Below are positions 1 to 37,029 of a stretch of DNA of 37,029 nt, piece after piece. The first letter of the stretch is position 1. Each line of letters begins with the position of its first letter. The translations under genes were made by a program, and so were the position numbers. The DNA lies in the IMG/VR virus record IMGVR_UViG_3300042894_001450, positions 1 through 37,029 of that record; one strand, 5' to 3'. Below the pieces are notes generated by a model, which was not told the DNA's origin, ran no database searches, and saw nothing but the letters and a program-made list of their open reading frames with translations. This DNA comes from a virus.

Positions 1-252
1 ACCATCTTGTTGCCGCCGTACTGAAGGTTCAGCCCGTGGCCGGCCGACTTGGGGTGGACGGCCAGCAGCCGGATCTGCCCCTTGTTCCAGCGTTCGACCA
101 CGTCGGCGCCGTCGTCCAGCGTCCACAGGCGCGGGTAGCGGGTCTTCAACTGCGCCAGTTCCTCGACGAAGTTGTAGACGATCAGCGTGTTGTCCTGCTG
201 GTTGCCTTCCAGAATTTCGTCCAACATGTCGAAGCGGTGGCTGGAGAACCAG
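1..252. repeat. Left copy of the near-identical terminal overlap
   Basis: Bases 1-252 align without gaps to 36778-37029 with 11 mismatches, about 95.6% identity. The first 74 bases are identical, and eight of the mismatches fall in the last 45 bases. Both copies lie in the same helicase gene. Joining the two ends at this repeat gives an uninterrupted reading frame and a circle of about 36,777 bp. It is best read as an assembly overlap of a circular or circularly permuted genome rather than a physical terminal repeat, because real terminal repeats in one molecule are normally identical. Confidence 0.9.
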
Positions 253-1118
253 ACCGGCGTCTTGGACACCGTGAACTTGCCTGGCTGGTCGGACGCGATC
301 GTGCTGCTGTCGTAGACCCAGCCGCCCGCCATCTGTTGCAGCTTGCTCGTCACGGCGGCGGCCGACAGGGCGGTGATTTCCGTACCTTTCAGCGTTGTTA
401 CAAAGTCGCGCTTCATCTTTTCGTATGGCTCACGGTCTGGCATGTCGCAGCGCATCTCGACGACGTGGCAGGGCGGCAGCTTGTCCTTGTAGACGCCAGG
501 CTCCAGCACGAATGTCGCCGGGCGGATGCGCGCCATGACTTGTTCGAGGGCACCGCGACGCGGTTGCCAATCGCCAAACTCGCGGTTGATGCAGACGAAG
601 TATTGCTGGAGGAACGCGCCCTTGGCCCGGCCCAGCAGTGCCTCGTCCACCACCTTGCACTGGCCGAAGACGTCTTCCAGGCCATTCGAGGTGAACGATC
701 CGGTCAGGCCCCAGCGGACGGGGAAGCGGTCCAGCACCTTGTAGAACGCCTTGAAGCGTTTGCCCGACGGGTTTTTGAGCCGGGTCAGTTCGTCGAACAC
801 CACGCCTTGGAACGGCAGGTCAACCGGCAGCTTGTCGAGGTTGTCGTAGTTGACAATGACAATGTCACTGCTAGACGAGAGTGCTGCCTTGCGTTGGGTG
901 GAGGTGCCGACGGCAACGGAATACGACAGCGACGGCGCCCACTTCGCCACCTCGACGGGCCACACGTCCGTACACACGCGTTTGGGCGCCACCACCAGCC
1001 AGCGCCTGGCGTGACCGTCGCGCTTCATCTCGGCCATCGCCCGCAGCGTGATTGCGGTCTTGCCCGCGCCCACAGGGGCCAGGATCATGGCGCGGTCACG
1101 CTCGTACAGGAAGGTCAC
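1..1118 (-). CDS. SNF2/DEAD-like helicase, N-terminal and central part (runs off the window start)
   Basis: This is the first 372 codons of a superfamily 2 helicase that continues at 36778-36588 after circle closure, for about 435 aa in total. I read it directly from the minus strand, starting at GTG 1118, which overlaps the VRR-NUC stop as GTGA. Near the N terminus is a Walker A loop (APVGAGKTA), followed by a Walker B/DExx box (VVFDELTRLKN) and motif III-like WGLTGSF. The C-terminal half carries motif VI (QTVGRIHRGGQ). A phage SNF2-type helicase directly after VRR-NUC and near DUF2800 and PolA genes is a recurring phage replication or recombination cassette. It probably remodels or unwinds DNA during replication or repair. 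The frame stays open to base 1, so the N-terminal part is intact. Confidence 0.9.
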   Translation of the reverse strand, partial: MTFLYERDRAMILAPVGAGKTAITLRAMAEMKRDGHARRWLVVAPKRVCTDVWPVEVAKWAPSLSYSVAVGTSTQRKAALSSSSDIVIVNYDNLDKLPVDLPFQGVVFDELTRLKNPSGKRFKAFYKVLDRFPVRWGLTGSFTSNGLEDVFGQCKVVDEALLGRAKGAFLQQYFVCINREFGDWQPRRGALEQVMARIRPATFVLEPGVYKDKLPPCHVVEMRCDMPDREPYEKMKRDFVTTLKGTEITALSAAAVTSKLQQMAGGWVYDSSTIASDQPGKFTVSKTPVWFSSHRFDMLDEILEGNQQDNTLIVYNFVEELAQLKTRYPRLWTLDDGADVVERWNKGQIRLLAVHPKSAGHGLNLQYGGNKM

Positions 1119-1405
1119 GGCGTCATTTTGGTAAGACCTAAGGTCCATTCATCTATCTCTGATTTGTTCCACAGGCAGGTGTAGTTCTGGTTGCGTGCCC
1201 GCATGTCCTCCGCAAACTTACGTTGCAGCGGCGACAATCGGCCGTTGGGCGCCTTCAATTCCACGAACCACGTCGCCCCACCGGGCAGGCAGGCGATGCG
1301 GTCGCTGACGCCCTTGCAGTTCAGCGCGCGGAACTTGTAGGTGACGCCGCCCATGCGCTGGACGGTCCACACAAAGTACTGTTCGATCTCGCGTTCCATG
1401 CTCAT
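1115..1405 (-). CDS. VRR-NUC domain nuclease
   Basis: A 96-aa single-domain protein of the PD-(D/E)XK superfamily, VRR-NUC type, the usual size of stand-alone phage versions. The active-site pattern is visible: D35 in KGVSDRI, then E49 and K51 in WFVELKAP, with a following SPLQRKF helix typical of the family. It probably cleaves branched or structured DNA with the helicase encoded next to it, and the two reading frames overlap by 4 bp. ATG 1405 gives MSMERE. ATG 1399 (MEREIEQ) is an alternative that would fit a leaderless transcript from the promoter at 1407-1433, because no Shine-Dalgarno sequence is visible before either start. Confidence 0.92.
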   Translation of the reverse strand: MSMEREIEQYFVWTVQRMGGVTYKFRALNCKGVSDRIACLPGGATWFVELKAPNGRLSPLQRKFAEDMRARNQNYTCLWNKSEIDEWTLGLTKMTP

Positions 1406-1406
1406 T

Positions 1407-1433
1407 ATGTATCAAACAATCATTGACAGGTCA
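1407..1433 (-). promoter_or_regulatory. Putative leftward sigma70-type promoter for VRR-NUC-helicase operon
   Basis: On the minus strand TTGACC (1433-1428) and TACATA (1412-1407) are separated by 17 bp. Transcription would begin near base 1400, at or beside ATG 1399, so the message would be almost leaderless. Its -35 box abuts and shares one base with the -35 box of the rightward promoter at 1423-1451. Confidence 0.5.
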
Positions 1434-1451
1434 ACAAACATTCTGTAGCGT
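1423..1451 (+). promoter_or_regulatory. Putative rightward sigma70-type promoter for replication genes
   Basis: TTGACA (1423-1428) and TAGCGT (1446-1451) are separated by 17 bp. It lies upstream of the DUF2800 gene, which has the Shine-Dalgarno sequence AGAAAGG before ATG 1479. It overlaps the leftward promoter by 11 bp. Confidence 0.5.
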
Positions 1452-1478
1452 CGGCTCGTCAACACAGAAAGGTACACT

Positions 1479-2600
1479 ATGGCTGCTCACTCAAATGTCG
1501 TCGGCGGTTCGACCGCCAAGCGCGTGCTGGCCTGCCCCGGCAGCGTCGCGCTCGTCCGCACCATGCCCCCGCAGCCGTCGTCGGTCCACGCCGACACCGG
1601 CACGTTGCTGCACAATACCATCGCCACCATCCTGGAGACGGGCAAAGACCCGCAGGAGTTTCTGGGCGTCGCCTACAACGGCATCGAATTGACCGACGAC
1701 CTGATGGAGCGCAAGCTGTTGCCAGCACTTGCCGCCCTTGACGAGATCGACCCCGACAAGATGATGGAGTATGCCGTCGAGCAGGTCGTCGGCTTTGGCG
1801 CCGCCCTGCCGGGCGTGTTCGGGTCCGCCGACGTCGTGGGTCGGATGGGCAATCGTGGCATCCTGCTGGATTGGAAGTTCGGCGACGGCGTCGCGGTGGA
1901 CGCGGAGGAGAACCCGCAGGGGCTGTTCTACGTCGCCGCAGCGCTTCGTACCGAGAAGACCGCATGGGCCTTCAAGGACGTCGAGGACATCGAGATCATC
2001 ATCGTCCAGCCGCCCTACGTGAAGCGCTGGGTGACAACGCCCGCCCGCGTCAAGCAGTTCGAGGCCGACCTGATGCTGGCGGTGCGCGCGGCCGAGCAGC
2101 CCGACGCGCCACTGGCCGCCGGCGACCACTGCCGCTGGTGTACGGCCAAGACGATCTGCCCGGTGGTCAGCGGTGCGGTCGCCCGCGCCACCCGCACGGC
2201 ACTCAAGACGGTCAACGTGGACCGCCTGGCCGAGGCGCTGGGGCAGATCGACCTGCTGGAGGGCTACATCAAGGACGCCCGCGACATGGCGCAGCAACTG
2301 CTGGAAGCAGGCGTCGAGGTGCCGGGCTGGAAACTGGTGCCGAAGCGCGCCACCCGCAAGTGGGTGGACGACAAAAAAGTCTTGACGACCCTGACCGAAG
2401 CAGGGCTTAATATCGAACAATTGACGGAGCCGAAGTCGCCCGCGCAGATGGAGAAGGTGTTGAAGAAGCACAATGTCCCGCTGCCGCCTGACCTGATCGT
2501 GTCCGTCTCAACAGGTAGCACGTTGGCACCCGAGGATGATCCGAGGCCCGCCGTGTTGCAGATCGGCAAACAACTGTCTGCTGCTCTTGGTAAACTATAG
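1479..2600 (+). CDS. DUF2800-type RecB/Cas4-like nuclease
   Basis: A 373-aa protein of the PD-(D/E)XK superfamily, resembling the DUF2800 proteins of phage replication modules. Visible features: H45 in GTLLH, D118 in GSADVV, D131 and K133 in LLDWKFG, and the QxxxY motif at Q147-Y151. C19 near the N terminus together with C220, C223 and C229 gives the one-plus-three cysteine layout of the iron-sulfur cluster in Cas4/AddB nucleases. I therefore infer a 4Fe-4S, RecB-family exonuclease acting on DNA ends or recombination intermediates. The gene opens the rightward replication operon, and the next gene follows after 9 bp. A run of six A (gacaaaaaagtc, about 2372) is a possible slippery site but I have no evidence that it is used. 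Confidence 0.85.
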   Translation: MAAHSNVVGGSTAKRVLACPGSVALVRTMPPQPSSVHADTGTLLHNTIATILETGKDPQEFLGVAYNGIELTDDLMERKLLPALAALDEIDPDKMMEYAVEQVVGFGAALPGVFGSADVVGRMGNRGILLDWKFGDGVAVDAEENPQGLFYVAAALRTEKTAWAFKDVEDIEIIIVQPPYVKRWVTTPARVKQFEADLMLAVRAAEQPDAPLAAGDHCRWCTAKTICPVVSGAVARATRTALKTVNVDRLAEALGQIDLLEGYIKDARDMAQQLLEAGVEVPGWKLVPKRATRKWVDDKKVLTTLTEAGLNIEQLTEPKSPAQMEKVLKKHNVPLPPDLIVSVSTGSTLAPEDDPRPAVLQIGKQLSAALGKL

Positions 2601-2609
2601 GAGAATAAA

Positions 2610-3245
2610 ATGAACGACGTAGTATCTTTCGGCAACGGCAACCTCCCCTCCGTCCAGTCCCTGACCACTGCCCTGCGCAGCCTCGAAAGCGAGGTCGGCG
2701 CTGCCGGCATGGTCATCCTCAAGATGGACAAGACCGGCCATTGGGTGTTCGGTGCCGACCAGACCGAAATTGACGACGACAGCACTTGGGCCATCAACCC
2801 GTTCTCTTTTGTCCACGGCTTCATTGCCTGGGGCGAGGGCGAGGTGCTGGGCGAGAAGATGGTGCCGGTGTCGGACCCGCTTCCCGAAATGGATAACCCG
2901 CCGCCGGGCGCCAAGCGCGGCTGGGAGATGCAGGTCGGCATGAGCCTCAAGTGCATGAACGGCGACGACAAGGGCATGGAGGCGCGCTACAATGTCACCT
3001 CCGTGGGCGGCAAGCGCGCCGTCCAGAAGCTGGCCCTTGAAATTGCCGCGCAGGTCGAGAAGGACCAGACCAAGCCTGTGCCGGTGGTGCGCCTGAAGAA
3101 GGAACACTACATGCACAAGTCCTACGGTCGCATCTTCACGCCTGTCTTCGAGATCAGCAACTGGATTGATCTTGAAGGCAAGACGGATGCGCCCGCCGCT
3201 GAACCGACGCCGGAAGCCACCGTCCGTCGTCGTCGTACTGCGTAA
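2610..3245 (+). CDS. Probable ssDNA-binding protein in the DUF2815 slot
   Basis: A 211-aa protein, started at ATG 2610 after a strong TAGGAG ribosome site. I do not recognise a decisive motif. It is mixed alpha/beta with many aromatic residues (WVFGAD, WEMQVG, HYMHKSYGRIFTPVFEI). It ends in an acidic/proline linker and a basic RRRRTA tail, unlike the acidic tip of typical bacterial SSB. In related phage cassettes the gene between DUF2800 and the family A polymerase is DUF2815, a ssDNA-binding protein, and position and size fit here. The function is inferred from that synteny only. An OB-fold prediction would support it. Confidence 0.55.
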   Translation: MNDVVSFGNGNLPSVQSLTTALRSLESEVGAAGMVILKMDKTGHWVFGADQTEIDDDSTWAINPFSFVHGFIAWGEGEVLGEKMVPVSDPLPEMDNPPPGAKRGWEMQVGMSLKCMNGDDKGMEARYNVTSVGGKRAVQKLALEIAAQVEKDQTKPVPVVRLKKEHYMHKSYGRIFTPVFEISNWIDLEGKTDAPAAEPTPEATVRRRRTA

Positions 3246-3253
3246 GCGGGCGC

Positions 3254-3291
3254 GCGGGGCCGCTATTTCCTCCCTGGTTGGGCGGCCCCGC
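3254..3291 (+). promoter_or_regulatory. GC-rich hairpin directly upstream of the polymerase start
   Basis: A perfect 10-bp inverted repeat (gcggggccgc at 3254-3263, gcggccccgc at 3282-3291) flanks an 18-nt pyrimidine-rich loop and ends 4 nt before ATG 3296. There is no following T-tract, so it is not a classical terminator. It leaves no room for a standard ribosome site and may limit polymerase translation or protect the mRNA end. The role is inferred. Confidence 0.6.
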
Positions 3292-3295
3292 ACCT

Positions 3296-5251
3296 ATGAT
3301 CATGATATTATATATTGATCTAGAAACCCGCAGCCGCTGCGACCTGCCGGGACGCGGTGTCTACAACTACGTGCAAGACCCCAGCACGGAGGTGCTGTGC
3401 ATGTCCTACGCTTTCGACGACGAGGACGTGCAGACGTGGCGGCCGAGTGAGCCCTTCCCGACGCGCGTCGCGCTGCATCGCGGGCAGATCCGCGCCCACA
3501 ACGCGGCGTTCGAGCGCCTGATGTTCTGGTACGTCATCTGTCCCGACTTCGGTGTGCCCGAACCCGCGCTGGAGCAGTTCTACTGCACTGCAACACAGGC
3601 CCGCGCCAACTGTGCGCCGGGCAGCCTGGAGGACGTCGGCCGCTTCGCGGGTGCGGGCATGCGCAAGGACCACCGAGGCGCACAGTTGATCCGCCTGCTG
3701 TCGATCCCGCAGGGCGACGGCACCTTCCGCGACGACCCCACGCTGATGGCCGAGATGGTGGCCTACTGCGAGCAGGACGTCCGCGCCATGCGCGTTATCT
3801 CCAAGGTACTGCGCGAACTGTCCGACGAGGAGCTGTCCGACTATCACATCAACGAGCGCATCAACGACCGGGGCGTGCGCCTGGACGTGCCGCTCGCCAA
3901 GGCCGCCGTGCGCTACGCCGCACAGGAACTGGACGACATCCAGCAGGTCGTGCAGGATGTGACCGGCGGCGCGCTGACGTCGGTGCGCAGCCCCCGGATG
4001 CGGGAGTGGGTGCAGGAGCGCGTCGGGCCTGAAGCCCGCAAGCTGATGCAAGTATGGAAGGACGGCGTCGAGAAGACCAGCATCGACAAGACCGTGCGCG
4101 CTAACCTGCTGGCGATGGAGAACCCCGATGAAGTCCCTGCGGAAGTCGCGGAAGTGGTGCAGTGCGCGGACGATCTGTGGGCATCGTCCGTGGCGAAGTT
4201 TAGCCGTGCCGCAGCGCTTAGCGATGATCAAGACGGTCGCGTCCGGGGTGCGTTTGTATTCTGTGGTGGCTCAGCTACAGGCCGAGCGTCAAGCTATGGT
4301 CTTCAGGTCCACAATTTCCCAAGACGATGTGCCGACGAACCTGAACTAGTCCGCCAGGCGTTGGTGCGCGGACACGACGTCGTGCCGCAGTACGGCCGCC
4401 GCGTCACCGACGTCCTGAAGGGCATGCTTCGTCCCGCGCTGATCCCGGCACCCGGCAAGTCCTTCGTGGTGGCCGATTGGTCCTCCATCGAGGCCCGCGT
4501 CACCCCGTGGTGCAGCGGCGAGGCGGGCGAGGACAAGCTAACACTTTTTCGTGATGGCGCCGACGTCTACAAGGTCAACGCGGCCGCCACCTTTCGGTGC
4601 CGCGTCGAGGACGTCACCAAGGACCAGCGCCAGGTCGGCAAGGTGCAGGAGTTGGCGTGCGGCTTTGCCGGCGGTGTGGGTGCCTTCGCGGCGATGGGCC
4701 GCGTCTACGGCCTAAGCCTGCCTGAGAGCGAGGCCCGCAAGATGGTGGACGCTTGGCGCCGTGCGAACCCGTGGTCGGTGCCCTACTGGCAGGATCTGGA
4801 GATTGCGTACACACGCGCAATTCGGAACCCGAAGACAAAGATACAGGCGGGCCGCGTGTCGTATTACTACGACGGCTGCCATCTCTGGTACGCCTTGCCG
4901 TCGGGCCGTGTTCTTTGTTATCCTTTCGCACGGATCGAAGAGGAGGGCGTCACGTATGCGAAGGCGTCATGGAAACCCGCCGCAGATGCCAAGGAGTGGC
5001 CGCGAGCCCGGCTGTGGAAGGGCCTTGCATGCGAGAACATCACGCAAGCCACCGCTGCGGACATCCTCCGCCATGCTCTACGCGAGATACCGGATGTGGT
5101 TCTGCACATCCACGACGAGGTTGTAGTTGAGACAGACCATCCCGACGCCGCGCTTGAACACATGCAGCGCGTCATGGGAACACCGCCCGCATGGGCCGCC
5201 GGTTTACCACTGGCAGCCGAGGCGTCGGTGATGACGAGGTACGGCAAGTAA
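3296..5251 (+). CDS. polA-like: Family A DNA polymerase with 3'-5' exonuclease domain
   Basis: A 651-aa replicative polymerase from ATG 3296. An in-frame TTG at 3278 lies inside the upstream hairpin and is less likely. N-terminal proofreading domain: Exo I D8/E10 (YIDLETRS), Exo II-like AHNAAFE, Exo III YCEQDV. Polymerase domain: motif A near residue 394 (VVADWSSIEAR, aspartate present), a motif B region near 447 (VGKVQELACGFAGG), and motif C near 605 (HIHDEVVVE). There is no 5'-3' exonuclease domain, as in other phage PolA proteins. It follows the putative ssDNA-binding gene and ends before a strong terminator at 5338. It would copy the phage genome together with the primase-helicase downstream. 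Confidence 0.95.
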   Translation: MIMILYIDLETRSRCDLPGRGVYNYVQDPSTEVLCMSYAFDDEDVQTWRPSEPFPTRVALHRGQIRAHNAAFERLMFWYVICPDFGVPEPALEQFYCTATQARANCAPGSLEDVGRFAGAGMRKDHRGAQLIRLLSIPQGDGTFRDDPTLMAEMVAYCEQDVRAMRVISKVLRELSDEELSDYHINERINDRGVRLDVPLAKAAVRYAAQELDDIQQVVQDVTGGALTSVRSPRMREWVQERVGPEARKLMQVWKDGVEKTSIDKTVRANLLAMENPDEVPAEVAEVVQCADDLWASSVAKFSRAAALSDDQDGRVRGAFVFCGGSATGRASSYGLQVHNFPRRCADEPELVRQALVRGHDVVPQYGRRVTDVLKGMLRPALIPAPGKSFVVADWSSIEARVTPWCSGEAGEDKLTLFRDGADVYKVNAAATFRCRVEDVTKDQRQVGKVQELACGFAGGVGAFAAMGRVYGLSLPESEARKMVDAWRRANPWSVPYWQDLEIAYTRAIRNPKTKIQAGRVSYYYDGCHLWYALPSGRVLCYPFARIEEEGVTYAKASWKPAADAKEWPRARLWKGLACENITQATAADILRHALREIPDVVLHIHDEVVVETDHPDAALEHMQRVMGTPPAWAAGLPLAAEASVMTRYGK

Positions 5252-5337
5252 ATTCCGGCAGTCCGCCGGCATCCGGCGTCGCAGCGGTCCTGCGGTATCC
5301 AGAAGGTTGCAAGCACACACAAACTCATCTTCTTTAA

Positions 5338-5376
5338 GCGCGCTGGTACCCTCAGCCTTTTACCAGCGCGCACTTT
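5338..5376 (+). terminator. Rho-independent terminator after the polymerase gene
   Basis: A perfect 11-bp stem (gcgcgctggta at 5338-5348, taccagcgcgc at 5361-5371) with a 12-nt loop is followed by acttttag. It sits in the 186-bp gap between the polymerase and primase-helicase genes. The right arm overlaps a putative promoter -35 box, so termination and new initiation are combined here. Confidence 0.75.
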
Positions 5377-5387
5377 TAGACTATACT
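5359..5387 (+). promoter_or_regulatory. Putative promoter for the primase-helicase gene
   Basis: TTTACC (5359-5364, four of six -35 positions) and TATACT (5382-5387, strong -10) are separated by 17 bp. It lies just after the terminator and 50 bp upstream of ATG 5438. The -10 is good and the -35 weak, so the call is moderate. Confidence 0.4.
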
Positions 5388-5437
5388 TGCGCCGCGCGTC
5401 GTGGGGACCGCTGCGCGATCTCATAAGGGACGGAAAC

Positions 5438-7747
5438 ATGGAATTACTTGACTATTTGGTCAAGCTGGCACCAGCCGGCGAGACAGCCTTAATCGTCCGG
5501 CAGACACCACGCCATTCGGGTGGTGAGGTAAAGTACCACGCAGATGGTGCGCCGGTCGCTACTTTCCCGGCCTTTCTGCCGACGCACAAGCGCAAGGCTG
5601 GCGAGGCTTGGTACATCAACACAGGCTCATTCATCATTAGCCGCTTCACGGCGGGCAAGCCATCAGCCAAGAGCGAGAACATCGAGTACGTCCTGTTCAT
5701 GATGCTGGACGACGTCGGCACCAAGTCCAAAGTTCCGCCGCTCGATCCGACATGGATCATGGAGACGTCGCCCGGATCGTTCCAATGGGGCTATGCCTTC
5801 AGCGAACAGCCTAGCAAGGGCGAGTTCACGGCGGCCATTACGGCCATCGCAGAGGCAGGCTACACCGACCCCGGCGCCACCAACGCGGTGCGCAATTGCC
5901 GTCTGCCTGGCAGCGTCAACCTGAAGCGCGGGCGTGATGGGTTCAAGGCGCGGCTGGTCGAGTTCCATCCCGACCGCGAATACACGTTGGAAACTATCTG
6001 CAAGACGCTCGACGTGGTGCCGGGTCCGGCTGACGGTGCCGGGCTGACGTCCATCAAGATCCGCGACACCGGCAGCGACACGGTGTTGAAGTGGCTGAAC
6101 GACAACGCCATGGTATTGAGCCGCGTCAACAACGAGGGCTGGTGTGGCGTCGTCTGCCCGAACAGTGCCGAGCATACGGACGGCAATCCGGAGGGCCGCT
6201 ACTCGCCCATCAACCGGGCGTTCTGCTGCTATCATGGGCACTGCCAGCACCTCGACAGCAATGCGTTTCTTGCATGGGTGGGCGAGCAGGGCGGCCCCAA
6301 GGTCCAGCCGGGCTTTCGCGAGGAGTTGGTGGCCGAGCGCATGGCCCTTGTGGCCGAGACGATCAAGCCAACGCCGGAGTTCCCCGACGCGGCCGCCGAG
6401 GTCGTGGCCGAGGTGGACCGGAAGGAGATGGGCCGTCTGGAAAAGCGCGAGTGGTTCGGCCGTTTCGCGTATATCGTCGAGGATGACGCCTATTTCGACA
6501 TGATCGACCGGCGCGAGATGACGCGCGGCGCATTCAATGCCGTGTTCCGGCATGTAGACTGCAAATCCATCCACACGCAGCGCAGGGTCGAGGCGTCCGT
6601 CTGCTTCGATGAGAACCGCCAGGGTGCTGGCGCGCGCGTCCTGCGCGGGTTGACCTACGCCGCCGGCGAGAGTGTGCTGGTCGCCAAGGACGGCGAGGTT
6701 TACGGCAACCGCTGGGTCAACGCCCGACCGGACCTGTCGAGCGTCGCCAGTGGCACGGACATGGCGCCGTGGCTCGACCATGCCAAGCTCCTGATCCCCG
6801 ACGACGTCGAGCGCGAACACGTCTTCGACGTGATGGCCTTCAAGCTCCAGCACCCGGAGGTCAAGATCAACCACGCGGTCCTGCACGGCGGGGACGAGGG
6901 CTGTGGCAAGGATACGCTTTGGTACCCGTTCATATGGTCCGTTTGCGGGCCAGACCTGCGCAATCGCGGCCTGGTGGACGCGGACGGCATCAATTCGCGC
7001 TGGGGCTACGCGCTCGAAAGCGAGATCCTCATCTTGAACGAGCTGAAGGAGCCCGAGGCCGCGCAACGTCGCGCGCTGTCCAACAAGCTGAAGCCCATCA
7101 TCGCCGCGCCGCCGGACACGCTCACCATTGAGCGCAAGGGCTTGCACCCTTACGATATGGTCAATCGCATGTTTGTCCTTGCGTTCACCAACGACCCCGT
7201 GCCGCTGTCGCTGCCCAGCCAGGACCGGCGTTGGTTCTGCGTCTGGTCGCATGCGCCACGCATGGACAAGGATGCCGCGCGTGCCTTGTGGACGTGGTAC
7301 AAGAAGCAGGGCGGCCTTGAGGCCGTAGGCCGCTGGCTCATGGATCGGAACGTCTCAGCGTTCAATCCGGCGGCCATGCCGCCGTGGACGGATTACCGTT
7401 CGCGCCTCATTGAGACGGGCCGGAGCATGGCGGAAAGTTACGTTATCGAGCAAGTGCTTCAACCGTCGCGCGAATTTGCCGCTGGCGTCATTGCGTCACC
7501 GTTCCACAAGCTCTGTAACCAGCTTCAGCAGGGCGCGCCTGGCGGCGTGAAAATCCCGCAGGCGGCACTCCTGCATGGCCTCAAGGAAGCGGGCTGGATC
7601 GACCTTGGCGCCGTCAAGTCGGCTGAGTTCCAGACTAAGAAAAACATATGGGCGCGAGAGGACATGGCGCGCACCTACAACAAATCGGACCTGCGGCGCA
7701 TGGTCGAGCACGCCGCAGGTCCGGGGCTTACAGTGGTCAAAAGTTAA
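5438..7747 (+). CDS. PrimPol/D5-type primase-helicase
   Basis: A 769-aa protein started at ATG 5438, preceded by AAGGGA at 8 nt; an in-frame TTG upstream at 5387 lacks this. The N-terminal third looks like an archaeo-eukaryotic-type primase: FMMLDD metal-binding-like strand, WGYAF and NCRLPGSVNLK. Near residues 235-275 a Cys/His cluster (CGVVCP through CCYHGHC) suggests a zinc-binding element. The C-terminal half is a superfamily 3-like helicase: Walker A GGDEGCGKDT near 484-493, LILNELKE as Walker B, and AFTNDPVPL as the sensor-like motif, as in D5/DUF5906 proteins. It resembles the phage NrS-1 type of fused primase-helicase. It would unwind and prime at the fork for the polymerase. Its stop overlaps that of the convergent 52-aa gene. 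Confidence 0.88.
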   Translation: MELLDYLVKLAPAGETALIVRQTPRHSGGEVKYHADGAPVATFPAFLPTHKRKAGEAWYINTGSFIISRFTAGKPSAKSENIEYVLFMMLDDVGTKSKVPPLDPTWIMETSPGSFQWGYAFSEQPSKGEFTAAITAIAEAGYTDPGATNAVRNCRLPGSVNLKRGRDGFKARLVEFHPDREYTLETICKTLDVVPGPADGAGLTSIKIRDTGSDTVLKWLNDNAMVLSRVNNEGWCGVVCPNSAEHTDGNPEGRYSPINRAFCCYHGHCQHLDSNAFLAWVGEQGGPKVQPGFREELVAERMALVAETIKPTPEFPDAAAEVVAEVDRKEMGRLEKREWFGRFAYIVEDDAYFDMIDRREMTRGAFNAVFRHVDCKSIHTQRRVEASVCFDENRQGAGARVLRGLTYAAGESVLVAKDGEVYGNRWVNARPDLSSVASGTDMAPWLDHAKLLIPDDVEREHVFDVMAFKLQHPEVKINHAVLHGGDEGCGKDTLWYPFIWSVCGPDLRNRGLVDADGINSRWGYALESEILILNELKEPEAAQRRALSNKLKPIIAAPPDTLTIERKGLHPYDMVNRMFVLAFTNDPVPLSLPSQDRRWFCVWSHAPRMDKDAARALWTWYKKQGGLEAVGRWLMDRNVSAFNPAAMPPWTDYRSRLIETGRSMAESYVIEQVLQPSREFAAGVIASPFHKLCNQLQQGAPGGVKIPQAALLHGLKEAGWIDLGAVKSAEFQTKKNIWAREDMARTYNKSDLRRMVEHAAGPGLTVVKS

Positions 7748-7902
7748 GCTGGGTCATCCACCGGGTTAGGCTTTTTGTGGATCATCCACCAATGGCGGCT
7801 TCGTTCTTTGGCCGTGCGGCAATGCGCGCATTTCCCATCGTATGCGGAACGGTATCCTTTACCGCAATCGCAAACTTTAGAGACGTTTGGTTTTTCTGTC
7901 AT
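7744..7902 (-). CDS. Small zinc-ribbon-like protein
   Basis: A 52-aa protein from ATG 7902, which overlaps the stop of the 19-aa peptide upstream as ATGA. A longer in-frame start at 8031 would run through two other small genes and is rejected. Two cysteine pairs (CDCGKGYRSAYDGKCAHC: CxC and CxxC) suggest a zinc ribbon, followed by a basic, tryptophan-containing segment (KERSRHWWMIHKK). The function is unknown, possibly nucleic acid or host protein binding. It is the last gene of the leftward cluster. Confidence 0.65.
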   Translation of the reverse strand: MTEKPNVSKVCDCGKGYRSAYDGKCAHCRTAKERSRHWWMIHKKPNPVDDPA

Positions 7903-7958
7903 ATTTCCAGCCATGCCATGATGACGGCGGCGATGAGGATACCGATTATCGCCGCCAT
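7899..7958 (-). CDS. 19-aa hydrophobic micropeptide
   Basis: A very short frame (MAAIIGILIAAVIMAWLEI) that is almost wholly one transmembrane segment. It starts inside the end of the 38-aa membrane gene and its stop overlaps the next start as ATGA, so it is coupled on both sides. That architecture, shared by every neighbour, is the main reason to believe it is translated. It may be only the translated bridge between its neighbours. Confidence 0.45.
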   Translation of the reverse strand: MAAIIGILIAAVIMAWLEI

Positions 7959-8062
7959 TTTTCTGCCAGTTCACGCGCGAACATGATGAGCAGCGTCCAG
8001 CCGCCCACTGCGCCACCGAAGAAAAAGGCATACTGGATCCAAGCCCATGTGTTCTCAGGCAT
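7946..8062 (-). CDS. 38-aa single-pass membrane protein
   Basis: Starts with MPENTWAWIQYAFFFGG, has a hydrophobic segment at about residues 9-28, and ends in a basic tail (RELAEKWRR). The start codon ATG 8062 lies inside the end of the coiled-coil gene (8-bp overlap), so translation is probably coupled. The topology is likely N-out with the basic C terminus inside. The function is unknown; it could alter the host membrane during early infection. Confidence 0.6.
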   Translation of the reverse strand: MPENTWAWIQYAFFFGGAVGGWTLLIMFARELAEKWRR

Positions 8063-8252
8063 TGCCGTTCACCATCGCATAGAGGGCCTGGTCGCGGGCC
8101 TCGATCTCGACTTGCAGGGCGTCGATCAGAGCGTCGATTTCTTCACCGTGGCGCAGTTTCATCTCGCGCAATTGTTCCGAAAGGCTGGTGCCCATGACGC
8201 GGTTGTGCGCGCGTTCGGTTTCGACGTCCGAAATCATCTTTTGCAGGCTCAT
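8055..8252 (-). CDS. Small coiled-coil protein
   Basis: A 65-aa, almost entirely helical, charged protein. Heptad-like spacing of Leu/Ile/Met runs from SLQKMISDVETERAH to ALQVEIEARDQALYAM, suggesting a coiled coil. ATG 8252 overlaps the upstream stop as ATGA. I see no functional motif. It sits between two small membrane protein genes and may partner one of them. Confidence 0.65.
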   Translation of the reverse strand: MSLQKMISDVETERAHNRVMGTSLSEQLREMKLRHGEEIDALIDALQVEIEARDQALYAMVNGNA

Positions 8253-8395
8253 AATTCGATAGTCCTTTCTCTATTGGTTAGGCGTGTTGTTACTCTGGGA
8301 ACGGGTGGAGGTGGGGCTGGCCGCCGTAGCAGCGTGAAGTAAATGCACGCGGTGCCCATGAGGGCGCCGGCGGCAAAGCCTATGAAAAAGAGCAT
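8249..8395 (-). CDS. 48-aa single-pass membrane protein
   Basis: Started at ATG 8395 (MLFFIGFAAGALMGTACIYF), which places the hydrophobic segment at the very N terminus. It is followed by a proline-rich basic tail (RRPAPPPPVPRV). A longer in-frame start at 8515 would overlap the 59-aa gene almost completely and add hydrophilic sequence, so the short start is preferred. The first residues could be a signal anchor; no lipobox is obvious. The function is unknown. Confidence 0.55.
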   Translation of the reverse strand: MLFFIGFAAGALMGTACIYFTLLRRPAPPPPVPRVTTRLTNRERTIEL

Positions 8396-8559
8396 GTGAG
8401 CCACCCCTTTATATTCCCCCATAGCGTCGGGCGCGGTTTCTCCCACACTCGTGTCATGGTTTCCATTTGCTTGCGAACCAAAAGAGGCAAAAACGCGGGT
8501 GGCCCGTCCAGCCAATACACGGTTATTGTTTTTTCGGTGGCGCGGCGGTCAGCGGTCAT
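8380..8559 (-). CDS. Hypothetical protein, 59 aa
   Basis: The frame starts MTADRRATEKTITVYW and ends in GWLTCSFS. ATG 8559 overlaps the upstream stop as ATGA, preceded by a GGAG-like site, and the end overlaps the next gene by 16 bp. It is basic and tryptophan-rich. I recognise no family. Coupling to its neighbours supports translation. Confidence 0.55.
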   Translation of the reverse strand: MTADRRATEKTITVYWLDGPPAFLPLLVRKQMETMTRVWEKPRPTLWGNIKGWLTCSFS

Positions 8560-8759
8560 CCCTTATTCTCCTCTGCGAGTGCTGCGCGGGCAAGGCGACC
8601 CAATCTACCCTCGCGGCTGTAGGGGCTATAGGTATCGTCAAAGGTGGATGACACATCCTCCAGCGCCGCCCGCAGCCGTTTGATCTCGGCCTTGGCTTCC
8701 TTTAGTTCGCGCATGGTTTTGAGAGTGTGTTCCAGCGCCAACTGCATTTCTTCACTCAT
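8556..8759 (-). CDS. Small coiled-coil protein
   Basis: A 67-aa protein whose first 40 residues are strongly helical and heptad-like (HTLKTMRELKEAKAEIKRL), followed by a polar segment and a basic helix (RLGRLARAALAEE). It starts 8 bp inside the end of the DnaA-domain gene. The function is unknown, but tight coupling suggests co-expression with the DnaA-like protein. Confidence 0.6.
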   Translation of the reverse strand: MSEEMQLALEHTLKTMRELKEAKAEIKRLRAALEDVSSTFDDTYSPYSREGRLGRLARAALAEENKG

Positions 8760-9123
8760 CGCGCGCCCCCAAGATGGCCTCGACGCGCGCGCGCTCGGCA
8801 GCGTAGCGGCCTTGGGCCACCATCGCGCAGAACGTTGTATAGCTGTGGTGGGCGGTCGTGTGGTCCGTTCGGTTCAGGTGCGCCGCGATCTGGCTCAGCC
8901 CCAGGTCCTGCCGGCGGCGGCGTAGTTCCCAGGCCGCGTGATGGCGCGCGTGACAGTAGCGGCGCGGGCGGCGGATGCTGTGCAACTCGTCAACCGTCAG
9001 CTCGTGGGCCTCAGCCACGGCGGCCACGATCCGCTTTGCAGGATAGCGGCGGCGTTGCTCCGCCATGTGGGCCTTATGCGCTTCCCACAACCGGGCGACG
9101 TCGTCCTTAAATTTACTTTCCAT
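8752..9123 (-). CDS. Stand-alone DnaA domain IV (DnaA-box-binding) protein
   Basis: A 123-aa protein whose residues about 30-98 match the C-terminal DNA-binding domain of the bacterial initiator DnaA. It begins KRIVAAVAEAHELTVDELHS, then has RRYCHARHHAAW (DnaA: CHARQIAMYL-like), LGLSQIAAHL as the helix-turn-helix, and the DnaA signature DHTT at D87-T90. No AAA+ ATPase or oligomerisation domain is encoded nearby, so it cannot be a complete initiator. It probably binds DnaA boxes, either as part of phage replication initiation at the intergenic region near 12.1 kb or to occupy host oriC or DnaA-regulated promoters. It lies within the leftward cluster with overlapping neighbours. Confidence 0.85.
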   Translation of the reverse strand: MESKFKDDVARLWEAHKAHMAEQRRRYPAKRIVAAVAEAHELTVDELHSIRRPRRYCHARHHAAWELRRRRQDLGLSQIAAHLNRTDHTTAHHSYTTFCAMVAQGRYAAERARVEAILGARDE

Positions 9124-9358
9124 CTGTGCCGCTCTCTGTTACATTTGCCCCTGTTTTCGTCCCCACCGCAGACTTGGGCGGCACCTTGGTGCCGTCCTTT
9201 TCTTTTGGGAGCAGGTTCCGGCGCCGGGCCTCTTGCGCTGCCGCTTCCAGTGCCACCGCGTGATTGTCCAGGCGGATCTTGACGGCCGCCAGGAAACGCA
9301 ACAGGTCGACGTCGTCAAGCCCGGCCACGTTCGCTTGCCAGTGTTCCCGGCTGCTCAT
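9113..9358 (-). CDS. Hypothetical protein, 81 aa
   Basis: Starts at ATG 9358 after GAGGAT and overlaps the stop of the upstream gene as ATGA; its end overlaps the DnaA-domain gene by 11 bp. The first 50 residues form amphipathic helices (DLLRFLAAVKIRLDNHAVAL), and the rest is a disordered, Lys/Thr/Gly-rich tail. I recognise no family. Confidence 0.6.
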   Translation of the reverse strand: MSSREHWQANVAGLDDVDLLRFLAAVKIRLDNHAVALEAAAQEARRRNLLPKEKDGTKVPPKSAVGTKTGANVTESGTDGK

Positions 9359-9531
9359 GGCTTATCCTCAGCAAGCGCCGCGATTACGCGCGCCAATCGC
9401 AAAGCCTCGTCCAGACCTAACGTGCGCGCGTTAACGCTGGCGATTAATTTTGCGCGCGAATTTCGGACGTTTACGTGCCTGCCATACTGCCCGTTTTCTT
9501 CCTCGTCTACATACCAAGGTGGATGTTTCAT
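9355..9531 (-). CDS. Hypothetical protein, 58 aa
   Basis: The frame reads MKHPPWYVDEEENGQYGRH and ends RLARVIAALAEDKP. ATG 9531 shares a base with the preceding stop (TGATG), and its own stop overlaps the next start as ATGA. The layout is typical of short phage proteins with a WYV motif followed by residues predicted as helical. The function is unknown. Confidence 0.6.
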   Translation of the reverse strand: MKHPPWYVDEEENGQYGRHVNVRNSRAKLIASVNARTLGLDEALRLARVIAALAEDKP

Positions 9532-9779
9532 CAGCGCACCACGTCAATCTGACGCTGTAGCGCGCGGCATTCTTCCTGCCACATGGTGGCGCGCTGTTCT
9601 GCTTCCTCTAGTTCCTCCCGCAGGCGGTCGGCCTGTACGGCCTCCGCTGCTTGCGTTTCAAGCTGGTCGGCCAACGCCTCAATTATGACACTAGAAAGAA
9701 TACCAAGTTTGACGTATTCGCGCGCATATTGCGCCAGTTCTTCCGGCGATATGTTCATCAGGTCTGTATAGTCACGCAT
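9531..9779 (-). CDS. Small coiled-coil protein, 82 aa
   Basis: Start chosen at ATG 9779 (MRDYTDLMNISPEEL), preceded by GGAGAT at 8 nt and overlapping the upstream gene by 8 bp. An earlier in-frame ATG at 9803 lies deeper in that gene. From residue 35 the sequence is a long charged helix (ALADQLETQAAEAVQADRLR) likely to form a coiled coil. The function is unknown. Confidence 0.65.
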   Translation of the reverse strand: MRDYTDLMNISPEELAQYAREYVKLGILSSVIIEALADQLETQAAEAVQADRLREELEEAEQRATMWQEECRALQRQIDVVR

Positions 9780-10044
9780 AGCGGCGGATCTCCCCATTAT
9801 CAATCACGGCTTCCATGACTTGTTCGTGCAGCCATTCGCGGTCCACGGCATCGTAAAGGATATGGAACAAGGGCATGTGGCGCGCTACTTTGGTGTAAAC
9901 GCCCTTGTCGCTGAAATGGAATTCGGTCACGTCCCAATCGGGCAGGTCATCGACGATCTCGTAGTCTATGCGCGCTTCGCAATCGGTTTCGAATAGGCAC
10001 ACGTCGTCTTTGCAGACGGTGATGGTTACGGGTACGTAGAACAT
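9772..10044 (-). CDS. Hypothetical acidic protein, 90 aa
   Basis: Start chosen at ATG 10044 (MFYVPVTITVCKDDV) after AGAGGA. The upstream in-frame ATG at 10092 would overlap the small membrane peptide and lacks a ribosome site. It is beta-rich at the N terminus and acidic (EIVDDLPDWDVTEFHF), with a helical C terminus. It is compact and possibly a DNA mimic or host-protein inhibitor, but that is only suggested by the charge. No family is recognised. Confidence 0.65.
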   Translation of the reverse strand: MFYVPVTITVCKDDVCLFETDCEARIDYEIVDDLPDWDVTEFHFSDKGVYTKVARHMPLFHILYDAVDREWLHEQVMEAVIDNGEIRRYA

Positions 10045-10055
10045 AATGCGTCCTC

Positions 10056-10139
10056 TCAGATTGCTAGTATGATGTAGATCAGGGCAAGCCAAATGGCCGT
10101 GCCAGTGATAGCGGCGAATATTTCAAGCGCTTTGGCCAT
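10056..10139 (-). CDS. 27-aa membrane micropeptide
   Basis: The frame MAKALEIFAAITGTAIWLAL continues with IYIILAI and then stops. Nearly all of it is one transmembrane helix with a short lysine-containing N terminus. It starts 3 bp after the stop of the 89-aa gene and ends 11 bp before the next start, filling the gap exactly as neighbouring genes do. It is the third tiny membrane protein of this cluster. Confidence 0.5.
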   Translation of the reverse strand: MAKALEIFAAITGTAIWLALIYIILAI

Positions 10140-10142
10140 GTG

Positions 10143-10412
10143 TTAGCGCCCCATCACGAAAACGCAGCCATTCTCAGCGTGCGCTTGATGCAGTAGACCA
10201 AACGTCCAGCCCATCTTGTCGCACAAGGCGACGGCGGCCGCCGCGTGGGCCTGCGATTGGCTCAGCTCATGAGGATAGCTGATTGTAACGCTCAGCTTGC
10301 CGCCGGACTTGGCCCACGCTTTGATGCGGCCGGGCCTATAGTTGGTCGGTCCAAGGTACTTCGTGAAGATTGCACAGCGTCCGGTATCGTTGATCTCTGA
10401 CATGGTCGGCAT
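10143..10412 (-). CDS. Hypothetical conserved phage protein, 89 aa
   Basis: ATG 10412 is preceded by AGGGGAAA; ATG 10403 (MSEIND) is an alternative. The central segment FTKYLGPTNYRPGRIKAWAK is of a type I associate with small proteins of many environmental phages (YLGPTN-RIKA), followed by a strand and helix. The function is not known. It is the first gene behind the promoter at 10448-10477. Confidence 0.65.
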   Translation of the reverse strand: MPTMSEINDTGRCAIFTKYLGPTNYRPGRIKAWAKSGGKLSVTISYPHELSQSQAHAAAAVALCDKMGWTFGLLHQAHAENGCVFVMGR

Positions 10413-10447
10413 TGGATTGTTTCCCCTAGTTGCTTGTTAATGTGGAA

Positions 10448-10477
10448 AGTATAGGGGGCGTTATGCCCCCTTGTCAA
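10448..10477 (-). promoter_or_regulatory. Strong leftward promoter with inverted-repeat spacer
   Basis: On the minus strand TTGACA (10477-10472) and TATACT (10453-10448) are separated by 18 bp. The spacer contains a perfect inverted repeat: gggggc at 10454-10459 and gccccc at 10465-10470, with loop gttat. The repeat may be an operator, or the hairpin may end transcripts of the clamp gene, whose stop is at 10486. It drives the small-gene cluster from 10412 leftward. Confidence 0.65.
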
Positions 10478-10485
10478 GGATTTGT

Positions 10486-11052
10486 TTATGCCATTACGGC
10501 GTTGCGGGTGAGCACGGGGGAGCGGTCGCCGCCACGGCGGACCGGCATAAGGACCGCGAAGCAGTCCGCGCGCTCGCCAAAGGTCACCAGGCAGGGATTG
10601 CTTGCGCTCGTTGGGTGGAGCATGGACGTGCCCCCGAGCGCCTTGCCCATCTTGGCCAGGTCGCCGATATAGGCGTGATTGAAATGCACGTGCGCAGCGC
10701 TATCTTCCGGCTTGTCCTTTGCCGGCGTCTCTTCACCCGTCGGCACGACGCGGCGCCACTCCGGGAACGTACCATCTACGGCCGTGTAGGCAATCTGTCC
10801 GATTTTGTCCGCCGTCACCTCGATTTCCTGGCAACGGGCGCCGGCGAGCTTGAGCGCGGCTTGCACGTCGGCCAGTGGTATAATCACGTCGGCGGCCGGC
10901 TTGTCGTTGAGCCGCGCCACGAACATGCGATGCCCGTCGGTTGTGACCATATGGCCAGACGTGCTCAGGTGCACGCCTTTGAGGTAGTAGCGGGTTTCTT
11001 CCGTGCTAGCGCACAGCAAGGCAGCCTTAAGCAGGTCGGTCGGAATAAGCAT
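10486..11052 (-). CDS. Short DNA sliding-clamp (DnaN-like) protein
   Basis: A 188-aa protein from ATG 11052, with ribosome site CGGGAG. It resembles bacterial beta clamp repeats: TRYYLKGVHLSTSGHMVTTD runs into GHRMFVAR, matching the clamp signature (YLNGV ... VATDGHRLA). A second strand/helix set contains YTAVDGTFPEWRRVVP (compare DnaN G-FPDY). At 188 aa it is about half of a 366-aa DnaN, so it has room for about one and a half clamp domains. It could assemble as a higher oligomer, or it could bind the host clamp loader or clamp clients instead. It is encoded in the leftward small-gene cluster, away from the polymerase. Confidence 0.7.
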   Translation of the reverse strand: MLIPTDLLKAALLCASTEETRYYLKGVHLSTSGHMVTTDGHRMFVARLNDKPAADVIIPLADVQAALKLAGARCQEIEVTADKIGQIAYTAVDGTFPEWRRVVPTGEETPAKDKPEDSAAHVHFNHAYIGDLAKMGKALGGTSMLHPTSASNPCLVTFGERADCFAVLMPVRRGGDRSPVLTRNAVMA

Positions 11053-11092
11053 GGTAGTTCTCCCGGTTGATGTTAGGGTTAGGGTCTAGTGA

Positions 11093-11113
11093 ACCGGCGC
11101 GCTAAGCGCCGGT
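11093..11113 (-). terminator. Hairpin between the 82-aa gene and the clamp gene
   Basis: A perfect 8-bp inverted repeat (accggcgc at 11093-11100, gcgccggt at 11106-11113) with 5-nt loop sits just after the stop at 11118 on the minus strand. No T-tract follows on either strand. It may be a weak attenuator or an mRNA-processing structure. Confidence 0.4.
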
Positions 11114-11117
11114 CTAG

Positions 11118-11366
11118 CTAGGCCCTCACGACACCCTTTAGGCCATAGTGCGAGGTATACTCGACCCGCCATTCGTTGCCGCCGGCAGTCCAAACGCGGA
11201 TGACATTGCCGCGTGACTTCTTGGCGCGGATCGGCGCGCTGGTGCCGCGCTTGGCGAAATCAGCGCCGGCCAGGTAGGCTAGCCAAGCGTCGCTCGACCA
11301 TATGTAAGGATTGTCGATGTCCGGCTGCGAAGCGTTCCAGCCTTCCAGGAATTCATCGGTAAGCAT
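11118..11366 (-). CDS. Hypothetical protein, 82 aa
   Basis: ATG 11366 follows AGAGGACA. The N terminus looks like a short conserved phage segment (EFLEGWNASQPDIDNPYIWS, then DAWLAYLAGADFAKRG), typical of small proteins with W..G..A..G patterns. The C terminus is beta-rich and basic. No function can be assigned. Confidence 0.65.
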   Translation of the reverse strand: MLTDEFLEGWNASQPDIDNPYIWSSDAWLAYLAGADFAKRGTSAPIRAKKSRGNVIRVWTAGGNEWRVEYTSHYGLKGVVRA

Positions 11367-11381
11367 GTTGTCCTCTTTTGT

Positions 11382-11636
11382 TTACTTGTGGACGTCAAAG
11401 GAAACGGTGGCGCAATCGCATGCCAGCACACCAAACGAACGCGCGTCATGCCACTCCGTGAACGCGGCGTCGTCGGCCGCGTCTAGCGGCCAGCAACGCC
11501 CATATTCGCGCACCATCCAATTGATGAACCGCTCGAGCTTGCGCGCGTCGTCGTCGTCGAGCCCGCTTGCGTCGCCGTTGATTAACGCCGGCGCCCAATG
11601 CGCGGGAAGCGTGAACGTCTCTATCTCGATTGCCAT
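11382..11636 (-). CDS. Hypothetical conserved phage protein (DUF6926-like)
   Basis: 84 aa from ATG 11636, with AGAGGA at the right distance; the longer frame to 11702 would include the promoter and is rejected. The sequence IETFTLPAHWAPALINGDAS followed by GLDDDDARKLERFI is a pattern I associate from memory with DUF6926 proteins in environmental phages. It is acidic and probably cytoplasmic, function unknown. It is the first gene of the leftward cluster. Confidence 0.7.
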   Translation of the reverse strand: MAIEIETFTLPAHWAPALINGDASGLDDDDARKLERFINWMVREYGRCWPLDAADDAAFTEWHDARSFGVLACDCATVSFDVHK

Positions 11637-11670
11637 TGTCGTTATCCTCTTTTCGTGTTGCGATGGGGAT

Positions 11671-11699
11671 AACATATAGCCGCGCGTTTGGTCTGTCAA
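11671..11699 (-). promoter_or_regulatory. Strong leftward sigma70-type promoter
   Basis: On the minus strand TTGACA (11699-11694), a 17-bp spacer and TATGTT (11676-11671). It lies 35 bp upstream of the first gene of the leftward cluster (ATG 11636). Confidence 0.7.
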
Positions 11700-11722
11700 C
11701 AATTATTTTGCAAAGAATTATG

Positions 11723-11751
11723 TTGCAGCCATTCCGCGCTTGTGTTATGTT
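11723..11751 (+). promoter_or_regulatory. Rightward sigma70-type promoter, divergent partner
   Basis: TTGCAG (11723-11728), a 17-bp spacer and TATGTT (11746-11751), with the same -10 sequence as the leftward partner. It drives the 61-aa gene at 11780. Confidence 0.6.
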
Positions 11752-11779
11752 TTCCCCATCAACAGAGGAGAGTGTGAAA

Positions 11780-11965
11780 ATGACAAACGGAAAAACAATC
11801 GCCCCCGGCGTAATCATCTGCGGCGCATGTGTGGTGGTGCGCGACAATACCGACGGCGCATGTGTGGTGGTGTATGCGCCGCGCACTCGCAATGGCGACG
11901 CCGCGCCGTACAATGCGACGGGCGACAAGCCGGCGCCGTCGTTTGCCCATATGGCGATCTATTGA
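11780..11965 (+). CDS. Hypothetical protein, 61 aa, with own promoter and terminator
   Basis: ATG 11780 follows AGAGGAGAG. The protein begins MTNGKTIAPGVIICGACVVV. Inside it, a 19-bp exact direct repeat (11821-11839 and 11854-11872, 33 bp apart) encodes a repeated GACVVV segment, suggesting an 11-codon tandem duplication. The cysteines could bind metal or be membrane-proximal, but the sequence is not clearly transmembrane. It is the only rightward gene between the leftward cluster and the putative origin, and it forms an independent transcription unit. The function is unknown. Confidence 0.65.
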   Translation: MTNGKTIAPGVIICGACVVVRDNTDGACVVVYAPRTRNGDAAPYNATGDKPAPSFAHMAIY

Positions 11966-11983
11966 CGCCGCTTTATAGACGTG

Positions 11984-12001
11984 CTACGGCTTAAGCCGTA
12001 G
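11984..12001. repeat. Perfect 18-bp palindrome
   Basis: ctacggcttaagccgtag is perfectly self-complementary. It lies 18 bp after the 61-aa gene and just before the terminator. It could be a protein-binding site at the edge of the origin-like region or a second part of the terminator. Confidence 0.75.
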
Positions 12002-12005
12002 TTGG

Positions 12006-12038
12006 AAACGCCCGGTTCACGCCGGGCGTTTTCGTTTT
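12006..12038 (+). terminator. Rho-independent terminator after the 61-aa gene
   Basis: A 10-bp stem (aaacgcccgg at 12006-12015, ccgggcgttt at 12022-12031) with loop ttcacg, followed by a T-rich tail (ttttcgtttt ending at 12038). It shields the following intergenic region from transcription. Confidence 0.85.
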
Positions 12039-12078
12039 GGGCACCGCGTGGGGCAATCGTGGGGCACCGCGTGGGGCA
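12039..12078. repeat. Two 17-bp direct repeats
   Basis: gggcaccgcgtggggca occurs exactly at 12039-12055 and 12062-12078, 23 bp apart. Each contains a TGGGGCA element, similar to the inverted form of the nearby TGCCCAT iterons. Confidence 0.9.
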
Positions 12079-12115
12079 TAGGTCGAGGCGGCTAAAAGCC
12101 TTATGCCATGCTGTT

Positions 12116-12334
12116 ATGGGTAATATGGGTTATCTTTACTATTAGACCTTAAGAAGTTAAGGGTATGTGGATAAGTATGTCTTTATGTTGCAGTGCAGTG
12201 ATTGGGGGGTGCGATGTAAAAGGGCATTGCCCATATTGCCCATAATGCCCATGACGTCACGTCAACTCACCCCGCCTCAAACCCCACGCCGGCGCAGCTG
12301 CTCGAGCACCAAGTTGACTGCCCATATTGCCCAT
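12116..12334. repeat. 9-bp iteron-like repeats in three clusters
   Basis: Three head-to-tail copies of ATTGCCCAT or a one-base variant lie at 12226-12252, and two more at 12317-12334. Two reverse-oriented variants (atgggtaat, atgggttat) form a tandem at 12116-12133. The unit is 9 bp in each cluster, which is not the 10-11 bp helical repeat, so successive sites rotate around the helix. These resemble binding sites for a replication initiator or repressor. Confidence 0.8.
12166..12174 (-). promoter_or_regulatory. Perfect consensus DnaA box
   Basis: TGTGGATAA on the plus strand is the complement of TTATCCACA, the canonical DnaA box. It lies between the inverted and direct iteron clusters. By chance a given 9-mer occurs about 0.28 times in 37 kb on both strands, so its position rather than its mere presence is the argument. 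Confidence 0.65.
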
Positions 12335-12346
12335 GCAAAAGAATGT

Positions 12347-12375
12347 TTGACATCCCCTCGAGCATGTGCTAGTGT
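12347..12375 (+). promoter_or_regulatory. Putative rightward promoter for late genes
   Basis: TTGACA (12347-12352), a 17-bp spacer and TAGTGT (12370-12375). It follows the last iteron by 12 bp, so an iteron-binding protein could regulate it. It lies about 280 bp upstream of the small terminase gene. Confidence 0.5.
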
Positions 12376-12477
12376 CTAGTCATCGGAAGCAAAAAGGACC
12401 ACGGCACATGACGCGCAACCACTAGCTGCATACCACAATCCCCGGTAGCATAGAACTATATTCCTATATGCTGGGTG

Positions 12478-12492
12478 CTGCCAGGCTGGCAG
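12478..12492. repeat. Inverted repeat with one-base loop
   Basis: CTGCCAG at 12478-12484 and CTGGCAG at 12486-12492 are complementary with a single G between, followed by attttgg. In RNA the innermost pairs would open. It could be a dyad protein site or a weak terminator of transcripts from 12347. Confidence 0.55.
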
Positions 12493-12511
12493 ATTTTGGC
12501 CGGCGGCTCCA

Positions 12512-12530
12512 GGGCAGGGGGGGGACAGGG
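12512..12530 (+). other. Putative G-quadruplex sequence
   Basis: Four G-runs within 19 bases (gggcaggggggggacaggg), with a run of eight G at 12517-12524. It fits the G3N1-7 pattern. It overlaps a GGGCCC-centred palindrome (cagggccctg, 12526-12535), so a hairpin may compete with it. Confidence 0.5.
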
Positions 12531-12571
12531 CCCTGCGGCCCGCTGCTAGTGCTGTGGCCAGGGGTCACAAG

Positions 12572-12589
12572 AAATTTTTAAAATTTTTA
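12572..12589. repeat. AT-rich 9-bp tandem, possible unwinding element
   Basis: aaattttta occurs twice head to tail. It stands out in GC-rich surroundings and resembles AT-rich repeats that melt at origins. It may also be a UP-like element. Confidence 0.5.
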
Positions 12590-12651
12590 AGCCCTTCACA
12601 ACACAATCCTTTACCGTTGCATTGCGCTTCGTACCCTGCTACTTTACCGCC

Positions 12652-13077
12652 ATGTTCCAATCGCTCCCCTATGAGCCACGCAAGCTGGAAGCCACTGAGG
12701 CGCGTCTGGAGGCGATCTATCACGCCGCCAAGATGGGGCTGAAGGGCGACGCGCTGGCCTTGGCCGCAGGCATGCTGCCGGTCGAGTACCGTCAACTGAC
12801 GCAGTTCGATCCCATCGCGAGTTATGCCGAGATGAAGGGCCGCGCTGACGGCGAGCAGGAGATGGCAACCACCATCTACACGGCGGCGCGTGAGGGCGAC
12901 GCCAACGCGGCCATGAACATGCTACGTTACAGCCACGGCTGGGTTGCGAAACAAGCCGTCGAGGTGACCATCGACCAGAAGATCTCCATCACGGCGGCGC
13001 TTGAAGAAGCGCAGCGCAGGGTCATCGACCTGGTCGCAACAGAAGTCGAACATGCAGACGCCACAGTACAGCGCTGA
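12652..13077 (+). CDS. Probable terminase small subunit
   Basis: A 141-aa protein directly before and overlapping the large terminase gene. ATG 12652 (MFQSLPYEPRKLEATEARLE) is chosen; a TTG at 12622 would add ten residues, and neither has a good ribosome site. The N-terminal half is helical with a helix-turn-helix-like segment (MGLKGDALALAAGMLPVEYR), and the C-terminal half holds helices ending IDLVATEVEHADATVQR. Role, by position and size: recognises packaging DNA and recruits the large subunit. No strong motif proves it. Confidence 0.65.
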   Translation: MFQSLPYEPRKLEATEARLEAIYHAAKMGLKGDALALAAGMLPVEYRQLTQFDPIASYAEMKGRADGEQEMATTIYTAAREGDANAAMNMLRYSHGWVAKQAVEVTIDQKISITAALEEAQRRVIDLVATEVEHADATVQR

Positions 13078-14575
13078 AGACGAGCAGGCGCTCATGGCGT
13101 CCCTGTGGACGCCCGCGCTCAAGAACGACCCGCTCAAGTTCGTGATGTGGCTGTTCCCGTGGGGGCAGAAGAACACGCCGCTGGAGAATTTCGCAGGACC
13201 GCGCAAGTGGCAGCGCGAGGTGCTGAAGGAACTGGCCGACCACATCCGCGACAACGACGGCAAGATAGACTTCGAGACGCTGCGCATGGCGGTGTCATCC
13301 GGGCGCGGCATCGGCAAGTCGGCACTGGTCAGTTGGCTGGTCATCTGGATGCTGACCACCCGCATCGGCAGCACCACCATCGTGTCGGCCAACAGCGAGA
13401 CGCAGCTCCGCGCCGTCACCTGGGCCGAGATCACCAAGTGGCTGGCCTTGGCATTGAACAGCCACTGGTTCGAGGTGAGCGCCACTCGAGTAATGCCCGC
13501 CAAGTGGCTGACGGAACTGGTCGAGCGCGACCTGAAGAAGGGCACGCGCTACTGGGGCGTCGAGGGCCGGCTGTGGTCCGAGGAGAACCCGGACGCCTAC
13601 GCGGGCGTGCACAACTTCGACGGCGTGATGCTGATCTTCGACGAGGCCAGCGGCATCGCGGACCCAATCTGGGCGGTGTCAGCGGGCTTCTTTACGGAGA
13701 ACACGCCTAATCGCTTCTGGCTGGCATTCTCGAACCCCCGCCGTAACACCGGGTACTTCTACGAGGCGTTCAACGCCAAGCGGGACTTCTGGCGCAACAA
13801 GGTGGTCGACGCCCGGTCGGTCGAAGGAACGGACAAGGCAGTCTATGAGCAAATCATCCAGGAGTACGGTCCTGACAGCGTTCAGGCGCACGTCGAGGTC
13901 TACGGTGAGTTCCCGAGCGCTGGAGATGACCAGTTCATCCCCGTTTATCTCGTTGACGACGCCTTCGCGCGACCGCGCTACAAGGACGCTACCGCCCCTA
14001 TCATCATCGGCGTCGATCCGGCCCGGTTCGGGGCGGACGCAACGGTCATCGCCGTCCGGCAGGGACGCGACCTGAACGCCATCAAGCGCTACAGGGGCGA
14101 CGACACGATGGAGATCGTCGGCCGCGTGATCGAGGCCATCGAGGAGTACAACCCGGCGCTCGTCGTGATCGACGAGGGCGGGCTGGGTGCTGGCGTCGTG
14201 GACCGCCTGAAGGAGCAGCGATACAAGATCAAGGGCGTCAACTTCGGGAACAAGTCGGTGAAGCCCATCATGTACGGCAACAAGCGGGCCGAGATGTGGG
14301 GCCTCATGCGCGACTGGCTCAAGACGGCGTCGATACCGGCGGACAAGCTGCTGAAGTCCGACCTGACGTCGCCCAAGATGAAGCCGGACAGCAAGGGCAC
14401 GATCTTCTTGGAGGGCAAGAAGGAGATGAAGGCGCGGGGGCTCGCGAGCCCCGACGCTGCCGACGCCATCGCGGTGACCTTCGCGTACCCCGTCGGCAGC
14501 CGCACCCCCGTTGACAAGATACAGAGGCGGTCGTATGGTCGGTCTGGCGTTTTAACGAGTTGGATGGGCAGCTAA
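13052..14575 (+). CDS. terL: Terminase large subunit
   Basis: A 507-aa packaging motor. Start ATG 13052 (MQTPQYSAEDEQALMASLW) overlaps the small-subunit gene by 26 bp; a TTG at 13001 is deeper inside it. ATPase domain: Walker A-like GRGIGKS at 84-90, Walker B LIFDEA near 194-198. Nuclease domain: first aspartate near 322 in GVDPARFGAD, VVIDEGGLG, and DAADAIAVTFAYP at the end. It pumps DNA into the prohead through the portal and cuts the concatemer. A P22-type head and a circularly closing assembly fit headful packaging (inference). Confidence 0.95.
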   Translation: MQTPQYSAEDEQALMASLWTPALKNDPLKFVMWLFPWGQKNTPLENFAGPRKWQREVLKELADHIRDNDGKIDFETLRMAVSSGRGIGKSALVSWLVIWMLTTRIGSTTIVSANSETQLRAVTWAEITKWLALALNSHWFEVSATRVMPAKWLTELVERDLKKGTRYWGVEGRLWSEENPDAYAGVHNFDGVMLIFDEASGIADPIWAVSAGFFTENTPNRFWLAFSNPRRNTGYFYEAFNAKRDFWRNKVVDARSVEGTDKAVYEQIIQEYGPDSVQAHVEVYGEFPSAGDDQFIPVYLVDDAFARPRYKDATAPIIIGVDPARFGADATVIAVRQGRDLNAIKRYRGDDTMEIVGRVIEAIEEYNPALVVIDEGGLGAGVVDRLKEQRYKIKGVNFGNKSVKPIMYGNKRAEMWGLMRDWLKTASIPADKLLKSDLTSPKMKPDSKGTIFLEGKKEMKARGLASPDAADAIAVTFAYPVGSRTPVDKIQRRSYGRSGVLTSWMGS

Positions 14576-14835
14576 TGGCTCGCAAGGGCGTGTCATTGTC
14601 AGTAGGACGGGGCGAAAAGCTACCCGTCTCTAAAGGTGCTGGCCTCACCGCCAAGGGCCGCGCCCGCTACAACCGCGCAACTGGCTCCAAGTTGAAGGCC
14701 CCGGCGCCCAACCCCAAGACGACGGCCGACAAGGGCCGCAAGGCGTCGTTTTGTGCCCGAATGGGCGGTGTCGTGGCCAAGTCCAAGAACGCCGAGCGCG
14801 CCAAGGCATCCATGAGAAGGTGGAATTGCTCATGA
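14575..14835 (+). CDS. Small very basic phage protein (DUF6321-like)
   Basis: 86 aa; ATG 14575 shares a base with the terminase stop (TAATG). The sequence SKGAGLTAKGRARYNRATGS with later KASFCARMGGV matches, from memory, the DUF6321 pattern seen in environmental phages. Lysine and arginine make up about a quarter of it, with only about three acidic residues, so it probably binds nucleic acid or packs inside the head. The next gene starts inside its stop (ATGA). Confidence 0.75.
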   Translation: MARKGVSLSVGRGEKLPVSKGAGLTAKGRARYNRATGSKLKAPAPNPKTTADKGRKASFCARMGGVVAKSKNAERAKASMRRWNCS

Positions 14836-14975
14836 AACCGGGTCTGTACGCCAACATTCACGCCAAAAAGGCCCGCATTGCCGCCGGATCGGGCGAAAAG
14901 ATGCGCAAACCGGGCGCCAAGGGCGCTCCAACCGCTGCGGCCTTCCGCAAGTCAGCCAAAACACGGAAAAAGTGA
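14832..14975 (+). CDS. Small basic protein, 47 aa
   Basis: ATG 14832, with AAGGTGG upstream. The sequence MKPGLYANIHAKKARIAAGS followed by GEKMRKPG is a common short phage protein pattern. It has fourteen Lys/Arg and one acidic residue. It is probably a nucleic-acid-associated or virion protein. It is one of three tiny basic genes chained after terL. Confidence 0.75.
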   Translation: MKPGLYANIHAKKARIAAGSGEKMRKPGAKGAPTAAAFRKSAKTRKK

Positions 14976-14976
14976 C

Positions 14977-15111
14977 ATGCCGCTGGTAAAATCAGCCTCA
15001 AAAGGGGCATTTCGGGCCAATTTGAAGGCCGAAATCAAGGCCGGAAAGCCTGCAAAACAGGCGGTTGCAATCGCGTATTCCGTCAAGCGCAAGAGTAAGA
15101 AAAATGGTTAG
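14977..15111 (+). CDS. Small basic protein, 44 aa
   Basis: ATG 14977, one base after the previous stop. The sequence contains KSASKGAFRANLKAEIKAGK and then PAKQAVAIAYSVKRKSKK, a short helical pair with a basic end that resembles small conserved proteins of environmental phages. The function is unknown. The next gene starts 8 bp before its end. Confidence 0.7.
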   Translation: MPLVKSASKGAFRANLKAEIKAGKPAKQAVAIAYSVKRKSKKNG

Positions 15112-15661
15112 CAAGAAAACACCACCTTCCAGAAAAATGCCTAGGGGGATACCCTCGACGACGCCCATGAAGATGCCGTCGCGCGCTCTGCCGCCTTCGA
15201 CAACTCCTCGCCAGCCACCGTTGGTCAAGGGTACGTCTCAGCCAGCCAACGTCGGGGCGCGTTCACCGCGATTGAAGGAAACAGTGCTGCCTAAGAAGTT
15301 TCGGTCTTCACAACCCATGAAGATGCCGACGCGCGCGCTGACGCCCGCGACAACGCCTCGCGAACCGCCGTCGCTCAAGGGCAAGTCTAAGCAAGCCAAC
15401 GCTGGAACGCCAAAACTTGGCGGTGAACTGCCCGCCTTTAAGACAACGATGACGGTCGCGAAACCGCGCAAGGTTATGGCCACCGTTGTCCAGCGCGCGA
15501 TCAGCGACAGGTCCACTGGCACGCCGGGCACAAGTAAATTTGTACAGCGGTCGGCGCGAGAGAATACCGGCATGCCCGGCACAAGTAAGTTTGTGCAGCG
15601 GGCGCCGCGAGAGAATATCGGCATGCCAAGCTCCAGTAAGTTTGTGCGGCGCACCAAGTAA
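15104..15661 (+). CDS. Proline/threonine-rich protein with internal repeats
   Basis: 185 aa from ATG 15104, overlapping the previous gene by 8 bp. Two imperfect repeats of about 32 aa open with PMKMPSRALPPSTTPRQPP and PMKMPTRALTPATTPREPP. The C-terminal part has about two and a half copies of a 17-aa unit (TPGTSKFVQRSAREN, MPGTSKFVQRAPREN, MPSSSKFVRR). It is strongly basic and probably disordered. Its position between terminase and portal suggests a virion or DNA-associated protein, but no family is recognised. Confidence 0.65.
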   Translation: MVSKKTPPSRKMPRGIPSTTPMKMPSRALPPSTTPRQPPLVKGTSQPANVGARSPRLKETVLPKKFRSSQPMKMPTRALTPATTPREPPSLKGKSKQANAGTPKLGGELPAFKTTMTVAKPRKVMATVVQRAISDRSTGTPGTSKFVQRSARENTGMPGTSKFVQRAPRENIGMPSSSKFVRRTK

Positions 15662-15673
15662 AGGAACAAGACA

Positions 15674-16246
15674 ATGGCAGACGTAAAAGGCGGCCGGGGC
15701 GTGACCGGCATGTCGTTCAGCGGCAAGGGCAACCTTGAGAAGCCTTCAAGCGGCAAACTTGCCCGCGAACTTGGCAGTACCGTCAGCAAGACCACCGCTG
15801 AAAAGACTTCGGGCAGCTACCCCCGCGTAGGTTTCAACGCCATTACGCCGCCCGGCACGTCGTCGCGCATGCTCGCGCAGAAATTCTCGACCAAGTATAC
15901 GCCGGGCGAGTACGCCGCGTACCGCAAGGCACTGGCCGCCAAGAAGCCGGTCGTTGCCGCCAAGCCTGTCGTCAAGCCTGTTATCAAGCCGGCGGCTGTC
16001 ATCAGCACCGTAACCAACGAGAAGCTAAGCCCGGCCAAGAAGGCGATGGCTCGCGCCAAGCCGCCTGCCACACGTTTCGGCGTCGTTACGGGCAAGACCA
16101 CCGGCACGCGGGTCAGCGGCGGTGGCGGCTACGGTGGCGGCGGTACGCGCGGCAGCGGCAGCCTCAGTGGCGGCGGCAGCGGCACCCGGTCGGCGGGCAC
16201 CAGCCGCACGGGCGGCACCCAGCGTAACGACCCTGTGAGGGGCTGA
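15674..16246 (+). CDS. Low-complexity Lys/Gly-rich protein
   Basis: 190 aa from ATG 15674 after AAAGGAAC. A central Ala/Lys/Pro/Val segment (AAKKPVVAAKPVVKPVIKPA) is followed by a glycine/serine tail (SGGGGYGGGGTRGSGSLSGG). It is probably disordered and basic. A short ordered patch may lie at MLAQKFSTKYTPGEYAAYRK. It shares the composition of the previous gene and may have a similar structural or DNA-binding role. Confidence 0.65.
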   Translation: MADVKGGRGVTGMSFSGKGNLEKPSSGKLARELGSTVSKTTAEKTSGSYPRVGFNAITPPGTSSRMLAQKFSTKYTPGEYAAYRKALAAKKPVVAAKPVVKPVIKPAAVISTVTNEKLSPAKKAMARAKPPATRFGVVTGKTTGTRVSGGGGYGGGGTRGSGSLSGGGSGTRSAGTSRTGGTQRNDPVRG

Positions 16247-16248
16247 TA

Positions 16249-18408
16249 TTGGCTGACGACGGCATCATCGGCGCGGCGCAGGTCGCCAACGGCGGGTCGG
16301 ACAAGTCCGACCTGCTCGCCACCATGCGCTCGCGTTTTACGATGGCGCTCGCCGCCTACGGCGAAAGCCGCGAGGACGAACTGGATGACCTCCGGTTCAT
16401 GGCGGGTTCGCCTGACAACCAGTGGCAGTGGCCGGCCGACGTGCTGGCCACACGCGGGTCCGTGCAGGGGCAAACGATCAACGCGCGGCCCTGCCTGACC
16501 ATCAACAAGCTGCCGCAGCACGTCCGGCAGGTGACCAACGAGCAGCGCCAGAACAGGCCGTCGCCCAAGGTCATCCCAGCCGATGACAACGCCGACGTGG
16601 CCGTGGCCGAGATCTTCGACGGCATCATCCGGCACATCGAGTATATGTCCGACGCCGACGTGGCCTACGACACCGCCTGCGACAACCAGGTGGTCTACGG
16701 TGAGGGCTACATCCGTATTCTTACCGAGTACACCCGCGACGACAGCTTTGATCAGGACCTGAAGATCGGACGCATCCGCAACTCCTTCAGCGTCTACATG
16801 GACCCGACGATCCAAGATCCGTGCGGGTCCGACGCCAAGTGGTGCTTCATCACTGAAGACCTGCTGAAAGCCGAGTACGAGCGCCAGTTCCCCGACGCCC
16901 AGCCGATCAGTTCGATCCTGGCGCGCGGCATCGGTGATCAGGCACTCAGCATGTGGCTGAGCGAGAACACCATCCGCATTGCGGAGTATTTCTACGTAGA
17001 CTACGTGCCGTCCACCCTGAACCTGTACCCCGGCAACATCACGATGTTCGACGGTACGCCGCAGGACGCGAAGCTGCGCGCCATGTTCGGCCAGCCGCTG
17101 CGCTCGCGCAAGGCCGACCGCAAGCGGGTCATGTGGCTCAAGACCAACGGCTACGAGGTGCTGGAAGAGCGCGAGTGGGCGGGCAAGTGGATCCCGGTCG
17201 TCCGCGTCGTCGGCAATGAGTTCGAGGTTGATGGCCGCATGTTCGTGTCGGGCCTTGTGCGCAACGCCAAGGACGCCCAGCGCATGTATAACTACTGGGT
17301 CAGCCAGGAAGCCGAGATGCTGGCGCTGGCGCCCAAGGCCCCCTTCATTGGCTATGGCGGCCAGTTTGAAGGCTATGAGATGCAGTGGAAGACGGCCAAT
17401 ACGACCAACTGGCCGTATCTGGAGGTCAACCCGGACGTTCAGGACGGCGCTGGCAACGTGCTGCCGCTGCCCATGCGCGCCCAGCCGCCGATGGCCCAGA
17501 CGGGCCTCATTCAGGCCAAGATGGGCGCTGCCGAGGACATCAAGGCCACCACGGGCCAGTACAACGCCTCGCTGGGCCAGCAGGGCAACGAACGCTCCGG
17601 CCGCGCCATCCTCGCGCGCCAGCAGGAGGGCGACACCGGCACCTACCACTTTGTGGACAATCTGGGCCGGGCCATCCGCTACGTGGCCCGCCAGTTGGTC
17701 GATATGATCCCCAAGATATACGACACCCAGCGCGTCGCCCGCATCATCGGCGTGGACGGCGAGGTGGGCATGGCGCGGATCAACCCGATGCAGGCCGAGC
17801 CGGTCAAGAAGATCGTCGATCAGGCGGGCACCGTCATCGAGAAGATATACAACCCGTCGGTCGGCGTCTACGACGTGGTCATCACCACCGGACCCAGCTA
17901 CCTGACCAAGCGCCAGGAAGCCGTCGAGGCGATGGCCAACATCCTCCAGACCAGCCCGCAGTTGTGGCAGGTCGCAGGCGACCTGTTCATCAAGAACATG
18001 GATTGGCCGGGTGCGCAGGAGATGGCGGCCCGCTTCAAGAAGATCATCGACCCGAAGGTGCTGGCCGAGGACGACAAGTCGCCCGAATTGCAGGCGGCCG
18101 AGCAGCAGGTCGAGGCCGTGTCGCAGCAACTTGAGCAGGCGATGGGCCTCCTTAACAACGTGCAGTCGTCGATGGATGCGCAGGAACTGCGGATCAAGGC
18201 GTACGAAGCCGAAACCAAGCGCATTGCGGCCACGTCGGCCGGCATGTCCACCGAGCAGATCCAGGACATCGTCATGGGCACCATCGCTGCGGCGGTCGAG
18301 ACGGGTGACATCTCAGGCAGCCGCCCGATGATGCCGCAGATGCCGGATGACCGGGGGGCGATGGGCATGCAGGAAGAACCTGTGGAACAGATGGGACCAA
18401 TGGAATGA
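16249..18408 (+). CDS. Portal protein, P22-like
   Basis: 719 aa, the size of P22 gp1 (725 aa). The start is TTG 16249, supported by GAGGGG at about 7 nt and by start of the protein right after the previous stop; the first ATG is at 16324 and would lose 25 residues. Typical sequence: DDLRFMAGSPDNQWQWPADV, RPCLTINKLPQHVRQVTNEQ, VVYGEGYIRI, PTIQDP..DAKWCF, and a C-terminal helical, Gln/Glu-rich barrel region. It forms the dodecameric ring at one vertex, the docking site for terminase and the gp4-like protein. Confidence 0.93.
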   Translation: MADDGIIGAAQVANGGSDKSDLLATMRSRFTMALAAYGESREDELDDLRFMAGSPDNQWQWPADVLATRGSVQGQTINARPCLTINKLPQHVRQVTNEQRQNRPSPKVIPADDNADVAVAEIFDGIIRHIEYMSDADVAYDTACDNQVVYGEGYIRILTEYTRDDSFDQDLKIGRIRNSFSVYMDPTIQDPCGSDAKWCFITEDLLKAEYERQFPDAQPISSILARGIGDQALSMWLSENTIRIAEYFYVDYVPSTLNLYPGNITMFDGTPQDAKLRAMFGQPLRSRKADRKRVMWLKTNGYEVLEEREWAGKWIPVVRVVGNEFEVDGRMFVSGLVRNAKDAQRMYNYWVSQEAEMLALAPKAPFIGYGGQFEGYEMQWKTANTTNWPYLEVNPDVQDGAGNVLPLPMRAQPPMAQTGLIQAKMGAAEDIKATTGQYNASLGQQGNERSGRAILARQQEGDTGTYHFVDNLGRAIRYVARQLVDMIPKIYDTQRVARIIGVDGEVGMARINPMQAEPVKKIVDQAGTVIEKIYNPSVGVYDVVITTGPSYLTKRQEAVEAMANILQTSPQLWQVAGDLFIKNMDWPGAQEMAARFKKIIDPKVLAEDDKSPELQAAEQQVEAVSQQLEQAMGLLNNVQSSMDAQELRIKAYEAETKRIAATSAGMSTEQIQDIVMGTIAAAVETGDISGSRPMMPQMPDDRGAMGMQEEPVEQMGPME

Positions 18409-18770
18409 GTAACTGCGACAAGTTCATAGGCATGCTGTTTCTGGCCCGTGACGTGACGCACTCGGCGCACCTCAACACGCGGTCTTTTGCCAAGCACAAG
18501 GCGCTGGGTAAGTTTTACCCGGAGATCGTTGATCTGGCGGACAAATTCGCCGAGATGTATCAGGGCAAGTACGGCCTGATTGGGCCGATTGCGCTGATGT
18601 CGGCGGACAAGTCCAACAATGTGCTGACGTTTCTTGAGACGCAGGCAGAACAGATCGAGAAGACCCGGTACGACGTGGTCGATAAGGACTGCACCGCGTT
18701 GCAGAACGTCATCGACGAAATCGTCGGATTGTACTATACAACGATCTATAAGTTGAAATTCCTCGCGTAA
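18405..18770 (+). CDS. Ferritin-like small protein (DUF5856-type)
   Basis: 121 aa, coupled to the portal gene by ATGA. The helical sequence with HSAHLNTRSFAKHKALGKFY, DLADKFAEMYQGKYGL and CTALQNVIDEIVGLYYTTIY resembles Dps/ferritin-fold DUF5856 proteins found next to structural genes in many phages (recalled). Conserved H and D/E residues in helices could bind metal. The role in the virion is unknown. Confidence 0.75.
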   Translation: MSNCDKFIGMLFLARDVTHSAHLNTRSFAKHKALGKFYPEIVDLADKFAEMYQGKYGLIGPIALMSADKSNNVLTFLETQAEQIEKTRYDVVDKDCTALQNVIDEIVGLYYTTIYKLKFLA

Positions 18771-18781
18771 GGATAGCTACG

Positions 18782-19087
18782 ATGGAACTTTTGAACCCCA
18801 TGTCTAAGGCCGATTACCCGGCCTATTCTGTTGCTTACACGGGCACGGCCGGTAACACTTCGACGTGGCTGCCCGGCCCGCAGGGTGTTGTCGTCTGGTC
18901 GGACCAGGCTTGCTACGTCGAGGTCGGCGTCGGCGCCGTGGCAACGACCTCCAGCACGCCGGTCCCGCCTTACACCCCGATCCCGTTCGTGGTGCCGATC
19001 AACTCGACGGGCGCACCGTGGCGGGTGAGCGCCATTCGTGTCTCGACGGACGGCACCGTTTACTGCAAGCCGATCAACAAGGCATAA
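18782..19087 (+). CDS. Putative structural protein, 101 aa
   Basis: ATG 18782 after GTAAGGATAG. The compact beta-rich sequence (YSVAYTGTAGNTSTWLPGPQ, then VVVWSDQACYVEVGVGAV) looks like a small beta-sandwich, as in virion decoration proteins. No family is recognised. It lies between the portal and the adhesin genes. Confidence 0.65.
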   Translation: MELLNPMSKADYPAYSVAYTGTAGNTSTWLPGPQGVVVWSDQACYVEVGVGAVATTSSTPVPPYTPIPFVVPINSTGAPWRVSAIRVSTDGTVYCKPINKA

Positions 19088-19091
19088 TCAC

Positions 19092-19253
19092 ATGGGGTTT
19101 GCTGGCGCATTGCGGAACGGAGTTGCCATCGGTCTTGGCAGCATCATCTCGTTCTTTTCAGGCTATGGCCCGGATCAGGCGCAGGGCAACCTTGAGACTG
19201 AAAACAATGAAAACCTCGTCCAAGAGGACGGCGGTTTGATCCTGCTGGAGTAG
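19092..19253 (+). CDS. Hypothetical protein, 53 aa
   Basis: ATG 19092, 5 bp after the previous stop; an earlier in-frame start would overlap that gene. Begins MGFAGALRNGVAIGLGSIIS, an amphipathic or membrane-like helix, and ends in an acidic, Asn/Glu-rich tail with LILLE. It may be a tail-spike attachment peptide, but this is a guess from position before the first spike. Confidence 0.6.
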   Translation: MGFAGALRNGVAIGLGSIISFFSGYGPDQAQGNLETENNENLVQEDGGLILLE

Positions 19254-19256
19254 TAG

Positions 19257-21293
19257 ATGGCGGTCAATCTTTCACCCATCGGCGGCGTCGCGGCGCAGTT
19301 CTTCGACAACAGCGGCAACGTGCTGTCTGGGGGCAAGATTTTCACCTACGCGGCTGGCACCACCACGCCGCAGGCGACCTACACCTCTGCTGCTGGCGTG
19401 ACGCCGCTTGCCAACCCGATCCTTCTGGACGCTGCTGGCCGCGTGCCGACGGGCGAAATCTGGCTGACTGACGGTCTTCAGTACAAGTTCATCATCAAAA
19501 CTTCGACGGACGTTCAGATTGGGTCTTACGACAACATCGTCGGTATTAACTCCAACTTCGTCAACTACACCAACAGCCAAGAGTTCCAGACCGCAACGGC
19601 GGGCCAGACCGTCTTTACACTGACGACTATGCAGTATCAGCCCGGCACCAACTCGCTGTCGGTGTTCGTGGACGGCGTGAACCAGTACGGCCCTGGTGCT
19701 AGTTATGCGTACCAGGAAACCAGCAGCACGGTCGTCACTTTCACGTCTGGTTTGCATGTGGGCGCCGACGTTAAATTTACGACCTCCGCTATTAATTCTT
19801 CGTCTGCCGGCGATGCAGAACAAGTTAGTTACACACCTCCGTTTACTAACAGCGTTGCTACTAATGTCGAGGTAAAGCTAGGGCAGTATGTGTCCGTCAA
19901 AGACTTTGGCGCGGTAGGCGACGGTGTTACAGATGACGCGGCGGCTGTTCAAAACGCTGTCAATTACGTACAAACGCTTGGCGGCAATCTGTATTTTCCC
20001 AAGGGCGTCTATCTGTTTGGTTCGCAAGTCACTATTAACCGCACTTATGCGCCTGACGGGTCCAACTTTGTTGGCGAGCGCAACCTCATTGTTTCTGGTT
20101 ACGGCGCTGAAATCCGTACAACTGGCGCTATTACGGCGTTTAATGTACGCGGAGGATGGGCACCCAATCTCACCTGTTTGATTGAAGGATTTACAATTTA
20201 TCATCGCGGCAATACGACCGCAGTCGGCGGTATCCGTTTGATTGGTGCAGGTCTATGTACCTGCCGAGACATTACTGTAGTCGTAAGCAGTTTACTACCT
20301 GTCGGGTACGCGGCTTTTAGCTGTGAAAATCTTGACCCCGCGAATGACGACACAGGTTGTTTCTGGAATTATTTTGACAACTGCGCCATTCGTCCTTGGG
20401 CAGGCGCGGAAGGAAACTGTACTTATGGTCTTAAACTTATGGGGCCCGCTAACGCAACAACGGTAAGAAATATTAAATTTGGTGGTTCTGACACGCACGT
20501 CATTCTTATGGCGCATCCAGGTTATACTTCCGCGCCAAACGCCGTAAACATTGACGGTAATTTTTTTGAGGGGCCTGTAACGTCCACTGCGATTAGCCTC
20601 GTAAGCTCTTCAAGTCCGTACCACGTATCGGGAACTCGCATCACAAATAATCGTTTTGAGTCGCTTAATACTGCGGTATCTTTAACTGGCTTGGGCAGTA
20701 CGGTTCAGTTGCCTACTTATATGTCGGGTAATTACGCAGACACAGCAGTAACAAATTACATTGTGAATGCGTCTAATATTCCCATTGTAATGCTGGACGC
20801 TTCTTTGGTCGGAGCCCCAATGGGGCCAATGATAACGCATAACCAACAAGGCGTTGTATTAAGAAACGATGATGGATCTTTTGACTCGCTTACCCTACGC
20901 ACACCTAGCCTTAATCGAGGGGTGGTACTTCAAACTTATGATGGTACCGATGTAGGGTCTTGGCGGTATAGAAACGCTATGGGCGGGTCGGGCACTTTAA
21001 TTGGCGGGACTTATAGCACCTATCGCCCATTTGGTATTGTAGCGTGCCAAGGTATTTCGATCCGCGATACACCAGCTAATAACTTGGCAGGTGTTGCTTC
21101 GTTTGTCGCATCAACAACTGTTAATGTTACTCTTCCAGTGGCAGAGGTTAACGCAAACTATTCAGTGTTTCTTGAAAACATCGGAAATCGCACACTTTGG
21201 GTAACAAGTAAAACCACGACAGGTTTTACTATAAATGCCAGCGCATCGTCTTCTGATAGCGCAGCATGGCTTCTCATAAGAACTGGAGCATAA
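19257..21293 (+). CDS. Tailspike with pectate-lyase-type beta-helix
   Basis: 678 aa. Residues 1-100 resemble a phage head-binding domain (MAVNLSPIGGVAAQFFDNSG ... GEIWLTDGLQYKFIIKTS). After a linker comes the beta-helix entry signature VKDFGAVGDGVTDDAAAVQN with FPKGVYLFG, the pectate lyase-like start of many capsule- or LPS-degrading spikes. The middle is a long parallel beta-helix, and the end a small beta domain. From about base 19760 GC content drops sharply compared with the head-binding part. It would bind and cleave surface polysaccharide as a trimer. Confidence 0.9.
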   Translation: MAVNLSPIGGVAAQFFDNSGNVLSGGKIFTYAAGTTTPQATYTSAAGVTPLANPILLDAAGRVPTGEIWLTDGLQYKFIIKTSTDVQIGSYDNIVGINSNFVNYTNSQEFQTATAGQTVFTLTTMQYQPGTNSLSVFVDGVNQYGPGASYAYQETSSTVVTFTSGLHVGADVKFTTSAINSSSAGDAEQVSYTPPFTNSVATNVEVKLGQYVSVKDFGAVGDGVTDDAAAVQNAVNYVQTLGGNLYFPKGVYLFGSQVTINRTYAPDGSNFVGERNLIVSGYGAEIRTTGAITAFNVRGGWAPNLTCLIEGFTIYHRGNTTAVGGIRLIGAGLCTCRDITVVVSSLLPVGYAAFSCENLDPANDDTGCFWNYFDNCAIRPWAGAEGNCTYGLKLMGPANATTVRNIKFGGSDTHVILMAHPGYTSAPNAVNIDGNFFEGPVTSTAISLVSSSSPYHVSGTRITNNRFESLNTAVSLTGLGSTVQLPTYMSGNYADTAVTNYIVNASNIPIVMLDASLVGAPMGPMITHNQQGVVLRNDDGSFDSLTLRTPSLNRGVVLQTYDGTDVGSWRYRNAMGGSGTLIGGTYSTYRPFGIVACQGISIRDTPANNLAGVASFVASTTVNVTLPVAEVNANYSVFLENIGNRTLWVTSKTTTGFTINASASSSDSAAWLLIRTGA

Positions 21294-21296
21294 ATT

Positions 21297-22466
21297 ATGG
21301 CTGACAAAACGATATCTCAGCTTACCGGAGCCACTACACCACTGGCTGGTACGGAGATTGTACCTCTTGTTCAGAGCAGCACGACTAAAAATGTGTCTGT
21401 AGCTAATCTGACTGCTGGCCGCGCGGTTTCTGCCGCGCAGCTTGATGTTGATAATGTGCGTGTTGATGGCAATACGATCAGCACAACTAACACTAATGGC
21501 AACCTTACTCTGACGCCAAACGGCACTGGTCTTGTTGTTTCTTCAAGCAATATGGAAGTAAATAGCTTAGATTTTGGGCGCGGTAAAGTAGGCGACATTA
21601 ACTCAGTTGTTCTTGGTTACGGCGCAGCGCAGAGTTTGCAAGCTGGTTCTGTGCAAAATACTAATATCGGTGCTTTTGCTGCCTATTCTACTACAACTGG
21701 AAAACGTCAGACTGCTGTAGGGTACGGCGCGCTTTATTCTAGCACAACAGGCGATCTTAACGCCGCAGTTGGCCATAGTTGTATGCTGGGAAATACTACT
21801 GGCGGTTACAATGCTGTAGTAGGTGACTTTGCATTAAGTGTTAATGCAAATGGGTTTTATAATGCTGCTTTAGGAACCTCTGCGGGGGCAGCCGCAGTAT
21901 CTGGAAACTACAATTCATTTTTTGGTTATAGTTCTGGTAGCACTCTTACATCCGGAAGTAATAACGGATTTTTTGGCTACAACGCACAACCATCCGCTGT
22001 TGGCGTCAGCAACGAATACACTTACGGCAATTCAAGCGTAACCAAGCACCGCTTCCCCGGCGGTGATATTGTTATCGGCACCGCTGGAAAGGGCGTCGAC
22101 TTCAGCGCCAATACCGCTGCTGCAGGTGCAACCAGCGAGGTGTTGACTTGGTACGAGGAAGGGACTTGGACACCTACCCTCGGCGGCACTTGGTCTGTTA
22201 ACCCCATTAATATGGCTGGTTTTTATACGCGCATTGGTAATACCGTTTATCTTCAGTTTGAGTTTAGCGGAGGACTAAAATCAACAGCATTGTCTGGGTG
22301 GTTTACCGGAGTACCGTTTAACATTGGCAAGCGCGGTACAGGAGCCGTCGTAGATGACAGTGTAACCGCTAAGGGCAGCGCCTTGTTTGCTAACACTAAT
22401 CGTGTTTGGGTAACAGAGAACGCTTTTTCCGGTGCAAACATTGTAACTGGTTTCTATCTTGTTTAA
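21297..22466 (+). CDS. Tail fibre with YadA-head-like repeats
   Basis: 389 aa. The N terminus (MADKTISQLTGATTPLAGTE followed by IVPLVQ) is a common fibre/appendage start. Residues about 130-225 hold Ala/Gly-Tyr-Gly repeats (TAVGYGALYSSTTGDLNAAV, then VVGDFALSVNANGFYN), like trimeric adhesin head repeats. The C-terminal segment (EEGTWTPTLGGTW) is a beta domain typical of fibre tips. I see no endosialidase-like self-cleaving chaperone. It probably forms a trimeric adhesin. DNA is AT-richer than in flanking head genes. Confidence 0.85.
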   Translation: MADKTISQLTGATTPLAGTEIVPLVQSSTTKNVSVANLTAGRAVSAAQLDVDNVRVDGNTISTTNTNGNLTLTPNGTGLVVSSSNMEVNSLDFGRGKVGDINSVVLGYGAAQSLQAGSVQNTNIGAFAAYSTTTGKRQTAVGYGALYSSTTGDLNAAVGHSCMLGNTTGGYNAVVGDFALSVNANGFYNAALGTSAGAAAVSGNYNSFFGYSSGSTLTSGSNNGFFGYNAQPSAVGVSNEYTYGNSSVTKHRFPGGDIVIGTAGKGVDFSANTAAAGATSEVLTWYEEGTWTPTLGGTWSVNPINMAGFYTRIGNTVYLQFEFSGGLKSTALSGWFTGVPFNIGKRGTGAVVDDSVTAKGSALFANTNRVWVTENAFSGANIVTGFYLV

Positions 22467-22481
22467 CTGTAGGACCGCGCT

Positions 22482-23984
22482 ATGAGCCTTACCAAAGTTA
22501 CATATACGATGATTGACGGCGCCCCAGTCAACGTCGAAGACTTGGGCACTGGAAGCGCGGCATTCCAAGCTGCGGTTGCTACGGAACAGCCGTTTGTGTT
22601 GAACAACAGCGAAACCGTTGCTACGCAGGTTAATGCGACCGGCTATTTTAACTTTACTGGCCCCAGCGACAGCACGTCTATTTCTGTTACGGCTTCCATT
22701 GGTTTTCGTTACGCTGCTGCAGTTACTACTTTCGATGACCATGACCGCAAGATCATGGCGAGTGCTCGACTGACTGGTAACGGAACCAACACGCTGGTTG
22801 AGAACGCCGTTGGTTCGTATTGGTCGCACCGTGACATGACGTATACTGGTGCGAGCGTCGGCACCAAGATTGCGTCTTATGTCAACGACGGTTACAAAAA
22901 TCACTATCGCAGCAACGCGCTGTATGGCCTGTGGTTGAACGGCGTTACGGCTTATACTGAGCGCGAGATTTACGCTCGGGGTCATGACAACCCTTCGGGC
23001 GCGGCTGTTTTTATTAGTGGCGCAAATACAGAAAATGTTCGCTTGAGTGGCGGCGCTATTGAAGGAAACCGCGCGCCAGCTATCAAGGTAGACAGTACCG
23101 GGTTTGCCCAAAACGCATTCAAACTAAGCGTTGATAGTGTATATTTTGAGGTAGACGGCGATGCAAGCGTAAGTACGCCGTCTATTTCCATCCCCTCCGA
23201 TATGGGCGACGCCGCTTTTGCGCGCTTTGTCGGATGCAAACTATCTCGAAATACTTTTCCCTGGACTACTGGCGAATACCGTCTTGGCAAAAATGCAATT
23301 TTCTGTGGCACGACTGTTGCGGGCGATATTTACGTTTCCAACGCATCTTTTGTTGAGAACACGTATCTTTCGGACATTCAACTTAACCCCGGCGTTGAAC
23401 CAATACTGGTCCATGCGTTCAGCCAAGTTGCTTGGGATGGCGGGCGAAATGCCGTTGGTGGAGCCGTGTTTTCTACCCCTGTATCAGGTAAGGTGGCGTG
23501 GAAGTCTCCAGTTACCAATGCAGCCCCAACAACAACACCTTATGTAACCGCATCCGTTACAAACGCGCCTACGATTACGGTAAACTCAGCCGATGACTAT
23601 GGTGATGGCTCATGGTCGCGCGCAGCGTTTACTGCAAATGTTGGGACGGTTGGAAATAACTCTGTTATTCTTGGTAATGGCGTAACGGCAACTGGCTATC
23701 CGTACAGAGTGCATGTGTTTTTGGCCAAATCCAACGTTGATCAAGTATATAGCCTTGCTGAAACTGGCATTGGCGGGGCGCTTTCTCACACTATGGAACT
23801 CAAGGCAGGGAAAACATACCGCATCGTGTGTTTGACCAACCGCGCCATTACCGGCGTTCAAGCCTTGTATATGTGGCCTACTACGACCGCCGCACCCACA
23901 CTGGATGTCATTATGGTCTACCAAGCGCTGTTTGCGGACAACCCGTCTGCGTCAGCTTTTGTGACCAAAATTGTAAACTCTTGA
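22482..23984 (+). CDS. Second tailspike, beta-helix type
   Basis: 500 aa after GTAGGACC. It lacks the head-binding domain of the first spike; its N terminus MSLTKVTYTMIDGAPVNVED resembles that of many phage spikes attached to another fibre. The middle looks like a right-handed beta-helix (YARGHDNPSGAAVFISGANT, RLSGGAIEGNRAPAIKV), and the end is a beta-sandwich. It may be enzymatic or only adhesive; no catalytic motif is evident. It is the third consecutive adhesin gene. Confidence 0.8.
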   Translation: MSLTKVTYTMIDGAPVNVEDLGTGSAAFQAAVATEQPFVLNNSETVATQVNATGYFNFTGPSDSTSISVTASIGFRYAAAVTTFDDHDRKIMASARLTGNGTNTLVENAVGSYWSHRDMTYTGASVGTKIASYVNDGYKNHYRSNALYGLWLNGVTAYTEREIYARGHDNPSGAAVFISGANTENVRLSGGAIEGNRAPAIKVDSTGFAQNAFKLSVDSVYFEVDGDASVSTPSISIPSDMGDAAFARFVGCKLSRNTFPWTTGEYRLGKNAIFCGTTVAGDIYVSNASFVENTYLSDIQLNPGVEPILVHAFSQVAWDGGRNAVGGAVFSTPVSGKVAWKSPVTNAAPTTTPYVTASVTNAPTITVNSADDYGDGSWSRAAFTANVGTVGNNSVILGNGVTATGYPYRVHVFLAKSNVDQVYSLAETGIGGALSHTMELKAGKTYRIVCLTNRAITGVQALYMWPTTTAAPTLDVIMVYQALFADNPSASAFVTKIVNS

Positions 23985-24061
23985 TGTTTTTGACTACCGT
24001 AACAAATCGTGTTACACAACCTCAACCCTACTGGCAGGGCACGCCAGGAACCGAAAGGTGA
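23984..24061 (+). CDS. Possible 25-aa peptide
   Basis: ATG 23984 shares a base with the spike stop (TGATG). The frame MFLTTVTNRVTQPQPYWQGT continues with PGTER and stops 4 bp before the scaffold start. It carries that gene's Shine-Dalgarno sequence within its end, so its translation could couple spike and scaffold. No family is recognised. Confidence 0.4.
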   Translation: MFLTTVTNRVTQPQPYWQGTPGTER

Positions 24062-24065
24062 ATAG

Positions 24066-24833
24066 ATGACCGAGAACGAACTAGCGGGTGCGCCCGCGCC
24101 GGAACAGGCCCCCACGGCTGAACCTGTTGCCGCTACAGATACACCGCCGGAACCGACGCCAACGGAAGCATCCAAGACCTTCACTCAGGAAGAATTGGAC
24201 GCAATCGTCGGCAAACGTCTCGCAAGAGAACAACGGAAATGGGAGCGCGAGCAGGCGCAGAAGGCCAAGTCCCAGCCCGTTCCATCGGAACCGCTGAAAG
24301 CTGACGACTTCGCCGACACGCAGACCTACGCCGACGCCCTTGCCGAACGCAAAGCCCAGGAACTCTTGGCAAAGCGCGACGCAGAGGCTGAACGCCAGGC
24401 TACGCTCGATGCTTATCACGACCGTGAAGAGGAAGCGCGGAACAAGTACGACGACTTTGAACAGGTCGCGTACAACCCCAAGCTACCCGTCACGGAAACG
24501 ATGGCGCAGACCATTCAGGCTTCGGATAACGGTCCCGATGTAATCTATTACCTCGGGTCCAACCCCAAGGAAGCCGAACGGATTGCGCGCCTATCACCGC
24601 TCTTGCAGGCACGGGAAATCGGAAAGATTGAAGCCAAGCTTGGCGACAATCCACCGGCCAAGAAAACTTCCACCGCCCCGGCACCGATTGCTCCGGTCAC
24701 GGCCCGCACCTCTGGTGCGCCTGCATACGACACCACCGACCCACGGTCTGTGAAGGCCATGTCAACGTCGGATTGGATCGAAGCGGAACGGCTGCGCCAG
24801 ATCAAGAAGTACGAGGCTAACCGCAGACGTTAG
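24066..24833 (+). CDS. Scaffold protein
   Basis: 255 aa, directly before the coat gene. Features are typical of phage scaffolds: a Pro/Ala/Glu-rich N terminus, a long charged coiled coil at about 45-130 (GKRLAREQRKWEREQAQKAK ... ERKAQELLAKRDAEAERQ), and a basic helical C terminus (EAERLRQIKKYEANRRR) like the coat-binding end of P22 gp8. It would guide prohead assembly and then leave. Confidence 0.85.
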   Translation: MTENELAGAPAPEQAPTAEPVAATDTPPEPTPTEASKTFTQEELDAIVGKRLAREQRKWEREQAQKAKSQPVPSEPLKADDFADTQTYADALAERKAQELLAKRDAEAERQATLDAYHDREEEARNKYDDFEQVAYNPKLPVTETMAQTIQASDNGPDVIYYLGSNPKEAERIARLSPLLQAREIGKIEAKLGDNPPAKKTSTAPAPIAPVTARTSGAPAYDTTDPRSVKAMSTSDWIEAERLRQIKKYEANRRR

Positions 24834-24852
24834 TCCATAGGACATAGACATC

Positions 24853-26058
24853 ATGGCTAATAGCCTTCTTACCATTGACATGATCACCCGCAAGGCCCTC
24901 GAAATCCTTGAGAACAACCTGGTGATCACCCGCAACGTGAACCGTCAGTACGACGACAGCTTCGCTGTCGAAGGCGCCAAGATCGGTTCGACCCTCCGCA
25001 TCCGTCTGCCCGACCGCGCTCTGGTCACCGACGGTGCAGCCCTTCAGGTTCAGGACGACAACGAGCAGTTCACCACGCTCTCTGTCAACAACCAGAAGCA
25101 CATCGGTGTGAACTTCACGTCTGCCGAACTCACCATGCAGCTCGACGACTTTGCCGACCGTGTGCTCAAGCCGCGTATCTCGCAGCTTGCGTCGTCCATC
25201 GACGCTGACGTTGCCAGCGCCTACAAGGGCATCTACTCCTCCGTCGGCACCCCCGGCACGACCCCGGCCACTTCGCTCGTCCTGCTTCAGGGCCAGCAGA
25301 AGCTGAACGAGTTCGCCGCCATGATGCCGAGCCGCTACGCGACCGTGAACCCGGCCGCCAACGCTGGCCTCGTCGAAGGCATGAAGGGCCTCTTCAACCC
25401 CGTTGACACCATTTCCCGCCAGTTCAAGAACGGCATGATGGGCGAAGGTGTTCTCGGCTACGAAGAGATCAACATGTCGCAGTCGATCCAGCAGCACACC
25501 ACGGGCAGCCGTACCGGCACCATCACGGTGGACGGCACGATGTCGGTTGAAGGCACCTCGAAGATCACGCTGAACGGCACCACGGGTAACACCCTCACTG
25601 TCGGCGACGTCTTCACGATTGCCAACGTGTATGCGGTCAACCCGCAGACCCGTCAGTCTACTGGCTCGCTCCAGCAGTTTGTTGTCACTGCGGCTAACAC
25701 CGCTGCTGCCAGCAAGTTCACGGACGTCAGCATCAGCCCGGCGATCTACACCCCTGCGAACGCTCTGGCCACGGTCAACAGCTTCCCGCAGAACCTCGCT
25801 GCCGTGACGTTCGTCGGCGCTGCTTCGACGATCTACCCGCAGAACCTGATCTACCACAAGGACGCTATCTCGTTTGCCACGGCCGATCTTCTTCTGCCGC
25901 AGGGTGTCGATATGGCTTCTCGCCAGGTTCACAATGGCATCTCGATGCGAATTGTGCGCCAGTACGACATCAACAATGACCGCCTGCCGTGCCGTATTGA
26001 CGTGCTGTATGGCTACTCGGTCATCCGCGCCCCGATGGCTTGCCGTCTCTGGGGTTAA
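24853..26058 (+). CDS. Major capsid protein, P22 coat family
   Basis: 401 aa (P22 gp5 is 430). N-terminal MITRKALEILENNLVITRNV and GSTLRIRLPDRALVTDG, and C-terminal KDAISFATADLLLP, fit the P22 coat family of HK97-fold proteins. A central beta-rich insertion near residues 210-275 (SRTGTITVDGTMSVEGTSKI, TLTVGDVFTI) is compatible with an added surface domain. Codons are strongly GC-biased and regular, as expected of a highly expressed gene. Confidence 0.92.
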   Translation: MANSLLTIDMITRKALEILENNLVITRNVNRQYDDSFAVEGAKIGSTLRIRLPDRALVTDGAALQVQDDNEQFTTLSVNNQKHIGVNFTSAELTMQLDDFADRVLKPRISQLASSIDADVASAYKGIYSSVGTPGTTPATSLVLLQGQQKLNEFAAMMPSRYATVNPAANAGLVEGMKGLFNPVDTISRQFKNGMMGEGVLGYEEINMSQSIQQHTTGSRTGTITVDGTMSVEGTSKITLNGTTGNTLTVGDVFTIANVYAVNPQTRQSTGSLQQFVVTAANTAAASKFTDVSISPAIYTPANALATVNSFPQNLAAVTFVGAASTIYPQNLIYHKDAISFATADLLLPQGVDMASRQVHNGISMRIVRQYDINNDRLPCRIDVLYGYSVIRAPMACRLWG

Positions 26059-26084
26059 CAGGTTAAAGATAGGAGAATACGACA

Positions 26085-26501
26085 ATGGCTATTCCTAGCG
26101 TAGGCGGCGGTTATCAGTTCAACGATGGCAATCTTAACGAAGTTAAGATTTCCGTCGCTGCGGCCCCCGCAACTGCCGTAGACAGCGCGACGCTGACTTC
26201 GGCTCAGTTGATCAACGGCATCATCCTCGGCTCTCCGACGACCACGGCGGCGTACACGCTGCCGCTGGCCTCGGACCTTGACGCGGTGTTGACCAACTCC
26301 AAGGTCGGCTCGACCTTCGACTTCCGCGTGATCAACGTCACCGGCTCTGGCGTCATCACCATGACGACCAACACCGGCTGGACGATTGGTTCAAGCGGTT
26401 CGCAGGGTCTGATGACCATCGCGGCCACGGCCGGCACGACGCGCGGTTTCCGCGCTCGTCGTCTGGGCGACAGCTCTTGGGCACTGTACGCGATCTCGTA
26501 A
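26085..26501 (+). CDS. Putative head decoration protein
   Basis: 138 aa after a TAGGAG site. Beta-rich with small residues (TLTSAQLINGIILGSPTTTA, FDFRVINVTGSGVITMTTNT) and ending in SSWALYAIS, the style of small virion proteins. It is placed right after the coat gene, where decoration proteins are usual. No family is recognised. A GC hairpin follows. Confidence 0.65.
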   Translation: MAIPSVGGGYQFNDGNLNEVKISVAAAPATAVDSATLTSAQLINGIILGSPTTTAAYTLPLASDLDAVLTNSKVGSTFDFRVINVTGSGVITMTTNTGWTIGSSGSQGLMTIAATAGTTRGFRARRLGDSSWALYAIS

Positions 26502-26510
26502 GTAACACGG

Positions 26511-26528
26511 CCCCCGCTTCGGCGGGGG
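26511..26528 (+). terminator. UUCG-loop hairpin after the decoration gene
   Basis: cccccgc (26511-26517), loop ttcg, gcggggg (26522-26528). Very stable, but followed by tctaact rather than a T-run. It is probably a partial terminator or 3'-end protector reducing read-through from the coat mRNA. Confidence 0.6.
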
Positions 26529-26551
26529 TCTAACTCATCAAGGAGAACAAC

Positions 26552-26845
26552 ATGCCCAATACGAAGCCTGTTGGTGTTGCCTACGAGGACCCGTACCTCG
26601 ACGGCGCCACCATCGTTAACCCGGTCTACTCGGCCAAGGGCGCGGCCCTGACGACGCAGTTGACGTCGATCACGTCCACGGCTCCCGGCACGCCGGACTA
26701 TGCCATCCAGGACTTGACCTCCACGACGCCTTTTGGCTTTGTGACCAAGGACGAGGGCAACTCGGTGCTGGCCGTCATCGCCAACCTTCAGACGCGCGTT
26801 GCGCAGCTTGAAAGTCGGCTTCAGGCGCTGAACCTCATCGCGTAA
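26552..26845 (+). CDS. Hypothetical virion-region protein, 97 aa
   Basis: ATG 26552 after AAGGAGAAC, an excellent site. Contains SITSTAPGTPDYAIQDLTST and a C-terminal heptad (VIANLQTRVAQLESRLQALN) predicted to trimerise or dimerise. Such proteins occur after coat genes in related phages. The function is unknown. It is followed by a terminator hairpin. Confidence 0.7.
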   Translation: MPNTKPVGVAYEDPYLDGATIVNPVYSAKGAALTTQLTSITSTAPGTPDYAIQDLTSTTPFGFVTKDEGNSVLAVIANLQTRVAQLESRLQALNLIA

Positions 26846-26848
26846 TCA

Positions 26849-26877
26849 AACAGGCGGTTCTCGGACCGCCTGTTCTT
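26849..26877 (+). terminator. Rho-independent terminator
   Basis: A 10-bp stem (aacaggcggt at 26849-26858, accgcctgtt at 26865-26874) with loop tctcgg, then tt-ct-t. The downstream gene still has its own ribosome site (AAGGGA), so this is likely partial termination that lowers tail-gene expression relative to coat. Confidence 0.7.
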
Positions 26878-26891
26878 CACAAGGGAAAACC

Positions 26892-27107
26892 ATGGCTGAA
26901 ATTTACCTGATGCACTACCGTCATGGCATCAAGATTGCCACGATGGAAATGGAAGCGCAGTACGACGAACAGAACGGCTGGGTGCGTTTCGACCCGGACG
27001 AACTGGTCGCTGAAGCCCCGGCCGACGACTTGCCAGAATTAACGGCTGAAGCTAACGTGATGGCAGAGGCTCCGCGCCGTCGCGGCCGCCCCCGGAAGGA
27101 CGACTAG
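26892..27107 (+). CDS. Small protein with AT-hook-like tail
   Basis: 71 aa. N-terminal beta (MAEIYLMHYRHGIKIATMEM), acidic middle (EAPADDLPELTAEANVMAEA) and a C-terminal PRRRGRPRKDD, which contains the core GRP of an AT-hook. The tail might contact DNA or be a neutralising basic end. It is similar in layout to proteins placed before gp4-like genes in related phages. The function is unknown. Confidence 0.65.
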   Translation: MAEIYLMHYRHGIKIATMEMEAQYDEQNGWVRFDPDELVAEAPADDLPELTAEANVMAEAPRRRGRPRKDD

Positions 27108-27108
27108 C

Positions 27109-27819
27109 ATGACGACAACTGCCGACATCATTTACGGTTCCTTGCGGCTCATTGGGCAGTTGGCGGAAGGCGAAGTTCCTTCTGGCGAAACCGCCCAAGA
27201 CGCGCTGAACGCCATGAACCAGATGATCGACAGTTGGAATACCGAGCGTTTGGCAGTTTTCTCAACCCAAGATCAGGTTGTTACGTGGCCGCCGGGGTCG
27301 CGCTCGCGCACTATGGGGCCGACAGGCGACATCGTCGCCCTGCGCCCAGTTCTGGTGGACGACGCTTCCTACTTCCGCGACCCGTCAAGCGGCATCTCGT
27401 TTGGCCTGAAACTCATCAACCAGCAGCAGTACAACGGCATCGCCGTCAAGACCGTGACCAGCACCTATCCGCAGGTGATGTGGGTCAACATGACGTACCC
27501 GAACATCGAAATGTACGTCTACCCGGTGCCGACGAAGGTCTTGGAGTTCCACATCGTATCGGTGCAGGAACTGTCCCAGCCGGCGACGCTCAGCACGGAT
27601 CTGGCCTTCCCGCCCGGCTACCTGCGCGCGTTCCGGTACAATCTGGCCTGCGAACTGGCCCCGGAGTTTGGCGTAGAACCGTCCCGGCAGGTGCAGCGCA
27701 TCGCCATGACGTCCAAGCGCAACCTGAAGCGCATCAACAACCCCGACGACATCATGGCGCTGCCCTACAGCATCGTGGCAACGCGCCAAAGGTTCAACAT
27801 TTTTGCGGGAAACTACTAA
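27109..27819 (+). CDS. Head-tail adaptor, P22 gp4-like
   Basis: 236 aa. Helical N terminus TADIIYGSLRLIGQLAEGEV with AMNQMIDSW, then VLEFHIVSVQELSQP and LAFPPGYLRAFRYNLACELA, the pattern of P22 tail accessory factor gp4. P22 gp4 is 166 aa; this is longer but still within the family range. It binds the portal and prepares it for the gp10-like hub. The stop is followed immediately by the GTG start of the next gene. Confidence 0.85.
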   Translation: MTTTADIIYGSLRLIGQLAEGEVPSGETAQDALNAMNQMIDSWNTERLAVFSTQDQVVTWPPGSRSRTMGPTGDIVALRPVLVDDASYFRDPSSGISFGLKLINQQQYNGIAVKTVTSTYPQVMWVNMTYPNIEMYVYPVPTKVLEFHIVSVQELSQPATLSTDLAFPPGYLRAFRYNLACELAPEFGVEPSRQVQRIAMTSKRNLKRINNPDDIMALPYSIVATRQRFNIFAGNY

Positions 27820-29250
27820 GTGAAAACACCGATCCTTGGCTCCGCGTATGTCGCCCGCAGCGTCAACGCGGCCGACAGCCAGATGATCAACCTGTTTCCG
27901 GAGATGGTGCCGGAAGCAGGCAAGGAGCCCGCATTCCTCCAGCGCTGTCCGGGACTGACGTTAAAGGTCAGCGTCGGTCTAGGCCCCATTCGCGGCATGT
28001 GGTGGCACAGCGTCTATCTGTACGTTGTGTCGGGCAACACCTTCTACCAGATCACTTCGTCTTGGGTGGCGACCGCCAAGGGCACGGTGGCAGGCACCGG
28101 GCCTGTCAGCATGGCCGACAACGGCACACAGATCATGATTGCAGCCGATCCGACAGGCTACATCTACAACACCAACACGGGCGTCTTTGCGCAGATTGTT
28201 GACCCGGATTTCCCCGGCGCGTCGGTCGTGGACTATCTGGACGGTTATTTCGTGTTCATCGAACCCAACAGCCAGCGCCTCTGGGTGACGGGACTTCTTG
28301 ACGGCACCACTGTCGATCCGTTGGACTTTGTCAGCGCGGAAGGCGACCCGGACAACATTGTCAGCATGATCGTCGATCACCGCGAGGTCTGGCTGTTCGG
28401 CGAGAACTCCACGGAAGTCTGGTACAACGCCGGACTGTCGGACTTCCCGCTGGTCCGCATCCAGGGCGCGTTCAACGAACTCGGCTGCGCCGCCCGGTAC
28501 AGCGTCGCCAAGATGAACAACCAAGTCTACTGGCTGGGCAAGGACGATCGTGGCCGGGGTATCGTCTATCAGGCCAACGGCTACCAAGGCCAGCGCATCT
28601 CGACCCACGCCATCGAGTGGCAGATCCAGCAGTACAGCACGCTCACCGACGTGGTGGGTTACACCTACCAGCAGGACGGCCACTCCTTTTATGTACTGGT
28701 GTTCCCGTCATCCGGCGCGACGTGGGCCTATGACGCCACGACGGGCGCTTGGCATGAGCGCGCGGGCTGGAGCAACGGGTCGTGGGTGCGTCAGCGGCCG
28801 ATAGCGCAAATCTCCTATCAGAACGAGGTGCTGGTGGGCGACTACCAGAACGGCAACATCTACGCCTACGACCTTGACGTCTACACCGACAACGGCGCCC
28901 CGCAGCGCTGGCTGCGGTCGTGGCGCGCGCTGCCGACGGGACAGAACGACCTGATGCGCTCGGCGCAGCATGCGCTCCAGTTGGACTGCCAGACCGGCGT
29001 CGGCTTGGTCACCGGGCAGGGCAGCGACCCGGAGGTCATGCTGCGCTGGTCGGACGACGGCGGTCACACCTGGTCGAACGAACACTGGCGCAAGATGGGT
29101 AAAATCGGTCAGTACGGCTTTCGCACCTACTGGCAACGGTTGGGCATGACCATGAAGCTGCGCGACCGCGTCTACGAGATCAGCGGCACCGACCCGGTCA
29201 AGATCGCCATCATGGGCGCCGAGTTGCAGGTAAGCCGGACCAATGCCTAA
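27820..29250 (+). CDS. Tail hub / DNA stabilisation protein, P22 gp10-like
   Basis: 476 aa, near P22 gp10 (472 aa). GTG start at 27820, adjacent to the previous stop. Signature segments: ARSVNAADSQMINLFPEMVP, VVDYLDGYFVFIE, DNIVSMIVDHREVWLFGENS and TEVWYNAG; the repeats form a propeller-like fold. It seals the portal after packaging and carries spikes and needle. It follows the gp4-like gene as in P22. Confidence 0.9.
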   Translation: MKTPILGSAYVARSVNAADSQMINLFPEMVPEAGKEPAFLQRCPGLTLKVSVGLGPIRGMWWHSVYLYVVSGNTFYQITSSWVATAKGTVAGTGPVSMADNGTQIMIAADPTGYIYNTNTGVFAQIVDPDFPGASVVDYLDGYFVFIEPNSQRLWVTGLLDGTTVDPLDFVSAEGDPDNIVSMIVDHREVWLFGENSTEVWYNAGLSDFPLVRIQGAFNELGCAARYSVAKMNNQVYWLGKDDRGRGIVYQANGYQGQRISTHAIEWQIQQYSTLTDVVGYTYQQDGHSFYVLVFPSSGATWAYDATTGAWHERAGWSNGSWVRQRPIAQISYQNEVLVGDYQNGNIYAYDLDVYTDNGAPQRWLRSWRALPTGQNDLMRSAQHALQLDCQTGVGLVTGQGSDPEVMLRWSDDGGHTWSNEHWRKMGKIGQYGFRTYWQRLGMTMKLRDRVYEISGTDPVKIAIMGAELQVSRTNA

Positions 29251-30049
29251 CATCACCAACATCACCCCGCCTCGCGTCCCGCTGACGGACCCTAAAACCG
29301 GGCTGATTGCGCGTGAGTGGTATCTGTTCCTGCTGAGCCTGTTCAACCAGACGGGCGGCAGCACGATCTCGCTAGAAGACTTTCAAAAAGGCCCGTTGGC
29401 GCAGGACATCGACATCAACGCCGTTGCATCGGCGGTGCAGTTGTCGTCCGGTACCCTGTCGTCTGATCTCGGGCCTATCCTCACGGCGTTGCAGGCGCTG
29501 GAAGCCTCGCAACAGGCGGCGTTTGACCCGACCAACTTGCAGAGCAGCATACAGGCGCTGGAACTGGCGCCCGCCTACACGCCGCAACTTGAGCGTCTGC
29601 GCTATGGGTCGTTCTACGACACGACCGACCAAACGGCTGCGGTCATCAACACAGCCTACGCCATGACGTTTAATTCGACCGACATTACCCAAGGCGTGTA
29701 TATCGGGACGCCAACGTCGCGGGTGTACGTGGACACGCACAACGTCTACAACATCCAGTTCTCAGCACAGTTTGTTAACACAGCGGGCGGCACGCATAAC
29801 GTCTGGGTTTGGCTGCGCAAGAACGGTACGGATGTGGCAAATTCAGCCACGACGTTGCGTCTCCAAGGCAACAACGCCGAAGCGGTCGCAGCGTGGAACT
29901 TCCTGCTCGACATGAACGCGGGCGACTATTTTGAACTTATGTGGGAAGTGTCGGACTTGGCCGTGGCGCTATTTGCCGACCCCGCGTCAGCCGTCCATCC
30001 CGCCATTCCGTCCGTCATCCTTACCGTTACCGACAACATCAGCGCTTAG
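29243..30049 (+). CDS. Probable tail needle or knob protein
   Basis: 268 aa, overlapping the gp10-like gene by 8 bp. N terminus MPNITNITPPRVPLTDPKTG and IAREWYLFLLSLF, then a helical stretch (ILTALQALEASQQAAFDPTN). From about residue 120 a jelly-roll-like C terminus: SRVYVDTHNVYNIQFSAQFV, NVWVWLRKNG, AVAAWNFLLDMNAGDYFELM. In P22-like phages gp26, the needle, follows gp10, and in Sf6 its tip is a TNF-like jelly roll. I therefore infer a trimeric needle/knob that plugs the hub. Confidence 0.6.
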   Translation: MPNITNITPPRVPLTDPKTGLIAREWYLFLLSLFNQTGGSTISLEDFQKGPLAQDIDINAVASAVQLSSGTLSSDLGPILTALQALEASQQAAFDPTNLQSSIQALELAPAYTPQLERLRYGSFYDTTDQTAAVINTAYAMTFNSTDITQGVYIGTPTSRVYVDTHNVYNIQFSAQFVNTAGGTHNVWVWLRKNGTDVANSATTLRLQGNNAEAVAAWNFLLDMNAGDYFELMWEVSDLAVALFADPASAVHPAIPSVILTVTDNISA

Positions 30050-30058
30050 GAGGTCATC

Positions 30059-30394
30059 GTGACCGTCACCGTAACCGTACTCGTCCCCGCCCAAACCATC
30101 AACAACACGCAGACCACGATGTATACCGCCACGGGCGTCACGGCGATCATCGACAAGTTCACCGCTACCAACTACAGCGCGGCCGCCGCGACGATCAGCG
30201 TGAACCTAGTGACGGCCGGCGGAACTGCCGGTAACAACGATTTGATCGTCAAGACCAAGACGTTGCAGGCGTCGGAAACGTACACCTTCCCCGAACTGGT
30301 CGGCCACGTCCTGAACCCCGGTGGGTTCATCTCGACCATCGCCGGGACCGCGTCGGCCATCAACATCCGTGTCTCGGGCCGCGTGGTGACGTAG
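30059..30394 (+). CDS. Small beta-rich virion protein
   Basis: 111 aa from GTG 30059, with AGGAGG nearby, an ideal ribosome site. Beta-strand-rich (VTVTVLVPAQTINNTQTTMY, AATISVNLVTAGG), as in small beta-sandwich virion proteins. It may be a decoration or fibre cap protein. No family is recognised. The next gene starts with TAGTG overlap. Confidence 0.65.
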   Translation: MTVTVTVLVPAQTINNTQTTMYTATGVTAIIDKFTATNYSAAAATISVNLVTAGGTAGNNDLIVKTKTLQASETYTFPELVGHVLNPGGFISTIAGTASAINIRVSGRVVT

Positions 30395-30852
30395 TGGACG
30401 AGGCAGCGCAATCCCTGATTGTCCACTTTGAGAACCTGGACCTGCCGCCCGAAGCGGCGGGCTGGCTCATGGACATCTGGCGCATGACCCAGATGCTGGA
30501 CGACGTGGCGGACGGCGACCCGGTGACGCGTCCGGACCTCGACGCGGTCATTTGGTCCTCGCTGATCAGCATGCCAGCCAATCCGTTCTACCTCGCTAAT
30601 TTTCAGGCTTTGCAGACCGGGCTGGCGTTGCTGGTGATGAAGTGGAAGGCGTCGGACGACGCCGAACGCGCTGGTCAGGCGGACGCCCGGTCCTTCATCT
30701 GGCGCGCTGGGTATTATGACCTGGTGCTATTAGTTGTCCTTTTGACGAAGGGCCACGCAACTGCTATGAAAGACGCCGTAAAGGTCATGCACTTGTACGG
30801 CGAAACGCTGCACGACTACCTGAAGGAGTTTATGCCATGCCGGAACCAATAA
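30394..30852 (+). CDS. Helical protein in the P22 gp14 position
   Basis: 152 aa from GTG 30394, sharing a base with the previous stop. Helix-rich with FENLDLPPEAAGWLMDIWRM, TQMLDDVADGD, NPFYLANFQALQTGLALLVM and YYDLVLLVVLLTKGH. I recall similar sequences in environmental phages without assigned function. The position between needle and ejection genes is that of P22 gp14, but sequence similarity to gp14 is not evident. It may aid virion assembly. Confidence 0.6.
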   Translation: MDEAAQSLIVHFENLDLPPEAAGWLMDIWRMTQMLDDVADGDPVTRPDLDAVIWSSLISMPANPFYLANFQALQTGLALLVMKWKASDDAERAGQADARSFIWRAGYYDLVLLVVLLTKGHATAMKDAVKVMHLYGETLHDYLKEFMPCRNQ

Positions 30853-31565
30853 GTGCAGTTGTCGGTATCGGTTCAGCGATTGCGGGCGCAGGGGCTAGCA
30901 TTTTCGGTTCGAGCCAAGCCTCCAAGTCTGCGGACAAGGCCGCCAAACAGCAAAAAAAGGCGGCTAAAATTGCAGCAGCGCAGCAGAAAGCTGCGTTGGA
31001 ACGTCAGATTGCGCTTCAGGAACCCTTCCGGGAGGTCGGCGTCAACGCGCTGGCGCAGTACCCCAAGGCGGCTGAGTATACGCCGTTTGGCATGCCGCAG
31101 TTCCAGGCTGATCCAGGGTACAACTTCCGCATGGCCGAGGGTATGAAGGCGCTGGAGCGGTCGGCAGCAGCGCGAGGTCTGCTTCAGTCGGGCGGCACGC
31201 TCAAGGGCATTCAGCAGTACGGCCAGAACCTCGCCAGTGACGAATACCAGAACGCCTTTCAGCGATACCTGACTGAGCGCCAAGCCAAGTTGTCTCCTTT
31301 GGAGTACCAGATCGGGCTGGGGCAGGCCGCTGCATCAGGGCAGGCTGCAAATGTCGGCACGACGGCAAACAGCATTAGCGAACTGACGCAGGCACTCGGC
31401 AACATCGGCGCCCAACGCGCGGTGGCGCAGGGCAATATTGCGGCCTCCACGGCGGGCAACATTGGCAATATTTTTGCGCAAGGGGCTGGCGCGTATGGCG
31501 ATTACATGGCCGCGCAGCCGTACCAGAACTATCTTCGGTCCATCACGCCGCAAGGCTTCTACTGA
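30837..31565 (+). CDS. Ejection (DNA transfer) protein, P22 gp7-like
   Basis: 242 aa, overlapping the previous gene by 16 bp, with GAAGGAG before ATG 30837. N-terminal glycine zipper-like helix (SAVVGIGSAIAGAGASIFGS), a charged helix, then MAEGMKALERSAAARGLLQS and GGTLKGIQQYGQNLASDEYQ, common in P22 gp7-type internal proteins. It would leave the head with the DNA and help form a conduit across the envelope. It is the first of three ejection genes. Confidence 0.8.
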   Translation: MPEPISAVVGIGSAIAGAGASIFGSSQASKSADKAAKQQKKAAKIAAAQQKAALERQIALQEPFREVGVNALAQYPKAAEYTPFGMPQFQADPGYNFRMAEGMKALERSAAARGLLQSGGTLKGIQQYGQNLASDEYQNAFQRYLTERQAKLSPLEYQIGLGQAAASGQAANVGTTANSISELTQALGNIGAQRAVAQGNIAASTAGNIGNIFAQGAGAYGDYMAAQPYQNYLRSITPQGFY

Positions 31566-31573
31566 GGTGATCC

Positions 31574-32818
31574 ATGCCTATTGACCCAAGCATCATCGGC
31601 AACGTCATGGCCCCGCAAGCGGTGCAGATGCCGGACATGAACGCCATGATGCGTACCCAGACACAGGGCATGGAGAACATCTACCAGATTGAAGCCGCAC
31701 GGGAAGCACAGGCTGTGGAAGCCGCGAAGGCACAGGAAGACGCTGCCGTCAAGGCATTGCTTCCGGCGTACGCGCATGCGTTCAAGACGGGCGACCTGAG
31801 AACCGCGCTTAGTCTTGCGCCGGCGGAATATCAAGACGGTCTGCTTCCGTACGTTGAGGCTTTGGATGGCAAGCCGATAGAAGAAATCCAAGCTGCGTTG
31901 ATTGGTTCTCTGTCATCTAGCCCCGCAGGGCAAGAAGCGCTGTCCGCTATTCAGCGCGGGCAGACATTTAGTGTTCAGGACCGGCAACAAAAGTTGGCCG
32001 AACTTAAGTACGAGCAAGAACTCGCCGCTGCCGGTCAACCGAAACCTATGTCGGCGTATGAAGCCGCCACTATACGTCTTAGAGAGCAAGAGGCCGCCGC
32101 AGAAGCCGCTCAAAAAGCCGCCGTTGCTTCCGGTGAAGCGCCGCCTGTGCAGTTGCAAAAAGGCGAGCGGTGGAACCCAGAAAAGCAGCGCGTTGAAGCT
32201 GTTCCTGGATCACAAACATACAACAAGCAAAAGTCTGTACAGGCTAAAGATTACGGCGCGGCCAAGAACGCTGTTCGTGAATTGGAAAAAGTGCGCGGTA
32301 CGGTCAAAGCGCTCAAAGATACCACTGGGTATCAAAAAGCTATGGGTACGGGCGCTATTATGTCCAACGTCCCTAACACTCCGCTGTCTACTTTTACCGG
32401 CGCGTATGACTTTCAGACCAAGTATAAAAACCTCAAGGGCGCCGTTGCTACATTGGGCCGCGCAGCAGCGTCACTCCAAGGCAAACTTGGCAATATGGCT
32501 GTGCAGGAATGGAAAACTGTATCCGACGCAATTGCCAATCTTGATCTTGAAAGTATGAGTTCCGCCCAATTGGACGACCAATTGGAGATCATAACCAACG
32601 ATCTTACCGCGCTCGACGCGCAAGTACGCGACGCATACGAAAAGGAATGGGGTGATACGCAGTTTTATGACCCGCTTGAAGGCCAAGGCCCGGCAGAGAC
32701 GTCGCCTAGTGCTGATCGTCCCGCTGGCGTCGGCGTTGATTGGTCACTAGAAGAAGACGCACAAGGCAACCGCGCTTGGGTTAATCCTCAACGCAATAAG
32801 TTTATTGAGGCTAAGTAA
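31574..32818 (+). CDS. Ejection protein, gp20-like position
   Basis: 414 aa. Ala/Glu/Gln-rich and helical, starting MPIDPSIIGNVMAPQAVQMP, with long amphipathic helices (ENIYQIEAAREAQAVEAAKA) and a middle coiled coil (AATIRLREQEAAAEAAQKAA). Size and position fit P22 gp20 (471 aa). It would be an internal virion protein delivered with DNA. From about base 31,950 the codons become AT-richer. Confidence 0.7.
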   Translation: MPIDPSIIGNVMAPQAVQMPDMNAMMRTQTQGMENIYQIEAAREAQAVEAAKAQEDAAVKALLPAYAHAFKTGDLRTALSLAPAEYQDGLLPYVEALDGKPIEEIQAALIGSLSSSPAGQEALSAIQRGQTFSVQDRQQKLAELKYEQELAAAGQPKPMSAYEAATIRLREQEAAAEAAQKAAVASGEAPPVQLQKGERWNPEKQRVEAVPGSQTYNKQKSVQAKDYGAAKNAVRELEKVRGTVKALKDTTGYQKAMGTGAIMSNVPNTPLSTFTGAYDFQTKYKNLKGAVATLGRAAASLQGKLGNMAVQEWKTVSDAIANLDLESMSSAQLDDQLEIITNDLTALDAQVRDAYEKEWGDTQFYDPLEGQGPAETSPSADRPAGVGVDWSLEEDAQGNRAWVNPQRNKFIEAK

Positions 32819-34926
32819 TGGCTTTTGATCTTAAAAGCGCGAAGCCCATCCAGCGCGGTTTTGATCTATCGTCTGCTAAACCAATTGTTGAGCCATCTTA
32901 TGCCGAAACGGCTATGGGTGTTGTTACCGACATACCTTCTACGGTAACTAACATTCCTGGCAGCGCGGCGCGGCTTGCAGGTGGCATTTACGAAGCCGTC
33001 ACCAATCCGGTTGAAACCATTTCGTCAATGGCCGACATCGGCGCTGGCGGCATCCGTAACGCGGCTATAATGGCGGAACGCAACGGAGCGTTGCCGCAAG
33101 GCAGCGTTGATTTTCTTGATAGCTTGAGCGATCCAACAGCCGCCGCAGCGGCGTCGGAAAAAGCCGCGGCGTTTGGCGGCGTAATCGCAGACCGCTGGGG
33201 CAGCGCCGAAAAGATCCGAACGACGCTGCGCGAAGACCCGGTAGGCTTTTTGGGTGATCTTGCCACCATCGTAACGGGTGTTGGCGGCGCGGCGCGTACT
33301 GCGGGTTTGACAAATGTTGGCGGCAAAGTCGGCGCAGTGGCAAACGCTATTGATCCGATTACGCTTGCAAGCAAAGGTGTGAGCGCTGCGGGCCAGCAGA
33401 TTAACCGCATGGTGCCCACCCAAGCTGGCGCTGCGGTACAGACCGCTACGAATTTGTTGCCCAAGGTCGTGCAGCAATTGGAGACGACAGGACGCCGCGT
33501 GTTGGCCGGGCCAAAGGCGCGGGCGTTGGCAGACATCACCGAAGGCCAGAACGTAAACGCGCTTATCGCGTCGTTGGAGCAACCAAGTGTGTTTCCGCGC
33601 ACGGCAGCCGAAGCTGCTGCGGCCACGGGAGCGGCAGAGTATGTCGCGCTGCAACAGCGCTTGGCTCAACGGGGTGGTACAGAAGCGGCTAAACAAGCGA
33701 CAAAAGCCAAGCGGGCTATCGAAACGCCGATTGCTAACATTAAAGGTACGCCTGCACAGCGTGAAGCCGCTATTAAACAACGTAGCGCAATGGCTGACCC
33801 TTTCTATAAGGCAGCAGACGCCGCGTTTATTCCAGAAGACGCGCAACTGAGCGAATTGTTAGGCCGCCCTGAAATCGCGGCGGCGGCGCGAGAGGCAGCT
33901 AAAGACGCTCGCAGCGAGCAACGCACGGTTAAAATGGGCGAGACGCGGGCGCCGGCAGATAAGTGGGGCCTTCTTAGAGAAGAGAACGGTCGCCCAATTT
34001 ACGGCTACACTCGCGTCCCCGGTGAGACGGCACAATACAGCGGGCAATATTTTTCTGATATAATTCAAAAACTAAAGGACAGTTACGACACAAACCCTAC
34101 TTCATCGGAAGCACGGAACGCTAACCGCATTCTTCAAAATACGATTGACGATTTAGAAAACTGGTACGAAACGCGGTCGCCGGACCGTAAGGCTGCCCGC
34201 GATTTGTTTAAAATGTACAGCCGGCCTGTTAACCGCCGTCTTGTTGGTGAAGAGATATTTAGCGCGTTGTCGCCCACAACCAAGCGCGGCGAAAGCGGAT
34301 TGGATTTTGACGCTTTTGCGCGTGCGCTAGAAGACGAACCTGCGACGGTTACAAAGGCGCTGAATTGGCCGTCCAATATGGATTTCAAAAAAGCTGGTTT
34401 TAGCGACGCCGATATAAAAGCTGTTAAAGCAATCGACGCTGAACGAATTAATAAAAATCTCACTGAGGACTTAGAAAAGTTTGGGCGCACAAAAGCGCAA
34501 AGCACTGTCAGCGAAATATACGACGTTAATAAAGGGCCAAATTTTCTTAACACATTTTGGACCTTGTTTAACACTGTCAAACGCGCCGTAGGCGCTAAGA
34601 TAGGCGATAAAGCTATTGCTGAAATGACATTAGAGGCTCTTGACCCCAAATTGGCGGCCAAAGCTCTTAAAGAGATGCAAACAAAGCTAAAGCCCGTACC
34701 TGTTCGCCAGATGCCGGGTATGCCTGCGCCGCCTGCGCCGGTCAAAGGCGCGGCAAAAGTTGTGCGCGCGGCTGCCGCCGGCGCAAGAGAACTGCCGCGT
34801 CCGTCCGCACGTGGTCTAACCGCGACGGGCACCGTAGCAAACACGTTGGCGCAAGCCCGCGAAGACAATCCGAATGCGTTTTTGACCGATGCGTATGGCC
34901 GCACATACGAATATCCTGCGAGGTAA
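32818..34926 (+). CDS. Large ejection protein, gp16-like position
   Basis: 702 aa, sharing a base with the previous stop (TAATG). The N terminus repeats FDLKSAKPIQRG / FDLSSAKPI, followed by Ala/Gly-rich possible membrane-active helices (NIPGSAARLAGGIYEAVTNP), then long charged helices and a proline-rich end. Size and position match P22 gp16 (609 aa). It is probably the last internal protein, inserted into the host envelope during DNA entry. No peptidoglycan hydrolase motif is evident. Confidence 0.7.
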   Translation: MAFDLKSAKPIQRGFDLSSAKPIVEPSYAETAMGVVTDIPSTVTNIPGSAARLAGGIYEAVTNPVETISSMADIGAGGIRNAAIMAERNGALPQGSVDFLDSLSDPTAAAAASEKAAAFGGVIADRWGSAEKIRTTLREDPVGFLGDLATIVTGVGGAARTAGLTNVGGKVGAVANAIDPITLASKGVSAAGQQINRMVPTQAGAAVQTATNLLPKVVQQLETTGRRVLAGPKARALADITEGQNVNALIASLEQPSVFPRTAAEAAAATGAAEYVALQQRLAQRGGTEAAKQATKAKRAIETPIANIKGTPAQREAAIKQRSAMADPFYKAADAAFIPEDAQLSELLGRPEIAAAAREAAKDARSEQRTVKMGETRAPADKWGLLREENGRPIYGYTRVPGETAQYSGQYFSDIIQKLKDSYDTNPTSSEARNANRILQNTIDDLENWYETRSPDRKAARDLFKMYSRPVNRRLVGEEIFSALSPTTKRGESGLDFDAFARALEDEPATVTKALNWPSNMDFKKAGFSDADIKAVKAIDAERINKNLTEDLEKFGRTKAQSTVSEIYDVNKGPNFLNTFWTLFNTVKRAVGAKIGDKAIAEMTLEALDPKLAAKALKEMQTKLKPVPVRQMPGMPAPPAPVKGAAKVVRAAAAGARELPRPSARGLTATGTVANTLAQAREDNPNAFLTDAYGRTYEYPAR

Positions 34927-34930
34927 CAAG

Positions 34931-35191
34931 GTGGATTACCAGGTGCTTTTCAACATCGCCTACGGTCTTGCAGGCATTTTCGGAGGGTACGTCTTGAACC
35001 GCGTTTACTCATCCTTGGATCGACTTGACGACGACGTGCGCAAGTTTCCCACCCACTACGTCCAGAAGGACGACTTCAACATCGCCATGCGCGAGGTGAA
35101 GACGGACATCCGCGAAGGGTTCGCCCAGGTGGACCGCACGCTCAACACGATGTTCGAGCGCATCAACCACATTGCCAACAAACAGCCATGA
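34931..35191 (+). CDS. Membrane protein with coiled-coil tail, lysis region
   Basis: 86 aa from GTG 34931 with GAGG 8 nt upstream; an in-frame ATG at 34889 would sit inside the ejection gene. One N-terminal membrane segment (VLFNIAYGLAGIFGGYVLNR) is followed by a charged coiled coil (DIREGFAQVDRTLNTMFERI). It overlaps the lysozyme start by 4 bp. It could be a holin partner or antiholin, but this is unproven. Confidence 0.65.
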   Translation: MDYQVLFNIAYGLAGIFGGYVLNRVYSSLDRLDDDVRKFPTHYVQKDDFNIAMREVKTDIREGFAQVDRTLNTMFERINHIANKQP

Positions 35192-35634
35192 AGGTCAACG
35201 CCGCAGGTCTGGACTTGATCAAGAGCTTTGAAGGCCTTCGCCTGAAAGCGTACAAGTGCAGCGCGGGCGTGGACACCATCGGTTACGGTCACACGTCGGC
35301 AGCCGGCGAACCCAAGGTGACGCCGGGCATGACGATCACGGCCGCCGAGGCCGAGAAGATACTGGCCCGCGACTTGGGCAAGTACGAGCAGGCGGTCGAT
35401 AAGGCCGTCACCGTCAAGCCGACGCCCAACCAGTTCTCCGCAATGGTCAGCCTCTGCTACAATATCGGCCCCGGCAACTTTGCAGGCTCGTCGGTTGTGC
35501 GGCGCCTGAACGCAGGCGACGTCAAGGGCGCTGCCGAGGCGTTCCTGATGTGGAACAAGGTTCATGGTCGCGCGTTGGCGGGGCTGACCCGCCGCCGTGA
35601 GGCTGAACGCAAACTATTCTTAACCCCGGAGTGA
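35188..35634 (+). CDS. Endolysin, GH24 lysozyme
   Basis: 148 aa. Catalytic glutamate E15 in SFEGLRL, then C24 where T4 lysozyme has Asp20, and T30 in DTIGYGHT: the spacing E-8-C-5-T is exact. Cys in this position is known in some phage lysozymes and is compatible with activity. Later motifs NQFSAMVSLCYNIGPGNFAG and RRREAERKLFL are typical. There is no signal or anchor at the N terminus, so it needs a holin to reach peptidoglycan. Confidence 0.95.
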   Translation: MKVNAAGLDLIKSFEGLRLKAYKCSAGVDTIGYGHTSAAGEPKVTPGMTITAAEAEKILARDLGKYEQAVDKAVTVKPTPNQFSAMVSLCYNIGPGNFAGSSVVRRLNAGDVKGAAEAFLMWNKVHGRALAGLTRRREAERKLFLTPE

Positions 35635-35639
35635 ATAAC

Positions 35640-35816
35640 ATGACTGCACATAAGGCCGTAGCTGCCTTCATCACCAGCCTGGTTGCCCTCATCGGCCTGT
35701 TCGGCGTCTCGACCGGCTGGGTGACGCCCAGCCTGATCGACAGCGTGTCGGTCATCCTCGGCGCGGTCATGACCGCCGTCGTCACCTACATGGTCCCGAA
35801 CCAGCCCAAGGTATGA
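35640..35816 (+). CDS. Probable holin
   Basis: 58 aa from ATG 35640 after GGAGTGA. Two hydrophobic helices (AAFITSLVALIGLFGVSTGW, SVSVILGAVMTAVVTYMVP) with a short turn and small charged ends, directly after the lysozyme. Such a two-pass small protein in this place is most likely the pore that releases the endolysin. The first helix also follows MTAHKAVAAF as in known small holins. Confidence 0.75.
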   Translation: MTAHKAVAAFITSLVALIGLFGVSTGWVTPSLIDSVSVILGAVMTAVVTYMVPNQPKV

Positions 35817-36040
35817 CCTGGCTGGAGATCGCCGCGCTCGCTGTGATGCTTGTAGGGCTTTGCGCTGGAGCCTTTCTCGTATCACAGCGGCCGGCGTTCT
35901 GGGTCGGTCTGGGCGTCGCCGTGTTCAAGAGCCTTCTCCCTCATCTGGCCAAACGCATGACAGCGGAAGAAGAGAAGGCGTATCAGGACTGCGTTCGCCG
36001 GGGCGGCGAGTGGGATCCGTTCCGCAAGCGCTGCAAGTGA
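35813..36040 (+). CDS. Membrane protein of the lysis cassette
   Basis: 75 aa, ATGA overlap with the holin. One strong N-terminal hydrophobic segment (LEIAALAVMLVGLCAGAFLV), a second weaker one (AFWVGLGVAVFKSLL), then a charged tail with two cysteines (YQDCVRRGGEWDPFRKRCK). It may be a spanin-like or accessory lysis protein; no lipobox is seen. It is the last gene of the late operon, and I see no clear terminator behind it. Confidence 0.65.
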   Translation: MTWLEIAALAVMLVGLCAGAFLVSQRPAFWVGLGVAVFKSLLPHLAKRMTAEEEKAYQDCVRRGGEWDPFRKRCK

Positions 36041-36134
36041 AGTCGATGATGACCCCGACCCACTCCTCGTAGGTACCCGGCCCCACGTCTTTGACGTGCT
36101 GGATGGCCGCCTCGATCAGCGCCGCGCGGTTCAT
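35925..36134 (-). CDS. Hypothetical protein, 69 aa, convergent overlap
   Basis: ATG 36134 overlaps the preceding stop as ATGA. The first 30 residues (MNRAALIEAAIQHVKDVGPG, TYEEWVGV) look protein-like; the rest, including CSACG, lies antisense to the end of the late-operon membrane gene by 116 bp. Coupling supports the start, while the C-terminal half may be constrained by the opposite strand. It is the last gene of the leftward operon. Confidence 0.5.
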   Translation of the reverse strand: MNRAALIEAAIQHVKDVGPGTYEEWVGVIIDFTCSACGTDPTRRPGERSPDTPSLLPLSCVWPDEGEGS

Positions 36135-36412
36135 CGCTTACCGTTTAGAATTTCAGAAACACGCCCTTGATTTACGTTAAAGTGAACGGCGATGTCGCTC
36201 AGATGCGCGGCGGGGTTCTGGTGCGCGTAGGCGCAAATCTGCGCTTTCAGGCGGTCAGTCAGCCGCCGCTTCTGGATTGACGCCCGGCGTACAGGACTTT
36301 CTCTTGTAAGCATGGGCAGCGCCACTTGTAGCATGGCACGGGCCGGGTCATCCGGGTCCAGCATTCGGGCCGCCAGTTCAATTATTTCGCGCGCGCGTGG
36401 GATATCACTCAT
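36131..36412 (-). CDS. Helix-turn-helix protein
   Basis: 93 aa. The C-terminal part (LTDRLKAQICAYAHQNPAAH, LSDIAVHFNVNQGRVSEILN, GKR) is a helix-turn-helix of a type frequent in phages. The N-terminal half is helical (AREIIELAARMLDPDDPARA). It is coupled to both neighbours by ATGA. It may regulate the leftward operon or bind the iteron region; partner unknown. Confidence 0.75.
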   Translation of the reverse strand: MSDIPRAREIIELAARMLDPDDPARAMLQVALPMLTRESPVRRASIQKRRLTDRLKAQICAYAHQNPAAHLSDIAVHFNVNQGRVSEILNGKR

Positions 36413-36591
36413 TGCTTCACCTTCTCCAACAGTTCCTGACGCTCCCGCTGCGCCCGCAGCATGGTGTAGCGCTGGTGGATGCGGACCACAAAGGTGGGCC
36501 GCTTGTGGATCGCCACCTCTTCGTCCAGCATTGCCAGCACCTGCTGTTCGTTGCGCTTGGGCAGCACGGCATTCAATGTAAACCAGTTCAC
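36409..36591 (-). CDS. Hypothetical protein, 60 aa
   Basis: GTG 36591 overlaps the helicase stop as GTGA; a much longer open frame upstream only shadows the helicase. Sequence NWFTLNAVLPKRNEQQVLAM and DEEVAIHKRPTFVVRIHQRY is a mixed helix/strand, ending in a charged helix. No family is recognised. The link to the helicase suggests a shared task. Confidence 0.65.
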   Translation of the reverse strand: MNWFTLNAVLPKRNEQQVLAMLDEEVAIHKRPTFVVRIHQRYTMLRAQRERQELLEKVKQ

Positions 36592-37029
36592 CCCTTTAAC
36601 TCCTCTAAAGCTATGTCGGAAATCGCGCGTTTGTCCGCCAGGGCGGCCCAGATGCGCTCGTCTATCGTCTTGTTGGTCAGCATCACGTAGACCCACACGT
36701 CCTTGGTTTGGCCCCCGCGATGGATGCGGCCGACCGTCTGTTCGTACAGTTCCAACGACCACGGCAGCGACAGGAACACCATCTTGTTGCCGCCGTACTG
36801 AAGGTTCAGCCCGTGGCCGGCCGACTTGGGGTGGACGGCCAGCAGCCGGATTTGCCCCTTGTTCCAGCGCTCGACCACGTCGGCGCCGTCGTCCAGCGTC
36901 CACAGGTGCGGGTAGCGGGTCTTCAACTGCGCCAGTTCCTCGACGAAGTTGTAGACGATCAGCGTGTTGTCCTGCTGGTTGCCTTCCAAGATCTCGTCCA
37001 GCAGGTCAAAGCGGTGCCGGGAGAACCAG
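36588..37029 (-). CDS. SNF2/DEAD-like helicase, C-terminal part (runs off the window end)
   Basis: This is the other part of the gene at 1-1118. It contains the second RecA-like domain: TLIVYNFVEELAQLKTRYPH, VHPKSAGHGLNLQYGG (motif V), and motif VI with SLELYEQTVGRIHRGGQTKD. Bases 36778-37029 duplicate the window start with 10 changed codons, 7 synonymous. Stop at 36588 overlaps the next gene. In the closed circle the helicase is about 435 aa. Confidence 0.9.
   Translation of the reverse strand, partial: WFSRHRFDLLDEILEGNQQDNTLIVYNFVEELAQLKTRYPHLWTLDDGADVVERWNKGQIRLLAVHPKSAGHGLNLQYGGNKMVFLSLPWSLELYEQTVGRIHRGGQTKDVWVYVMLTNKTIDERIWAALADKRAISDIALEELKG
36778..37029. repeat. Right copy of the near-identical terminal overlap
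   Basis: Matches 1-252 with 11 substitutions and no gaps. Changes give R to H, M to L and S to R plus seven silent codons, so the two copies look like natural alleles of one gene. Confidence 0.9.

Follow-up and report, generated by a model that had tools for sequence, protein, structure and literature searches.

Can the DNA-binding domain of the initiator DnaA, when a phage carries it alone, act in replication, or does it serve another purpose? The question is raised by a short gene, referred to below as d4, in a phage record of 37,029 nt (IMG/VR, IMGVR_UViG_3300042894_001450; this whole stretch is called the window). The phage lineage bearing d4 is a freshwater one. The original prediction, made from the sequence of the window, recognized in d4 an isolated DnaA domain IV without an ATPase domain.

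8752–9123, minus strand: d4, stand-alone DnaA domain IV protein of 123 aa; the HTH region corresponds to residues 30–96

The d4 protein and its relatives

The gene is an ORF of 123 codons on the minus strand. According to the HMM search, residues 30–96 of its product match PF08299 (Bac_DnaA_C) with an E-value of 6.3e-10 and a score of 39.4 bits against the curated cut-off of 31.5, and this is the sole Bac_DnaA_C match within the 37-kb record. The DnaA model TIGR00362 matches d4 through its C-terminal part only, and neither an AAA+ domain III nor a domain I was found in the 123-aa ORF. AlphaFold (AF2) modelled the protein confidently (pLDDT 92.7) on the basis of 17 family members. The top nine PDB matches of the predicted model in Foldseek are all DnaA, the best being the DnaA-DBD/DnaA-box complexes 3pvp and 1j1v; the leading one is the M. 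tuberculosis DnaA-DBD on box DNA (TM to target 0.82 for 3pvp). Profile search and structure prediction thus both bear out the predicted domain assignment.

The base-reading positions of E. coli DnaA domain IV are 399, 423, 432–435 and 438–439 (PMC5043019). In the alignment of d4 with E. coli DnaA, residues R399, R407, D433, H434, T435, T436 and H439 are retained, whereas P423 is replaced by S, R432 by T and L438 by H; of the base-reading positions, five (399, 433, 434, 435 and 439) are thus identical and three (423, 432 and 438) differ. The close group of d4 relatives retains R399, D433, H434, T435 and H439; in the wider d4 family, T435 and H439 are altered. Pairwise dN/dS of d4 against relatives was 0–0.15 and, judged from these comparisons, the gene is under strong purifying selection; most relatives retain it. 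The d4 gene is real, selected and encodes a DnaA domain IV.

Like the bacterial domain IV (PF08299; 1j1v, 3pvp), the protein has the predicted fold, the basic loop followed by the HTH, the DHTT signature and the equivalent of R399. It differs in the replaced P423 and R432, in its own N-terminal helix and in a C-terminal G-Y-ER-VE helix. Unlike bacterial DnaA, d4 is devoid of domains I–III, so that it has no ATPase, oligomerisation or helicase-loading part. It belongs to the same domain family as DnaA, yet it is not a DnaA initiator.

Searches of IMG/VR yielded 24 and 35 loci with relatives. A tblastn search of GenBank phages with the d4 protein of the window gave no match, and no relative was found in the genome contigs searched for prophages or hosts. 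Anchoring on the adjacent primase gene produced 80 loci, partly on the same contigs; in about half of them a DnaA-IV gene lies beside the primase, and several have two in tandem. Such tandem stand-alone domain IV genes, with differing recognition-helix residues, were seen near the primase in L139/L140/L047, L178, L184/L185, L191, L200 and L204. In L128/L129 (primase 83% identical), only an N-terminal stub of d4 is left and the DnaA-IV part is deleted, as read in L128. The GenBank phage MW202483 (primase 56% identical) encodes, close to the equivalent primase, a protein of 98 aa annotated as “dnaa protein helix-turn-helix”; this protein is 27% identical to d4.

Isolated DnaA-like genes are also present in other, unrelated phages, so that genes of this kind are already known at the annotation level. 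Like d4, isolated DnaA-like DNA-binding proteins are encoded in the early/replication regions of MW202483, of Rhizobium phage RHph_N28_2 (“DnaA-like domain”) and of pelagiphages of the HTVC010P type, for which DnaA has been reported (PMC6811365), and in PHROG 27829. Among these annotated cases, only MW202483 shares with the window the adjacent primase and boxes at early promoters, and functions are undescribed in the literature searchable.

Replication genes and the candidate origin

The following features of the window concern replication:

5387–7747, plus strand: primase-helicase (RepB_primase + DUF5906), the more likely initiator
10486–11052, minus strand: beta-sliding-clamp-like protein of 188 aa, encoded together with d4 in the leftward operon
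12166–12174, minus strand: TTATCCACA, a non-conserved perfect DnaA box of the iteron region
12039–12334: candidate phage origin with TGGGG repeats, a ATGGGTAATATGGG arm, an AT-rich segment and TTGCCCAT iterons, kept in relatives without d4

The statement in the original prediction that the genome has no Rep-type initiator is not quite right, since the protein encoded at 5387–7747 (+) contains a RepB_primase and a DUF5906 helicase domain (PF16793, E-value 3e-6; PF19263, E-value 4.5e-10). Its nearest solved structure is the primase/helicase 6k9c, which we take to be of the NrS-1 phage type. The AF2 model of this protein, in which an iteron-binding domain was sought, is of low confidence (overall pLDDT 57); residues ~680–776 are winged-helix-like in appearance. 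Judging from its domains, the primase-helicase seems more likely than d4 to be the initiator.

The clamp-like protein matches DNA_pol3_beta_2 (E-value 1.2e-6) and, in its central domain, the profile of 6deg (E-value 1.4e-16). The PHROG that it fits best (3007) carries the label RusA-like resolvase, in view of the clamp match probably a misannotation. In several close relatives, the clamp-like gene is absent or diverged. An ORF for an SNF2-type helicase runs in frame across the record ends (1–1148 and 36588–37029, both minus strand; both pieces match PHROG 62), and the record therefore has the appearance of a complete genome in circularly permuted form.

The perfect box at 12166–12174 lies, as the original prediction had it, in a gene-free stretch among iterons, between repeats of the TGCCCAT/TGGGG type. 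An excess of DnaA boxes over the whole genome was rejected: TTWTNCACA occurs twice in the record against 1.6 expected. The box within the iteron region, together with the resemblance of the iterons TTGCCCATA/TTACCCATA to it at 6–7 of 9 positions, would fit a d4 protein that uses box and iterons to mark or open the phage origin. Comparison with relatives argues otherwise. An equivalent box is present in the ori region of the window, L006 and L007/L008 and is missing from that of L002, L003, L005, L009–L011, L013 and L015–L019, which keep the d4 gene, so that it is lost in most gene-keeping relatives. The iteron arms (ATGGGYADTATGGG... and TTGCCCAT) that enclose the AT-rich segment are common throughout the family and occur without a DnaA-IV domain in L036, L050, L052, L082 and L128. 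Bac_DnaA_C gave no match anywhere in the records examined for L036, L050, L052 and L082, of which L036, L050 and L082 cover the entire primase–terminase interval. Iterons and the d4 gene are thus not inherited together. Iterons as targets of d4 were rejected since they occur without the gene, and an origin role through the 12166 box was rejected since the box is not conserved; of the two elements whose loss the prediction had named as refuting it, the box is indeed missing from most of the close gene-keeping relatives, while the iterons persist, also where the gene is absent. In addition, d4 has neither an AAA+ nor a helicase-loading part, and the genome contains a primase-helicase. A part for d4 at the origin appears the least probable of the readings considered, and the earlier proposal of DnaA being recruited or replaced at the phage origin finds no support in these comparisons.

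Several other observations were made in this region. Between the iteron arms, close relatives differ in the AT-rich stretch (window 12130–12223; L002–L025), which has several versions, as if allele-swapped, namely, the DnaA-box type, the CTGTTATATTAGTATTACAG type, the AACTGATATAACAGTT type and the TATTAGTAAATGCTAAT type. Two adjacent perfect hairpins are located at 11980–12038 (CTACGGCTTAAGCCGTAG; AACGCCCGG...CCGGGCGTTTT) after a short rightward early gene, and similar ones are found in relatives. In MW202483 (L115), another repeat set (CTACCAAT/TTGGTAGTG) surrounds an AT-rich stretch in the equivalent place (28760–29000), so that the layout is the same and the sequence another.

The replication set of the phage also bears on a second possibility, in which d4 takes over the host: as an inactive competitor on host oriC boxes it would stop host initiation, and the phage would use its own polymerase, primase-helicase and clamp-like protein. 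The lack of AAA+ and of domain I in d4 and the base-reading residues 399, 433–435 and 439 kept in the close group are consistent with this. The titration of host DnaA sites suggested in the original prediction is to this extent compatible with the close group (R399, D433, H434, T435 and H439 kept) and at odds with the wider family, where altered T435 and H439 should cost the protein the host boxes. Such a competitor would also leave the boxes at the phage early promoters, described below, without a reason; we consider host takeover quite improbable.

DnaA-box-like sites at early promoters

The promoters listed here are predictions from consensus:

11671–11699, minus strand: PL1, leftward early promoter, TTGACA-17-TATGTT, upstream of the d4-containing leftward operon, conserved in relatives
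11664–11672, minus strand: predicted operator at PL1, DnaA-box-like TTATCCCCA, directly after the -10
11723–11751, plus strand: PR, divergent rightward promoter, TTGCAG-17-TATGTT, read from the sequence, conserved in relatives
11750–11758, plus strand: predicted operator at PR, DnaA-box-like TTTTCCCCA, positioned to the -10 as at PL1
10448–10477, minus strand: PL2, second leftward early promoter, TTGACA-18-TATACT, with the clamp gene on one side and the genes leading to d4 on the other
10441–10449, minus strand: predicted operator at PL2, DnaA-box-like CTTTCCACA (TTATCCACA in L143)

The conserved element was found by aligning the divergent control region 11620–11800 among relatives. PL1 reads TTGACA-17-TATGTT-ATCCCCAT, PR reads TTGCAG-17-TATGTT-TTCCCCAT and PL2 reads TTGACA-18-TATACT-TTCCACAT; TTATCCCCA, TTTTCCCCA and CTTTCCACA are equally placed, over the -10 end and the start site. 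These 9-mers had been missed in the original prediction. The element after the -10 is not found at the late and other promoters of the window. The pattern TTWTCCMCA, picked after the data had been seen, occurs three times in the record against an expectation of 0.7, and all three fall within 511 bp of the control region. Across relatives, the PL1 site is TTATCCCCA in most loci, TTATCCACA in L004 and TTGTCCACA in L006, L007 and L063, i.e., its letters vary and it remains DnaA-box-like throughout. A left half-site GTTATCC/TTATCCTCT at PL1 was rejected, since the Shine-Dalgarno sequence belonging to the first leftward gene accounts for it.

The enrichment of such sites was analyzed with the E. 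coli consensus TTWTNCACA (8 fixed positions), untrained on these phages, taking at least 7 of 8 positions as a match; the hypothesis had been formed on the window and was then tested on related, non-independent sequences. In 33 related loci, with promoters collapsed at 90% identity, a site was found in 36 of 61 early leftward promoters against 3 of 70 others (Fisher 1.5e-12). After collapsing at 60% identity, the figures were 13/23 and 2/32 (p 5e-5). At least two exceptions (L024 +5864 and L145 +5674) are located in the same control region and point rightward. In L143, both early promoters have a perfect TTATCCACA. In MW202483, perfect boxes are present at both TTGACA promoters of the DnaA-HTH operon, lying within the spacer or straddling its border with the -10.

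Over whole early intervals, the excess of perfect boxes is mild (11 vs 6.9 expected), and the d4-containing phages with a primase identity below 70% have no excess of them (3 vs 2.9). Unrelated phages with isolated DnaA domains have no perfect boxes at their operons, and the operator pattern is not seen there. Phages without d4 supply only 6–15 promoters, which makes the comparison between phages with and without d4 uninformative. Within the lineage, DnaA-box-like sites are concentrated at early promoters.

A motif lying right at the start site, with a match that partly overlaps the -10, could also reflect an initial-transcribed-sequence preference of strong early promoters that is unrelated to d4, in which case d4 would regulate elsewhere. 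Yet when only the 18 nt after the -10 were shuffled (1000 shuffles), the signal was abolished, with a mean of 1.6 and a maximum of 6 sites against 21 observed, of 35. The boxes of MW202483 are not located after the -10, which argues against a mere start-site preference, and the variants across relatives remain box-like (TTATCCCCA, TTATCCACA, TTGTCCACA, TTATGCACA). Such a preference is accordingly rated as very unlikely.

d4 as a putative regulator of early transcription

The d4 gene is located downstream of PL1 and PL2 on the same strand, an arrangement that would be autoregulatory. We consider it somewhat more probable than not that d4 is a DnaA domain IV put to new use in transcription, as a small regulator that most likely autorepresses the early genes by acting on DnaA-box-like operators. 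The basis of this reading is the predicted fold, the DNA-contacting residues, the position in the operon and the statistical placement of sites at early promoters; the identity of the binder (d4 rather than host DnaA), the repressive effect and the timing are our inference. The leftward early operon would produce d4, which would bind the 9-bp DnaA-box-like operators; these overlap the -10/start site at all three promoters (PL1, PL2 and divergent PR). Operator-bound d4 would block RNA polymerase, and as d4 accumulates it would turn down the early genes, d4 itself included. Domain IV is sufficient for binding to DnaA boxes, and boxes mediate the repression of dnaA and mioC by DnaA (PMC5835720), so that the proposed mechanism needs no new chemistry.

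The same sites could instead be read by host DnaA, which would tie phage early transcription to the host replication state, with d4 competing or acting otherwise. The best sites agree with the universal DnaA box, and repression of promoters is an established activity of DnaA (PMC5835720); moreover, L128, in which d4 is truncated to its N-terminal half (8286–8465, minus strand), still has a perfect TTATGCACA at the early promoter after the loss of the DnaA-IV part. However, the sites tend to be off consensus where residue 435 of d4 is changed, whereas the specificity of host DnaA is nearly universal. In phages whose d4 has A or V in place of T435, the last four letters of the PL2 site tend to be CACG, CACC or GCGC rather than CACA (L020, L021, L025, L042, L059, L066, L109–L111, L141 and L145; exceptions L022 and L023). 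On the primase tree, T435 has changed independently 3–4 times, with ~2 concordant cases, none discordant and one without a change of site; independent changes are too few, and the sign test is not significant. These comparisons are suggestive of sites that change along with the recognition helix. The trend, taken with the fact that d4 is encoded in the same operon and has the needed residues, favours d4 as the binder; that host DnaA fills this role we regard as unlikely.

Repression through occupancy of promoter DnaA boxes is likewise the principle of E. coli DnaA autorepression at dnaA p1/p2 and of its action at mioC. There, full-length DnaA acts, whereas for d4 a lone DNA-binding domain is proposed. 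In phages of Alphaproteobacteria, sites of the cell-cycle regulator CtrA are similarly placed at phage promoters (PMC9437464); in that case the host protein binds, whereas the phage considered here encodes its own DNA-binding domain. A comparable pattern was not found for DnaA sites in the CtrA study (PMC9437464). Annotations of isolated DnaA-like genes exist for other phages; the association with operators appears to be new within the literature searchable.

In that literature, isolated DnaA DNA-binding domains of phages are labelled “replication initiation”, with their function undescribed; if such domains are transcription regulators, this annotation misleads. The lineage offers naturally varied protein/operator pairs, e.g., proteins with T435 (the window), S435 (L143) and A435 (L066) and the sites TTATCCCCA, TTATCCACA and CTTTCCACG, which makes DnaA-box recognition, and a replication versus a transcription role, directly testable on small proteins with short DNA. 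More tentatively, at what we judge to be somewhat under an even chance, d4 and its relatives may represent a new class of phage repressors derived from the DnaA DNA-binding domain, with DnaA-box-derived operators co-evolving with T435 and H439 and diversifying via tandem duplicates. If this is true, the lineage would be a natural record of specificity change in the most conserved bacterial origin-binding domain, freed from oriC.
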